64,000 nt of DNA from Microglena sp. YARC (lineage: Eukaryota > Chlorophyta > Chlorophyceae > Chlamydomonadales > Chlamydomonadaceae), in contig CM039462.1 of assembly GCA_022414725.1 (NCBI GenBank), positions 12,303,840 to 12,367,839 of the forward strand. Reading direction: 5' to 3'. The position numbers were made by a program, and so were the translations under genes. The notes below the pieces were generated by a model that ran no database searches, had not been told where the DNA came from, and saw nothing but the letters and a program-made list of their open reading frames with translations. Positions 1 through 64,000 of this stretch are shown here, piece by piece. How positions within the stretch are numbered: the stretch's first letter is position 1; every line of letters begins with the position of its first letter.

Positions 1-150
1 TGCCAGGGCCTCCTGATGCCCACCCCCCCCGCTCTGCAGCTTTGACTGTGCCCCTAGCTGGCTCCACGGTTTGCACAGCAGCAGGTGCATAAAGGCAGCT
101 GCCGCCGACATGTCCACCCCCCCCTCCACCGCCTGGGTATGTGGTTCTGG
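1..150 (-). CDS. possible coding exon cut by the window edge
   Basis: On the minus strand a frame stays open from an ATG at 111-109 to the window edge and also upstream through a glycine run. It reads roughly GGVDMSAAAAFMHLLLCKPW and then a glycine-rich stretch. It lies downstream, on the same strand, of the HNH-gene exons and could be a further exon of that gene, but I could not match a splice phase to exon 1481-1320. Function is not recognised. It could also be a chance open stretch in GC-rich sequence. Confidence 0.3.
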
Positions 151-354
151 TAGCACCTTCAGAGGATGGACATATATTGTTACACTTATTAATACAAGTG
201 ACAAGAAACGTGAAGTTGAATGAGGAGGTAGGGTGGGATGGGGGACGAATAGACGGGAGTCTAATTTAACTGTTTTTGAGGTAGGTTTGGCTGGTCTGGC
301 TACCATTATGGGGCGGCTCCCCTTTGGTGTGTAAGGCTGTGACAAGAAATGTAA

Positions 355-688
355 ATTTAATAGCATGAACTCTGGGCCCCCGTCATTTACAATTTGCTGG
401 AGTTCGGTTCACCAGTTTTTTTTTAAACTGCTTTTCCTGTTTTAAGGTTGGGGAAGTCCCTTTAGCCTATTTGCAACCAGGGTACTACATTTTGTCAAAT
501 TGGTCAGCGCTTAAAGCGCACAAACGTCAAATTGGCCAGCGCTTTCTGGTGCGAAAAGCGCAAAAACTGCGGGCTGCGCCCACAGGGGGGTGAATAAACA
601 GCGCGAAACGCGCAATGAGTCTCAAAAAGCGTGCGCAAAATCGCGCTGCCGCGCTTTGTAGTAGCCTGTTTGCAACCCCTGGACTGTA
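355..688 (+). repeat. dispersed repeat family B, copy 1 (split by a hAT-like element)
   Basis: Starts near TAGCATGAACTCTGGGCCCC and ends with CCCCTGGACTGTAC, the same order of blocks as the copies near 17.3, 30.7, 52.4, 53.7 and 60.7 kb. The copy is interrupted at 478-668 by a hAT-like element, and removing that element rejoins the family consensus. Class unknown. Confidence 0.7.
478..668. mobile_element. hAT-like MITE, family A copy 1
   Basis: 191-bp element with ends CAGGGTACTAC and GTAGTAGCCTG (near-perfect inverted ends) and a perfect 8-bp flanking duplication TTTGCAAC at 470-477 and 669-676. CAGGG-type ends plus an 8-bp duplication are the hallmarks of the hAT superfamily. It has no coding capacity, so it is non-autonomous. 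The interior is rich in AGCGCTT/AAGCGC motifs. Confidence 0.85.
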
Positions 689-1319
689 CAACTATACACA
701 GGCAGCACCTTCTTGATACTGTAGTGGAGTCTGTATCCTATCTGGCGCTCACCAAAGCATCCTTGAATAGGGGGGGGGGCTGTATCCTATCTGGCGCTCA
801 CCAAAGCATCCAGGGCACTGGTATGTTGTTTTGAATAGGTTGGGGGCGAGGGGGGGGGGGGGGCTGTAAAAATACAGGCAGCACCTTCTTGATACTGTAG
901 AGGGGTCTGTATCCTATCTGGCACTCACCAAAGCATCCTTGAATAGGGATGGGGGGCTGTATCCTATCTGGCGCTCAACAAAGCATCCAGGGCACTGGTA
1001 TGTTGTTTGAATAGGTTGGGGCGAGGGGGGGGGGGCATGTAACAATACAGGCATCACCTTCTCTATAGTTCCCCACAAAAAAACCGGCAATACATATATA
1101 CATACAGGCATCACCTTCTCTATAGTTCCCCACAAAAAAGCAGGCAATACATAAATACATGCAGGCATCACCTTTTTGATAGCTCCCCCCCCAAAAATAC
1201 AGGCAATATATAAACAATACTGGAAGTACCTTCTTGATAGCTCCCCACAAATAATACAGGCAATACATAAATGCATAAGGCAATACATAAAAAATACAAG
1301 CAATACATACAGGCAGCAC
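688..1319. repeat. minisatellite built from an exon 3' end and splice donor
   Basis: About ten degenerate units containing the complement of GAGCTATCAAGAAG|GTGCTGCC, which is exactly the end of minus-strand exon 1481-1320 plus its donor. Short poly-G runs and AATACATA spacers separate the units. The array sits directly downstream of that exon and presents several alternative donor-like sites. Confidence 0.7.
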
Positions 1320-1481
1320 CTTCTTGATAGCTCCCCACAGACGAAGGAAGTCTTTGAACTGGAGACCGTCCTTTAGCTTCTGTACCCTCCACTTCCCTCT
1401 TGTGGTGCCCCTTGTGATGATGAAGTTGGCTTGGACACGACTCCCGCTCATGTGACGGCTGATGCTGTTGCCAGGCTCCAC
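1320..1481 (-). CDS. HNH-nuclease-like gene, exon 4 of the chain
   Basis: A 162-nt exon of exactly 54 codons on the minus strand. The acceptor is CACAAACAG at 1490-1482 and the donor is GTGCTG from 1319. It starts VEPGNSISRHMSGSRVQ, continues through ANFIITRGTTRGKW and ends FLRLWGAIKK. Both ends are phase 0, which fits the phase-0 end of the HNH exon 4741-4518 upstream in transcription, so I place it in the same gene. No catalytic motif is visible here; by position it would be the region after the HNH motif. At least eight degenerate copies of its first half lie at 1960-3660, and copies of its last bases form the array at 688-1319. Joining to the HNH exon is inferred from strand, order and phase; a transcript would settle it. 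Confidence 0.6.
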
Positions 1482-1764
1482 CTGTTTGTGTTTTTACACA
1501 CTAGCCTATTAAATGGGCTTGTGTCAGAGTTAAGCGACAGCTAGGTCAGTCTCACTGACAGTGGCGTGTCCTCATGGACACGCCGCCTTCCTAAGCCCTT
1601 AACCTACTCTGAGAGAACCTACCAGGGTCGCCCTTAACGGCGACCCTTCCTTTAATCGATGTTTCGAGTAAACAGATATCTGTACCTCTCTCCATCAATC
1701 GGTGTCATTCCGTCAGCTTGCTCCATGAGCTGAATGAGATATTACTCTTCATTTATCTACCGTG

Positions 1765-1947
1765 CAGGGTACTACATTTTTGTCAAATTGGTCAGCGCTT
1801 AAAGCGCACAAACATCAAATTGGTCAGCGCTTTGTAGTGCAAAAAGTGCAAAAACTGCACGCTGCGCCCACAAGGGGGTGAAACGTGCAGTGAGTTTCAA
1901 AAAGCGTGCGCGAAATCGCGCTGTCGCGCGTGCTTAGTAGTACCCTG
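1765..1947. mobile_element. hAT-like MITE, family A copy 2
   Basis: 183 bp, ends CAGGGTACTAC and GTAGTACCCTG (perfect 11-bp inverted ends), with a perfect 8-bp duplication CTACCGTG at 1757-1764 and 1948-1955. Same interior as copy 1. Confidence 0.85.
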
Positions 1948-2125
1948 CTACCGTGTGATGATGAAATTGCCTAGCTCATGTGAGGGCTCATACTTTTGCC
2001 TGGCTCCACCTGTTTGTGTTTTTCCATTCTAGACTGTTAAATGGGCTTGCTCCATGAGTTGAATGAGATATTACTCTTCATTTATCTACCGTGTGATAGT
2101 GAAATTGCCTAGCTCATGCGGGGGC

Positions 2126-2320
2126 CAGGGTACTACTTTTTGTCAAATTGGTCAGCCCTTAAAAATCACAAACGTCAAATTGCTCAGCGCTTTCTAGTGC
2201 AAAAAGCGCAAAAACTGCGCGCTGCGTCCACAGGGGGTCGAAAAAACTGCGCAGAACGCGCAGTGGGGCTCAAAAAGCGTACGCGTAAACACGCTGCCGC
2301 GCGTGCTTTGTAGTACCCTG
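2126..2320. mobile_element. hAT-like MITE, family A copy 3
   Basis: Ends CAGGGTACTAC and GTAGTACCCTG, flanked by GCGGGGGC (2118-2125) and GTGGGGGC (2321-2328), a 7/8 match. 195 bp, non-coding. Confidence 0.8.
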
Positions 2321-3015
2321 GTGGGGGCTCATACTGCTGCCTGGCTCCACCAGTATCATATGATTGCATTTCGGGTAGATATGTCATGGCAGTCCAGGGG
2401 TAGCCAAATAGGGGATTAAATGTATTATTTGACCCCATGAGTTGAATGAAAGATATTATAGTATATCTAGCTCCGGCTTACGCTATGGTGTCCTTAACTT
2501 CACGTCCTGTGAGTAACTGTATTACACGGATGTAACAATTTCAATTTCAATTTCTATGAACCATGTGATAAGATAGTTGGCTTGGACACAACTCCCGCTC
2601 ATATAATGGCTGATGCTGTTGCCAGGCTCCACCTGCATTCAAGAGCTTTTTGATTATAGTTGGATTAGATTTGGATTAGAGTTGAATTAAAGATACAAGT
2701 TCATGTGTCTACCTTGTGACAGTGAAGGTACCAGGCCCCACCAGTAAATGAGTGCACTTTGATTAGATTTGGATTAGAGTTGAATGAGAGATACAAGTTC
2801 ATGTGTCTACCTTGTGACAGTGAAAGTACCAGGCTCCACCTGTAAACGAGTGCATTTTGAGTAGATATGGATTAGAGAATACAGCTAATATATATACCGT
2901 GCGACTGGGTGTGATGGTGAAGTTGGCTTGGGCACGACTCCGCTCCTGTTGCACCTGATGCTGTTGCCAGGCTCCACCAGTAAAAGAGTGTACTTTGAGT
3001 AAATATGGATTAGAT

Positions 3016-3226
3016 AATGATAACGCCTCGTGGGGCGTGGTATTAAGGGAGCCCGTCGTACGCGGGTAGGGAGTGGTCTTCTACCTCTACTGGACAAGCT
3101 ACCATCGAGGTTGATGACGACCTGCAACGCCAAGAGCGACCAAAGGGGGGATCGAACCCCCGACTCTTCATCCTCAGAGTGATTTAGTCTACCACTAGCC
3201 CAATGTATATCACTGAAAGGGACTAC
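3016..3226 (-). mobile_element. tRNA-derived SINE, copy S1
   Basis: Minus-strand copy. A tRNA-like head (about 3215-3136) carries a B-box-like GGGTTCGATCCCCC, then comes a body ending in the complement of AGGCGTTATC. It is flanked by ATGGATTAGA at 3005-3014 and 3227-3236, which looks like a target duplication, although similar text also occurs in the host array. The family also occurs near 8.5, 19.0, 21.7, 30.9 and 60.5 kb. Confidence 0.75.
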
Positions 3227-3847
3227 ATGGATTAGAGATTACAGCTTATATATCTACCGTGCGACCGGGTGTGGTGATTAAATTGGCTCGGACACAACTC
3301 CCGCTCATGAAGCACCTGATGCTGTTTCCAGGCTCCACCTGTAAACGAGTGCTGTTTAGTAGAGTCGGAGATTACAGCTAGTTTATCTACCATGCAACCG
3401 GGTGTGGTGATGAAGTTGGCTTGGGCACGACTCCTGCGCCTGTGGCACCTGATACTGCTGCCAGGCTCCACCTGTAAACGAGTGCTTTTGAGTACAGTCG
3501 GAGATTACAGCTAGTTTATCTACCATGCAACCGGTTGTGGTGATGAAGTTGGCTTGGGCACGACTCCCGTTCATGTGGCACCTGATGCTGTTGCCAGGCT
3601 CCACCTGTATCATATGATTGCTTTTGCAGTATACATGGTATGTATGTTTTTCGACTCTCATTCACTCCGGTATGGCCACTATGGGCCATTGCTTTAGCTC
3701 TAAGCAAGCCCATAATCTGTGGGTACTGAGGTGAGTGGCCCGTAGTACAGTCCAGGGGTAGCCAAATAGGCTATGCATTGGGCTTGCCTCATGAGTTAAA
3801 GAGAGATTACTCGCACCATATGATGATGAAGTTGCCTAAGGCATGAC

Positions 3848-4041
3848 CGAAGAACTTCCAAGCGCGCGCTTTTGTGCGCTGGCGCGCTGCCTTTTTGAGC
3901 CCCACTGCGCGTCTTGCGCAGTTTTTTGCAAACCCCTGTGGGCACAGCAAGCAATTTTTGCGCTTTTTGCTCTACAAAGCGCATTTTTTTGTTTTCAAGT
4001 GCGCTAAAGCGCTGGCCAATTTGGTCAATGGAAGTACCCTG
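3848..4041. mobile_element. hAT-like MITE, family A copy 4
   Basis: Inverted orientation relative to copies 1-3. The left end is decayed (CGAAGAACTTCC) and the right end is GGAAGTACCCTG. Flanks GGCATGAC (3840-3847) and AACATGAC (4042-4049) match 6/8, so this is an older insertion. Confidence 0.7.
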
Positions 4042-4069
4042 AACATGACTGCTCATACTGTTGCCATGC

Positions 4070-4203
4070 ACTTGTATATAAGTAGGAAACGGCAACTACT
4101 ATAAGTATTTCAAAAAATAATATTAACTAATATTATTATAGTGTCACAAGTATATTAGTTTTTTAAATACATTCAGAATTCTGGTGAGACGGCTCGTACA
4201 TAC
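4070..4203. repeat. dispersed AT-rich repeat, family K copy 1
   Basis: Shares TATAAGTAGG, repeated TAATATTA blocks and the end TTCTGGTGAGACGGCTCGT with 26220-26362. Two copies only; class unknown. Confidence 0.55.
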
Positions 4204-4205
4204 GT

Positions 4206-4287
4206 GGACTGCAACATACAAATGTGCCCCCCCCTGGACTGGAACGTACATATGAGGCCCCCCCCTAGACTGGAACGTACATATGAG

Positions 4288-4322
<35 letters not shown>

Positions 4323-4428
4323 TGGACTGGAACATACATATGTGCCCCCGCCCCTCCCCCCCCCCCCCCCCTGGACTGGAACGTACATATGAGGCCCCCC
4401 CTGGACTGGAACGAACATATGAGATCGA
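4206..4428. repeat. 27-bp minisatellite with long poly-C runs
   Basis: Units of CTGGACTGGAACGTACATATG followed by C runs of 7 to about 37 bases. Open frames here are low-complexity translations, not genes. Confidence 0.85.
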
Positions 4429-4461
4429 GTCCTGCCAAAACATAATGGTGTAGCACAGTGG

Positions 4462-4515
4462 CAGGCCCCAGGAGCTGCCTAGAAGCTACTAAGAAAAGCT
4501 GAAAAGAAACTGCTT
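4462..4515. mobile_element. CACTG-ended MITE, partial copy
   Basis: Only the 3' end, GGAGCTGCCTAGAAGCT followed by AGAAAAGCTGAAAAGAAAC. The rest of the element seen at 16980-17182 is missing. Confidence 0.5.
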
Positions 4516-4517
4516 AC

Positions 4518-4741
4518 CTGTGAAATTATGTTGTGCATGAAGTCGTTGCCCTTGTGCGTGTTGGCCTTAGTGCAAGTGGCGACCAAGTTGGAGGCTTTGG
4601 TAAGCCCCCCCCTGGACCAGGGGAAGATGTGGTCGGAGTTGAAGTAGCATATAGATGCTGTAACGGCATTGAGGGAGATGACATTGCCGAAGGGGTCCAA
4701 GCGGAACTCATGTTGCAGCTCCTCAGGCATAGAAGCATCAC
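4518..4741 (-). CDS. HNH-nuclease-like gene, exon 3 (HNH motif)
   Basis: A 224-nt minus-strand exon: two bases completing a Gly codon, then exactly 74 codons to the donor GTAAGC (from 4517). The acceptor is CACACAG just upstream. It encodes DASMPEELQHEF, RLDPFGNVISLN and then a clear HNH core: SDHIFPWSRGG, SNLVATCTKAN, HKGN. The DH..P.S.GG...N...C..AN..K spacing is that of HNH endonucleases, metal-dependent DNA-cleaving domains. The incoming phase exactly fits exon 7329-7198, and the outgoing phase 0 fits exon 1481-1320. The acceptor side of this exon has been amplified into the arrays at 4700-6310. It is probably a nuclear gene of a lineage-expanded HNH family. Whether it is still functional is uncertain because the introns are repeat-packed. 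Confidence 0.75.
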
Positions 4742-5112
4742 CTGTGTGCGGGTGGAGGTTCGGGGAGGGTTTATGATGGGTGTGTGATGGATGGAGATTT
4801 GAATATTTGTGCTGGTTTTTGATTTGGAATGCAGCTGAACTCATGTTGCAGCTCCTCAGGCATAGAAGCATCACCTGTGTGCGGGTGGAGGTTTGGGGAG
4901 GGTTTATGATGGGTGTGTGATGGATGGAGATTTGAATATTTGTGCTGGTTTTTGATTTGGAATGCAGCGGAACTCATGTTGCAGCTCCTCAGGCATAGAA
5001 GCATCACCTGTGTGCGGGTGGAGGTTCGGGGAGGGTTTATGATGGGTGTGTGATGGATGGAGATTTGAATATTTGTGCTCTTTTTTGATTTGGAATGCAG
5101 CGGAACTCATGT
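4700..5112 (-). repeat. 133-bp minisatellite covering intron end plus exon-3 start
   Basis: Four units (start points near 4706, 4837, 4970 and 5104). On the minus strand each carries the acceptor CACACAG and the exon start ending in ATGCCTGAGGAGCTGCAACA, then intron-like sequence. Only the leftmost unit runs on into the full HNH exon. Confidence 0.8.
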
Positions 5113-6310
5113 TGCAGCTCCTCAGGCATATAAGCATCACCTGTGCGTGGGTGAAGGTTTGGGCAGGGTTTATGACGGGTGTGTGATGGGTGGGGGAGTA
5201 GGTGGGGCAGGGCGGTGCGGGGCTCCTCGGGCATGGAATCATTACCTGTGTGTGGGTAAAGGTTTGGGCAGGGTTTATAACGGGTGTGTGATGGGTGGGG
5301 GAGTAGGTGGGGCAGGGCGGTGCGGGGCTCCTCCGGCATGGAATCATTACCTGTGTGTGGGTAAAGGTTTGGGCAGGGTTTATAACGGGTGTGTGATGGG
5401 TGGGGGAGTAGGTGGGGCAGGGCGGTGCGGGGCTCCTCCGGCATGGAATCATTACCTGTGTGTGGGTAAAGGTTTGGGCAGGGTTTATAACGGGTGTGTG
5501 ATGGGTGGGGGAGTAGGTGGGGCAGGGCGGTGCGGGGCTCCTCGGGCATGGAATCATTACCTGTGTGTGGGTAAAGGTTTGGGCAGGGTTTATAACGGGT
5601 GTGTGATGGGTGGGGGAGTAGGTGGGGCAGGGCGGTGCGGGGCTCCTCCGGCATGGAATCATTACCTGTGTGTGGGTAAAGGTTTGGGCAGGGTTTATAA
5701 CGGGTGTGTGATGGGTGGGGGAGTAGGTGGGGCAGGGCGGTGCGGGGCTCCTCGGGCATGGAATCATTACCTGTGTGTGGGTAAAGGTTTGGGCAGGGTT
5801 TATAACGGGTGTGTGATGGGTGGGGGAGTAGGTGGGGCAGGGCGGTGCGGGGCTCCTCGGGCATGGAATCATTACCTGTGTGTGGGTAAAGGTTTGGGCA
5901 GGGTTTGTAACAGGTGTGTGATGGGTGGGGGAGTAGGTGGGGCAGGGCGGTGCAGGGCTCCTCGGGCATGGAATCATTACCTGTGTGTGGGTAAAGGTTT
6001 GGGCAGGGTTTGTAACGGGTGTGTGATGGGTTGGGGAGTAGGTGGGGCAGGGCGGTGCGGGGCTCCTCGGGCATGGAATCATTACCTGTGTGTGGGTAAA
6101 GATTTGGGCAGGCTTTATGATGGGTGTGTGATGGGTGGGGGAGTAGGTGGGGCAAGGCGGCTCCTCAGGCATGGAATCACCACCTGTGCATGGGTATAGG
6201 TTTGAGCAGGCTTTATGATGGGTGTGTGATGGGTGGGGGAGTAGGTGGGGCAGGGTGGGGCGGGGCGAAGCTCATCAGACAGGCAATCAGCACCTGTGCA
6301 TGGGTGTAGG
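5112..6310 (-). repeat. 105-bp minisatellite, about ten units, acceptor-derived
   Basis: Units repeat every 105 bp. The minus strand reads an acceptor-like CCACACACAG followed by GTAATGATTCCATGCCCGAG, a diverged version of the exon-3 start. Because 105 is divisible by three, three long frames (370-420 codons) stay open through the array. They are repeat artefacts. Confidence 0.85.
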
Positions 6311-6351
6311 TTAGTAGTAGGGGGAGGTTAGTGGGTTGGGGGAGGAGGAGT

Positions 6352-6405
6352 TACGGAATGAATCACCACATTGGGGGAGATGTCACTGCCAAAGGGGTCC
6401 AACCG
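6352..6405 (-). pseudogene. partial duplicate of the HNH exon
   Basis: The minus strand reads FRLDPFGSDISPNVV, matching FRLDPFGNVISLNAV in exon 4741-4518, then diverges. It lacks the HNH core. It is probably the far end of the duplicated block that seeded the 105-bp array. Confidence 0.6.
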
Positions 6406-6409
6406 GAAG

Positions 6410-7195
6410 TCTGGAACCCACAAACAGTCTCACCCAACTCAAACCCACCATCAGGATAACCACCTCAACCACCTCAAACTCACCATCAACCACTCACCAC
6501 CATAAACCCACCATCAAGATAACCACTAACCACCTCAACTCACCATCAACCACTAACCACCTCAACCACCTCAAACTCACCATCAACCATTAACCACCAA
6601 AAACCCACCATCAGGACAACCACCTCAACCACCTCAAACTCACCATCAACCACTAACCACCTCAACCACCTCAACCTCACCATCAACCACTAACCTCCTC
6701 AACCACCTCAAACTCACCGTCAACCAATAACCACCTCAACCACCTCAAACTGAACATCAACAACTAACACCACTAACCCACCATCAAGATAACCACCTCA
6801 ACCACCTCAAACTCACCATCAACCACTAACGGCCACAACCACCTCAAAGTCACTATCAACCACTAACCACCTGAAACTCACCATCAACCATTAACCACCT
6901 CAACCACCTCAAACTCACCATCAACCACTTACCACCTCAAACACCTCAAACCCACAATCAGGATAACCAACTCTACCACCTCAAACTTACCAGCAACCTC
7001 TAACCACCTCAACCACCTCAAACTCACCATCAACCACTAACCACCAAAAACCCACCATCAAGATAACCACTAACCACCTCATCCTCACCATCAACCACTC
7101 ACCACCTCAACCACCTAAAAATCACCATCAACCACTAACCACCACAAACCCACCATTAAGATAACCACCTCAACCACCTCAACCACCTCAAACTC
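6410..7195 (-). repeat. minisatellite derived from the donor of exon 7329-7198
   Basis: Repeats of CAACCACCTCAAACTCACCA with variants. On the minus strand this is GGTGAGTTTGAGGTGGTTG, i.e. the donor GTGAGT and the first intron bases of exon 7329-7198, copied more than ten times. Confidence 0.75.
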
Positions 7196-7197
7196 AC

Positions 7198-7329
7198 CAT
7201 CAGGATTGCTGTAGAGGGCCTGCAGCTCACGCTGCGTGCTTGGGGGCTCAACCAGATTGTTCCAAGCTGATTTCATGTTTTCCAAGGTGGTAGTTTGGTT
7301 CTTCTTTACACTATTCTTTTCACGTTTGC
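7198..7329 (-). CDS. HNH-nuclease-like gene, exon 2
   Basis: A 132-nt minus-strand exon: two bases, 43 codons, one base. The acceptor is CCCACAG and the donor GTGAGT. It reads KREKNSVKKNQTTT, ENMKSAWNNLVEPP, ELQALYSNPD. Incoming phase 1 fits the end of exon 9932-9685 (KYPEG across the junction). The outgoing phase 1 fits exon 4741-4518 (NPDG across the junction). This phase agreement is the main evidence that the scattered exons form one gene. The segment is basic and then helical, with no known catalytic residues. Its acceptor is immediately preceded by a 0.5-kb GAGT microsatellite, and its donor has been amplified. Confidence 0.7.
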
Positions 7330-7872
7330 CTGTGGGTGGGTGGGTGGGTGGGTGGGTGGGTGAATGAGTGGGTGGGTGGGTGGGTGGGTGGGTGGGTGAA
7401 TGAGTGGGTGAATGAGTGAGTGAGTGAGTGAGTGAGTGAGTGAGTGAGTGAGTGAGTGAGTGAGTGAGTGAGTGAGTGAGTGAGTGAGTGAGTGAGTGAG
7501 TGAGTGAGTGAGTGAGTGAGTGAGTGAGTGAGTGAGTGAGTGAGTGAGTGAGTGAGTGAGTGAGTGAGTGAGTGAGTGAGTGAGTGAGTGAGTGAGTGAG
7601 TGAGTGAGTGAGTGAGTGAGTGAGTGAGTGAGTGAGTGAGTGAGTGAGTGAGTGAGTGAGTGAGTGAGTGAGTGAGTGAGTGAGTGAGTGAGTCAGTGAG
7701 TGAGTGAGTGAGTGAGTGAGTGAGTGAGTGAGTGAGTGAGTGAGTGAGTGAGTGAGTGAGTGAGTGAGTGAGTGAGTGAGTGAGTGAGTGAGTGAGTGAG
7801 TGAGTGAGTCAGGGAGTGAGTGAGTGAGTGAGTGAGTGAGTGAGTGAATGAGTGAATGAGTGGGTGGTTGGG
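7330..7872. repeat. (GAGT)n / (GGGT)n microsatellite, about 0.5 kb
   Basis: Almost uninterrupted GAGT from about 7400 to 7855, flanked by GGGT. Single-base variants at about 7694 and 7810 are the only interruptions. It lies in the intron directly upstream of exon 7329-7198 (transcription on the minus strand). Confidence 0.95.
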
Positions 7873-7974
7873 TGGGTGAAAGGTCCCAAGCAAGGAGTAT
7901 ATTTACAATAATGGTGACTGAGTCACTTTTTATGTTCATGTTCATGTTTATGTTCATGTTCATGTTCACGCGGC

Positions 7975-8275
7975 ATGGATGGGAGGAAGGGTAATGAGGG
8001 GAAGGGGATGAGGGGGAGGAGGAGAGGGAGGTGAGGGGGTGAAGGTATGAGGGGCAGGGGAGGGGGGGAAGGAAAGGTCATGAGGGGAAGGGGATGGGGG
8101 TGGGGAGGAGGAGAGGGAGGCAAGGTAATGAGGGGGAGGGGAGGAGGAGAGGTAAGGTAATTAGGGGAAGGGGAGGAGGAGAGGGAGGCAAGGTAATGAG
8201 GGGAAGGGGAGGAGGAAAGGGAGGTAAGGGGGTGAAGAGATGAGGGGCAGGGGAGGGGGGGAAGGAAGGGGGGAT
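7975..8275. repeat. purine-rich minisatellite
   Basis: Units of GAGGGGAAGGGGAGGAGGAG with GGTAATG spacers. One strand is almost purely purine for 300 bp, so triplex or G-rich structure is possible. Confidence 0.8.
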
Positions 8276-8296
8276 TTTTTTACCTGCATAGCCTCT

Positions 8297-8408
8297 CAGC
8301 TAGGGGGAAGTTAGCCCGTGGATAGACAGCCCGGGGGTGGGGGGTTAGAGGTTGAGGGTTTAGGGTTAAACCACACCATCCCCGGGCTGGAAAAACCCGG
8401 GCTAACTT
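8297..8408. mobile_element. short inverted-repeat element
   Basis: The arms GGGGGAAGTTAGCCCG and AGCCCGGG at the left are mirrored as CCCGGGCT and CGGGCTAACTTTCCCC at the right, around a GGGTTTAGGGTTAAACC core. It looks like a small foldback or MITE. No target duplication was identified. Confidence 0.55.
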
Positions 8409-8529
8409 TCCCCTACCAGACTCTCACCTTCCGGTTACTTGCAGTCAAACTTCTCTAGATCCTGCTCAAGCTCCCCTGGCCCCACATCTCCCCACCCCCC
8501 CACCCCCCCACCCACAAACACACAAAAAA

Positions 8530-8612
8530 GATAACGCCTGGAGGGGCGTGGTTTTAAGGGGACCCTCCTAATCGCCGTCGCTGGGGAAAGTCACCATGGC
8601 AGACATAGTAAG
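8530..8612 (-). mobile_element. tRNA-derived SINE, copy S2 (3' part)
   Basis: Matches the S1 tail (GATAACGCCTGGAGGGGCGT...ACCATGG) but stops before the tRNA-like head. Confidence 0.55.
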
Positions 8613-8699
8613 TGTCACCCTCCAGGCGGTAGGGAATCCTTCACGCAAAGTGTGGCAAGAATGCTGGTTACAGGAGACAATAGATTCTCTGAGCAACTT

Positions 8700-9500
8700 T
8701 TAGATGCTCCTCTAGACACTGCTCACCTTCAGGGTACTTTCTCGCAAACTAACCGTCAACCAACTCAACCACCTAAAACTCACTTTCAGGGTACTTTCTC
8801 ACAAAATCACCTTCAATCAATAACCACCTCAACCACCTCAAACTAACCTTCAGGGTACTTTCTCGCAAACTCACCGTCAACCACCTCAACCGCCTCAAAC
8901 TAACCTTCAGGGTACTTTCTCGCAAACTCACCGTTAACCACCTCAACCACCTCAAACTAACCTTCAGGGTACTTTCTCGCAAACTCACCTGCAACCACTA
9001 ACCACCTCAACCACCTCAAACTCACCTTCAGGGTACTTTCTCGCAAACTCACCTGCAACCACTAACCACCTCAACCACATCAAACTAACCTTCAGGGTAC
9101 TTTCTCGCAAACTCACCTGCAACCACTAAACACCTCAACCACCTCAAACTCACCTTCAGGAAACTTTCTCGCAAGCTCCTGTAGATATTTCTCAAGTTCC
9201 CTAAGCCTACAGGTCCTGAGGGTACTTCCTCACAAACTCACTTTCAACCACTAACCTACTCAACCACCTCAACCATCTCAACTACCTCAAACTCACCTTC
9301 AGGGTATGTTCTCGCAAACTCACCATCAACCACCACCAACCACCAACCACCTTAGCCACATAAAATTCTCATCAAACCACTAACCACCTCAACCACCTCA
9401 AACTCACCTTTAGGGTACTTTCTCGCAAACTCACCCTCAACCACTAACCACCTCAAACTCACCATCAACCACTAACCACCTCAACCACCTCAACCACGTC
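8700..9500 (-). repeat. minisatellite from the donor of exon 9932-9685
   Basis: Units about 64 bp long on the minus strand contain TTGCGAGAAAGTACCCTGAAG followed by GTGAGT, i.e. the last residues of the exon (KYPEG) and a GT donor, plus intron text GAGGTGGTTGAGGTGG. At least eight units. Confidence 0.75.
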
Positions 9501-9502
9501 AA

Positions 9503-9630
9503 GCTCGCCTTCAGGGTACATTCTCGCAAGCTCCTCTAGATATTTTTCAAGTTCCCCAAGCCCCATAAATGTCTTCTCCCCTCCAGCGGGCATTTGCAAA
9601 TTGAAGACAAGCCTGTCCTGCTTCACTCTA
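9503..9630 (-). pseudogene. partial duplicate of exon 9932-9685
   Basis: The minus strand reads DRLVFNLQMPAGGEKTF, then GELEKYLEELARMYPEG, a near copy of the second half of exon 9932-9685. It is out of frame with it because the duplication joint shifts the reading frame. Confidence 0.7.
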
Positions 9631-9684
9631 GATATTTCTCTAGTTCAGCGTACTTTTTCATAAGCTCCTCTAGATATAACTCGC

Positions 9685-9932
9685 CTTCAGGGTACTTTCT
9701 CGCAAGCTCCTCCAGATATTTCTCAAGTTCCCTTAGCCCCACAAATGTCTTCTCCCCGCCAGTTGGCATTTGCAAATTGAAGACAAGCCTGTCCTGCTCC
9801 ACTCCTGGGTCATGCTTTACTAATGCTGACAGATCATCTGTTGTGGTGATGCGGTTCAGAATGTCTTGGCGGCCTGGGGTTTCTGGGTGTTGAAAGTCAC
9901 GAGGGAATGCCTCCCCATGGCTCCAATCATAC
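9685..9932 (-). CDS. HNH-nuclease-like gene, exon 1 of the chain
   Basis: A 248-nt minus-strand exon: one base, 82 codons, one base. The acceptor is CATAACAG (just above 9932). It reads YDWSHGEAFP, RDFQHPETPGRQDILNRI, TTTDDLSALVKHDPG, VFNLQMPTGGEKTF and a helical ELEKYLEELARKYPE. The donor position carries GCGAGT rather than GTGAGT, so it is either a GC-AG intron or a mutated donor; copies with intact GTGAGT lie just downstream. The end phase joins exactly to exon 7329-7198. The first 35 or so residues are the unit that is tandemly repeated upstream at 9933-11935. The true start codon and any earlier exons were not found. The domain is unrecognised except through its link to the HNH exon. Confidence 0.65.
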
Positions 9933-11935
9933 CTGTTATGAGCACCGGAACCTGGAAAGCAATGGGGGGAGTAGGTTTTTTTGTCGGGGTGACGCGGTTC
10001 AGAAGGTCTTGCCAGCCTGGGTTTTCTGGGTGTTCATCATGAGGGAAAGACTCCCCTGGGGTCCATTTATACCTGTCATGAGCTGGGAATCCTGAAAAGC
10101 AATGGGGGGAGTATGATTTGTTTTTGTCGGGGTGACGCGGTTCAGAAGGTCTTGCCGGCCTGGGATATTTCGGTGTTTAAAGTCACGAGGGAATGCCTCC
10201 CCAGGGCTCCAATCATACCTGTTATGAACACCGGAACCTGGAAAGCAATGGCGGGAGTATTTGTTTTGTCAGGGTGACGTGGTCTTGCCAGGTTTTCTGG
10301 GTGTTGAAAGTCATGAGGGAAAGACTCCCCTGGGGTCCATTTATACCTGTAAATGAGCTGGGAAACCTGAAAAAAAAAAGCAATTTGGGGAGTATCATTT
10401 GTTTTTGTCAAGGTGATGCGGTTCATAAGGTCTTGCCGGCCTGGGATATTTGGGTGTTGAAAGTTACGAGGGAAAGGCTCCCCTGGGATCCATTTATACC
10501 TGTTATGAGCACCAGAACCTGGAAAGCAATGGGGGGAGTAGTATTGTTTTCCGGGGTGAAGCGGTTCAGAAGGTCTTGCCAGCCTGGGTTTTCTGGGTGT
10601 TGAAAATCATGAGGGAAAGACTCCCCTGGGGTCCATTTATACCTGTCATGAACTGGGAAAGCTGAAAAGCAATGGGGGGAGTATGATTTGTATTTGTCGG
10701 GGTGACGCGGTTCAGAAGGTCTTGCCAGCCAGGGGTTTCTGGGTGTTGAAAATCATGAGGGAATGCCTCCCCAGGGCTCCAATCATACCTGTTATGAACA
10801 CCGGAATCTGGAAAGCAATGGCAAGAGTATTTGTTTGTGTGGGGGTGACGTGGTCTTGCCAGGTTATCTGGGTGTTGAAAGTCATGAGGGAAAGACTCCC
10901 CTGGGGTCCATTTATACCTTTAATGAGTTGGGAAACCTGACAAGTAATTTGGGGAGTATCATTTCTTTTTGTCGGGGTGACGCGGTTCAGAAGGTTTTGC
11001 CAGCCTGGGTTTTCTGGGCGTTGAAAATCATGAGGGAAAGACTCCCCTGGGGTCCATTTATACCTTTAATGAGTTGGGAAACCTGACAAGTAATTTGGGG
11101 AGTATCATTTGTTTTTGTCGGGGTGACGCGGTTCAGAAGGTTTTGCCAGCCTGGGTTTTCTGGGTGTTGAAAATCATGAGGAAAAAACTCCCCTGGGGTC
11201 CATTTATACCTGTTATGAGCTGGGAAAGGCTCCCCTGGGCTCCATTTATACCTGTAATGAGCTGGGAAACCTGATAAGTGATTTGGGGAGTATGATTTGT
11301 TTTTGTCAAGGTGATGCGGTTCAGAAGGCCTTGCCGGCCTGGGATATTTGGGTGTTGAAAGTTACGAGGGATAGGCTCCCCTGGGCTCCATTTATACCTG
11401 TTATGAGCACCAGAACCTGGAAAGCAATGGGGGGAGTAGTATCGTTTTCCGGGGTGAAGCGGTTCAGAAGGTCTTGCCAGCCTGGGTTTTCTGGGTGTTG
11501 AAAGTCATGAGGGAAAGACCCCCCTGGGGTCCATTTATACCTGTAATGAGCTGGGAAACCTGAAAAGCAATGGGGGGAGTATGATTTGTATTTGTCGGGA
11601 TGACGCGGTTCAGAAGGTCTTGCCAGCCTGGGGTTTCTGGGTGTTGAAAATCATGAGGGAAAGACTCCCCTGGGGTCCATTTATACCTGTAATGAGCTGG
11701 GAAACCTGAAAAGTGATTTGGGGAGTATGATTTGTTTTGCCAAGGTGATGCGGTTCAGAAGGCCTTGCCGGCCTGGGATATTTGGGTGTTGCAAGTTACG
11801 AGGGAAAGGCTCCCCTGGGCTCCATTTATACCTGTTATGAGCACCAGAACCTGAAAAGCAACGGGGGGGGGGGAGGAAAGTTTCTGTCAGGTTGATGATG
11901 TTCAGAAGGTCTTGCCGGCCAGGGGTGTCTGGGTG
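9933..11935 (-). repeat. array of about 15 copies of the exon-1 start
   Basis: Units roughly 140 bp apart on the minus strand. Each has intron-like text ending ATTGCTTTTCAG, then the acceptor-like CATGACAG, then codons for YKWTPGESFPHDFQHPE and GWQDLLNRIT. Units alternate between a W-P-G-E type and a W-S-P-G-E type. The units are open over the coding part, so this could be an exon-repeat region or a decayed array. Confidence 0.75.
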
Positions 11936-11939
11936 TTGA

Positions 11940-12235
11940 GATTGTGATTTCTGGGTGTTACGAGTGTGATATCTGGGTGTTACGAGTGTGATATCTGGGT
12001 GTTAAGAGTGTGCTTTCTGGGTGTTAAGAGTGTGATATCTGGGTGTTAATAGTGTGATATCTGGGTGTTAAGAGTGTGATTTCTGGGTGTTAATAGTGTG
12101 ATTTCTGGGCATTAATAGTGTATTTCTGGGTGTTAAGAGTGTGATATCTGGGTGTTAAGAGTGTGATTTCTGGGTGTTAAGAGTGTGATTTCTGGGCGTT
12201 AATAGTGTATTTCTGGGTGTTGAGAGTCATGAGGG
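11940..12235. repeat. 22-bp minisatellite
   Basis: Repeats of TTCTGGGTGTTAAGAGTGTGA with TATCTGG variants, about 13 units. It appears to have grown from the TTTCTGGGTGTTGAAAGTC piece of the adjacent exon array. Confidence 0.85.
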
Positions 12236-12311
12236 CCTCTCCTGGTCTTCATATATACCTGTTTTAGGGTTTAGGGTTGCCACTGGCACCAGAACATCAA
12301 TCCAGTGATAT

Positions 12312-12646
12312 TGTTTTCAAATCTGAAAGTGGGTTTCTTCTAGCTTTATGGCTCTAGGCCTTCTCCAGGGACAGCGTTTTAGTGCTTTCTGTAGCTATTG
12401 CTTTCTGTAGCGTTTTAGTGCTTTCTGTAGCGTTTTAGTGCTTTTTGTAGCGTTTTATATCTCATATATATCTCATACATATCATAGCTAGCTAGTGCTT
12501 TCTGTAGCGTTTTAGTGCTTTTTGTAGCTAGTTAGGGTCATTGAGGGCACACAAAAAAACTTGTTTTCACTTTTTTAATAGCGATAATTTCGCTAAAACG
12601 GGGTCAAAACTAGCGATCGCTATATATAGCGGAAATAACTATCCCT
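12312..12646 (-). mobile_element. dispersed element family D, copy 1
   Basis: Contains TCAAATCTGAAAG, GGCCTTCTCCAGGGACAGCG, an expanded GTAGCGTTTTAGTGCTTTCT array, GCTAAAACGGGGTCAAAAC and the end ATCCCTGG. Copies lie at 19.4 and 19.9 kb. The CAGGGA/TCCCTG ends suggest a DNA transposon, but no clean target duplication was found. Confidence 0.55.
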
Positions 12647-12769
12647 GGATCAATCAATGGGAGGAGTGGGGAACTTTTTAGACTCTTTCAATACAATTCC
12701 AATAAAATTTCAATAATTTATCAATACATAAACTTCAATTACCCGTATATTTATAGCTGCACATTTATG

Positions 12770-13090
12770 TACTTGAACTTGAACTACATGTATGCACTTC
12801 AACTTGAACTACATATATGTACAAGTGCGCAACTACCCAGATTAATTTTGGCAGCAATTTTTGTGTGGTCAACCAATAGCTGGCACCAGCAGAACCTATA
12901 GCTGGCACCAACAGCAGAATCTATAGCTGGCACCTGCAGAACCTATAGCTGGCACCAACAGCAGAATCTATAGCTGGCACCAGCAGCAGAATCTATAGCT
13001 GGCACCAGCAGAACCTATAGCTGGCACCAACAGCAGAATCTATAGCTGGCACCGCAATTTTTGTGTTGTCAACCAATAGATGGTGCCAAC
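12770..13090. repeat. minisatellite of TAGCTGGCACCAACAGCAGA
   Basis: About nine units, the same core as in the larger satellite at 17.4-19.2 kb. Confidence 0.8.
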
Positions 13091-13113
13091 AGCAGAACAT
13101 CAAATTAGCTGTT

Positions 13114-13356
13114 TGCCGCATTTCCCACACAGTAGTGGGTGAAATGGAGTATTCAGCCGCGCGAAGTAAGATTCCGCAGGACGCATTCATATTTCAAATA
13201 CCCGTAAACCCCCGAGCAAAACCAGGAGTAACCACCGCCAGTGTTTTCCCAGCAGTACTGTCCTGCCCGGTATAAAATCAAGTGCACAGTCACTGGGGGC
13301 ACTAAATTCTTGGTGCCCCAAGCTGCTGAGCCTTGATCTTAACCAAATTTCGAGTT
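13114..13356 (-). repeat. 243-bp repeat with U2-snRNA-like complement, copy 1
   Basis: Near-identical in length and sequence to 16226-16468. Read on the minus strand it begins AACTCGAAATTTGGTTAAGA then TCAAGG. The portion TTTGGTTAAGATCAAG resembles the conserved U2 snRNA 5' region (TTTGGCTAAGATCAAG, from general knowledge) with one mismatch. The plus-strand start folds as a hairpin (CATTTCCCAC ... GTGGGTGAAATG). The branch-site recognition part of U2 is not seen, so it is not a normal U2 gene. Confidence 0.5.
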
Positions 13357-14160
13357 GCGTCGAGATTTCATCCCACAGATCCCGCAAAACGATCGAAGAT
13401 GGCGCACGGGCCTCCGATCAAGGCTCGCTCTGAAAAGCTACACCGTAATCCCAACCCATCGCAAGATGAGTGGGCAACGGGAGTTGCATTCATCGACCTA
13501 TCCTATAGCTCCTGATGCCCCCAAGACCTCCAATCCTCTAGCGCCTATGCCGCTAGATTCCCTCCCAGCCAGCTCGAGAAGAAAGGTGAGAGTATTGAGT
13601 TCCTTCCCTCTCCCCCTCTGCTCCGCGACTCGTAGTCGACCATCGCGATCTCCTTCTTTGCCTTCCTTTTCTGCCCAGTGCCTTTGCACTGCAGCCCTGT
13701 TCGCCTTGAAGTTTGCGTCGTTCAGCTTCTGCTAGAATTTGTCTTCCTACAGTACCCACTCACATTCATAGCTGCATTCAAATCACGACCCTTTGTGGGA
13801 GACTGATGGTTGAGATGTTCCAACCCCATGACTTGGAAGACAGGGAAAAGTGGTTCAACTCAACTGGAACCAAGCTGAACATAGAGAGATGGCAATACTG
13901 GGCAGATTAATTAGGTGTCCCTTGTCCTAGGTTTCTGGTAGACACTTCCTTCACTGGGATAAATGGTTGTACAAGCAAGTTACCTTGATCACTCACCACC
14001 CCTGAAACAACCCTGTGACAGGTAAAAAATAGGTAGATGGATAGCTCTTCCCCAAAGGTCACACCCTTGGGGATACCTGCACTATCCAACTCTTGTTTGA
14101 TGCCCTATACCCTGTCACCACCTACCATACCACTTACAAGGCACAGGCTCAAATCCCATA
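13357..14160. other. unassigned stretch
   Basis: Open frames of about 60-126 codons occur on both strands, but none shows a recognisable motif. A short plus-strand frame ending near 13910 (FQPHDLEDREKWFNSTG) could be a remnant of the recombinase element that follows. Confidence 0.3.
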
Positions 14161-14162
14161 GA

Positions 14163-14310
14163 TATTTAAATGGTAACATAGCTGATATGACCAGTACGGC
14201 CAGGCAATGGTGTGATATACCCCCTAATTAAGGGAAATATCACACACAAGAGCTAAATCGTTACAAAGTCCAGCCTACACTTTAAATAATTCTAACAAGG
14301 GCACACTAAG
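14163..14310. repeat. diverged copy of the 407-bp repeat
   Basis: Shares GTGTGATATACCCCCTAATT and AAGGGAAATATCACACACAA with 15820-16226 and 16572-16979, in the same orientation. It flanks the recombinase remnant on its left, as the other copies do on its right. Confidence 0.65.
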
Positions 14311-14573
14311 TGACCTGGAGTCTGGGACAAGGCTCTGGAGATGGAGTGGCATGAGTCGGTAGGGGTACATGTGCACAATAGGTGTCCTGGAACTCGAAGC
14401 TTGCATGATTTGCTTGCAGCACTGGGCACATAGACTGTCAGGAACGTCAGCCTTGTGCTACATGGATAAGGTCCAAGCTGTCTCAGCTGTGTATAAGGGG
14501 GGTTCCAGGAAAACACGCATCAGGGATGATAACATCCTATTATCGGCATTAGGAAAAACTGTGGATCTCCTAT

Positions 14574-14807
14574 ATGCTTGGGTGGCCTCACCCACTGACA
14601 CACTTTGCTTGTGATCAGACCTGCCCAGAAGCTTACCCCTTTCATATCTTCCTCCCACCCCCCATAGGATGTACCATCTACCAAGGCACCAAGGGAATGA
14701 TGCTTGGGTGCATCAACTGCAGCCAGCACAGCCACCCCCAGTGCATCAGCTTGGGCAGGAATGCCATGTCCTGTGGTACATTCAAGTGCTCAGCCTGCAC
14801 ACTATAA
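14574..14807 (+). pseudogene. PHD-like zinc-finger fragment of a recombinase element
   Basis: A 77-codon frame ends GCINCSQHSHPQC, then TFKCSACTL. The C-x2-C-x4-H-x2-C ... C-x2-C spacing is that of the second half of a PHD finger. The first cysteine pair is not clear. It lies 0.4 kb upstream of tyrosine-recombinase motifs on the same strand, so I take it as a domain of the same decayed mobile element. It is not an independent gene. Confidence 0.45.
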
Positions 14808-15229
14808 GAGTGTCTCTCCACATCACTAGCTTCCAAGGCCAACAAGGGCCAGGGGGGTAGGGATGTTGGAGGGCTCTACCTTGGCTGTACGGAAGCTCAC
14901 AAGACACTTATGCAAGTGATCTTAAGCGACACCAAGTGTATGGCTGAAGTTACTTGCTTACTGGGCAGAATGCACTCCCTCCTGGCCTCAAGGAACAAGT
15001 GCCTTTGATGCTAGTTAAAGCTGGTCATGGGTTGGGCAGCAGGTCATAACTAACCTGCCACCATTACAACCATGTCAGCACTAGCTGAATGGCACAGGCC
15101 CAAGGGACTGGACCCTTAGCACTCTGGTTTCCAGTGTTGCGGGACAGATCTCTAAGGCCTTTAGGGTGTTCCAGGGCCTAAGGGAGTTGCATCTGGCAAA
15201 GAGGGCAGTGTTGTAAGTCCCTCATGTTT

Positions 15230-15596
15230 GTGTGTCTGGAGACCATGAGGAAGCTGAAAACCCTGCTGCCCCACATGGAGGACGTGTTGACTAGAGATGC
15301 AGCTTGGCTAGTGATGGGTTTCTTTGACCTCCTTAGGAGGAGTGAGCTTATTGCTCTACTTTTGTCAGTGTAGTCCCCCCTTCTTTCAGGTCAGGCTTTG
15401 TCCTGTCGACTGAAGTCTTTTCTCACTGCTATTGCACACTCTCACCCCAACTGGACATAGAACCGGCCAGGTTTGCCTTGCACAGCCTCAGACGGGAAGG
15501 TGTAGTAGCAGCTTGGGCTAATGGGGCACTTCAAGAGACTTAGAACTCAAGGTAGGTGGATATCAGATGCCATTAAGGCATATGTGATCCCAGTCA
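15230..15596 (+). pseudogene. tyrosine recombinase remnant (Crypton/DIRS-like)
   Basis: One frame reads MRKLKTLLPHMEDVLTRDAA, then GFFDLLRRSELIALL, the box I region of tyrosine recombinases with its catalytic Arg. About 150 bp later another frame reads ALHSLRREGVVAAWANG (the H-x-x-R box), followed after a frame change by GRWISDAIKAYV, supplying the W and the nucleophile Tyr. Stops and frameshifts separate the parts, and the distance between box I and box II is much shorter than usual, implying a deletion. No reverse transcriptase is seen nearby, so a Crypton-type element is as likely as DIRS. It is not functional. Confidence 0.65.
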
Positions 15597-15819
15597 TCTC
15601 GGTCAAGTTGATCTTTGCCTCTAGCCTCTGAGCCTAGCTTTTCCTTTCCTTCTTTGATTTTGATACCCCGTCACTTAGCCAAGCCTGCTGTCCTGTACAT
15701 GCCCCTTACTCCTACACCTTTCCCCCAGTCCCCCTTTACACTCCCTTTCTTTACATGTGGGACTGATTTTTATTATCCTGAGGGCACGTGTGTGTGAAAT
15801 TGCAGTGACTCTTGCATAT

Positions 15820-16226
15820 GGTAGTAGCACAAAGACAGACCTGAACAGTCTGGACTTACAAGCTAGATAGTGCAGTTGACTTTATTTAATGGTAAAAGCT
15901 GATAAGACCAGTAAAGCCAGCTAGTGGTGTGATATACCCCCTAATTAAGGGAAATATCACACACAAAGCTAAAACTTTACAAGGCCCAGCATACACCTTA
16001 AATATGTCTACTAGCACTTGTACCAATGGGGGCCCCATCTGAAAGATCGCTGGACCTCTCGGGCAGTGACTCAATGTCCAGCAAGCAGGCCCCCATACTT
16101 TTGCAAATATAAGTACTGACAATGATGAAGCCTGCATGTGCTTAATTTCCTCAACCTTTAGGGTACATTATATGTATTGGAAATATGAAAAAGCAACTGT
16201 AAGGAATCTGAGTCAACTGTCTGAAT
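15820..16226. repeat. 407-bp duplicated segment, copy b
   Basis: Begins GGTAGTAGCACAAAGACAG and ends CAACTGTCTGAAT. About 98% like 16572-16979, with a diverged third copy at 14163-14310. The minus-strand frame of 83 codons is shared by both copies, but conservation can be explained by recent duplication. Confidence 0.85.
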
Positions 16227-16468
16227 GCCGCATTTCCCACACAGTAGTGGGTGAAATGGAGTATTCAGCCGCGCGACGTAAGATTCCGCAGGACGCATTC
16301 ATATTTCAAATACCCGTAAACCCCCGGGCAAAACCAGGAGTAACCACCGCCAGTGTTTTCCCAGCAGTACTGTCCTGCCCGGTATAAAATCAAGTGCACA
16401 GTCACTGGGGGCACTAAATTCTTGGTGCCCCAAGCTGCTGAGCCTTGATCTTAACCAAATTTCGAGTT
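16226..16468 (-). repeat. 243-bp U2-like repeat, copy 2
   Basis: Same 243-bp length as 13114-13356 with very few substitutions. Here it lies directly against the end of the 407-bp duplicate. Confidence 0.6.
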
Positions 16469-16571
16469 CCCACCACCATCCCTCTGTCCCACAGGAGTTA
16501 AATCTTCCAGAAGCTACCAGAGCCTCCCAGGGGAAGTGACTCTGTTATTATTTGACAGTAGCGACTCTATT

Positions 16572-16979
16572 GGTAGTAGCACAAAGACAGACCTGAACAG
16601 TCTGGACTTACAAGCTAGATAGTGCAGTTGACTTTATTTAATGGTAAAAGCTGATAAGACCAGTAAAGCCAGCTAGTGGTGTGATATACCCCCTAATTAA
16701 GGGAAATATCACACACAAAGCTAAAACTTTACAAGGCCCAGCATACACCTTAAATATGTCTACTAGCACTTGCACCAATGGGGGCCCCATCTGAAAGATC
16801 GCTGGACCTCTCGGGCAGTGACTCAATGTCCAGCAAGCAGGCCCCCATACTTTTGCAAAAATAAGTACTGACAATGATGAAGCCTGCATGTGCTTAATTT
16901 CCTCAACCCTAAAGGGTAAATTATATGTATTGGAAATATGAAAAAGCAACTGTAAGGAATCTGAGTCAACCGTCTGAAT
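16572..16979. repeat. 407-bp duplicated segment, copy c
   Basis: Near-identical to 15820-16226. It stops at the same CGTCTGAAT point, after which a CACTG-ended MITE begins. Confidence 0.85.
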
Positions 16980-17182
16980 CACTGTTTTTCTTTTCGGCTA
17001 CTAGCAGCAGCTTCTAGGTAGCTCCCTAAGCTGGCCACTGGGCAAAGTCTCAACAAATCAGCAGCGCTAAAAAGCTTATTACATCAGCTTCAAGGTGCAC
17101 TAGGTTGCATTAGCTTGGGTTGATTAGCCAGCCAAGCGTGCTGCCTAGAAGCTTCTGCTCGTAGGCAAAAAGAAAATCAGTG
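16980..17182. mobile_element. CACTG-ended MITE, full copy
   Basis: 203 bp with inverted ends CACTGTTTTTCTTTTC / GCAAAAAGAAAATCAGTG and subterminal AGCTTCTAGGTAGCTCC / GCTGCCTAGAAGCTT. Non-coding. CACTG ends recall CACTA-type elements, but I saw no 3-bp target duplication. Other copies: 4.46, 21.05, 25.7, 32.0, 32.9 and 60.4 kb. Confidence 0.75.
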
Positions 17183-17224
17183 AGCTGTTTATTTCTTGCT
17201 GCACACACATGTACAAGTGCAGAT

Positions 17225-17362
17225 TGTTGGGGGGGTGATTGTTTGGGGATTGTTTGGGATTCAATTTTTGGGGGTTCAGTTCATTAGTACTTTTGTTGTA
17301 GCCCTTCCTACACGGTTGGGCAAGTCCCTTTAGCCTCTTTGTCCTACCCCTGGAATGTAACA
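17225..17362 (+). repeat. dispersed repeat family B, copy 2
   Basis: Blocks TGATTGTTTGGGG, GGTTGGGCAAGTCCCTTTAG and CCCCTGGAATGTAA in family order. Confidence 0.65.
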
Positions 17363-18093
17363 ACATACATGCAAGTGCGCAACTGCACATATCAAGTTTG
17401 GATACCATCTGTGTGTTGTCAACCTATAGCTGGCACCAACAACCAATAGCTGGCACCAACAGCAGGACATCAATGGGCAAAGTGGGTAAGCGTCAATCAT
17501 CTTTCCATACAAGTGTAATTAGTGGTAGATGTATTGCTGCACATATACGTGCAAGTTTGCAAGTCAGGATTGGCTACCATTATTGGTTATCCACCAATAT
17601 TTGGCACCAAACCATGAACAGCTAAGGACATAGTGGGAAGCTTTCAATCAAATTTAAATAAATCCCAAGGAACAGTTTATTTGTTGCTGCACATATACGT
17701 GCAAGTTTGCAAGTCAGGCTTGGCTATCATTATTGGTTATCCACCAATATTTGGCACAAATAACTAAACAGCAACGGATGGAGTAGGAGACTTCCAATAC
17801 ACTCTCAATAAATGGTAGATGTATTGCTGCACATATACGTGCAAGTTTGCAAGTCAGGCTTGGCTAACATTATTGGTTATCCACTCATATTTGGCACCGA
17901 AACGTGAACAGCTAAGGACGGAGTGGGACTTTCAATCAAATTTAAATAACTCTCAATAAATGGTTTATTTATTGCGGCACATATTCGGTACATGCGGTGG
18001 CCGTGCCAGAAGATGATGTCACCACTCCTCCTGTTCAGGAATAACTAATCCATCATTTTAGGATTCCGCATTGGGAAGTAGATCACCCGGCAG

Positions 18094-18288
18094 CAGGGTA
18101 ATTCAAAGCGCGCGCTTTTGAGCTTTTGAGCGCTGACTTTTTGACCCCCTCTGCGCTTTAAGCGCAGTTCTTTGCAACCCCTTGTGGGCGCTGCAAGCAA
18201 ATTTTGCGCTTTTTGCACTACAAAGCGCAGTTTTTTTGTTCTCAAGTGCGCTAAAGCGCTGGCCAATTTGGGCATTTGAAGTACCCTG
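18094..18288. mobile_element. hAT-like MITE, family A copy 5
   Basis: Left end CAGGGTAATTC, right end GAAGTACCCTG, with a family A interior. The 8 bp after the right end (GTACATGC, 18289-18296) recur not next to the left end but at 17988-17995, with 98 unrelated bases between. Confidence 0.7.
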
Positions 18289-18922
18289 GTACATGCATGT
18301 TCGCAAGTTAGGTTTGGCTACCATGATTGGTTATCCACCAATAAATGGCACCAACAGAAAAACAGCAATAGACAGAGAGACAAATTTTCAAATAGCTTTT
18401 AAATAAGCGGTAGATGTATTGCTGCACATATACATACGAGTGTGTAAGTCAGGTGTGGCTAGCATTATTGCGCTTTCCACCAATAAATGGCATCGAAACC
18501 TGAACAGAAATTGACAGTGAGGAAAGTGTTCAAATATATTTCAATAAATGCAGGAGGTAGCATCCTCTACGAAAAATTGACGGATGCCGATCGATTTATT
18601 ATAAGTATAGGATGTATATAACATAATTATTTGCGATGTATTGAGCATTTTTTCTGATTTTTCTGGGCACTTGTTTTGTTTTTTTGGGGGGGGGGGGGGG
18701 GGGGGGGGGGGAAGTAAGAAGCAAATTTATTGCTGCATATTTACGTACAAGTGCGCAAGTTAGGTTTGGCTACAGTTTTGTGGCGGTCCACCAACAAATA
18801 GCACCGCAGGCAGAACAACTATGGGTGGAGTGGGTAAGTGTCAATCAACTTTCCATAAAAGTGTAATAAGCGGTCGAAAACTTTCAATAAATCTGTGTTA
18901 GCAGGTAATGTATTTCTGCGCA

Positions 18923-19068
18923 TTCCCCCTTCGGTCGCTCTTGGCGTTGCAGGTCGTCGTCAACCGCGATGGTAGCTTGTCCAGTTGAGGTAGGAGACCG
19001 CTCCCACCCGCGTACGACGGGCTCCTTTAACACCACGCCCCACCAGGCGTTATCATTACCTTTTTTTT
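18923..19068 (+). mobile_element. tRNA-derived SINE, copy S3 (5' truncated)
   Basis: Starts in the B-box region (CCCCCTTCGGTCGCTC) and ends CCAGGCGTTATCATTACC plus a T run. Flanked by TATTTCTGCGCA and TATTTCTGCACA, a likely target duplication. Confidence 0.7.
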
Positions 19069-19245
19069 ATTTCTGCACATATACGTGCAAGTGCGCAAGT
19101 TAGGTGTGGACAGCATTTTTGGGTTGTCCACCAACAACTAGCACCGTAAGCAGAACAACAGTAGGTGAAGCGCGTAAGTTTCACATGTATGGCTAAACTT
19201 ATGTGGACATGATAGGCCACCTCTGGAAAGCAGCTTCTGCTTCCG

Positions 19246-19590
19246 GGATCTCAAATCAGGTCTCATATTACGATAATTTTGGCCAAAACGGGGTCTCATA
19301 GTACAATCGTAATATATTACGGAAAACAAATTTGGCTAAACTTATGTGGACACAACAGGCAACTTCTGGAAAGCAGCGCACATTAGGTTGACAGAAGGGT
19401 TTTTTACACTATACATAGCGATCGATACTTTTGACCCCATTTTGGCCCAAATTGCCACTATAAAAAACGTTTTGACCCTATAAGGCTAAATGGCCATAAA
19501 AAGCTATAAAAGGCTATGAAACGCTGTCCCTGAAGAAGGCCTAAAACCATTTAGGTAGAAAAAAACCACTTTCAGATTTGAAAAGATCAA
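19246..19590 (+). mobile_element. element family D, copy 2 and a related fragment
   Basis: Carries ACATAGCGATCGATACTTTT, GGCCATAAAAAGCTATAAAA, GCTGTCCCTGAAGAAGGCC and CTTTCAGATTTGAAAA. The 19246-19330 part has a similar GGCCAAAACGGGGTC core flanked by TATTACG inverted pieces. Confidence 0.5.
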
Positions 19591-19648
19591 CTGGTAGATA
19601 GGCTGCTCTGTTGCAGGCAAGACAAAGCTAACTAACTTTGAATGTATG

Positions 19649-19651
<3 letters not shown>

Positions 19652-19730
<79 letters not shown>

Positions 19731-19732
19731 CT
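19652..19732. repeat. (AAGT)n microsatellite
   Basis: About 20 uninterrupted AAGT units, followed by CTAA-type degenerate units. Confidence 0.95.
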
Positions 19733-19846
19733 AACTAAAACGAATAACTAAGTAACTAACTAAATAAGCAATAAATAACTAACTAACTAATTAATTAACT
19801 GACCGAAACCGTATGCCCTAGTTCAACCAAGCTTATACTCTTACTC

Positions 19847-20085
19847 AGGGATGTTTTTTCCCGCTATACATAGGGATCGCTACTTTGACCCCGTTTTGGC
19901 CCCAGTTGCCGCTATAAGCCCCCCCACCCCCCCACCCCCACCCCCACCCCCACACACACATCACCACCACCACCACCACACCAAAAATGGCCATTAAAAG
20001 CTATACAAAGCTATAAAACCACTGTCCCTGGAAAAGGCCTAAAAACATAAGGCTAGAAAAAAAACTTTCAAATTTGAAAAAAAAA
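19847..20085 (+). mobile_element. element family D, copy 3
   Basis: Begins CAGGGATGTTTTTTCCCGC, contains TTTGACCCCGTTTTGGCCCC and ACTGTCCCTGGAAAAGGCC, and ends CTTTCAAATTTGAAAA. An internal C/CA-rich tract (19918-19985) has expanded. Confidence 0.55.
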
Positions 20086-20092
20086 GTCTCAC

Positions 20093-20816
20093 CTGAAAAG
20101 TTTGGGGAAAGGTTCCCAGGAGGGGCCCTGTTTCTAGCTTTGTTAGGAGAAGATCCTCGAGACTTCTTGCCTGTGTAACCACTGAAGTTTGGATGCTGGT
20201 TCGGCAGGTTGTGCTGCTGGCTGGGGAGGGGGGGTGGGGAGCTGGCCCCCACGCGGGTCTTAAAGGGGGTAGTGTTCCTCCGCTTTCCCTTGAACTTCTC
20301 AGGTGATGAGTCTCGACTCATTGGGGGGTTGTTCTCCCCCTGACCTGGTGGGTGGTAGGGCGGGTTGGACAGGTGGGCAGGGGGGCTGCCCGGCCTGCCT
20401 CCCCCTCGTGGCTTCAAAGGGGAAGTGTGATGCCTTCCCTTGACTTTCTCAGGTGATGAGTCTCGACTCATTGGGGGGTTGTTCTCCTGCTGACCTGGCG
20501 GGTGGTTGGGCGGGTTGGACGGGTGGACAGGGGGGCTGCCCGGCCTGCCTCCTCCTCGTGGCTTCATAGGGGAAGTGTGACGCCTTTCCTTGGCTTTCTC
20601 TGGTGATGAATCTCGGCTTATGGAAGTGGTGTCATCTCTTGGCGGTCTGTTTGGAGAAGTGCCCCAGACCTTCGGAGGCGTGCTATTATTTTTCTCCCGC
20701 CGCGCCTTGTTCGGTGAGGAGCCCCGGCTTTTGGGAGGGCTGTTGTCCCTTGGTCCTTTGGTCTTGTCTGGTGAAGCCCCCCTTTCCTTAGGGGGGCTCT
20801 CATCCCGCGATTCCAT
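20093..20816 (-). CDS. SP-rich disordered protein, first coding exon
   Basis: A minus-strand frame from an ATG at 20816 runs about 241 codons to a canonical donor (TTTTCAG|GTGAGA, GT at 20092-20091). The protein repeats SRDSSPEK, RGSSPNK, TSPxKPRGGGRPGSPP and NPPMSRDSSPE, so it is basic, proline/serine-rich and almost certainly disordered, resembling SR/SP-type RNA-processing or chromatin-associated proteins. Many S-P sites would be targets of proline-directed kinases. A tandem duplication of a 150-bp block (PGSPP...NNPPMSRDSSPEK) is visible. The next exon was not found: a family D element abuts the donor side. Function is not assignable; it may be a gene fragment. Confidence 0.45.
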
Positions 20817-20819
20817 CCT

Positions 20820-20945
20820 TTGTTGTACTGCTTTACTGCTGTGCTGCTGTACTGCTGTGCTGCTGTGCTGCTACGCTGCTGTGCTGCTGTACTGCTGTGC
20901 TTCTATGCTGCTGTACTGCTGCCCTGCTGTGATACTGCTGTTCTT
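20820..20945. repeat. (GCTGTACTGCT)n-type microsatellite
   Basis: Imperfect CTGCTGTGCTG/CTGCTGTACTG units directly upstream of the SP-rich exon's ATG. Confidence 0.9.
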
Positions 20946-21054
20946 TTTCCCTCCTTAATTTTAGGGTTCAGTTGCCCTCAGTTTACAAACCTTACACTGC
21001 AGTTAATTCATACATTGTAGCTTCTTAGAGAGTGAATGCATGCTGTGTTTATCT

Positions 21055-21235
21055 TTTTAACTAGGAGCAGCAGCTTCTAGGCAGCTCCTATGTCAATCGA
21101 ACCTGGTGAAACTCAGTGCACCTTGATGCTGCAACAATCAGCTGTCCAGAAGTACTGAAATAGGTTGGTATATCCCAGTGGCTGGCTCATGGAGCTGCCT
21201 AGAAGCTGGAAAGAAAATCTGAAAAGATAATCCCA
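21055..21235. mobile_element. CACTG-family MITE, decayed copy
   Basis: AGCAGCTTCTAGGCAGCTCC at the left and GGAGCTGCCTAGAAGCTGG at the right. Outer ends are decayed. Confidence 0.6.
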
Positions 21236-21284
21236 GGATTTCTGCTGGCTTGTCCTTTGCCCGCAGTGATAAATAGATCAATAG

Positions 21285-21352
21285 TACGCCTGATTAAAAG
21301 GCGTGAGGTTAAGGGGGCCAGCCTGTTTGCTTGCACTGGGGCCAACCACCTT
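21285..21352 (-). repeat. dispersed repeat family F, copy 1
   Basis: Complement of GGCCCCAGTGCAAGCAAAC...CCTCACGCCT. Four copies in the window (also 23548, 24618 and 26450). Confidence 0.6.
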
Positions 21353-21613
21353 TTAGCACACAGTATGTACAATCTTCTATCAGCTAGAATTCTCGGTTAG
21401 TGAGCAGTACGCTAGTCACACAGTTAGTGAGCAGTACACAAGTCCAGAGAGTAGTACCAAACGTGTAAGTGCATGGACTGTCCCAGTTGCCCCCACCAGG
21501 AGAAGGAGCTCCTGTTCCCTAATGTGGAGGGCAGTGACGTAAGCCTAGCTGCCTGCGGGGTGCTCCTAGCAGCTTTTGGGTCCCCAAATGCAACCCCAAG
21601 AGCCTGTAGGTAA

Positions 21614-21722
21614 CGAGAATGCCTGGTGGGGCTTGGTATTAAGGGAGCCCCGTCTAACTGTGGTAGAGAACGTGCTGCTACTTTACCTGGGCAAAGCTAC
21701 CATGGCTGTTGACAATTGTTTC
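21614..21722 (-). mobile_element. tRNA-derived SINE, copy S4 (partial)
   Basis: GCCTGGTGGGGCTTGGTATT to GCTACCATGGCTGTTGACAA matches the SINE body; the tRNA head is absent. Confidence 0.55.
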
Positions 21723-23540
21723 TGCTAATGAGGCGGGCCTAAATGTGTAGCGTCATGCCAGACGCTCCAGTGTAACATCGGGGAAGGTAAACACATTTTG
21801 TACCTTGCTGCAATATTTCAAGCTGTCAAGCTGTCCAGCCACTCCGAATGGAAGGAGGACAGGGCTGGTTACTCATGCCCAGGCAGTGTAGCGCCTTTTA
21901 TCAAGGGCTTGGTAATCCAGCACCTCCTGATAATCTAGAAATCGCTAGATTAATTTCTGCAAGCCCCGTTAGCCTACTTGGATACCCCTGGACTGTAACG
22001 TGCTCAGGTACCTACATGTACATGTACAGCACCTGGGCTGGGGCTGACAGCGTGGCTTTGGCTTGGGAAAACAAAAACGGGTACGACTCGGGTAAGGCTC
22101 CTCAGTTGCACGTTCCGTTGCAGTCCCGATACGTGCGTGTGACTCCGTCGTACAGTCCCGTTGCAGTCCCGGTACGTGCGTGTGACTCCGTTGTGCAGTC
22201 CCGTCGGCTGTCCGTGTCTGCAACGTTATCACCGGGCTGGTGGTCGATGCGTTTGTTTGGATCCTCAGCTGGCTTGCATGCGCGATGTGACAGTCCCTCT
22301 ATAGCTCCCTCGTCTGAACCAATGCAATATAAGTTACACAGGCATGGTGGGGAAGTGCTGCTGCTACAAATATGCGTGTCGTGTATGACGTGTGCAAGGA
22401 AGAACGGGGGAGGGCACTTGGGGGGGAGGCCTAATAAAACGGGCCGAGGTATGAGTTAGCATGCAGGTGGCGGTCGCCAGTGGGACTAAATTGACGGTAA
22501 GGTAGGGAACGATCGAGGAGATGGATCATGGGAGAGGGTTGCTGGCATCATCTGGCGAGGTCGCGTGTGGTGGCGCATGGCGTGGTCTCGTTGAACAGCG
22601 TGTCAGCCAACTCAGAACAGAACCGCCAGGTCCAGCTAGCAACGACAGGGACACTGTGCCGGAAGGAATCTTGATCATATCAAACTGTTCCGTAAGATCC
22701 GTTAGCCCTGTCTTGCTCTGTACACCCATTGTGCTACGAAAACATTATCCCCAATCCCCTATCACGTCAGCGTTACCATAACACTAAATCGTGCGTACAA
22801 TCCCGAGGTCCCCGAGGATATCCACCCTCTTCTCCATATTTATGCAATAAGTCCCTAGATAAGTCCGCAGAATTAACCAATGGCTGACGTGGACGAGGTC
22901 GCTACCCCGCGACTGGGCCCGCGGCTGCTGCTGTTTCCGGTGGACAACACCGAAGACTCGCAGGTGCGGATGCAGAAATATTGGGGGCCGCAACCGCTTG
23001 ACGTTGCTATGATGCACGCATGGCTAGTATGTATCGTGAAAACAGCCTTGAATATCGTGGGATCTCGTGGGATCTCGTGCAATATCGTGCAATATCGTGA
23101 AGTATCGTAAAAATATCCTTGACTACATAATACACTTGACGATGCTATGATGTGTAGCCTAAAATTAACAGTGTTTTTTTGATGACAGCATGGCTGTTTT
23201 GATGCATGCATGGCTAGATGATACAAGGCTGACGTAGCTACCTGGGCTGTTGGTCTTCAAGATCCCCAACAAGCCTCAACCACCCACTACCCTTATTATT
23301 TTAATGGTCCCGAACGAATCTCGGTAAGTGATACAATCATACAAACAAAATGCTTACATGTGCCACCACACCACGCACATTGTGAGAGTGCAGATCTCCT
23401 TCGCATGGATCCTTGAAAATGCTGTCAGACCTGAGGATGAGGTAGGCTTAAAGACATAAACATTTAAATAAATAAATAAATACAAAAAAAAATAAGTGAA
23501 TAGTTTAGTAAATAGATAAATAAATACATAAATAAATAGT
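21723..23540. other. stretch without a supported gene
   Basis: A 203-codon plus frame (21848-22459) runs through a piece of repeat family B and a 45-bp tandem duplication (about 22120-22205, GCAGTCCCGATACGTGCGTG), and lacks motifs. A 76-codon frame at 22880 (MADVDEVATPRLGPRLLLFP) has coding-like composition and might be a first exon, with no support beyond that. Confidence 0.3.
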
Positions 23541-23547
23541 AATAGCC

Positions 23548-23612
23548 TTAATACAAGGCGTAAGGTTCAGGGGGGGGCAGCCCGTTTTCTTGCACTGGGT
23601 CCAACCACCAAT
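23548..23612 (-). repeat. dispersed repeat family F, copy 2
   Basis: CAAGGCGTAAGGTTC...TTGCACTGGGTCCAACC, followed by a poly-G tract. Confidence 0.55.
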
Positions 23613-23769
23613 AGGGGGTGGAGGAGGGGGAGGGGGTGGGGGGGGGGGGGGGGGGGCTGTTATCGTCCTGGAGGAGGGTTTTGGGCCTGGTCCATATGTT
23701 GTCTGCACGCCACGTCATTAATGGATACTTATATTCTGTGAGCCCAGATATCTGAAATATATATCACAA

Positions 23770-23960
23770 ATGTACCGTGTGTTTTTTGTCGCGAGAATCA
23801 TAAATGTACCCTGTACTTTTGTGTTGCAAGAATCATATGTGTACTGTGTACTTCGGTGTTGTAAGAATCATAAATGTACCGTGTACTTCTTTGTTGCAAT
23901 AGTCATAGTGCACCGTGTACTTTTTTGTTACAAGAATAATAAATGTGTATTATACTTGGC
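23770..23960. repeat. 36-bp minisatellite
   Basis: About five units of AATCATAAATGTACCGTGTA with CTTTTTTGTTGCAAG spacers. Confidence 0.75.
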
Positions 23961-24014
23961 ATGATCACATAAATGATGCAGATATTCAATAATCCATTAT
24001 TTAATCAGAGTATA

Positions 24015-24180
24015 ATTTCATATGCCGAGGCTTTTGCATTTTGAATATTTGTTGCATTACATTTTTATAACTTTTTGCACTTATTCGGACTTATTATATG
24101 TTTTTTAGAATTTCATATGCTGAAGCTTTTTGTATTTTGAATATTTTTTGCATTATATTTTATATCATTTCCCCCCATGT
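24015..24180. repeat. duplicated AT-rich segment
   Basis: TCATATGCCGAGGCTTTTGC...TTGCATTACATTTT occurs twice (about 24018 and 24112), with a partial third. Confidence 0.6.
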
Positions 24181-24271
24181 GTTGAGGCTTTTACATTGTG
24201 AATATGGTGATGTACCGGAACGCTGATGCTTTGTTGTATGTCCCTGTTTGTTTTGGGGCTACACATGTAGA

Positions 24272-24475
24272 GTTGTGTGTGTATGTGTGTATAAGTGTGT
24301 ATGTGTGTGTATGTGTGTATATGTGTGTGTATGTGTGCATGTGTGTGTATGTGTGTGTATGTGTGTATATGTGTGTATGCATGTGTGTATATGTGTGTGT
24401 ATGTGTACGTGAGTATATGTGTGTGTACGTGTATATATGTGTGTATGTTTGTGTCTGTGTGTGTGTGTGAGAGAG
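24272..24475. repeat. (GTGTAT)-type microsatellite
   Basis: GTGTGTATGTGTGTATATGT-like sequence for 200 bp. Open frames on both strands here are repeat translations. Confidence 0.9.
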
Positions 24476-24616
24476 TGTGTTGAATCATATACTTCGAGTT
24501 GCAGCAGCTGTTGCTCACCTTCCTCCAGCTCCAATAGACAGAAACTGGTTCAAACCTAAAGCTTGCAGCTGCATTGATATGCCTGCCATGTCAGCTTTCA
24601 TACTAGCTAGCTAGCT

Positions 24617-24690
24617 TTTTTGGCCCCAGTGCAAGCAAACAGGCTGGCCCCCTCAACCTCACGCCTCGTAATAAGGCGTATTATTAATGT
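24617..24690 (+). repeat. dispersed repeat family F, copy 3
   Basis: TTGGCCCCAGTGCAAGCAAA to CGTAATAAGGCGTATTA. Confidence 0.6.
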
Positions 24691-24960
24691 ATTTATGCAG
24701 TTACACCTTATTCATTTCATCCCCCATTTGGCAATAAAAGCATCCCCCTATGCCCTGCCGGCGGCCGGCTACCTTGGAGCATACAGTTACACCGTGTCCA
24801 TTTTATAAATACGGTTACACCGTATCCATGACACCTTATCCACATTACACATTAAAAAAATTACACCGTATTATTGTTACATATGCAGTTGCACCTTATT
24901 CATGTCATCCCCCATTCGGCAATAAAAGCATCGCCCTACGCCCTGCCGGCGTCAGACTAC

Positions 24961-25087
24961 ATGTTCGGGGGGGACGCTGCCAAGGCGGAGGCAGCCAAGG
25001 AGAAAGCAAGGGAATTCATCCACAAACGCTTTCTGTCTAGGTTGCGAGCCACAATGAGCCACAATGCATATGTACATATTATACAGG
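24961..25087 (+). CDS. possible exon of an unrecognised gene
   Basis: An open stretch reads MFGGDAAKAEAAKEKAREFI, then HKRFLSRLRATMSHN and AYVHIIQ, followed by a canonical donor (CAG|GTAAGA at 25087/25088). The alanine/lysine/glutamate-rich part is predicted helical. Upstream there is an open frame through a 70-bp duplicated block (24694-24770 and 24884-24960), so the true start is uncertain. The last 48 bp, preceded by TTTCTGTCTAG, recur three more times downstream. No family recognised. Confidence 0.4.
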
Positions 25088-25370
25088 TAAGACCATGGTA
25101 ACCTATATTCTTATCTATCTTTCTGTCTAGGTTGCGAGCAACAATGAGCCACAACGCGTAAGTACATACTAGACAGGTACGAGCATTGTAACCTATATTC
25201 TTATCTATCTTTCTGTCTAGGTTGTGAGTAACAATCTACATCTATAGCGTTGGAATCTATATTATTGTATATCTATTATTACGTATCTATATTTCTGTCT
25301 AGGTTGCAATCAACAATGAGCCACAACGCCTATGTACACGCTATACAGGTGGGAGCGTTTAAACCATATC
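25088..25370 (+). repeat. tandem copies of a 48-bp exon end with splice-like borders
   Basis: Three units of about 90 bp, each with the acceptor-like TTTCTGTCTAG, a coding-like AACAATGAGCCACAACGC and the donor-like ACAG|GT. They match the end of 24961-25087. Confidence 0.65.
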
Positions 25371-25479
25371 TTTGTTTGTGTGGCTATTGAGGATGGTTGG
25401 GAGTATTGGTTGGAGGATTTGTGTTGCTATTGAGGGTGGTTGGGTGGAGTAGTTTTACCACATTATACATAGGGATAGG

Positions 25480-25645
25480 CAATATGATATCATATGATAT
25501 CATGTCATCATAAGATATCATATGATATCATACGATGCCGGCGGTCTGACTAGGTAAATTTGGCCTACGGCATCATATCATATGATATTAAATCATATGA
25601 TATTTGTATCCTCTTTGGTCAGCATCATATGATTTGCCGGTCCTT
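25480..25645. repeat. cluster of ATATCATATGATAT palindromes
   Basis: CATATGATATCATATGATA-like blocks on both sides of GCCGGCGGTCTGACTAGG, with CGGCATCATATCATATGA repeated. Could extrude cruciforms. Confidence 0.6.
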
Positions 25646-25681
25646 ATACAGGTAGGAGCTTTGGAATCATATCCTTTCTTT

Positions 25682-25825
25682 TTGTTACCACCAGCAGCTT
25701 CCAGCCATACCTAAATCAACCACGTACACCTAGAAGCTGACATAATTAACTTTCCAGCACTGCTGTAATCTCAGGGCCTAGCCCAGTGTCTGGCGTAAGG
25801 AGCTAGTTATAATCTGCTAAGAACA
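25682..25825. mobile_element. CACTG-family MITE, decayed copy
   Basis: CAGCAGCTTCCAGCC ... ACCTAGAAGCTGACAT ... CCAGCACTGCTGTAATC, in the family order but diverged. Confidence 0.4.
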
Positions 25826-26164
25826 AGTCCTATGCAGCGTCGCAAGCCCAGGGGTGGGTCCATCAACCAGCCAGCAAGCTTGGGTGGGCCCATCAGCCAG
25901 GGTCCACCCATGTGGACCCACTGGAATGGGGGGACCCACATGGGTGGACCCACCCATCATGGCCCACCCCCAGCGGCGCAGAAAATTAACGGAGTGTGTT
26001 GGCAACGGAACGAAAGGTGGCAACGATGGAGCTGACGGAAGGGAGTTAGTTACATGACCGTTGGATGACGTGCCAGGCTTCAATTTTTCGTTTTGACGCA
26101 CAAACCGACAAATGGGTAAACATGGGAGCTCCCGCCCCCTTGAAGAGGGGGCTCTGCCAAAAAC
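25826..26164 (+). repeat. dispersed repeat family H, copy 1
   Basis: AGTCCTATGCAGCGTCGCAAG ... GGAGTGTGTTGGCAACGGAA ... GAGCTCCCGCCCCCTTGAAG. A 120-bp GGGTGGGCCCATC-rich insert splits it compared with 27906-28117. Confidence 0.65.
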
Positions 26165-26219
26165 CATAAAGAAAAGAGACTGATTAGATTGCAACGGTGG
26201 ACCCCGCCAGCAGCATTTA

Positions 26220-26372
26220 TGTGAGCAAATGGATTATAAGTAGGGAACTGCAACTAATATTAGTGTTTGCAAAACTTATATTACCTAATATTATCACAGT
26301 GTCGCAAGAATATTACTTTTTCAAATAAATTCGATATTCTGGTGAGACGGCTCGTCAGACTAATATTATATA
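26220..26372. repeat. AT-rich repeat family K, copy 2
   Basis: Same order of blocks as 4070-4203, ending TTCTGGTGAGACGGCTCGTC. Confidence 0.55.
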
Positions 26373-26449
26373 ATATTATATAATATTATTAATTCACTAA
26401 TATTATATTACATAGCCGACCCCTAATTATAAGTTAATATAGTTATCGT

Positions 26450-26520
26450 GGTGGTTGGCCCCAGTGGAAGCAAACGGGCTAGCTCCCTCAACCTCATGCC
26501 TCGTAATAAGGCGCACCACA
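26450..26520 (+). repeat. dispersed repeat family F, copy 4
   Basis: GGTTGGCCCCAGTGGAAGCA to CGTAATAAGGCGCACC. Confidence 0.6.
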
Positions 26521-26725
26521 GTGTTTTTTATTTCAGATTTCTGTAGTCCAGGTTGAGTAGCTACATGGGCTACTCAACCCTGATTTCAGGATAGTTGCGT
26601 AGCCATCGCATGGCGGAGCGCGAAGCGTGGAGCCTGGTGGGTTCAGGGGCAGCGCGTCCCGATATCGGGGGATCCGGGGGGTGTAGCATTCTACGGAATG
26701 GCGACAGAATGGCGACGCGTTGTCG
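26521..26725. repeat. dispersed repeat family G, copy 1
   Basis: About 90% identical to 40858-41062. Contains GAGTAGCTACATGGGCTACTC (a near palindrome) and ATTCTACGGAATGGCGAC. Confidence 0.7.
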
Positions 26726-26831
26726 AAAAATGAAACACTGGCGTACCATTGATTTATGTACCAAGTATTATTCATTCATGTGGACAAATGGATTATAAGC
26801 TTTTATATATAATGTAGAATTAAATGATCAC

Positions 26832-26885
26832 TGTAGCACAAACTCAGGGCCCCCGTCAGTAAAACGATTGTTTGGGGTTCATGCG
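26832..26885 (+). repeat. dispersed repeat family B, short copy
   Basis: GTAGCACAAACTCAGGGCCC to GATTGTTTGGGGTTCA, i.e. one end of the family only. Confidence 0.55.
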
Positions 26886-26929
26886 AGCAAATGGATTATA
26901 ACTTATAATCCATTCATGCGAGCAAATGG

Positions 26930-26979
<50 letters not shown>

Positions 26980-27123
26980 GTGGCAACTGAAGCGAATTAG
27001 TTGCGAGACCATTGGCTGACTTTTCAGGCCTCGTCTCGGTCAGACGGATGGTCGGTCGGTCGGACGGACAAATAGGTAACCCTGGGGGCTCCCGCCCCCC
27101 AGAAGGGAGGGCTCCGCCAAAAA
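26930..27123 (+). repeat. (AT)n tract and repeat family H copy 3
   Basis: About 20 AT units, then GTGGCAACTGAAGCGAATTA ... GGGGGCTCCCGCCCCCCAG ... GGGCTCCGCC in family H order. Confidence 0.65.
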
Positions 27124-27439
27124 GTGAGAACAAGCTGCTTATAAATATCATTTTTTGTATTGTCAGCTAATTGTGTAATAAATCCCAAACTCTTCCTTCC
27201 TAACTTGCCTCTGTGGGCCAATTGCAACATACATACACACATCAACATCCACCCCCCAATGCCTCCACCCACCACACCTAAATCCTGTCCAGAGCATGCC
27301 AGGATGTCAGTCTGTGATCCCCTTTTCCTGTTTAGGCTGGTCCTAACGATCCCCCTGTGGGCCAAGTGGTTTGTGACAAAGCCGAGGAATTGGATGCCTC
27401 ATGCGTGATGATGGCAAGCCATAACAAGGTGTGAGATAT

Positions 27440-27665
27440 AATTTGGCAGAATGGGTATAAATGGGTTGGAAATGGGTAGAAATGGGTTGGAAATGGGCAG
27501 AAATGGGTAGAAATGGGTTGGAAATGGGTAGGAATGAGTTGGAAATGGGTAGAAATGGGTAGAAATGGGTTGGAAATGGGTAGAAATGGGTAGAAATGGG
27601 TTGGAAATGGGTAGAAATGGGTAGAAATGGGTATAAAAGGGTTGGAAATGTGTAAAAATGGGTAG
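27440..27665. repeat. minisatellite of AAATGGGTAGAAATGGGTTGG
   Basis: About 20 short units. The minus-strand frame rich in HFYPFLPIS is a translation of this repeat. Confidence 0.9.
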
Positions 27666-27905
27666 CAATAGGACGGACGGCAGAGTTGTTCAAAACGCTA
27701 CGTTCAAAATGACGGCAAGCCATTACAAGGTGTGGATGGGATGAACAAGTGTCCGTTAGCTTCCCATGTTCATAAGTCCCCCTTGACTCTGCAACCTATA
27801 TCTAGCGTGGGTGGGTGGGTGCTGGCATGAATGTGAGTGAGATGTAAACTACCCACAGTATCCTTTGCTAGTGCAAGCCATAACAATTTGTGAGATGGGG
27901 TGGAA

Positions 27906-28117
27906 AAGTCCTATGCAGCGTCGCAAGCGACGCGGAAAGTTGGCGGAGTGTGTTAGCAACGGAACAAAAGGTGGCAACAATGGAGCTGGCCGAAGCGAGT
28001 TAGTTACGCGACCGTTGGCTGACGTGTCAGGCTTCAATTTTCAATTTTTTTGTCAAACGGACAAATGGGTCAACATGGGGGCTCCCGCCCCCTTGAAGAG
28101 GGGGCTCCGCCAAAAAG
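27906..28117 (+). repeat. dispersed repeat family H, copy 2
   Basis: AAGTCCTATGCAGCGTCGCA ... AACGGAACAAAAGGTGGCAA ... AGAGGGGGCTCCGCCAAAAA. Confidence 0.7.
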
Positions 28118-28435
28118 TGTCTGTTAGGTGTACAGATGAGCAACAGAGATGTTCAAAACGCTATATTCGTGATGCTGGCAGGCCATAACAAGGTGTGGGA
28201 TGGGAAGAAAAAGGGTAGAAATGGGCTGAAATGGGTAGAAATGGGTAGAAAAAAAATAAAAGGGTAGGCATTCGATCGGAGCCCTACAAACCCAGCACAT
28301 GAGCTTTAGAGAAATATTATGGGGGTGGTATGCTTATTTAATCAAGATGCTAGGGATTTGGTATATAACAATAGGTATCATTACATTTGGACACCCCTAG
28401 ATGCAATCCTGTCGAGGACATCTGCAAACTTGTTT

Positions 28436-28700
28436 TGGGGGGGAGGTGTGTGTGTGTGTAGGGGGGGGGGGGGGGGGGGGGGGAAGCCTCTCACCCAGAC
28501 ACACACACCACCACCTCCCACCACCCACCCCCTCCCCTACAACCCAACCAACCCCCCAACCCAATCAATTTAACCAACTCAACCCAATCAGTTTAACCAA
28601 CCCAGCCCAACCCATCCAACCTACCAACCCAATGAGTTCAACCAACCCAACCCAACCAACCCCCCATCCCAATCAATTCAACCCAACCAACCAACCCAAC
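28436..28700. repeat. poly-G tract and AACCCAACC-rich stretch
   Basis: A run of about 25 G, then CACACACCACCACC and CCAACCCAACC-type simple sequence up to the satellite. Confidence 0.85.
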
Positions 28701-28727
28701 CATGTTTTGCACACACCACTCCCACAA

Positions 28728-30470
28728 GCTTGTTGCTATTTTCACCTCTCACCCATCACCCATGCTTTTGTTGCGATTCTGCCAACTGAGCCACATGCAG
28801 GATCTATGTGTGAGTTCACTCTCACATCACATCCAACACCACTGCCACCATCTTGCTGCTATATTCACCTCTCACCCATCACCCATGCTTTTTGTTGTGA
28901 TTCTGCCAACAGAGCCACATGCAGGATCTATGTATGAGTTCCATCTCACAACGCATGCACACCACTGCCACAAGCTTGAAGCTATGTTCACCTCTCACCC
29001 ATCACCCATGCTTTTTGTTGTGATTCTGCCAACAGAGCCACATGCAGGATCTATGTATGAGTTCCATCTCACAACGCATGCACACCACTGCCACAAGCTT
29101 GAAGCTATGTTCACCTCTCACCCATCACCCATGCTTTTTGTTGTGATTCTGCCAACAGAGCCACATGCAGGATCTATGTATGAGTTCCATCTCACAACGC
29201 ATGCACACCACTGCCACAAGCTTGAAGCTATGTTCACCTCTCACCCATCACCCATGCTTTTTGTTGTGATTCTGCCAACTGAGCCACATGCAGGATCTAT
29301 GTGTGAGTTCCATCTCACATCACATCCAACACCACTGCCACCATCTTGTTGCTATATTCACCTCTCACCCATCACTCATGCTTTTTGTTGTGATTCTGCC
29401 AACAGAGCCACATGCAGGATCTATGTATGAGTTCCATCTCACAACGCATGCACACCACTGCCACAAGCTTGAAGCTATGTTCACCTCTCACCCATCACCC
29501 ATGCTTTTTGTTGTGATTCTGCCAACTGAGCCACATGCAGGATCTATGTGTGAGTTCACTCTCACATCACATCCAACACCACTGCCACCATCTTGTTGCT
29601 ATATTCACCTCTCACCCATCACCCATGCTTTTTGTTGTGATTCTGCCAACAGAGCCACATGCAGGATCTATGTATGAGTTCCATCTCACAACATATGCAC
29701 ACCACTGCCACAAGCTTGAAGCTATGTTCACCTCTCACCCATCACCCATGCTTTTTGTTGTGATTCTGCCAACTGAGCCACATGCAGGATCTATGTATGA
29801 GTTCACTCTCACATCACATCCAACACCACTGCCACTATCTTGTTGCTATATTCACCTCTCACCCATCACCCATGCTTTTTGTTGTGATTCTGCCAACAGA
29901 GCCACATGCAGGATCTATGTATGAGTTCCATCTCACAACACATGCACACCACTGCCACAAGCTTGAAGCTATGTTCACCTCTCACCCACCACCCATGCTT
30001 TTTGTTGTGATTCTGCCAACTGAGCCACATGCAGGATCTATGTGTGAGTTCCATCTCACATCACATCGAACACCACTGCCACCAGCTTGTTGCTATATTC
30101 ACCTCTCACCCATCACCCATGCTTTTTGTTGTGATTCTGCCAACAGAGCCACGTGCAGGATCTATGTATGAGTTCCATCTCACAACGTCATACCACTGCT
30201 ACAAGCTTGAAGCTATGTTCACCTCTCACCCATCACCCATGCTTTTTGTTGTGATTCTGCCAACTGAGTCACATGCAGGATCTATGTGTGAGTTCCATCT
30301 CACATCACATCGAACACCAATGCCACCAGCTTGTTGCTATATTCACCTCTCACCCATCACCCATGCTTTTTGTTGTGATTCTGCCAACAGAGCCACATGC
30401 AGGAGCTATATGTGGGTTCCGTCTCACGACACATCCAACACCGCTGCCACAAGCCTGTTGCCATCTTCCA
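28728..30470. repeat. satellite with 247-bp higher-order unit
   Basis: About 14 monomers of roughly 124 bp (CACCTCTCACCCATCACCCA ... CCACATGCAGGATCTATGT). Two monomer types mostly alternate: one with GAGTTCCATCTCACAACGC and TTGAAGCTATG, the other with TCACATCCAACACC and TTGTTGCTATA. Equivalent points recur at 29288, 29535, 29782 and 30029, exactly 247 bp apart. Long frames are repeat artefacts. Confidence 0.9.
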
Positions 30471-30654
30471 CCTCCAAGCATGCATGCTTCAGACCTTTCA
30501 GTCTGAGAAGTCTGACTTCCAGAGCTAGAGGGATTTGGTCTTGATTTCTTTCGCATTTATAGTTGTAATTTGTTGTTAGCTGTACAAGAAATTCTGTTTT
30601 AGTTGTAAAAGAAGTTGTAGTTGTAAAAGTTGTAGTTGTCAAAATGTTATACGG

Positions 30655-30790
30655 GGAGGCGCACTTAAGGCCCCCATCGGTATAACGATTGTTTGGGGTT
30701 CAGCTCATCAATGTTTCCCCCCATTTAACCCCTCCTGTCACGGTTGGGCAAGTCCCTCTAGCTTTTGGGTGTAACCCTGGACTGTAACAT
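30655..30790 (+). repeat. dispersed repeat family B, copy 3
   Basis: CCCCCATCGGTATAACGATT ... CACGGTTGGGCAAGTCCCTC ... CCCTGGACTGTAAC. Confidence 0.65.
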
Positions 30791-30828
30791 AAATACAGGT
30801 ACATATCGGTAGTCTTATGGTTGCTTGT

Positions 30829-31042
30829 AGCCCGTTTCAGTGATATGATTGTTCTAGTGGTACACCAAATCGCTTTAACGACGAAGGGTCGGGGGTTCGA
30901 TTCCCCCTACGGTCACCCTTAGTGTTGCAGGACGTTGTCAACCGCGATGGTAGCTTGTCCAATCGAGGTGGTAGACCGTTCTCTGCCCGCGTAGGACGGG
31001 CTCCCTTAACACCACACCACACCAGGCGTTAGCATAACCTTT
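30829..31042 (+). mobile_element. tRNA-derived SINE, copy S5 (full length)
   Basis: 214 bp. The tRNA-like head has an A-box-like TTGTTCTAGTGG and a B box GGGTTCGATTCC. The body follows (GTTGTCAACCGCGATGGTAG, GACGGGCTCCCTTAACACC) and the end is GGCGTTAGCATAACC plus T's. It is flanked by a 14-bp duplication TTATGGTTGCTTGT (30815-30828 and 31043-31056). The anticodon arm does not fold cleanly; a tRNA-Val-like source is possible. The long flanking duplication is typical of LINE-mediated insertion. Confidence 0.85.
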
Positions 31043-31056
31043 TTATGGTTGCTTGT

Positions 31057-31869
31057 GACTGAACGGGACCTGCGCAGCTCAAGAGGGTTGGGAAAACCAA
31101 ATCAGACTGCCACTCTGCCAGGGCTGGCGTTCTCTGAATTTTACTTTCGTTCACAGCAGTAGCTGGCACGCGGCTCGTGACCTGGCATGGTGGTCACCCA
31201 TGCCGGTCATGCGGCCTCACGTGTGCCCTATGTAACGCGCTATACTGCGGCTATCTGCCGTAGCATAACACCAGGGCGGACCAGGGCTGACGTGCTCTGA
31301 ATTTACTTTCATTCGTATCCATGTCTTAGCCCTTTTTGTGTGAAAGGATTTTCACCCTAGGAGCCCCAGGAGGTGAGTCTCCCGACACAAACCAGCGAGA
31401 CCCGGCGACACCGAGGATTCAGTTCGAATGGCCCATGTTGCCACTCTGTGGCTCAACGGGACCAGCCATTCGCCGCTTTGACCCTCTTACATTCCCCTGT
31501 ATGCAACCTGAAGTTCTGTTTTCACATCTTCACCTCTTCGTGGGCTTGCTTCTGTTTTTTATGAACGAATTTCCACTCGAAAGGACAAGTCTTTCCCCAC
31601 TGGTCTCTATGAGCTGGCCCTAGATCGAAGGGAGGATTCTGTCGATTTGAAAGGCGGGGCCATTCGCACAGAGAGGATTAGGCTCCAGGGTTGTTGAAGT
31701 GTTGAACGGGAAGGCATCGGGTCGATCTTCCAAAAGCGCGAGGACCACGTTACGTCGACGCCCTACCCTATGTGACGTTGTGGATGATGCACTGACACCC
31801 TTGCGTTCGAGGACGGACCCCAGAAGGAGGGGAGTGTAACGAATGTTGTGGATGAGACAGTGATCGATG
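31057..31869. other. unassigned stretch
   Basis: Frames of 60-110 codons on both strands have no recognisable motif. It contains GAAAGGATTTTCACCC at about 31346, a short motif also found at 53077 and (reverse complement) 58017. Confidence 0.3.
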
Positions 31870-31952
31870 TACAAGGGAATCGAACCCTGACATCTATAGA
31901 GCTCCTTTGGCGAATCTTGGCGCAATGGTTGAGCTAAGATCCGAGCTGTCAC
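31870..31952 (-). other. tRNA-like sequence (pseudo-tRNA or SINE head)
   Basis: The minus strand shows GATCTTAGCTCAACC (A-box region) and GGGTTCGATTCCC (B box) about 40 bp apart. D- and anticodon arms are imperfect, so I do not call a functional tRNA or an anticodon. Confidence 0.45.
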
Positions 31953-32009
31953 ATTGGTCAGCTGCAGTGTCTACTACCATCCGCACAGTTATTTCACCCT
32001 CTCCAGATC

Positions 32010-32202
32010 CACTGCTTTTGTTTCCATCCGCATGTAGAAGCTTATAAGCGGCTCCTGGAGCCAGTTCAAATATGTCAGCAGTGCTAGAAAGTTGGTCATG
32101 TCAGCTTCCAGGTGCACTAGGTTGCTCTATTAGGTTGTGCTGAGCAACCAGCTATGGAAGCAGCCTAGATGCTGCCATGCCTAACAAAAAAACGAAACAG
32201 TG
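32010..32202. mobile_element. CACTG-ended MITE, near-full copy
   Basis: Ends CACTGCTTTTGTTTCC and AAAAAAACGAAACAGTG. The interior GGTGCACTAGGTTGC is shared with 16980-17182. Confidence 0.7.
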
Positions 32203-32542
32203 CCCAGAAATGTTGCTCATCCCGCGACTCCCACCGCCCTCTCACCCACCCCCCATTCGTGTTCCCCTATGTCACCTCCTGTAACATTCTTACTTCCCTC
32301 CTCCCCTACCAACCGTCTCACACTCCACCCAGGCCCACTGCCACAGTAATTCCCAGTTACACTCTCCTCTCCTGAACCACCTCATCCATTCGCCCACACC
32401 CGGCCTGCCCTCCACCCTCCAGGCAAATCTCCTTAGCCACCTCCCCCAAGCCAACTCTTCCCACGCCACCTCTCCATCCCACGCTTCATCTATCTCCAAA
32501 GCTACCTCTCCCATCCCAAGCCACTCGCAACCAGTTGATACC

Positions 32543-32563
32543 ATGGGTTGCGGCGCATCCAAG
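32543..32563 (+). CDS. acylated TIR-like/TPR gene, exon 1
   Basis: A seven-codon first exon encoding MGCGASK, followed by a donor GTCAGT. Gly2 with Ser6 fits an N-myristoylation signal and Cys3 is a likely palmitoylation site, so the protein is probably tethered to membranes. The exon ends in phase 0 and joins exon 33144-33974. The 580-bp first intron carries a 52-bp triplicated segment (32607-32757) and a CACTG MITE. The start is chosen because the upstream sequence has no in-frame continuation and the motif is so characteristic; a transcript end would confirm it. Confidence 0.65.
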
Positions 32564-32897
32564 GTCAGTTGATACTCACATATCCTTGATGCTTAAAATT
32601 TCTTGGGGACCAGTTCACCAAGTGTTTGTTTCAAATAGCCCCTTCTGGATATCTGGAACCAGTTCATTAAATGTTTCTTTCAAACAGCCCCTCCTGGAAA
32701 TCAGGGACCAGTTCACCAAGTGTTTGTTTCAACTAACCCCTCCTGGAAATCAGCATGGCCACACAAGCACTCATGTGTATCTGCCTATTTTCTAAGACCT
32801 TTTTTTCTAAGACCTCATATATTTGTCATATCCCTGCCCAGACGGTCTTCATTTCTCCATCTACCCCCACCCACCATGCATTCACCCATCGATAGAT

Positions 32898-33106
32898 CAC
32901 TCTTTTTGTATTTGGTACATTTAGTAGGTTCTAGGCAGCCCCCTGAGCCAGCCAGTGGGCTCAGCCCATATAATTGGGCAGTGCTGGAAAGCTGCTTATG
33001 AGTTATGACAGCTTCTAGGTGCACTAGTTTGCTTAAGGTTTGGCTGAAAAGCAAGCCAGGGAAGCTGCTTAGAAGCTGCACTGCAGGGCGAAAAACAAAA
33101 ACAGTG
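32898..33106. mobile_element. CACTG-ended MITE inside intron 1
   Basis: 209 bp, CACTCTTTTTGTATTTGG to AAAAACAAAAACAGTG with TTCTAGGCAGCCCC / CTGCTTAGAAGCTGC inside. It lies between exons 1 and 2 of the TIR-like/TPR gene. Confidence 0.75.
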
Positions 33107-33143
33107 CCTCCCATCCACTTTGCCTGTCCACTACTGCACTCAG

Positions 33144-33974
33144 GTCCCTGGAGCTGCTAGCGGTGAAAATGATATGAATGTGGTTAAGTCCCCGAGTGCC
33201 AGCAATTGTGGTGTGGATGCAACTCCTGTGGTCAAGTCCCCCAGCCCCTCCAACATGCCCCCAAGCCCCCTATGCCCTCAAGCCCCTCCAACATGACCCC
33301 ACGCCCCCCGGCATGCCCCCAAGCCCCCCCTCTATGCCGCCAAGCCCCTCTAATAGTCCTCCAAGCCCCCCGGCATGCCCCCAAGCCCCCCCATCATGCC
33401 CCCAAGCCCCCCCTCTATGACCCCAAGCCCCCCCGGCATGCCTCCAAGCCCCCCCAGCATGACCCCGAGACCCCCAATCAGGCAAGAAAGTGCCGTCATA
33501 CATCCAATGCTGACTGATAACCCCAAGCACCCTGTAAAGGTGACTGAGCGAGGGGTGAAATTTTGTTATTTACTGAAACTGAAGGAACTTGGATGTGTGG
33601 ATGGTGAATGGACCATCCAGGAGGTTGTGGAGCGCTTTGTGCGGCCCAAGACTGCTGTGACCAAGTGCTGCCTGTTCAATGTTATTCCGGAGACATACAC
33701 GGGCCAGCCCCGCTTCTTCATCTCCCACACATGGTCCCGGAAGCTGAAGGACTTGCTGGCCTTGTTGCTGTCTCACTTTGTGGAGGGGAAGGATGATGAC
33801 ATGCTCCTGTGGCTGGACATTGTGGCCATCAACCAGCACCCGTATGAGGACAAGGGCTGCCTGCTGCAGGATGATGTTGCCAGCCTGGCGAGTGTGGTGC
33901 AAGCCACAGAGCAGACGTTGTTCTGCCTAGATGAGCAGTGTATTGTGCTAACACGCATCTGGTGCCTCTATGAG
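33144..33974 (+). CDS. TIR-like/TPR gene, exon 2 (Pro-rich linker and TIR-like domain)
   Basis: Acceptor ACTGCACTCAG, donor GAG|GTGGGT, 277 codons. The exon starts VPGAASGENDMNVVKSPS, passes a proline-rich repeat (GMPPSPPSM type), then a globular part: VKVTERGVKFCYLLKLKELG, RFFISHTWSRKLKDLL, DMLLWLDIVAINQH and IWCLYE at its end. FISHTWS, the LWLD strand and WCxxE match TIR-type folds; in plant TIR NADases the Glu of the WC..E motif is catalytic, so an enzymatic role is possible but inferred. In the proline repeat the frame is broken (TGA near 33294) and shifts between C-runs, so the gene is mutated, alternatively spliced, or the homopolymers are mis-sequenced. The globular part is intact. Confidence 0.7.
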
Positions 33975-34707
33975 GTGGGTGCACTGGTGGAAACTAATAT
34001 GTCATTCATTTTTTTTTATTAAATTAAATTAAATTAATTTGTGTGTGTATTAGCATTAATTGTTTGGTGTGTGGTGTATACATGTGTGTCTGCTTTCTAA
34101 AGTGTGACAGTGTGTGAAAATATTTATTGGTATAGTTGTGGGTCTTGTTGACCATGGCTGTGGGTGTTGGTGGGTGTGTTGCTTTCATCAGATCATATAG
34201 AGATCATATTATCCACCCCTCTAATGCGACACGAGCAACACTCTATTGATGTTTGTGATTCCCGCTCACCCTACATACATACATCTATATCGAGGGGGGG
34301 GCAGAAATAAAATCCTCAGACCCCATGCCCTTTTTTCCTACAGAGGGCTGAGTTTACCACCCACCCACCCACCCCCGGCTCCGGAACCCACTTGGAGGCC
34401 ATTATCTCCCCCCACAATAATAATTAGGGGGTCAAAGTAGGGTGCATTTGTATAGCTTGAAAAGGCCTATCTACTTGTGCTACTCCCATAACCATGCGCC
34501 ATATGTGGAGCAGGAAAAAGCAAATTAGACAAAACAATCAGTTTGTGGGCACATGGACAAAGTGCCATCGTCACCATCAATGTTACACGAGAGGCAGGAC
34601 CTGGGGGTTAGGACATAATCTCATTCTCAGCCAATACGAATCACATGCTCATACTCTTACAAACAATAACCTAGGCGAGTAACCTTTTTATTTATCCTAG
34701 AGGTTTA

Positions 34708-35075
34708 GCACCAGTGGGCCGTGGGGTCATCCTCATCCTCATCCTCGTCCACATCCTCATCCTTATCTACCTCCTCATCAACCTCCTCTACCTCTCCTCC
34801 TTCTCCTCCCTCTTCCTCTCCCTTTCTTCCTCCCTCTTCCTCATCCTTAACCAACCGACTCCAGAACAATGCCGGCACATCTACTAGGGCTGCCTCAACC
34901 CGCAATAGATCTTGCGCCTCTTGCACCTTTTGATCACGCCTGTTAGAAGTGTGCTCCTTGCCAATGACCCCCTTAAACTCAGCTTCGCTCAGGGCGAATG
35001 TCTCAATGTCGTCCGCGCTGAGTTGCTGGGCTGGGTGGACAGACTGCATGTGATGAAGGAAGTGGTAGCTCCACT
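34708..35075 (-). CDS. acidic-tailed protein, last exon (antisense in intron 2)
   Basis: The minus strand is open from about 35085 (KYEWSYHFLHHMQS) through FALSEAEFKGVIGKEHT, QEAQDLLRVEAALVDV and a strongly acidic tail (EEVDEEVDKDEDVDEDEDED) to a TAA at about 34705. A possible acceptor is the AG of CTACTGCAAG just upstream. AATAAA follows the stop within about 20 bp on the minus strand. Composition and the clean C-terminus look like real coding sequence, but the family is not recognised and no upstream exon was found. It may be a retroposed gene end or part of a mobile element. Confidence 0.4.
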
Positions 35076-35939
35076 CGTACTTGCAGTAGGTTTATATATA
35101 TATAAAGAAATCATGGTCGTGGTCGGGGTGGTGTCATCGTGTAACCAACTTAACTGACTTCCCGCCCAGCCAATTTCCGCCCAGTCAATTCCAGCCCAGT
35201 CAATTCCCGCTTTTATTACAATCCCTCCTTCTTCAACTTCTGCCTTATTTAGCTTCCTGCGAAAGCTGCCTAATGCGACCTCCGCCTCCTGCGTATTCTC
35301 CTTGTTGTGCATCCCGCCCGAAATCTCATTTCCCGCCTGCGTCCATCCACCTGATTTCGGCAGCGCAACAGTCCGTCTTCCTCCAAGCTTTTCCCCTTGC
35401 GTCTCTGCAAGGTCTTTCCCTTGCATCAACAGACCTGTCGCTGCGCACAACGGAAGGTGTCGTCGTCAGTCGGACTTGCAGAAATTTTCGAATTGCATCC
35501 ATCGCAAGTCAGAAACTGCGGGAAGCCTAAGCATACATCTGCCTGCGACCACACTTCTGCCTGCGACGCTGCCACCGTTCATGTCACGCATGCGCTCTTT
35601 CTCCATGCCATCTCATCACATTCGTCATCGTTGGCACTCACTTGTTGCGATTAATTTGACTTCGTTCAGATCGCCAAGGCCATTCCGTCCCCCTGCACAC
35701 TCTCGCGCTTGCACTGCTCATGCCATGTATGCAAGCTCTTTTCGTAGTATCGAATATCGTGAAATACGTCGCTGCGATTTTTCCTGTTCCGAGTGTTGCC
35801 CGAGTTTTCCCAACTGGGGCACTGCACGAGAAGAAGAAGCTGCAGGTTTGTAGCTAAGCAATTGCGCCGGTCCGGTGTTCGGAATCTGAGCGGTTCGCAA
35901 GTTCTTGGTAGGCTCAAAACATAGCCTGCACTTAAACCC

Positions 35940-36146
35940 CTATTTCTGCACGATTGAACCCCACAGCTGGCGTGAAGGTAATGAGGTAGGGTGAAGGAGA
36001 GTGCGTGTGAGAGAGTGTTGGTAATTGGGGGAAGGTAAGAGAAAGAGAGAGTGTGTGCATGGGGTGGGGTGAGGAGCAGGGAGAGATCTGAGAAAGTAGG
36101 GGATACTGTGGGCATGGATTGGGGGGGGGGTGCGGGGGGGGGGGGG
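35940..36146 (+). repeat. repeat family C, copy 1 (left part)
   Basis: GAGAGTGTGTGCATGGGGTG ... AAGTAGGGGATACTGTGGGC matches 38455-38640. The right part (CACATGCAAGGGTGTTACC, GGCCACACGGGCCAC) resumes at 36510 after the palindromic insert. Confidence 0.6.
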
Positions 36147-36236
36147 TGTCAGCGTATACTACTAGGACACGAGTGCCATACAGGCATCTGATCAGATGCC
36201 TGTATGGCACTCGTGTCCTAGTAGTATACGCTGACA
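36147..36236. repeat. perfect 90-bp palindrome, copy 1
   Basis: Two 45-bp arms (TGTCAGCGTATACTACTAGG ... and its exact complement) meet at TGATCA with no spacer. Every base pairs. See also 36420-36509. Confidence 0.95.
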
Positions 36237-36464
36237 ATAATGCCTGACTCGGGAGGAAAACGGGGGGGTTCGATCCTCCCCAGAAGGTCGCGGTACACAG
36301 GCGGGGTGCGGGTCTGATCAGTACTAAGTTGCCCCCAGTCGTAAGACCATAGCCGAAAGCTTGGCTGTGGATTAGTGGAACCTCTGGGTAATCTGTTCTC
36401 CTCCCGGGACATGCATTATTGTCAGCGTATACTACTAGGACACGAGTGCCATACAGGCATCTGA
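36192..36464. mobile_element. TIR element between the two palindromes
   Basis: If each palindrome is two back-to-back TIRs, the unit from 36192 to 36464 is a 273-bp element with 45-bp perfect TIRs that extend inward (GACAATAATGC / GCATTATTGTC) and then imperfectly through CGGGAGGA...TCCTCCCG. The interior has a tRNA-like B box (GGGTTCGATCC). Non-coding. Confidence 0.5.
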
Positions 36465-36509
36465 TCAGATGCCTGTATGGCACTCGTGTCCTAGTAGTAT
36501 ACGCTGACA
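36420..36509. repeat. perfect 90-bp palindrome, copy 2
   Basis: Identical in sequence to 36147-36236, 183 bp away. Confidence 0.95.
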
Positions 36510-36726
36510 GGGGGGGGGCACATGCAAGGGTGTTACCTGTTCTGTAACCCACGCCAGACTAGCAACCATGACCAGGGGGGGGGGGGGGCCACCAGCCACA
36601 CGGGCCACTGTTATGCCCAAACAGGTGTGGCCAAGGGCCAAACGGGCACCGTACTATAATTGGGGCGTGGTTGGTTGGTCTACGTGTGTGTAGGTGTGGC
36701 CACCGGCCACACGAGCTACCGTACTA

Positions 36727-36727
<1 letters not shown>

Positions 36728-36768
<41 letters not shown>

Positions 36769-36770
36769 TG
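36728..36770. repeat. (AT)n microsatellite
   Basis: About 20 AT units. A similar tract lies at 39345-39391. Confidence 0.95.
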
Positions 36771-38454
36771 AACTTTTCGTTTGTTCGTTGGTGTGTAGGG
36801 GGGCGGGGTCCGCCGGATAATTGTACTGTACAAATGTTCTTGCAGTTTCACGTGGTACGCCACGCCGACGTACTGATACACGCGGGGTGGTGCACACGGA
36901 CTCCTGCCAAGGTTCAACAATGTAATGCTTTGTAAGGAATGGAACTTGACTGTGGGGAGTACGCGTTTAAGGGGAGCACCTGGCTCGCTAATATAACAGC
37001 ATGAGTTATTACTACTGTGTACGGCAAGGGGGTATCTCGACAGGGGAACTGTTCGATTCAGAACCTAACTATAGTAGCATCAAGACTTACTGCCTTGTTA
37101 TAGACGTGGAGAGGGGGGGACAAAGGGCGAGTCAGTCAACACGTGTTACACAGCTCGGAATTATGCTATCTCGGGTCAGGTTTCAAAGGGAGTTTCACAT
37201 AAATATCTATCAATTGAAATATAGGCAGGCCTGTTAGGTCAGGGTCACCATCTTGTCACATAGCTACGTCATACAGCCATGTCACAAGATGAAACGTTAC
37301 TTAATATCTCAGATCATCTATTATCTAAAAGTACTCTATTTAACCACTAGCTTGCACGTCTTCAAGGCCAATGTCCTTTATCCTCGTAGTCCAGCGCTTG
37401 TCCAGCGCCTGAAAGATGGTTGCAGATTATATGTCTTTCTACATGTTTCCACGACATGTTTTCCTACATGTTTCCACGACGCGTTTCATTTTCGCGTGAC
37501 TCGTTTGTTGGTCACTCGCTACTGTGTATGTGGTCTTCTGTGGACCAGTTCTACGCACGTGGTCTGCAACTGATGCGTATTCTGCAACGTTACACTGATT
37601 CTGAGCGATTGCAATCGATTCGCTATCAAGGTCTGCTTTTAGTACCATGCTTCAAACAAAAACTCAATCCTTCATCGAGTTCGTTCGATTTTTCGCATTC
37701 TAAAGCAACTCTGGCTCTAAGGTTGATCATTCACAACCTCTTGCTTCTTGATGTCACCATGCTACCGCAAAACCAACCAATTTTAGATGACAGGAGGGCA
37801 ACGAACACTGTGAGTCAGCGCGCAAGGCGAGTTCTTCAGACCAACAAGCACAGGACCCATGCAAACCAGCGTCGTCGATAAGTAGATGCTGCTGACCCAG
37901 CCCACCGGCGCCAGATCCAGCGAAGCCTATGCTACGACGAGGGCTGTCATGCCTGCAAATGAGTGCCAGGCCGCTAACCAGACAAGGCGCGAGGCCAGTG
38001 ATTTGCTGCCATTAGCTGTTCACTCCCAATCTCATCCTGCCATCGCATAGCCGTCGATTTTGTTGCTTGTACTTGCTTGTACTGCTGCTGTCGGCATATT
38101 TGGCTATCTTGCGACTTTGATTGTGCTTCCGCTGCGACCTCTTACCCTTGCACCGATCATCGCATCTCATCAGGAGGTTTCCCTTGTATCGAGAACCCTG
38201 TCTTACAATATGCTACAGCTAGTTTTGCAACAGAGTAGGACGAGGGATGGGCGGGATTTGGGCCAACGACTTGCTTTAGTGAAGACAGCAAGACTTTGCA
38301 CACCCAACTAATTATCTGTGCGCGAAGATCCGTTCAATCGCTGCAGAAAAGTGGCTGACCCTGCGAGCGAGTCTGATGTTTTAAGGGGGGCAGGACTTCC
38401 CAACCTGTTCTTTGTCACTTTCGTCTTTCGACACAAGTACATGCAACAGCTTGA

Positions 38455-38585
38455 GTGGTGCAGAATAAAGTGGAAGGGAAGCAGGAGGGTATGGCCAAGG
38501 GGAAGAACAGAGTGTGTGTCAAGGGGATGGGGCGCAGGAAGATTCAGGGAAAAGTAGGGGATAATGTAGGTCCTGTAGGTGGGCA

Positions 38586-38623
<38 letters not shown>

Positions 38624-38720
38624 TACAAGGGCGTTGCCCGTTATGTAACCCAGACCAGGGCCCATGACCTGGGTGGGAGGGGGTAGGCCAACGGCCACAC
38701 AGGCTACCGTACTAGTACAT
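38455..38720 (+). repeat. repeat family C, copy 2 with poly-G tract
   Basis: Same blocks as copy 1, with a run of about 37 G (38585-38621) where copy 1 carries the palindromic insert. Ends GGCCACACAGGCTACCGTAC. Confidence 0.65.
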
Positions 38721-38744
38721 AAATACATACATAAATACATACAT

Positions 38745-39060
38745 ACTCGGCCACCTCTACCCCACCCTAGCTGTACCTAGCCATTCCTACCCTACTTACC
38801 CTACCCGTTCCTACCCTACCATACCCTATCCTATTTGTCCCTAGCTGGCCCCACGCTACTCACACAACCCTACCCTACCCTAGCCGAACCTAGCTATCCC
38901 TACATTACCTGTCCCTAACCATCGCTACCCTATCCGTCTCTATCCGTCCTTACCTTCCCTACTTGCACCTACCCGTCCCTACCCTACCTGTCCCTACCAT
39001 TCCGTACCCTACATGTCCCTACCCATCCCTACTATACACTACCTACCTACCCATCCAGCC
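38745..39060. repeat. CTACCCTACC / CCTAGC-type degenerate simple repeat
   Basis: Variants of CCTACCC, CCTAGC and CCATCC over 300 bp, just upstream of exon 39156-39263. Confidence 0.75.
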
Positions 39061-39155
39061 TACCAACTAAGTAGCCAACCAACCAATATACCTACCAAGC
39101 AACAATGAACCAGCAAAGTGTTTGATCTTTCTGTTTCTATGTGTTGCTTCATCAG

Positions 39156-39263
39156 GTGTGGCAGACATTCTTGGCCAAGGGGGTGAGCGGGCTGCTGGTG
39201 TTAATGCCTGACGTGAATGCTAAAAGGCTGACAGAGGTGTTTGAGACATTTGATGTCATGCAG
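39156..39263 (+). CDS. TIR-like/TPR gene, exon 3
   Basis: 36 codons, acceptor CTTCATCAG, donor CAG|GTATGT. It reads VWQTFLAKGVSGLLVLMPDV, then NAKRLTEVFETFDVMQ. It completes the TIR-like fold: the junction gives IWCLYE-VWQTFL, and GLLVLMPDV is the strand that usually follows. Phase 0 on both sides. Short exons with strong sites suggest the gene is, or recently was, expressed. Confidence 0.75.
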
Positions 39264-39341
39264 GTATGTATGTGGTGATGGGCTTGGATGGAAAGAAACA
39301 AATCAGTAACTGCCTTATTAACTACTTATACTATTAACTAC

Positions 39342-39344
<3 letters not shown>

Positions 39345-39391
<47 letters not shown>
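39345..39391. repeat. (AT)n microsatellite in intron 3
   Basis: About 20 AT units, followed by CTCATATTTATTCAT repeats to 39510. Confidence 0.95.
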
Positions 39392-39392
<1 letters not shown>

Positions 39393-39747
39393 CATTTTAG
39401 ATGCATCATCCCTTCCATGGTCTCCTTCACCAACCATGCATCTCATATTTATTCATCTCATATTTACTCATATTTATTCAACTCATATTTATTCATCTCA
39501 TATTTATTCATGTGATATGATGTGATGAAGTAGATCCGTAGGAAAGTAACCAACTTCAGATAGGAAATGCTGGAGTAAGGCTTAGAAAGTACACAAGCAC
39601 ATATGATCCCTGGATATGACGAGACATGGTCGGATATGGGATTGGACTTGTCTACCCAAGCATGCTCTAATCAATCATACGGCATAAAGGAGAGATCCAT
39701 CATAAATATGTCCCTTTAAACATCATAGATGCGAAAGCAGTATATGC

Positions 39748-40062
39748 ATGGGTTTTATGCTGCAAAGTTGTACAATTACATACTATGCTTACATATTATG
39801 ATGTGGGTTTTATGCTGCAAAGTTGTACAATTACATACTATGCTTACATATTATGATGTGGGTTTTATGCTGCAAAGTTGTACAATTACATACTATGCTT
39901 ACATATTATGATGTGGGTTTTATGCTGCAAAGTTGTACAATTACATACCATGCTTACATATTATGATGTGGGTTTTATGCTGCAAAGTTGTACAATTACA
40001 TACTATGCTTACATATTATGATGTGGGTTTTATGCTGCAAAGTTGTACAATTACATTAGTTC
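39748..40062. repeat. 55-bp minisatellite, about six units
   Basis: Units of GGGTTTTATGCTGCAAAGTT plus GTACAATTACATACTATGC are nearly identical. Confidence 0.9.
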
Positions 40063-40574
40063 AGCATCTAAATACTCAGAGTTGGTTTTGCATACAGTGT
40101 TGTAATATGTTTTATTCCCCCCCAATTATGGACAGATTTTACACAAACATTGTAAAGAGCCTAATGCGATCAAAACAAATTCCATAAAAATAAAAAAATT
40201 GTGGACCTTAAGTCTACCTCATCCCTTAAAAGTCATTGTGATGGCAGGTTATAGTAGGTAGTTTACAGGCGGTTAGGGCAGAACAACGCAAAAAGTACCT
40301 TATTATTTGCATGTATTAGGTGTCCTTTATTAAAATTATAATAAAAATTATAATAATAAGGTACTTTTTATTTTTATTATTATTATTATTATTATTTGCA
40401 TGTATTAGGTGTCCTTTATTAAAAACACAGCTGAACAGCTTCAATTGTATCATTTGGGGTCTCAGCTTTTGCATCATGTGCATGCAGAATCGCTTGTAAA
40501 ATTGGTATGGAAAATCGAACATATAGGTATACTATTGTAAATGACGTATGAGACTCAAATCAAATTGAATTATG

Positions 40575-40850
40575 TGGTTTTAATGTTGGGTTGCGTTTGT
40601 ATTCATGTTGGGTTGCGTTTGTATTAATGTTGGGTTGCGTTTGCATTAATGTTGGGTTGCGTTTGTATTCATGTTGGGTTGCGTTTGCATTAATGTTGGG
40701 TTGCGTTTGTTTTGATGTTGGGGTGCGTTTGTTTTGATGTTGGGTTGCGTTTGCATTAATGTTGGGTTGCGTTTGCATTAATGTTGGGTTGCGTTAGTAT
40801 TCATGTTGGGTTGCGTTTGCATTCATGTTGGGTTGCGTTTGTATACTTTA
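40575..40850. repeat. 22-bp minisatellite
   Basis: About 13 units of GTTGGGTTGCGTTTGCATTA with ATTC/TTTG variants. Confidence 0.9.
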
Positions 40851-40857
40851 TTCGTTT

Positions 40858-41062
40858 GTCAGTGTTTTTTATTTCAGATTTCTGATGTCCAGGTTGAGTA
40901 GCTACTTGGGCTACTCAACCCTGATTTCAGGATAGTTGCGTAGCCAAAGCATGGCGGAGTGCGAAGCGCAGAGCCAGGGGGGGTTTGGGGGGCAGCGCGT
41001 CCCGATATTCGGGGGTCCGGGGGGTGTACCATTCTACGGAATGGCGACGGAATGGCAACGCA
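40858..41062. repeat. dispersed repeat family G, copy 2
   Basis: Matches 26521-26725 from TTTTTATTTCAGATTTCTG to GAATGGCGACGGAATGGC. Confidence 0.7.
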
Positions 41063-41294
41063 TACCCCTCCCACACCCACCCATTCACACACTCTAACAA
41101 CTTCCACCTTTACCCCACAGGTCCTTGGAAGCGACACCAACAAAATGTCATCATCATCCTCAGATACCTCCCCCCCCCACACACCCCCACACACACCCCA
41201 CACATACACCCGCTTATAATTTCAACATGCTCCCAGATGCTCCCGAGTAACCTTATACACCTCGTGCCTTTCTGTCCTTGCTTTGCTGCAACAG

Positions 41295-41378
41295 GCACAA
41301 GCCACACAGCCTGAAGATAAGACTCGAATCTTGCATCAGATCAAAGACAGCATTGGCAGCACCGAAGTTAATTTGCAG
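41295..41378 (+). CDS. TIR-like/TPR gene, exon 4
   Basis: 28 codons, acceptor TTGCTGCAACAG, donor CAG|GTAATT. It reads AQATQPEDKTRILHQIKDSI, then GSTEVNLQ. The ED+ILxxI helix reads smoothly from exon 3 (FDVMQ) and into exon 5 (LKAALVNSAQYV). Phase 0 on both sides. It likely forms the linker between the TIR-like domain and the TPR array. Confidence 0.75.
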
Positions 41379-41787
41379 GTAATTTGTACACCCTACACCC
41401 AAAGCAAACTTTAAACGTGCTATTAGTGTACATGTGTCTCAGATGTGTCATATGTACTGAGCTATATAACGTATTATGTATTTATTTATGTGTTTATTTA
41501 TTTGTATTGGAAGATCTGCATAGAAGCACAACTCGCCGTCCCACATTTTCTCATTGTTTTACATGAGTATACTCATTGAATTCTCTGATCTGGTATAACC
41601 AACTGCAATGCATGACCTTATGTACAAAATATAGCAGCATGAACGGCAATGATTGTGGTATGTATTAGAGGCGTGGCCGTCACAACATTTTGTACAGCAC
41701 TAATGGCCGGTCACCCTGCTTCAAAGAAACAGACTTCTGATTTTTTCGTACTCATGCCAGCCATGCTTCAAAACCCTAAATCTGCAG

Positions 41788-43239
41788 CTGAAGGCTGCTC
41801 TCGTCAACAGTGCTCAGTATGTTGCTGATAACACATTGAAGACAGGAGAGGACCTGGCCGTACCCTTAGCTCGGGGAGGAATGCTTTGCCGTGCCATCGG
41901 GCAGTACAAGGAAGCAGAATCTATGTTCCAACGGGCGTTGGAGACCAGGAGGCATGTGTTGGGTGCTGACCACCCAAGCACCATTAGCGCCATCAGCAGC
42001 CTGGCCGTTTGCATCAGTGATCAGGGGCGCTACCAAGAGGCAGAGCCTATGTATCAGCAGGCGTTGGAGGCCCATAAGCGTGTGCTGGGTGCTGACCACC
42101 CAGGCACCATAGACTCCATCAACAACCTGGCTATTTGCATGCAAGTTCAGGGGCGCAACAAGGAGGCGGATCTGATGCATCAGCAGTTGTTGGAGGCTAG
42201 GAGGCGTGTGTTGGGTGCTGACCACATAAACACCATTAGCTCCATCAACAACCTGGCCATTTGCATAAAAGCTCAGGGGCGCAACAAGGAGGCAGAGCTG
42301 ATGTATCAGCAGGCGTTGGAGGCCAGGAAGCGTGTATTGGGAGCTGACCACCCAGACACCATTAGCTCCATCAACAACCTGGCCCTTTGCATTCAATCTC
42401 TTGGGCGACACAACGAGGCGGAGCCGATGTATCAGCAGACTTTGGAGGCCAGGAAGCGTGTGTTGGGTGCTGACCACCCATCCACCATCAGCTCCATCAA
42501 CAACCTGGCCAGTTGCATCAGTAGTCAGGGGCGCCACAAGGAGGCAGAGCCATTGTTTCTGCAGGCACTTGAGTTCTATAAGCGGGTGTTGGGTGCTGAA
42601 CACCCACACACCATTGGCTTTATCTTCAACCTGGCCATGTGCATCAATGCTCAGGGGCGCTACCAGGAGGCGGAGCCGATGCATCGGCTGGCCTTGGAGT
42701 CCAGGAAGCGTATGTTCGGTGCTGACCACCCCGACACCATCAGCTCCATCAGCTCCCTGGCTTATTGCATCAATGATCAGGGGCGCAATGAAGAGGCGGA
42801 GCCGGTGTTTCAGCAGGCATTGGAGGCAAACAAGCATGTGTTGGGTGCTGACCACCCAGACACCATTATATCCATCAACAACCTGGTCATTTGCATCCAA
42901 GCTCAGGGGCGCAACAAGGAAGCGGAGCCAATGTGTCAGCAGTTATTGGAGGCAAGCAAGCGGGTGTTCGGTACTGACCATGCAGTCACAGGAAATTCTA
43001 TGTACAGCCTAGCTTGTTGCATCGAATCACAGGGCCGCATCAAGGAGGCCCAGGCATGGTTTTCCTCAGCTGCAGATATCTATGCACGTGTGTATGGGCC
43101 TGAGCACAAGGAAACAATTGATGCGTTATCTAGAGCCCATGCAGACTTGGGTCAAGGCCGGTTGACAGTCCATGATGCATTATCTACAGCACATGCAGAC
43201 TTGGGTACTACATTTTGTCATTTTGGGTTGCGCTTTTGA
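41788..43239 (+). CDS. TIR-like/TPR gene, exon 5 (ten TPRs)
   Basis: Acceptor CTAAATCTGCAG, 483 codons to TGA. After LKAALVNSAQYVADNTLKTG come ten 42-residue TPR units of kinesin-light-chain type: GRxxEAEPMYQQALE, RVLGADHPDTI and SSINNLAxCIxxQ. The first nine are regular and the tenth is diverged (ARVYGPEHKETIDALS). The 126-bp period is nearly perfect at DNA level. These arrays form protein-binding superhelices; similar TIR/TPR or NB/TPR proteins act as sensors or scaffolds in other lineages, but a role here is inference. The last 13 or so codons and the stop come from a hAT-like insertion at 43201. The reverse-strand 344-codon frame is a shadow. Confidence 0.85.
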   Translation: MKAALVNSAQYVADNTLKTGEDLAVPLARGGMLCRAIGQYKEAESMFQRALETRRHVLGADHPSTISAISSLAVCISDQGRYQEAEPMYQQALEAHKRVLGADHPGTIDSINNLAICMQVQGRNKEADLMHQQLLEARRRVLGADHINTISSINNLAICIKAQGRNKEAELMYQQALEARKRVLGADHPDTISSINNLALCIQSLGRHNEAEPMYQQTLEARKRVLGADHPSTISSINNLASCISSQGRHKEAEPLFLQALEFYKRVLGAEHPHTIGFIFNLAMCINAQGRYQEAEPMHRLALESRKRMFGADHPDTISSISSLAYCINDQGRNEEAEPVFQQALEANKHVLGADHPDTIISINNLVICIQAQGRNKEAEPMCQQLLEASKRVFGTDHAVTGNSMYSLACCIESQGRIKEAQAWFSSAADIYARVYGPEHKETIDALSRAHADLGQGRLTVHDALSTAHADLGTTFCHFGLRF

Positions 43240-43394
43240 CATAACTGCCTCCTATTGGGTAGCGCTTTTGACTAAACTGAAACAGACATCAGGGCACTGC
43301 GCCTAGAGGGGGTTAAAAACTTGCGTCAATCACACAGTCGGGCTCCAAAACCTTGCGTGCAAGCGCGCAATAGGGCGTGTCATGTTGTACCCTG
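43201..43394. mobile_element. hAT-like MITE, family A copy 6 (in a coding exon)
   Basis: Left end TTGGGTACTAC, right end TTGTACCCTG, family A interior but diverged. Flanks ATGCAGAC (43193-43200) and GTGCAGAA (43395-43402) match 6/8. It interrupts a short triplicated segment (GCAGACTTGGGTCAAGG, GGTTGACAGTCCATGATGCA) at the end of the TPR gene and gives that gene its current stop. Confidence 0.75.
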
Positions 43395-43459
43395 GTGCAG
43401 AATAGAGTCAAGGCAGGTTGACAGTTCGTGATGCATTTATCAATTGTGATAACGACCGG

Positions 43460-43692
43460 CTTAATTCAAAAGCTTAATTGTATTGCATATTGTGATAGAG
43501 GAGGTCAACAGCTTTCTGATGAGCTATCTAAATGATAAATTGAATGAAAACCAAGAAAGTTAAGTGCCGGGATTTTTTTGAAGCACAACTTATGCGTTTA
43601 TAGTCATATGTTTCGAGAAAAGATATACGGCGTATATATACGTATGAGCTTATAAACGTATGAGTAAACGATCATACGTCGGCCCAACCCTT
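43460..43692 (+). mobile_element. hAT-like family J, solo right part
   Basis: TTAATTGTATTGCATATTGTG ... ATACGGCGTATATATACGTA ... CGTCGGCCCAACCC is about 90% like the right end of 45024-45932. Confidence 0.7.
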
Positions 43693-44780
43693 TTCATGAT
43701 GCATGTATCAATTTTCATTTTGACCATTGGCACACTGTACAACTAGGTTCTTTTGCGAACTATGCATGATTAGTCTAAGCTCTGGTTTAGTGTTATAAGA
43801 TTCCATCCCCCCCTTGACTTAGCAAAGCTGATGATCAATGTGAAGGGCATTGGGAGAATGTAACCTTATCATTATCATCATCATCACAAACACGAGACTC
43901 AGGCAATGAAAAGTCCTCTATAAATGGCACTAGTTCACCACTTTCTCCCGTTGCCCATTTTACAATTTTTTTACATGAGCTTTGCGATCTTGGTTCATTT
44001 TGTCCTTGTTCTATAACTGATTGAAGTCCGGGCCTCCATGAGGGTAGCTCAACCCGTGGGGTGTTGGGGGGGGGGGGGGGGGAGAATGCCAATTCCCACA
44101 CACTCCAGAGGAGCAGTGCATGCATAACCGCACATCCTGCCCCCGTAGTGCTGGATGCCCTCACATCCCCCCCGCCCCCTTGCCCCACCCCCCACTGGGG
44201 AGTGTGGGAGTGCAGGGCAGTCTGGCTAGCATAGGATAGCCATGCCCTGAGTGAGCGCGAGTCAGTCAGGCTGAGAGAGTGAGTGCCATGAGTAAGATTT
44301 GTAATGGCATGTGACGCATGTATGTGTGGAGTGTGGCTTGTCCTGTATTCGTCCAGAGTAAATCCAACGTCAGAGGTGTCTTTATAGGTATGGTATTGGG
44401 ATGGTGGAGAATGCTGTTAGAATGCAAGTATATCAGACAGGTGACCTTAAAGGGGTAGCCATCTGTTGCTTAGGTGTATTAAAGGTATTGCACTCGCATA
44501 AACAGGGGTGTTGCACGTGTGCAGGGTAGTTCAACACATTCGTGGCTCTTTTAATCTTTTTTCCACGAGGATGTGCGTGTAACCCCCTACTGAGTGTTGC
44601 GTACACATCCCAAATTCCCAACCCTCTGTGCCTGTTTGCGTGCCAAGAGAGAAAGATTTAGCCACACAATGATGTATTTTTTAATCCCCCTAGACTGTAA
44701 ACACACCAGTGTTGGCCAAAAAGAGCTAAGCATGGGGCCATTCGCGAACATGTCGTTAGGGACACTGCAATACAGTGCAA
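43693..44780. other. unassigned stretch
   Basis: A minus frame of 117 codons (43835-44188) and smaller ones have no recognisable motif. A 17-base poly-G tract lies near 44068. No gene supported. Confidence 0.3.
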
Positions 44781-44879
44781 TACACACTTGAAGGGGAGTA
44801 CAGTTTGGACACTTTCCTTAATTCACGCCGACTTCGCTTTTCTTTTCAATTTCGTTCCAGCCCTTGAGTTGATGAACCC

Positions 44880-45015
44880 TCCACCAGCTTTGGGTGCTCA
44901 CTCCGCTCAGGCGTCGCCATACCCTGGATTGACTAAATTGAGGATGGGTCGTCTTACTGAGTCCCCTCCTGCCAAGGTTGCGCAGGTCTCTTTAGCCTTT
45001 TTGGCTACATATCCA
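44880..45015 (+). repeat. dispersed repeat family B, diverged copy
   Basis: CCCTCCTGCCAAGGTTGCGC and CTTTAGCCTTTTTGGCTACA match the family. The end is cut by the family J element. Confidence 0.5.
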
Positions 45016-45023
45016 TACATATC

Positions 45024-45932
45024 TAGGGTTGGGAAGCAAACGTATATTTCCATGTTTATATGCCGTATAAAAGTATGAACGTATAAACGTATGCATATAA
45101 ACATATAAAAACGTTTGAGTAATTATTGCACTTATTGGGAAAAGATTTTTACATGGGTTTAAACGTATTGCCGCGTTGTTAATTTCATTGGCTTCACATA
45201 TCAACTCTCAAAACAAAAATCTGGCAATTTTAGGTTGTCCATATCTCAGAAAAGTAAATCTCGGCCAGAAAGCGTGTCGACCAAGAAGCGCGGTGCCAAT
45301 CTAAGGGATCCATTCAATGCCAATAGTACATTAATATTTTCCGTGTTCACATCATTATTTTAACGCAGCTCCCTAAGTCAGCTACTGTTTTCAGACCAAG
45401 TGTGCAGCAGCTTCTTGGCAGCTCTGTGACTCGGTGAGTCAGCTACAGGTTTCAGACCAAGTGTGCAGCAGCTTCTTGGCAGCTCTTCGAGTCAGCTACA
45501 GGTTATAATAATATAAGTATATAACTATATTGCAATATTGTCCATCTTCACATTGGACTAGGCTTGCACCATCAATCCTTCAAGCCCACCTAGGAGCACA
45601 GCTTGTGGAGTGGAAGGCTAGGTGGCGCTCTGATATGTGTGCCATTCTGGCTATTTAAATCAAACTGTAGGCCACATTTTAACAAAATGGTATGTGTGAA
45701 AGATTAATTGTATTGCATATTGTGATAGAGGAGGTCAACAGCTTTCCAATGAGCTATCTAAATGATAAATTGAATAAAAGCCGAGAAAGTTATGTGCCGG
45801 GAACTTTTCAAAGGACAACTCATACGTTTTTAAACGTTTATACTCATACGTTTCGAGAAAAAATATACGGCGTATATATACGTATGAGCTTATAAACGTA
45901 TGAGTATACGTTCATACGTCGGCCCAACCCTA
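45024..45932. mobile_element. hAT-like element family J, complete 909 bp
   Basis: Ends TAGGGTTGGG and CCCAACCCTA, with a perfect 8-bp flanking duplication TACATATC (45016-45023 and 45933-45940). Subterminal CGTATA/TATACG-rich inverted regions are present. The interior holds a 62-bp tandem duplication (TGTGCAGCAGCTTCTTGGCA). It has no transposase frame and is non-autonomous. Confidence 0.85.
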
Positions 45933-46528
45933 TACATATCCTATTGATGAGGGGGTGTCTGACGCATGGACAGACTAGGCAGTATGATAAGAAAGTTTGA
46001 AGTGAACATTACCTTGCATTATCTGCATTTCTGGCTAACATTTGAACATTTCCCCCTTTTTACTGCCGTGGTTAAATTCCCAAGCCAATGATAGTATTGA
46101 TGTTTATGCCCAGCATGACTCATTTGAGTCACACTTGAATCTGGTTTAAATAGAAAAATATGTAAAAAGGATTCCGCCATTGGTAACCCGAGCCAATCGA
46201 TGGCGCCCCCCAAATCTGTAAAATCCGCCAATCCTTAACAGCACTGATTATAGGCCATTTCCCGCCATGTATATTTTCCGCCAGCCCTAAGTGCGCCAAC
46301 TCTTTTGTAAGAGTGGAAATTGCCATTTGAACTGAATCCTGGTGTCGCTGGTTTGTGTTGGGCGCAGGGTACTTCCAAGCGCAGCCTTTTTTAGCCCAAT
46401 AAGCGTTTCGCACAGTTTTTTGCAACCCCCTATGGGCGCAGCAAGCAATTTTTGCGCGTTTTGCACTACAAAGCGCAGTTTTCTTTTTGCAAGTGCGCTA
46501 AAGCGCTGGCCAATTTGTTCAATAGAAA

Positions 46529-46775
46529 TGTTATAGACCGGTTCTCCCGGTCCAGCTAGAGTGTCCTGGGGCGCCAGGCCTTCCGCCTGGAAGCTTCCAT
46601 AGTAGTGCCTCTGCCCGTTAGGGCCGGCACCTACCGGCGGCAGTACCCTGAGGTACTGTCGCCCTTTCCCTTCTTATACCTAGCATGTCGCCTGACATGC
46701 TATCACGATTGTAAGCACACGCCCTAGTTCCTTCCCTGTGAGAGTGCTCAAGACAAATCGCTCCGGAAATCTAAA
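46529..46775 (+). repeat. copia 5' LTR
   Basis: 247 bp from TGTTATAGACCGG to GGAAATCTAAA. Differs from the 3' LTR at two positions that I could see (CTGGGGC/CTGTGGC and ACAAATC/ACATATC). Confidence 0.95.
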
Positions 46776-46970
46776 GGTTATCGCTCATCAACGCCGCAAC
46801 GTGTTCCACTGCAACAGACTTGAGCGCATCAAGCCTGTTACCCTGTCCGTAGATCCCGAGCTCCCGCGCACCTGCAGTGCCTTCTACAGTTGCCGCCGCA
46901 ACAACCGAAGGAAAAGGATCTCAGTTGCAGAATATTTTCTGATTGCTAGGCACCCCGCTGGAACACCAGC

Positions 46971-47001
<31 letters not shown>

Positions 47002-47150
47002 TCCCACTGCGTCTACCCATCGTTCCCTCTCCTCCCTTTCCGCCGACTCCTTACCCCCATCGGCCCCGCAAGCCAAACTGTACCCCCCCCCCCCCCCCCC
47101 CCCCCCCTCCTCCCGACTTCTATCCTGAATCATCCCAGCCCTTCTCAAAT

Positions 47151-50100
47151 GGATGCACTGTCGGAGTCCAACGCTACAGCATTTCACCAATGGCTGAAGG
47201 ACATCTATCTCTCAGGATATTAAGGTGATGGAGGAAGAAAGTATAGACATGCCCCCACATAAGATAAAACTGAATTATAAGATCTACATCTTGGACCAAA
47301 TGTCCCCGGCACTCAGAATACAGTACAAGGATTCCATGCACATAGACCTCATGTACTGGCTCAAAGATGTTTATGCAGACTGGTATTTTGAGAACGTGGA
47401 CCCTTCCACAGATCTTGTGCCATTCCCATGGCTCAACATGAGACCCTTTTACAAAACTAAAGATGAGGAGTCAATACCCCTAACAAACGCCAGCACAAGT
47501 CCTCAACAACCACAGCAAGACAACAAACCCAGTACTCACTATGCTCTTAATGCAACCAAACACACACGAAGCATATACAAAAACTGGATCATGGACACAG
47601 GTGCAACCTCGCACATGACTGGAGATGCCAGCCTTCTATATGACATAAAAGACATAAACCCCATAAAAGTCCTCACAGCCTCTGGCCATACCTACATTAC
47701 AAAGTCTGGCACAGCCCTCATCAAAGGAGAGAATGGCAAACTTCACAACCTCCTCAATGTCCACCTTAACTCAGACCAGAACACACCCAACTTGTTCTCA
47801 ATGGCATCAGCTATCAAAAATGTACCCAACATGGAAATCAAATTCACCTCTAACGAAGGTACCATGACCATCAATAACAAAGTCATCATCTCAGGATCCA
47901 AGAAACGTAACCTGTACCTAGTCCCTGTAGTCAAACATGATCCTACACTGATCAGAGGATCAGAATACACGACAGCTGTAGCAATGGCAGCCGTCTCCAG
48001 AAAGACCCCTATGACAGCTGAACTTCAACACATTAGATTAGGACATCTAGCCTACAGCTCCTTAGCAAGAATGGCCTCAGAAGACATGGTCATTGGAAAC
48101 GACATCACCTCATCTGCATTCAGGAAAATGAGTAAACAAACCTGTGAGATCTGCATCCTCTCCAAGATGGACAAAAACCCCTACCCCACATCTCACACCA
48201 GAGCTACCAGCAGACCCATGGGAATCATTCACATTGACATGAGTGGAAAAATGAAAATTCCTAGCCTGAATGGCAGCCTCTACTTCCAAGGCATTCTAGA
48301 TGATTACTCAAAATACTCCATTGTCACATTTCACAAAACCAAGAGTGCAGTAGCCAGTGCAACAATCACTGAGCTTGTACGGTATGAAGTCCTCACCCAG
48401 AACAAAATTGGAACTGTTTTCTGTGACAATGCATCAGAATACATTTGCAACAGATTCAAAAATTGGTGCAAAAGGAAAGGAATCACCCTCAATTTCACAG
48501 TTCCAGGCAACCCTTCTACAAATGGTGCAGCAGAACGCCTGAACAGAACCCTGCATGACAGATCCACAGCCCTCCTCCTCTCATCCAAATTCCCCAACAG
48601 GTACTGGGCAGAAATGGTCAAAAATGCAAGCATCCTCAGAAACCTTTCACCAACCTCTGAATCCGACAAAACACCCTATGAACTCTTCCATGGCATCAAG
48701 CCTAAGATATATCACCTCAGGACCATTGGCTGTACAGCATATGTACATGTTCCACCTAAGTCAAGAGATTTCAAGTTCTCACCCTCAGCCAAAATTACCA
48801 GGCTCATTGGATACTCAGACTCAAGAAAAGCCTACAGAGTGGTAGACTCCTCACACAAAATCTTTGACGCCAGAGACATAACTTTCAATGAATTTGAAAA
48901 TCTGGCAGGTCAGAAAGGATTCCCAGGTGCAGATGCTGTGGTACTAGGAAACTATGAAGATGATATCCCAGTTGAAATTGATGAAGATGACCCTACACCA
49001 GCTGTACCTGCTATCCCCACCCAGTCTGAACTCATAGAAAGAGAGTACATTCTTGCCAGACAAGCTAAGTATCAGACCAACCCACAAGTGTGGGGCCTAC
49101 CAGACAACCTCTCTTCTAACCCTGACACAGTGTACCAACCTACCTTCACAATTCCAGCATCCAATCTCACACCAGCAGCCAGTACACCAAATAACCAAAC
49201 TGTTGAACAAGGAGATGAACACATCCCTCAGGAAAATGATGATCCCCCTAACCCCCCATCTCCACCACCCCAGGAGCTGCCCACACCTCCAAGCCCTGGC
49301 ATTCCCCCACCACCAGAAATAGACCCATCCCTAGTTGAACCTAGAAGAACTGGCAGAGAAAGGCACTCACCAAACTTTCTAGCATTCCTAGCTGCAGACC
49401 AAGTTATCATTCCCAAAAATGAAAAAGAAGCCCTTTCTAGCCCCCAGGCCAAAGAATGGAAAGCTGCTATGCAAGAAGAACTAGCAGCACTTGCACAGAT
49501 GAACACCTGGTCCCTCTCAGAACTCCCATCAGGAGCCAAGGCTATAGGAACCAAGTGGGTCTTCGACATCAAACAATCAGTTGATGGAGAAATTGTCAGG
49601 TACAAAGCAAGAATAGTTGCCAAAGGGTATGCCCAACGCCCAGGCATGGACTATGATGAAGTTTTTGCACCAGTGGCCAAACATGCTACCATCCGTTACA
49701 TCCTCTCAATGGCAGCCAACCCCAAGGCATACCTAGCACAGTTAGACGTTTCCACAGCATTCCTCAATGGCATAGTTGAAGAAGAACTGTACTGCACCCA
49801 ACCACCATGATTCGAACAGGACCACAGGGTCTGCCGCATGTGGAAAGGCCTTTATGGCCTCAAACAAGCTTCTCGCCAGTGGCACCTCAAGGTAAAAGAA
49901 GATATGACTGCTATAGGATTCAAAGAGGTAGACGTAGACCAAGTTTCTATTTTTACTCCCTAACTCAGCCAACAAGCCCATAATCTGGGTACTTCTCTGG
50001 GTTGATGACTTCCTTATTCTGTCCTTTGACAAAAACATCCTAGACAAGTACAAGACCACCATCATGACGCTGTACAAGACTAGAGACCTTGGTGACCCCT

Positions 50101-50976
50101 CAGTTTTTGTTGGCTATGAGATCACAAGGAATGCATCAACTGGCACCCTACACATCTGCCAGTCCAGGTTAATCCAGGACCTGCTGCGTGCCCACAACAT
50201 GCTTCTTGAACCCAACAGCACCAGATCCCCTGTGCCTCTCCTACCAGATGCTCTCCTGCCCTATGCTGGCAAAGATACCCCAGCCACCAGCCTACCCCTT
50301 GCCCAATTTGTGGGCTCCCTCAACTACCTGGCAGTTAACACAAGACCTGACATTGCCCAAGCAGTCAACAGATTGGCCAGACACATTGCACACCCATTGC
50401 ATGACCACATGGAAGCTGCCACTGGTATCCTCAAGTATCTGTCTAATACACCAGACCATGGCATCACCTACACCTTCTCCAACAAGCCTCTCATTGGTTA
50501 CTGTGATTCTGACCATGCTGCCTGCCCAATCACAAGGAAATCCACTACAGGTTTTGTATTCCTCAACCAAGGGGGAGCAATCTCATGGGCATCCAAGATC
50601 CAGGCATCTATCTGCTACAGCCTTGTCCACAACAGAGGCTGAGTTCATGGCAGCTACCTCTGCAGCCCAGGAGGGAATGTGGTTGAGAAAACTACAACAC
50701 TCTGCCACAGGCATAGTTCCCCCTGCTCTCACCATTAATGGTGACAACCAAGCCGCCCTTAGTGCCTGGAACCAGGAGAAACTTTCATCCAGACTGAAGC
50801 ACATGGAGACCAGGTTCTACTTCCTCAAGGAGCAGTCCAAGAAAGAAGGTATCAAACTAAACTGGATCCCAACTGCTGCCAACATGTCTGACATGCTCAC
50901 CAAAGCTCTGCCCAGGGCCAAGTTCTGTGACTTCAGAGAGAAGATTGGCTGCATTGGCAAGCTCAAAATGGAATAA
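47151..50976 (+). pseudogene. copia gag-pol, multiply broken
   Basis: A short gag start (MDALSESNATAFHQWLKDIY at 47151) ends in a stop and frame change. The main frame (47225-49810, 861 codons) carries the protease WIMDTGATSH (Asp124), the GAG-pre-integrase H..H/C..C (LGHLAY ... CEIC), the integrase DDE residues (IHIDMSG, FCDNASEY, GAAERLNRT) and the start of RT (QLDVSTAFLNG). It stops at a TGA (49808-49810). The remaining RT with WVDDFLIL (about 50005) and the RNase H parts (GYCDSDHA, TEAEFMAATSA) follow after frameshifts at about 49930-49985 and 50610. Only about 125 residues precede the protease and no CCHC knuckle is seen, so gag is truncated. It cannot make a normal polyprotein as written. 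Confidence 0.9.
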
Positions 50977-51587
50977 CTCTAGAAGCTCTGACCAAGAACA
51001 GTGATCTGGTATCACTCATATCCTTGATCATGGGGAGCTACTTGCCTTCTGAGTTTTCCTCCTGCAGCTTCCTGCAGATCCTTTACAGTCCATCCCGATT
51101 CATCACTATGGCCCCATAGTTCCCCCTAGCATTGATCTTAAGATCCTGACTTATGATACTTTATAGATGATACTGGAAGTACCTCACCATACCCTTCCAT
51201 CTGGAATGATAGTCGTGAGCTAGCGGGGGACGTCTACTTTAAAGTTGTTTATTAATGGAAATCAAACAGATTGCTATCCAGCCCTTTTAGCTGAACAAGG
51301 CCCTATGGCTGCACCTTCCTGGCAGCTCCACAGCTGGAATCCAGTCCTACCTAGATAATAGATAATAGTCACTGTACTTCCTCTGCCCCTTGTTCCCCTC
51401 TAAATGTACTTGCATATGCCCCAGAAGGTCAAGTGCCGTTCATTAGTGAACACTGGCCAAACCAGAAGCCTATACCCCCGGGCTCTCTTATGCACCAGTT
51501 ATTTATTTTCACTCTAGCTTCCTTTCCCCTAGAACCTCCTAATTCCAGGAATTCTTATGAATAAAGAATACCAGGAATTGGGGGGGA

Positions 51588-51834
51588 TGTTATAGACCGG
51601 TTCTCCCGGTCCAGCTAGAGTGTCCTGTGGCGCCAGGCCTTCCGCCTGGAAGCTTCCATAGTAGTGCCTCTGCCCGTTAGGGCCGGCACCTACCGGCGGC
51701 AGTACCCTGAGGTACTGTCGCCCTTTCCCTTCTTATACCTAGCATGTCGCCTGACATGCTATCACGATTGTAAGCACACGCCCTAGTTCCTTCCCTGTGA
51801 GAGTGCTCAAGACATATCGCTCCGGAAATCTAAA
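51588..51834 (+). repeat. copia 3' LTR
   Basis: 247 bp, same boundaries as the 5' LTR, followed by the target duplication AGAAA. Confidence 0.95.
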
Positions 51835-51846
51835 AGAAATACCCTG

Positions 51847-52389
51847 GTCGGAAGATCCACCTCCTAGGCTGAAAATCTTTTCACAACAAAAACTAATTCC
51901 TGTAAAAAACGTGATTAATCAGCAATTCAGCACGCCTATAGTCATATTTTGAGCTGGCTAGTGCATCAGACATGCTGACAGGTCTGCTGCATGTAGGATG
52001 GATACTTGGATAGTAACCAATATCGTGTAGGTGGAAAACATGATGTAAGGCGGGGTGAAGTCCGGTTCCTGTAGTCTTCGTTTACCACATGGATTGGATT
52101 CAGACGTCCGGTTGGTACACTACCGATTACAACATAACGTGATTCCCATCGGGGATTGGATTGGATTGGATTGGATTGATACATGGCTTTTCAGCCAACT
52201 AAAAAAAAAAAAAACTCTATCTAGGCTGCTCACCGTCTTCCACCTTCAAGTCCCCCTGTGTGATAACCACAGAAACCAGGGAGCATACTAAGCGGATTGC
52301 ACATTTTGTATGTATGTTGGTGTCCTTAACTTCACGTCCTGAGAGTGGCTCATTACTCGGATGTAACACTTTCATTTTCAATTGTTGGT
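51847..52389. other. unassigned stretch
   Basis: Contains GGATTGGATTGGATTGG (about 52155), a poly-A run and CTTAACTTCACGTCCTG (also at about 2490). No gene is supported. Confidence 0.3.
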
Positions 52390-52555
52390 ACAGTCCAGGG
52401 GTACCCAAATAGACTAAAGGGACTTGCCCAACCTTAATACTAGGAGGGGCTAAAACGAACAAGCACTGATGAACTGAACCCCAAACAATCGTTTTACCGA
52501 CGGGGGTGGGGGTGGGGGGGTGGGGGGGGGGCTGAGTTCTTGCTACGATGATAAT
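52390..52555 (-). repeat. dispersed repeat family B, copy 4
   Basis: ACAGTCCAGGGGTACCCAAA ... AAACAATCGTTTTACCGACG ... GAGTTCTTGCTACGATG, with a GGGGGTGG expansion inside. Confidence 0.7.
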
Positions 52556-52839
52556 TTAATTACCATACGCATATAAAGGCTTGTTCAGAGTGAGTTGACC
52601 CAGTCAGTCAGTTAGTCAGTCACCTTTCTTGGGGGCTACGGGTAGCAGCTTGATGGAATGATGGCAGCTCCTTTCACCCACCCTTCACTTGAGACAAACC
52701 TGAAGCTAGCTAGTGTGCCCAATGCATCTGAAAGCTTTGGGGTTGAACCAGTGGCTGGCCATTGGCGCTGGTGGGAAGATACCACGAGTATCCCCCAAAA
52801 GAAGCAGTGCCATCGGGCTCTAACAGGCGTATGTCAGGG

Positions 52840-52990
52840 TTTCAGGGGCTTTAAGGTTTCAAGGTTTTAAGGGTCAAGGTTTAAGATTTTAGGTGTAAGG
52901 TTTTCAGGTTTTCAGGTTTTAATGGTTTCTGGGTTTCAGGTTTTTAAGGTTTAAGGGTTTCAGGGTATCACGGTTTGTTATGCAGATAAT
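52840..52990. repeat. degenerate TTTAGGG/TTTCAGG-like run
   Basis: Tandem GGTTTCAAGGTTTTAAGGGT-like heptamers. They resemble decayed telomere-type repeats, and cleaner GGGTTTAGGGTTT occurs at 62.2-62.5 kb. Confidence 0.5.
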
Positions 52991-53289
52991 TGAACTTCAC
53001 GTTTCTTGCCACATTTATTAATAAATGTGACAAAATGCAGACAAGATGTAACTCAAGCATTTGTTTGTTATTGAAAGGATTTTCACCCGAGGGAGTGGGA
53101 CCCCATAACGAAACGAAACAGCGCCCACTGAGGCCTCAGTGCCCACTGAATTGAACTGATTTGTTTGTCATGTTTTTTCAGCCAGCCTCGGTATGGGCTG
53201 CTCACTGTCCTCCACTCCCAAGTCCCCCCTTTCGGTACTCACAGAAATCAGGGAGCAAACTAAGCGGATTCGAAGAGCGAATTGACTGG

Positions 53290-53496
53290 GAAGAGGAGAC
53301 CTGGGGAGAGGTTTAAATAAACAAGATGGGGAGAGGTTTAAATAAACACGATGGGGAGAGGTTTAAATAAACAAGACGGGGAGAGGTTTAAATAAACAAG
53401 ATGGGGAGAGGTTTAAATAAACAAGATGGGGAGAGGTTTAAATAAACAAGATGGGGAGAGGTTTAAATAAACAAGATGGGGAGAGGTTTAAATAAG
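53290..53496. repeat. 25-bp minisatellite, about eight units
   Basis: Units of GATGGGGAGAGGTTTAAATA + AACAA are almost identical. Confidence 0.95.
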
Positions 53497-53674
53497 CAGC
53501 ACTGTATACAACTTGTAACAGCCTAAGAGCACCACCTTACGGTGACACCGTGCTGTTTATCCGTAGGCAGGCTGTTGACCAGTCTCGGCATTGTTTTGCT
53601 GAGGCCTGTGCCCAAATTACCTGCTTGCTTAACGTTTAACGGCATGTTTGTTAGTAAGCTTGTTTGTTTGCTGT

Positions 53675-53822
53675 TACAGTCCAGGGGTAGCCAAATAGGC
53701 TAAAGGGACCTGCCCAACCGTGGCATCAGGCGTGGCTACAACGCAAAAAACAACGATGAACTGAACCCCAAACAAACGTTTCCGGCGGGGGGGCTGCGTT
53801 CGTGCTACAGCGGTAATTTACA
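53675..53822 (-). repeat. dispersed repeat family B, copy 5
   Basis: ACAGTCCAGGGGTAGCCAAA to TGCGTTCGTGCTACAGC. Confidence 0.7.
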
Positions 53823-55111
53823 TTTGCGACTGATCGCGGATTCATGAAAAAATGGTCGCGGACTTCTGATGCAATTCGCGATTTAATTGGGGATTCGTGG
53901 TATTTTTAATTTGCGGCGTACCGATGTGTGATTACTCGCTCTCAGCACATCTGGCGATCGCTGTGATCTATGGCGTGTCTGCCCGACAGATGTGGCGAGG
54001 CGTATGCGGTTGTCATCAGGGGCCCTGGTTGTCATCGTAGCTCACAGGTGTGGCCAGGGGCTGGGTGTGGCTGACAGCAGGCCTGGCTGACAGTTGGCGT
54101 TCGGAAAATTGTCGGAAAACAAGTTAGGGCGATCCAGCTTGCATTTGTTTGATAATCCAACTTGCAGTGATCGAATGGGGGATATCAAATTAGTTGGCGA
54201 TTGGCGAGTATACAAAAATAGGTGTCGGGCCGTGTCGGGAGAAATTCACCGAGACAGACGTGGTCACACATTCTAGCGCGAGCGCGAGCGGCGAGCGGAA
54301 AGGGTGGAAGAGTGACCAAAATGTGCGTGGCGGAGCTGATAAAATGTGCGTGGCTGTTCTTTGACGAACGGATTAGTTTATCACCTGCTCACGAGGCCAC
54401 ATTTTCATTGCATTTCAAAGAACACACATAAGCGAAGTCTATAGCGCAAAACATATTGCGCAGTCGAACTGCAAACTCAACGACAGAAACTAGCTAACCT
54501 CGTTCCCACTAACTCAGCTCTAGCCAACCACCCAAGCTTCTCCCAGCGTGCTCCATATTCACAGGTACAGCCTTGGCCTAGCCAACTTCTCGCATCCATG
54601 TTCCACGCTCTTTCCTAAATGGTGTGCTTTCACTGACCGCGCCCGCGGGGGCACGCAGCTACTTCGCAGCCCGGTCCTCGTACACTCCCCAACCCCCCTC
54701 TCTATCCACCTTACACTCCCATCACCACCCCCCTGAATAATTATGGTTTGTATTCCCTTTGAAAGAAGGCCTTCCATAGCATTTGAAAGAACCCGAGGCG
54801 AAACTTCCGGAAGTCTGGATTTGTTTTCTGTCTCTATTTCTGTTTTCTTGGGGCGCCCGATATCTCGTCAGCTTCCCGACTCCAACACGACCCCTGCCAC
54901 CTTCACCAATCTGTCGCACCATCCATCCTCCCAACTTCCTCACCGCTGCGTTGCGCCCCCTAATTATGCGCTCGTTGCTTACATACTTAAGCAACCTGTA
55001 GTGGTCACAAGTTCTGATAACCGGCTGATAACCGGCTTCTTGTTGCAGAATAACACACGTCTTCCTGGTTCAGCTTCTCAAACAGCCCGAACCCCATTCT
55101 TCGTCTTGCAG
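53823..55111. other. upstream region of kinase gene 1
   Basis: Unique-looking sequence. An ATG at 54743 is in frame with exon 1 and open, giving an alternative start 123 codons upstream, but that extension is low in motif content. No TATA-like element stands out. Confidence 0.35.
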
Positions 55112-55198
55112 ATGACGACTTACTCCACCAGCGCCGACATGGCTTCTTCTTTCCACCTCGAGGGCGCAAGCAGCGACTGTGTTTCCCTTTCTCACTGG
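55112..55198 (+). CDS. protein kinase gene 1, exon 1
   Basis: 29 codons from ATG (MTTYSTSADMASSFHLEG ... SHW) to the donor TGG|GTAAGT. Phase 0 joins exon 55430-56695, where the reading continues APAKDLVAVAEAAVFKQ. The start at 55112 is preferred because it is the first ATG of the final compact N-terminus. An in-frame ATG at 54743 is the alternative. No signal peptide is visible. Confidence 0.65.
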
Positions 55199-55429
55199 GT
55201 AAGTTGACTGCCCTGGGGTCTAGAATGTGGTTAGTTGCTCTGTCTTTGGCCCTGGGGAAACAAGTTGTTTCACACAACAAGCTAAATGGGTAATAAAATG
55301 TGCTTGCAATGATGTGTGCGTGTGGGTGGGTGGGGGGCGTGGGTGTGCGAATGTGGGTGCATGTGAAAGGTCCAGCCTACCGGGAAACTTGAAGCCTAAC
55401 AGCCCCCCCCCCCCCCCCCCCATACTCAG

Positions 55430-56695
55430 GCCCCTGCCAAAGACTTGGTAGCCGTTGCTGAAGCAGCAGTCTTCAAGCAGATGCAGGGCACAGTCAGCAA
55501 GCATTTGCATGCATGGGACGCTGGCATGATCAACACACTCCGCCCTATGTCATTGGAGGATCAGCCAGAGGCCTCCACCTCTGGCTCAGATTTGGGCAAA
55601 GGTCGCTTTGGCGCCGTATCAGTAGGTAGATTTGGAACCGACGAGTTTGCTCTGAAGCGTGGGGACTTTATCCCACTGGACAAGCTTCTAGGCAGCTCCT
55701 TCGCACTAGAGGTGGTGACGGCAGTTGCAGCCAGGCACCCGAACATAGTCCATACCCTTGGCTGGTTCTTGGAAGCTCACGAAGTTGAGGGAGGCGAAAG
55801 AAATGTTCACTTCCGCACTGTCTTGGTTATGGAGAAGTTGGATTGCAGCCTCCAGCAGTATGCTCTTTCACACAAGATGGCTGTCGAGGACTTGGCTGTG
55901 GTGCTGATGAAAGTGGTTGAAGCTGTGTCGCATATGGCAGCAATGGGCATGGTGCATAGTGATATCAAGACAGACAATATTCTGTTGAGCCATGCAGAGA
56001 GTAGCTCGGATGTTGCTGGTGCTGCTCCCACCCTAACCCAGGTGAAGCTGTGTGACTTTGGCATGGCTGGCTTTGTGGACCCCTCCACAGGTACAATGAA
56101 GAAGAGAGGAGGCAGCGAGTGGTTCCTGGCTGAAGACGAGTCGGAACTGGTTCCCTTCGCCACTGATATTTTTGGAGTTGGACGAGTGGGCCTTGATGTG
56201 TTGGATGAGAGGATGTTCAAGGTACTGAACCGTGCTCTGATGTCGAACCTCAAGAGCCGCCCCCGTCGTAGGGATCTTATGGACCTGTCTGAGATGATGC
56301 AGCCAGATAGGTTGGACCGAAGGCCCAAGGTGCAGTCAGTGCTAACAGAACTCAAAGCGTTCTTGAAGAAGTGCCCCTGCCCCACCGCCTGTGGGTTCAA
56401 CCCCGATGAGCTGGAGGAGAGTGTAGCTGTAGTGGAACCCACCGCAGCTGCGGCGCCTGAGTCCCGGGTCCCCCTTAGCGAGAGGAGGAGGATGTCTATC
56501 AGCATCAGTACCTCGTGCTTGCATGGACTTTCGGCGGAGGCGTCGGCAGAGGAGGAGCTCAGCGATGTGCCTGATAACGCTGTGGATGCCAGCCCCAGGT
56601 CTAATGACCAGTCACCCTTGGCCTCCTGCAGGTCTTTGTCTTCACCATTCCTCTTCAAACTGGTCGCTGTACAAGGGGCGCTCAAGTTTCTCTGA
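55430..56695 (+). CDS. protein kinase gene 1, exon 2 (catalytic domain)
   Basis: 421 codons after acceptor CATACTCAG; total protein about 450 residues. The Gly-rich loop is LGKGRFGAVSVG (about residue 82) and the ATP-anchoring Lys is in FALKRGD. A helix-C region ALEVVTAVAARHPNIV follows, then the catalytic loop HSDIKTDN (about 204; Asp and Asn kept, Arg of HRD replaced by Ser), DFG in LCDFGMAG (about 238), GGSEWFLAED where APE is expected, and DIFGVG for the F-helix Asp. All ATP and Mg ligands are present, so it is probably active; the loss of the HRD Arg suggests it does not need activation-loop phosphorylation. The tail after about residue 340 is disordered and Ser-rich. It is a paralogue of the gene at 59934 onward. 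Pathway unknown. Confidence 0.85.
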   Translation, partial: APAKDLVAVAEAAVFKQMQGTVSKHLHAWDAGMINTLRPMSLEDQPEASTSGSDLGKGRFGAVSVGRFGTDEFALKRGDFIPLDKLLGSSFALEVVTAVAARHPNIVHTLGWFLEAHEVEGGERNVHFRTVLVMEKLDCSLQQYALSHKMAVEDLAVVLMKVVEAVSHMAAMGMVHSDIKTDNILLSHAESSSDVAGAAPTLTQVKLCDFGMAGFVDPSTGTMKKRGGSEWFLAEDESELVPFATDIFGVGRVGLDVLDERMFKVLNRALMSNLKSRPRRRDLMDLSEMMQPDRLDRRPKVQSVLTELKAFLKKCPCPTACGFNPDELEESVAVVEPTAAAAPESRVPLSERRRMSISISTSCLHGLSAEASAEEELSDVPDNAVDASPRSNDQSPLASCRSLSSPFLFKLVAVQGALKFL

Positions 56696-56834
56696 AGCAG
56701 CACCCCTTTGATGTGCATTGGCCTTCTCGACCTCATGATTGACCTACATCTATGAGTGACAGTATAACTTGGAATAGTGCCATGTGGCAGTGCGACCTGA
56801 TCTCCGAAACTTCTTTACCGAGTCAGACATTTCA

Positions 56835-57000
56835 TTGTATTGTCCCTTGTAGTTAACTTGTTTTTAAAAGGCCTTGTGGTGTCTGGTTCTCCTGTTCATG
56901 AGGGGCTGTGTGCAGTGCGTTGTCCCTTGTAGTTAACTTGTTTTTAAGTGCCCTAGTGGTGTCTGGTTGTGATCCTGTTTATGAGGGCTTGTGTGCAGTG
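56835..57000 (+). repeat. tandem duplication in the kinase 1 3' region
   Basis: TTGTCCCTTGTAGTTAACTT ... GGTGTCTGGTT occurs twice about 78 bp apart, 150-300 bp after the stop. It probably lies in the 3' UTR. Confidence 0.7.
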
Positions 57001-57159
57001 TGCAGTAAGATTGCTGACGTTCATACATTACATTGTCTTAAGCAGGTCAGTGTTGACCCAAGACAAGTCCATCTGGGGGGGTCTTCCAACCGTCCTCATG
57101 AGATAAATAGAGTGCAGAAAATATAAAAAACTCAACAGAGTGCTCTTGGCCGAGATACA

Positions 57160-57290
57160 CTGTGTCGTGGTTAGGTTGTGGAGTGTGTTCTGGTTAGGTT
57201 GTGGAGTTGTGTGTTCTGGTTAGGTTGTATTGTGTGTTTTGGTTAGGTTGTGGAGTTGTTTGTTCTGGTCAGGTTGTGGAGAGAGGGCGA
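57160..57290. repeat. minisatellite of GTTCTGGTTAGGTTGTGGAG
   Basis: Four to five units. Confidence 0.8.
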
Positions 57291-57299
57291 GAAACCTGT

Positions 57300-59580
57300 T
57301 TCTGCCACAACATTATATATAGTAGTGTGATAGCTTTTTCTGCCACAACCAGATAGACTCTAGTATTGGCGGAGAATGTTCGGTGTGTATTAGCGTAGGT
57401 TTCCTGTTGTTTAGTGGTTAGCACACCAGAGGTATGGGTATCAAATCACTACTTCTCTTTTGGAGATGTTTGAAGATATGGAGGTCTGCTTCTCGATTAC
57501 TGTAGCTCATTCATTTCATAGTAATGTTGCGCACAACTAAAATTGTGTATCTAGACGCTATTCATCCTGTCACTTGGTTGCGTGTTGCCAGCCTTCCAAC
57601 CTATTTACTCTCTTGTATCATTAGTTATTAATGTAACGATGTAACAATTGATTCTGACGTCACTCTCCAACCTTGCCAAGCTACCTTACGTCCGTATACC
57701 TCCTTGCCTCCGCCTACACAAACCTCGCTTATCTACTCATCTGTCAAGTTTTTTGTGGTAACTTTGACTATCCCTACAAATCTATGGTAGCCGTAAATTC
57801 AACTGATTACGGATGCCAGGTGAGGGGTTGTGGTGAAAGTCACGATTGGCATGAGGCCTACTGGCCTGGCATGCTTCCAGCGGCCGCTCACTACGTGTAT
57901 GAGCAGACCAGTTGCGCTGCGCTAGGTATGTATGTGAGTACGAATGTCTCCACCTTTCTGGATGAATCATTGATGGTGCTGGTTAACTGGTTTGTGTACA
58001 GGGTCCCACTTCCTGGGGTGAAAATCCTTTCAATGTATAGAAAAAAAGGTCTTGACCCGTGCCCCTTGCTAAGTCTAAGTCTGACAAGAGACCACCTCAA
58101 GCCCTGCATGATTTTGGAAGGAAGCTACAACGCTTTTAGGCATGTATCATCAATTTTTGGAGTGTGAGAAATTTCACCCAACGAGATAAAACAAATGAAC
58201 AATGGATCCCTCAACTGGAATTCGGTTATATGGCTCCAGCTTGTTGAGGTCTTTGACAGATAATACATTTTCAAGATTCCCCAACCCGAACCACGTAGCA
58301 CGAAGAAAAGAAGGAAACTAAGATAGAAAGACGAGGCCAGGAGGACAGTAGTCACAGTACGTGGTAGAATCGTATACGGCCATTGTTGAAATGTTGAGCC
58401 AAGACAAGCCTGCTCCAAATATCTGGAGGGAGGGGGGAGTCAAGGGGATTAATGGGTCTTGCATGCGTCTTGGATAGGTCTTCAAAATGTCTCGATCTCC
58501 CAATCTCACACCATACGGTGGAATCTAGGAAATCTGCTCCGAGCTGAGAACAAGCTTCGGATTGTGGCAGGATTCTTGTTGGGTATTCTCGTATTGTCAT
58601 CGTGCATTGGCGGCGCAAGTGCCGGCCTTGCGCCCGTAGGCGCCTGTAGGATTCGAAACGTTTCGGCATGGGGCCTGGTTTCGGCATTTCCTACAAACCG
58701 TTCCTCCGGATAACGGCTTCTTCGGAAAGGACTGACCCAACCAACCGACCAACGCATTTCCGTCTTCCGGTGCGACCAGGCTATTCCTTTGTCATTTATC
58801 CACAGCTTCATGCCTTGCCCATCGACTCCTCTCCTGCGGGGCATCCCCACCTCCGGAACACAGCAACAAATGAATATGATGGCCGATGTTGCGTAACCAT
58901 CTGGTGATCGGTTTTTGCAGTTTCTGGTCCGCTTCCTCGGCCTCTCATCTGTTGACAAATCCTAGATGTAGAAATGCTCCTCCCGAAACCAATCTTCACT
59001 TAAAAAACTTCGACTATGCTCCTCATTACCAAAAAATCTCTCAAGCAGCAACCCTCTCCAGGGATTCTTCCAGACTTCAATTCACGGATTCACAAAGTCC
59101 ATCGTCTTCTGTTGGCGGATTGGCGACCTTGGATAGACAGAATACCCAAGCGCAATATTCAGTTGGAGAATAGTAAGTAGAAAGCAGCGATAAGCTTTCG
59201 TCAAATGTAACGTTCCGGCCATACTTATCCATCCCATAGACGGATGCCATATATATCAATTTCATTAAGGGCCGAAAGGGTGGGCCGACTTGAATTGCCT
59301 ACATTGCCAATTCAAGTGGCGAGTGGGAAAATCGAGCCGCGGCAGCAGCTGCTACTGTGCGCTCTCAACGCGCCTAATAATACATTGTTCATGCGCGCAG
59401 AATGAAGCTCCAGGAGGATTTTCACTCTCCCCACCTTCCTGGCGACAGCCCCACGCCAACCGACTTGGTAGGTTGAAAGCACTGCGGAATTCAAAACCCT
59501 CCGTGGATATTTCGTTTGCTGCATTAGCCGATGGACGTTCCTCAAGGGTAGAGCGTGTATCAGTAATCCAGAGCTCGATG
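57300..59580. other. region between the two kinases without a supported gene
   Basis: A 164-codon plus frame at 57673-58167 includes the short dispersed motif GGGTGAAAATCCTTTCA, and frames of 100-150 codons exist on the minus strand at 58352-58958. None shows family motifs or convincing splice sites. A first exon of kinase gene 2 may hide here, but no donor gave the required phase 0. Confidence 0.3.
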
Positions 59581-59581
59581 C

Positions 59582-59935
59582 CCCCCCAACCAACCAACCA
59601 ACCAACCAACCAACCAACCAACCAACCAACCAACCAACCAACCCAACCCAACCAACCAACCAACCAACCCAACTGAACCTGACCCCACCCTAAATCCCAC
59701 CCCCACCACATCCAATTGCCCCCCAAAACACATGAGATCCCCCATCTTTATTTCCCGGAGCCCTCTCCTGTCCACCTCACCCCACCCCACCCCCAGTCCC
59801 CTGCCCCACCCCCACCCCCACCCCCACCCAAACCCAAATCCAAACCCAAACAAAAATCCAAACACAAACACAAACACAAACACAAACACAAACACAAACA
59901 CCCACCCAAACACAAACACCCACCCTCCAATCCAT
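59582..59935. repeat. (CCAA)n and (CACAAA)n simple repeats
   Basis: About 20 CCAA units (59585-59668), then CCACCCC and ACAAACACAAAC units directly upstream of the kinase 2 acceptor. Confidence 0.9.
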
Positions 59936-59954
59936 GTATGTCTTGCCCACACAG

Positions 59955-60221
59955 GAGACACTCCAATCGGCTGAGGCTGAGCTTTGGCACCACCTGGTGT
60001 CAGAGGCAACAACCACATTCCCCACCTTCTGCACCCGATCCCACCACGTACTCCTCCCCCTGCCCCAAGCGTCGCGCCCTGCTGAGACCACTGATGTTAA
60101 GCTAGGCCGCGGTCGCTTTGGCGTGGTCTTCCAAGGCACCATTGGTGATCAGACAGTGGCCTTCAAGCGGGGCGAGCGCATGAGCCTGGGCGAAATCTTG
60201 AGGAGTACCTTCCCTGCTGAG
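59955..60221 (+). CDS. protein kinase gene 2, first recognised exon
   Basis: 89 codons between acceptor TTGCCCACACAG and donor GAG|GTAAAA. It reads ETLQSAEAELWHHLVSEA, then the Gly-rich loop LGRGRFGVVFQG and TVAFKRGERMSLGEIL with the ATP Lys. It aligns with kinase 1 from its AVAEAAVFKQ helix to SSFALE. The frame also stays open through the acceptor to an ATG at 59934 (MYVLPTQ), so either an upstream exon exists or translation begins there without it. Donor phase 0 fits exon 62097-62227. Confidence 0.8.
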
Positions 60222-60229
60222 GTAAAAGA

Positions 60230-60340
60230 CTAAGAGGAGCCTGGGACCTTGGCTTTTGTTTTGGAGGAGCCCCCCTTCTGGGAAGCGGGAGCCCCCAGTG
60301 TTACCCATTTGTCCGTTCGACCGACCGACCGCATTCAGGT
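60230..60340 (-). repeat. repeat family H, reverse partial copy
   Basis: GGAGGAGCCCCCCTTCTGGG, AGCGGGAGCCCCC and ACCCATTTGTCCG match the complement of the family's 3' half. Confidence 0.6.
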
Positions 60341-60344
60341 GCTC

Positions 60345-60427
60345 GAGGTTGTGCCAGGTTTGGCCCAATAGCCAGTCAGGGGAGCTGCCTAGGAGCTTGC
60401 TGCTCATAGCTGAAAAGAAAAACACTG
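60345..60427. mobile_element. CACTG-family MITE, partial copy
   Basis: GGGGAGCTGCCTAGGAGCTT and GCTGAAAAGAAAAACACTG; only the right half. Confidence 0.6.
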
Positions 60428-60600
60428 GGTATTAAGGTAGCTTTGTCTTACGGCGGTAGGGGACGGGCTGCTACTTTATCTGGACAGTGCTACCATGGCG
60501 CTTGACAGCAACCGCGAACTAAAGTGCACCCGTACGGATTCGAACCCCACACCTCCTAAAATCAACGAGCTCTACCATTGAGCCATTCGTCGAAACGAGA
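60428..60600 (-). mobile_element. tRNA-derived SINE, copy S6
   Basis: Body GGTATTAAGGTAGC ... CTACCATGGCGCTTGACAGC and, on the minus strand, a tRNA-like head with ATGGCTCAATGGTAGAGC and GGGGTTCGAATCC. The anticodon arm is degenerate. It lies in intron 1 of kinase 2. Confidence 0.7.
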
Positions 60601-60630
60601 TTATGATGCCTGCATGTATACATGTTGTTT

Positions 60631-60768
60631 CTGTCCAGGCGAAGGCCAAATAGGCGAAAGAGACTTGCCCAACCGTGACAAGAGGGGCTTAAAACGAAAA
60701 AGGACTGATGAACTCAACCTCAAACAATCGATTTACCAATGGGGTCCTTGAGTTCGTGCTACTATAAA
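60631..60768 (-). repeat. dispersed repeat family B, copy 6
   Basis: CTGTCCAGGCGAAGGCCAAA ... CTCAAACAATCGATTTACCA ... GAGTTCGTGCTACTATA. Confidence 0.65.
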
Positions 60769-60769
60769 C

Positions 60770-61298
60770 GCTGGAGGCTGATGATGCCTGCAAGTGGCAA
60801 AAATGAGGGTTAGGAGGGGTTCCAGCCATTAGAGGAGGGCCTAGTGTTGGAGTAGGACTCCCTAGATTAGGATACATGCCACACACACACTGATTCCCCC
60901 CCCCCCACCCCCCCACCCCACCCCCCCACCCCACACCCACACCCACACCCCTGCACACACACACACTCATGGTACTTAGAACACTCAAGGCTGCTGATGC
61001 CTGCAAGTGGCAAAATGAGGGTTAGGAGGGGTTCCAGCCATCAGAGGAGGGCCTAGTGTTGGAGTAGGGCTCCCTAGATTAAGATACATGCCACAGACAC
61101 ACTGATTCCCCCCCCCCCACCACCACCCACCACACAAACACACCCACACCCACACACACTCATGCTACTTAGAACACTCAAGGCTGCTGATGCCTGCAAG
61201 TGGCAAAATGAGGGTTAGGAGGGGTTCCAGCCATCAGAGGAGGGCCTAGTGCTGGACTAGGACTCCCTAGATTAGGATTCATGCCACACACACACTGA

Positions 61299-61343
<45 letters not shown>

Positions 61344-61400
61344 ACACACACATGCTACTTAGAAAACTCGAGGCTCGTGATGCCTGCAAGTGCCAAACTA
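60770..61400. repeat. 190-210-bp tandem repeat, three units plus a partial
   Basis: GCTGATGATGCCTGCAAGTG ... GGAGGGCCTAGTGTTGG ... ACACACTGATTCCCCC. The C run grows from about 8 to about 46 bases in the third unit. Confidence 0.85.
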
Positions 61401-61629
61401 GTCACCTCCAGTGTTTTTCCCAAGCACGATTAATCGTGCTCTCACAATTATTGATGTTTATTCGCAATATGGCCCATCGTTTTCTCAGGACTGGGTATTG
61501 TTTTTGAGCTCGCAAAACGTTGGCCTGGGCATCACTGGTCAACTCTCATCCAATCCACTTTAAATTTCTTCCCTCTAGTTTAATTTTGTGCCAGTTGTGG
61601 ATCGGGATAAGTTTGACCTTTTTCCTACC

Positions 61630-61935
61630 CACACACCCACGCACCCACACACCACACCACACCACACCTACCCACCCACCCACCCACACCCCACCCACAT
61701 ACCACACCACACCACACCACACCACACCACACCACACCACACCACACCACACCACACCACACCACACCACACCACACCACACCACACCACACCACACCAC
61801 ACCACCACACCTACCCCCCCCCCCCCCAACACCCCCCCCCCCCCCAACACCCCAACACCCCCCCCAACACACACACACACCCAACACACACCCAACACAC
61901 ACGCACCCAACACCCACCCATCCCACCCCACCCAC
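61630..61935. repeat. (ACACC)n microsatellite and C/A-rich flanks
   Basis: More than 20 ACACC units (about 61690-61805), then CCCCCAACACCC-type sequence. The long frames on both strands are repeat artefacts. Confidence 0.95.
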
Positions 61936-61950
61936 ACCCCTCTGACCCAC

Positions 61951-61995
61951 ATCCCCATTGTTTACGCTGCAGTATGTAATCTCAGTGGCCTGTGC
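61951..61995 (+). pseudogene. duplicated acceptor and exon start (decoy) of kinase 2
   Basis: ATTGTTTACGCTGCAG|TATGTAATC... repeats the last intron bases and first 25 or so exon bases of 62097-62227, 124 bp upstream. Use of this site would shift the frame. Confidence 0.75.
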
Positions 61996-62096
61996 CCCTC
62001 ACCCACCCACCCACCCCCACCCACCCCACACACCCCCACCCACCCCACACACACCACACCACACTGACCCATATCCCCATTGTTTACACTGCGCAG

Positions 62097-62227
62097 TATG
62101 TAATCTCAGTGGCCTGTGCCCACCCCAACCTGGTATGCTCCCTGGGCTGGTTCCTGGAGGCCAGCAGGACAGACTTAGGCAGTACTGTGTACAACATTGT
62201 GTTGGTGATAGAGAAGATGGAATGCAG
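62097..62227 (+). CDS. protein kinase gene 2, second recognised exon
   Basis: 131 nt after acceptor TACACTGCGCAG, ending AATGCAG|GTAGGA in phase 2. It reads YVISVACAHPNLVCSLGWF, then LEASRTDLGS and NIVLVIEKMEC. It aligns residue for residue with kinase 1 (VVTAVAARHPNIVHTLGWF ... TVLVMEKLDC) and supplies the helix-C end and the hinge region. The splice joins PAE-YVI, matching ALE-VVT in kinase 1. Confidence 0.85.
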
Positions 62228-62585
62228 GTAGGATGGTTTAGGGTTTAGGGTTTTGTTCAACACTGTGTTGTGGTGACGGAGAAGATAGAATGCTGGTAGG
62301 AGGGTTTAGGGTTTAGGGTTTTGTTCAACACTGTGTTGTGGTGACAGAGAAGATGGAATGCAGGTAGGAGGGTTTAGGGTTTAGGGTTTTGTTCAACACT
62401 GTGTTGGTGATGGAGAAGATGGATTGCATGTAGGAGGGTTTAGGTTTTAAGGTTTAGGGTTTTGTTCAACACAGTGTTGGTGATGGACAAGATGGAATGC
62501 AGGTAGGAGGGTTTAGGGTTTAAGGTTTAGGGTTTTGTTCAACACTGTTGGTGATGGAGAAGCTGAAATGCAGGTAGGACATCTG
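62175..62585 (+). repeat. tandem array of the kinase 2 exon end plus donor
   Basis: The exon's last 35 or so bases (ACAACATTGTGTTGGTGATA-like, GAGAAGATGGAATGCAG) with donor GTAGGA and GGTTTAGGGTTTAGGGTTTT recur about five times downstream of the true donor, each with small changes. Confidence 0.85.
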
Positions 62586-62589
62586 GATG

Positions 62590-63495
62590 CAAGTGGGGTG
62601 GAATGAGATGGCTGGCTGGGCTGGCTTAGGGTCGGCTGGAGGGTCGGCTGAGCTAGGCTGGGCCGGCTATGGGGTAGGCTATGGGGTGGGGTGGGCTAGG
62701 TTGGGCTAGGCTGGGCTGGCTTGGGGTAGGCTGGGCAAGTCTGGGCTGTGGGGTGGGTTGGGCTAGTCTGGGCTGGGAAGTGGGCTGGGGGATGGCATGA
62801 AATGGCTGGCTGGGCTGGCCCGGGGGTAGGCTGGGCTAGTCTGGGCTAAGGGGTGGGTTGGGTTAGGATAGGCTATGGGGTGGGTTGGGCTAGTCTGGGC
62901 TGGGAGGTGGGCTGGGGGGTAGCATGAGATGGATGGCTGGGCTAGGCTGGGCTGGGGGGTGGGTTGGGCTAGGCTGGGCTGGGGGGCGGGCTGGGGGGTA
63001 GCATGAGATGGCTGGCTGGGCTGGCCTTCGGGTAGGCTGGGCTAGGCTGGGCTGGGGTTGGGGTTGGGCTAGGCTGGGCTGTGGGGCGGGCTGGGGGGTA
63101 GCATGAGATGGCTGGCTGGGCTGGCCTTCGGGTAGGCTGGGCTAGGCTGGGCTGGGGGGTGGGTTGGGCTAGGCTGGGCTGGGGGGCGGGCTGGGGGGTA
63201 GCATGAGATGGCTGGCTGGGCTGGCCTTGGGGTAGGCTGGGCTGGGGGGTGGGTTGGGCTAGGCTGGGCTGGGGGGCGGGCTGGGGGGTAGCATGAGATG
63301 GCTGGCTGGGCTGGCCATCGGGTAGGCTGGGCTAGGCTGGGCTGGGGGGTGGGTTGGGCTAGGCTGGGCTGGGGGGTTGGCTGGGGGGTAGCATGAGATG
63401 GCTGGCTGGACTGGCCTTGGGGTAATCTGGTCTGGGGGGTGGGCTTGGCTAGGCTGGGCTGGGGGTTGGGGTTGGCTAGACTGGTCTGGAGGGTT
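62590..63495. repeat. GGCTGGGCTAGGCTGG-type minisatellite
   Basis: Higher-order units of about 105-120 bp containing GGGTAGCATGAGATGGCTGG. The minus-strand 155-codon frame is a repeat artefact. Confidence 0.9.
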
Positions 63496-63684
63496 GTTGA
63501 GCTGTTGAGCTTTGATGTTGTGCTATTTAGTCTCACATTGCTATTACTTTTGCCGACGCTGCTGCTTTATCGCCTGTACTGCTCTTCATCATGAGTTTTG
63601 CATTACTGTCTTATTTCTGGCATTGCTGCTGTATTTGTCGTGTCTGCTGTTTCTGTTGCTGGTCAGCTGGTTGCTACATACGTA

Positions 63685-63850
63685 ACTTAACGTAATGTAA
63701 TGTAATGTAATGTAATGTAATGTAATGTAATGTAATGTAATGTAATGTAATGTAACGTTACTGTACTGTACTGTACTGTACTGCACTGCACTGTACTGTA
63801 CTGCACTGTACTGTACTGTACTGTACTGTACTGTACTGTACTGTACTGCA
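63685..63850. repeat. (GTAAT)n then (CTGTA)n microsatellites
   Basis: About 13 GTAAT units followed by about 20 CTGTA units, ending 40 bp before the next kinase 2 exon. Confidence 0.95.
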
Positions 63851-63890
63851 ATATTATGTTATCAAGTGTACCACTATCTGCATGTTGCAG

Positions 63891-64000
63891 CCTTCATGAC
63901 TTCGCTCTCCGTCAAAGTATGAGTCTGGAGGATCTGGCAGCGGTGCTGCTGAGCTCAGTGGAAACCCTCTCTTACATGGCATCCATGGGGGTGGTGCACA
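63891..64000 (+). CDS. protein kinase gene 2, third recognised exon (cut by window end)
   Basis: Acceptor CATGTTGCAG. The first base completes a Ser codon (phase 2 from exon 62097-62227). It then reads LHDFALRQSMSLEDLAAVLL and SSVETLSYMASMGVVH, matching LQQYALSHKMAVEDLAVVLM and HMAAMGMVH of kinase 1. The window ends exactly at the start of the catalytic loop, so catalytic Asp, DFG and the tail lie outside. Confidence 0.85.

Follow-up and report, generated by a model that had tools for sequence, protein, structure and literature searches.

A model in which introns are gained through tandem genomic duplication has been described (Rogers 1989 and Hellsten 2011, both cited in PMC4974935), with a case in potato RdRp (PMC4974935), cases in Drosophila (PMC2891723) and a review (PMC3443670). 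In these sources, the duplicated segment carries AGGT or spans an intron–exon boundary, the old exon edge becomes intron material, and the potato RdRp duplicate also puts exon sequence into the mRNA (PMC4974935). The window analysed here, 64,000 nucleotides of the green alga Microglena sp. YARC, holds an HNH-like gene whose introns contain up to 14 extra copies of the gene's own splice junctions. Hits of CCT4 and CCT1 place the genome among the chlamydomonadalean green algae. As in that model, tandem duplication of a junction- or AGGT-bearing segment was found at this gene and at chaperonin (CCT) and kinesin loci. However, whereas the cases described there mostly show one extra copy and one new intron, introns already present in the alga are extended by as many as 15 copies, many junctions in several genes are involved, and the protein is apparently unchanged.

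In fission yeast, two genes carry 24-bp AGGT repeats with an intron across them (Zhu and Niu 2013, as reported in PMC4974935). The alga likewise has several tandem AGGT-bearing copies crossed by an intron; yet the yeast units, on that second-hand account, are short and lie in two genes, whereas algal units are mostly 40–230 bp and occur in three gene families. For the human 6-16 gene, Turri 1995 names a minisatellite of splice donors and places the extra donors in the transcript in its title (PMC4526556). Donor copies arrayed at an exon border, as that title suggests, are also found in the alga at donor 9684 and at CCT1a 7497 and CCT1b 1429. The algal arrays differ from that of 6-16, which we take to be IFI6, in comprising acceptors as well as donors and in being known from genomic sequence alone, whereas the title sets the human donors in the transcript. 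Introner elements are repeated sequences that compose introns and form families dispersed across many genes. Algal introns are similarly composed of repeated sequence, but each array duplicates its own junction locally, as shown for exon E1: a search of the 568-Mb genome with E1 DNA, which ignores very common words, gave 16 matches, all at the E1 locus, ruling out a dispersed intron element for this exon. Genome-wide intron growth by junction-spanning arrays was not found among titles and abstract openings, with subscription journals little covered.

Results

Introns of an HNH-like gene contain copies of its own splice junctions

The first-pass annotation had chained four exons by phase into an HNH-nuclease-like gene, and this model stands as a sequence-based prediction: E1 to E4 join into a single open frame with GT/GC...AG borders, and the predicted protein matches Pfam HNH_5 (E 2.9e-7), HNH and HNH_4, all above cut-off (Table 1). 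A protein search returned the deposited model P0001 as sole match. The E1 translation is identical to residues 303-385 of P0001, which stops ~60 nt beyond E1, lacks exons 2-4 and takes one array unit as an exon.

Table 1. Features of the HNH-like locus (a slash within a motif marks the exon border)
Feature	Position	Strand	Description
First exon of P0001, deposited model at the locus	20093..20816	-	Serine/proline-rich; placed by tblastn of P0001, end inferred from split codon
E1-acceptor array	9933..11939	-	Period ~146; intron end + AG/GT + ~90 nt of E1 start; 14 extra copies
Exon E1	9685..9932	-	Acceptor AG/GT 9933/9932, donor GC 9685/9684; open frame in predicted chain
E1-donor array	8698..9683	-	Exon end + donor at spacings of 57-176; 11 extra copies are clean
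(GTGA)n microsatellite	7332..7866	-	Adjoins E2 acceptor; without exon sequence
Exon E2	7198..7329	-	Predicted from open frame and phase only; donor GTGAGT
E2-donor array	6440..7202	-	~8-9 nt of exon end only; 22-nt unit GGTGAGTTTGAGGTGGTTGAGG common with E1-donor array
E3-acceptor array	4700..6299	-	Periods 133 and 105; intron end + AG/GT + ~42 nt of E3; 14 extra copies
Exon E3	4518..4741	-	Carries HNH motif; predicted from open frame and Pfam match
E4-acceptor copies	1981..3610	-	7 extra, some within arrays of 98 and 133 bp; dispersed elements intervene
Exon E4	1320..1481	-	Predicted from open frame and phase only
E4-donor array	698..1319	-	4 clear extra copies and 1 weak (884)

Formal alignment, in which a junction copy of this gene had to match at least 28/40 nt, confirmed that array units align to the exon borders of E1, E3 and E4. 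The copies of acceptor plus exon start reported beside E1 and E3 were both recovered: acceptor 9932 has 13 more copies and a further one at 10350 offset by 4 nt, acceptor 4741 has 14 more, and AG/GT is present in 14/14 at each. Seven copies of acceptor 1481, at 2009-3604, had been overlooked, and AG is present in five of these. The reported copies of exon end plus donor hold at 9684 and 1319, but at 6410-7195 they take in just ~8-9 nt of the exon. Donor 9684 has 12 more matches, 11 of them clean and one degraded (9642); the real donor is GC, and GT is found in 10 of the 11 clean copies. At donor 1319, the copy at 884 is weak (22/30 nt, when the unrelated place 17010 scores 24). In the 6410-7195 array, six places match 15-16/20 nt, and the intron-side unit is that at donor 9684. 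At the same threshold, no copies were found for acceptor 7329, which the GTGA microsatellite adjoins, or for donor 4517.

Junction copies recur in unrelated genes

The comparison set comprised the HNH gene and five CCT genes chosen before their arrays were seen. Of the ~11 PF00118 genes tabulated with several exons, these five have the most exon matches (5-7 each); for CCT6 and CCT7, any ambiguous junction was excluded ahead of counting. CCT exon limits were placed using proteins from other organisms, and it is therefore use of the exon-adjacent copy that preserves the conserved protein. The six genes lie on four contigs (46-195 Mb), and a local copy was found at 28/66 of their junctions, including only 1/8 in CCT7 and 4/14 in CCT4; donor arrays include CCT1a 7497 (6 copies) and CCT1b 1429 (5 copies). 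None was found at the four junctions of the two introns shorter than 100 nt (76 and 99). The intron side holds 103 of 105 junction copies, the remaining two being matches to the neighbouring intron; this polarity is forced by geometry and is uninformative on splicing.

Kinesin genes, for which 122 of 325 candidates were scored, have ten partial exon copies, every one on the intron side of the full exon and with the geometry of tandem duplication over one junction, as DNA confirms for L072 and L073. Recurrence within the HNH introns, as first described, thus holds, but its restriction to one gene does not, and since unrelated CCT and kinesin genes behave alike, a peculiarity of the HNH gene is ruled out.

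CCT1a and CCT1b are 86.8% identical over 341 aligned residues and have one private intron each. The ends of these introns lack similarity to the opposite exon, and no signature of birth by the AGGT model was found; the difference may reflect either gain or loss. The CCT1b assembly departs from EukProt model P0122 by small indels and a stop, so the gene may be mis-sequenced or decaying.

Copy coverage does not peak at junctions

Coverage by tandem copies goes from 0.44 at the junction to 0.51-0.74 more than 100 nt into introns, and in exons it falls off over about one unit, to 0/373 positions past 150 nt; no peak was found at junctions. In the CCT genes alone, it is 0.47-0.77 at 100-900 nt from the junction and 0.22 beyond 900 nt (844 positions). 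After a 10-mer block shuffle, one per gene, the proportion of positions having a copy of this kind was 0-0.0002, ruling out chance similarity; an assembly artefact is unlikely because copies inside one array differ from one another.

The earlier reading had proposed a local duplication process tied to exon–intron borders. Repeated tandem duplication over borders is borne out; the tie itself is unneeded. A mutational process aimed at these borders, whether transcription- or splicing-coupled or driven by AG/GT microhomology, would account for every copy in the two HNH acceptor arrays retaining AG/GT, and a junction or junction copy is found in 24/45 intronic arrays against 38% of duplications spanning a junction in a simulation of junction-blind growth, which starts from an 80-nt intron and counts events, not arrays. 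However, besides the missing peak, the other 21/45 arrays have no junction copy, arrays overhanging exons number 8/40 against 7.2 expected under random placement, and copies take in anywhere between ~5 and ~120 nt of exon, which places their break points away from the junction. The overhang count took arrays of period 25-500, the junction-content count took periods 40-500, and both counts set the HNH upstream intron to an assumed 2.1 kb. We therefore regard border targeting as unlikely. The coverage profile fits junction-blind duplication plus selection better than splice-site seeding. Because 24/45 exceeds the simulated proportion, duplication may nonetheless have a mild junction bias and not be fully junction-blind. 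The simulation also predicts that 87% of junctions are hit at least once, whereas a copy is visible at 28/66, so a junction-blind model needs old copies to decay.

Stepwise removal of the arrays by recursive splicing, with GT-to-AG units spliced as small introns or used as ratchet points, is suggested by the units of the E1- and E3-acceptor arrays, all of which run GT...AG (AG/GT in 15/15 of each, with the real site and a copy offset by a few nucleotides counted in). However, among acceptors that have been copied, the real sites CCT1a 1879 and 3955 and CCT4 4464 read AG/AT or AG/GC and therefore regenerate no donor at the junction, and we consider this reading very improbable.

Nearly all intact decoys would disrupt the frame

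The splice dinucleotide of the real site is matched in 80/103 copies. Of the 89 intact decoys (AG or GT kept), 34 score at least as high as the real site on a matrix built from the same real sites. When paired with their normal partner, 55 cause a frameshift, 32 bring in an in-frame stop and 2 stay open. Among 39 adjacent pairs, conservation of the acceptor AG among copies ranks 3 and that of the donor dinucleotide 27, the latter lowered by the GC reference at 9684. The shared dinucleotides and high scores could suggest that selection maintains many alternative sites and diversifies the product, as had also been proposed, but with 87/89 intact decoys breaking the frame or adding a stop, donor dinucleotides showing no special conservation, and arrays present in CCT genes with strongly conserved proteins, this can scarcely be the explanation.

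Discussion

We think it likely that these introns are enlarged by tandem duplication that is blind to junctions and passes a selective filter on coding sequence. Segments, mostly of ~40-230 bp, would be duplicated in tandem frequently and anywhere in the gene. A duplication entirely within an exon would damage the protein and be lost, whereas one entirely within an intron, or over a single junction, would leave the exon complete and still bordered by a functional junction, and be tolerated, the extra exon edge and splice site copy joining the intron. As units often equal or exceed the presumably short ancestral intron in length, the earliest duplications would have to cross a junction, and further rounds would turn the copies into minisatellites. 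To yield an intact protein, the spliceosome would have to pick the copy beside the full exon, that is, the 5'-most donor and the 3'-most acceptor; this choice would give the shortest exon and the longest intron, as exon definition predicts.

Much more tentatively, introns genome-wide may have expanded mainly by duplications overlapping exon edges, with a spliceosome that reliably passes over as many as 14 near-identical intronic decoys, even where these are stronger; evenly balanced against doubt, this broader claim falls slightly on the doubtful side. If true, the genome would be a natural experiment in splice-site choice by position relative to the exon, and would hold a route that continuously converts exon sequence to intron.

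These arrays bear on two old questions, by what means introns grow longer and on what basis the spliceosome chooses among similar sites. They offer a simple way in which long introns full of repeats could arise, and they can lead gene predictors to mistake array units for exons. Conserved housekeeping genes here hold replicate donors and acceptors that are alike in sequence and differ in position, so cDNA across them would tell whether position decides.

Splice-junction copies in the HNH-like gene

The four-exon chain (E1–E4) that the first-pass annotation proposed for an HNH-like gene is supported at the sequence level: a single open frame runs across E1–E4, and the chained protein contains the HNH domain. 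The sole match of a protein search with this gene is P0001, the deposited model of the same locus in the 568-Mb assembly (the contig bearing the window spans 195 Mb). P0001 takes one unit of the acceptor array (~11566-11396) as an exon and stops after 9952-9626, so the evidence for E2–E4 consists of phase and the HNH domain.

Junction copies were scored in 40-nt windows centred on each border, with at least 28 identical positions required within 3 kb. Six of the eight borders have such copies, in keeping with the earlier claim that the introns of this gene are filled with copies of its own junctions. For one of the six borders, donor 7197, both copies sit in the neighbouring intron. The weakest case is the E2-donor array. 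Its unit is also that of the E1-donor array and recurs, 20 or more of its 22 nt matching, at 19 places, which lie in introns 1 and 2 and at the E2 donor. This 22-nt donor-bearing unit fills two different introns of one gene, as though the minisatellite had been carried over from donor to donor. The earlier list of copied junctions was also incomplete, having overlooked seven further copies of acceptor 1481, two of which satisfy the stricter 40-nt-window test. One CAGGGTACTAC-ended element lies among the E4-acceptor copies. With E1 as a DNA query against the whole genome, all 16 matches fell at the HNH-like locus; the junction arrays are local.

Features of the window and junction counts in the genes compared (junctions copied locally / junctions scored)
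Feature	Position	Junctions	Remark
HNH-like gene, E1–E4	9685..9932; 7198..7329; 4518..4741; 1320..1481	6/8	strand (-)
P0001 gene model	start 20816; ~11566-11396; 9952-9626		then stop
22-nt donor-bearing unit	6440-7202; 8848-9509
CCT4		4/14
CCT1a		7/11
CCT1b		6/14	L071
CCT6		4/11
CCT7		1/8
CAGGGTACTAC-ended element, full	478-668; 1765-1947; 2126-2320
CAGGGTACTAC-ended element, partial	3933-4023; 18172-18270; 46420-46517		element (full or partial) also in stretches L035, L036
~210-bp element	3019-3230; 30826-31031; 18922-19054; 21615-21712		also in stretches L035, L036, L059
Long open frames	47198-50973
123/247-bp unit array	28712-30454		14 copies

Other repeats in the window

A dispersed, MITE-like element of ~185-195 bp has inverted CAGGGTACTAC ends, which match 12 times in the window with at most one mismatch (1.06 expected); its full copies there are 81-83% alike to the 1765 copy. 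Copies of a second dispersed element, the ~210-bp one and possibly a SINE, are 74-92% alike, some of them partial; by eye it has a tRNA-B-box-like stretch, and ARAGORN made no tRNA calls on the window. The long open frames look, by eye, like a Copia-type retrotransposon polyprotein. The 123/247-bp unit array, whose longest open frame reaches 264 codons, lies outside the junction-copy finding.

Junction copies in conserved genes

A PF00118 search gave 64 exon matches, and the five chaperonin (CCT) genes richest in them formed our sample. Exons were placed by spliced alignment, those of CCT4 and CCT1 to their own gene models and C. incerta and C. reinhardtii proteins, and those of CCT6 and CCT7 to PDB zeta and eta chains. 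Once own gene models and organism-less entries were set aside, the best matches of CCT4 and CCT1 were Volvox, Astrephomene, Chlamydomonas, Sanguina and Haematococcus proteins, which places the organism among the chlamydomonadalean green algae. TRF found arrays entering or copying exon ends in all five genes, in CCT7 at a single junction. Pooled with the HNH-like gene, 28 of 66 junctions have a local copy, and 103 of 105 copies lie on the intron side, the remaining two being the E2-donor matches to HNH intron 1. CCT1b shows a stop and a small indel (L071, ~4840-4860 and 6147-6189) where its EukProt model P0122 is intact, reflecting base errors, an allele difference or decay; because of indels in this assembly, CCT1b is to be weighed lightly.

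Kinesin genes behave alike. An exon search gave 128 matches with 122 of 325 candidates scored; at 8 places among these, 10 partial copies in all adjoin a more complete match. Copies with the exon end lie downstream and those with the exon start upstream (10/10); two of 12 pairs were uninformative, partial copy facing partial copy. In the DNA of two kinesin loci, CAG precedes the junction in each of three acceptor copies, and of three donor copies one has lost GT.

At the protein level CCT1a and CCT1b share 86.8% identity across 341 aligned residues. Arrays at shared introns are unlike: acceptor 1879 (CCT1a) has 5 copies and 1267 (CCT1b) 0, whereas donor 2041 (CCT1a) has 0 and 1429 (CCT1b) 5. 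Arrays were therefore gained or lost after gene duplication. Each paralogue has one specific intron, which follows 7497 in CCT1a and 3113 in CCT1b; the ends of these introns do not resemble the opposite exon, so there is no signature of birth by the AGGT model.

Intron growth and the exon–intron border

The suggestion that duplication is tied to exon–intron borders fared less well. Tandem-copy coverage was profiled over CCT4, CCT1a, CCT1b and HNH. At the junction itself it amounts to 0.44 (41 junction windows passing a complexity filter); within 100 nt of the border the intron has 0.30-0.44, and further inside 0.51-0.74. Towards the exon, coverage falls from 0.50 in the first 10 nt to 0.20 at 80-100 nt and 0.09 at 100-150 nt, with none at 373 positions beyond 150 nt. 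For the three CCT genes taken alone, junction coverage is 0.40; it lies at 0.47-0.77 for intron positions 100-900 nt from the border and at 0.22 for the 844 positions farther in than 900 nt. Shuffling each gene once in blocks gave 0-0.0002. In the same four genes, 8 of 40 intronic arrays extend 10 nt or more into an exon; random placement with an overhang of up to one unit would give 7.2. In a growth simulation with introns starting at 80 nt, observed unit lengths and only coding damage rejected, 38% (34-42%) of duplications cross a junction and 87% of junctions are predicted to be hit at least once. Coverage profile, overhang count and simulation thus do not need targeting of duplications to junctions, although 24 of the 45 arrays in the six genes include a junction or a copy of one, which leaves room for some targeting.

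Among 35 introns or parts of introns, several of which have assumed ends, the median length is 1148 nt, against published medians of 198-343 bp for six core-Reinhardtinia species (PMC8226300) and a mean of 788 bp for Limnomonas (PMC11228838). Potato provides a documented duplication across an intron–exon boundary (PMC4974935), fission yeast has AGGT repeats (as cited in PMC4974935), and for Drosophila duplications of coding sequence that carry a proto-splice site are described (PMC2891723). Donor minisatellites are reportedly the subject, by title, of Turri et al. 1995. Among the papers listed in our literature searches, none was found that presents junction-copy arrays as the main way in which the introns of a genome lengthen.

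Decoys and splice-site choice

The splice dinucleotide is intact in 89 of the 103 intron-side copies (AG 54, GT 35). Joined to their normal partners, 55 of these decoys would shift the frame, 32 would stay in frame with a stop and 2 would keep the frame open. Scored with matrices built from the 66 real sites themselves, 34/89 equal or exceed the real site; with HNH excluded, 10/21 donor and 5/26 acceptor decoys do so. Conserved genes therefore live with comparably strong decoys, above all donors. The protein-preserving choice, the 5'-most donor and 3'-most acceptor, would, we infer from sequence, be the one expected under exon definition. Under intron definition the pair nearest to each other across the intron would be preferred, and a first-come mechanism would use whichever acceptor comes first.
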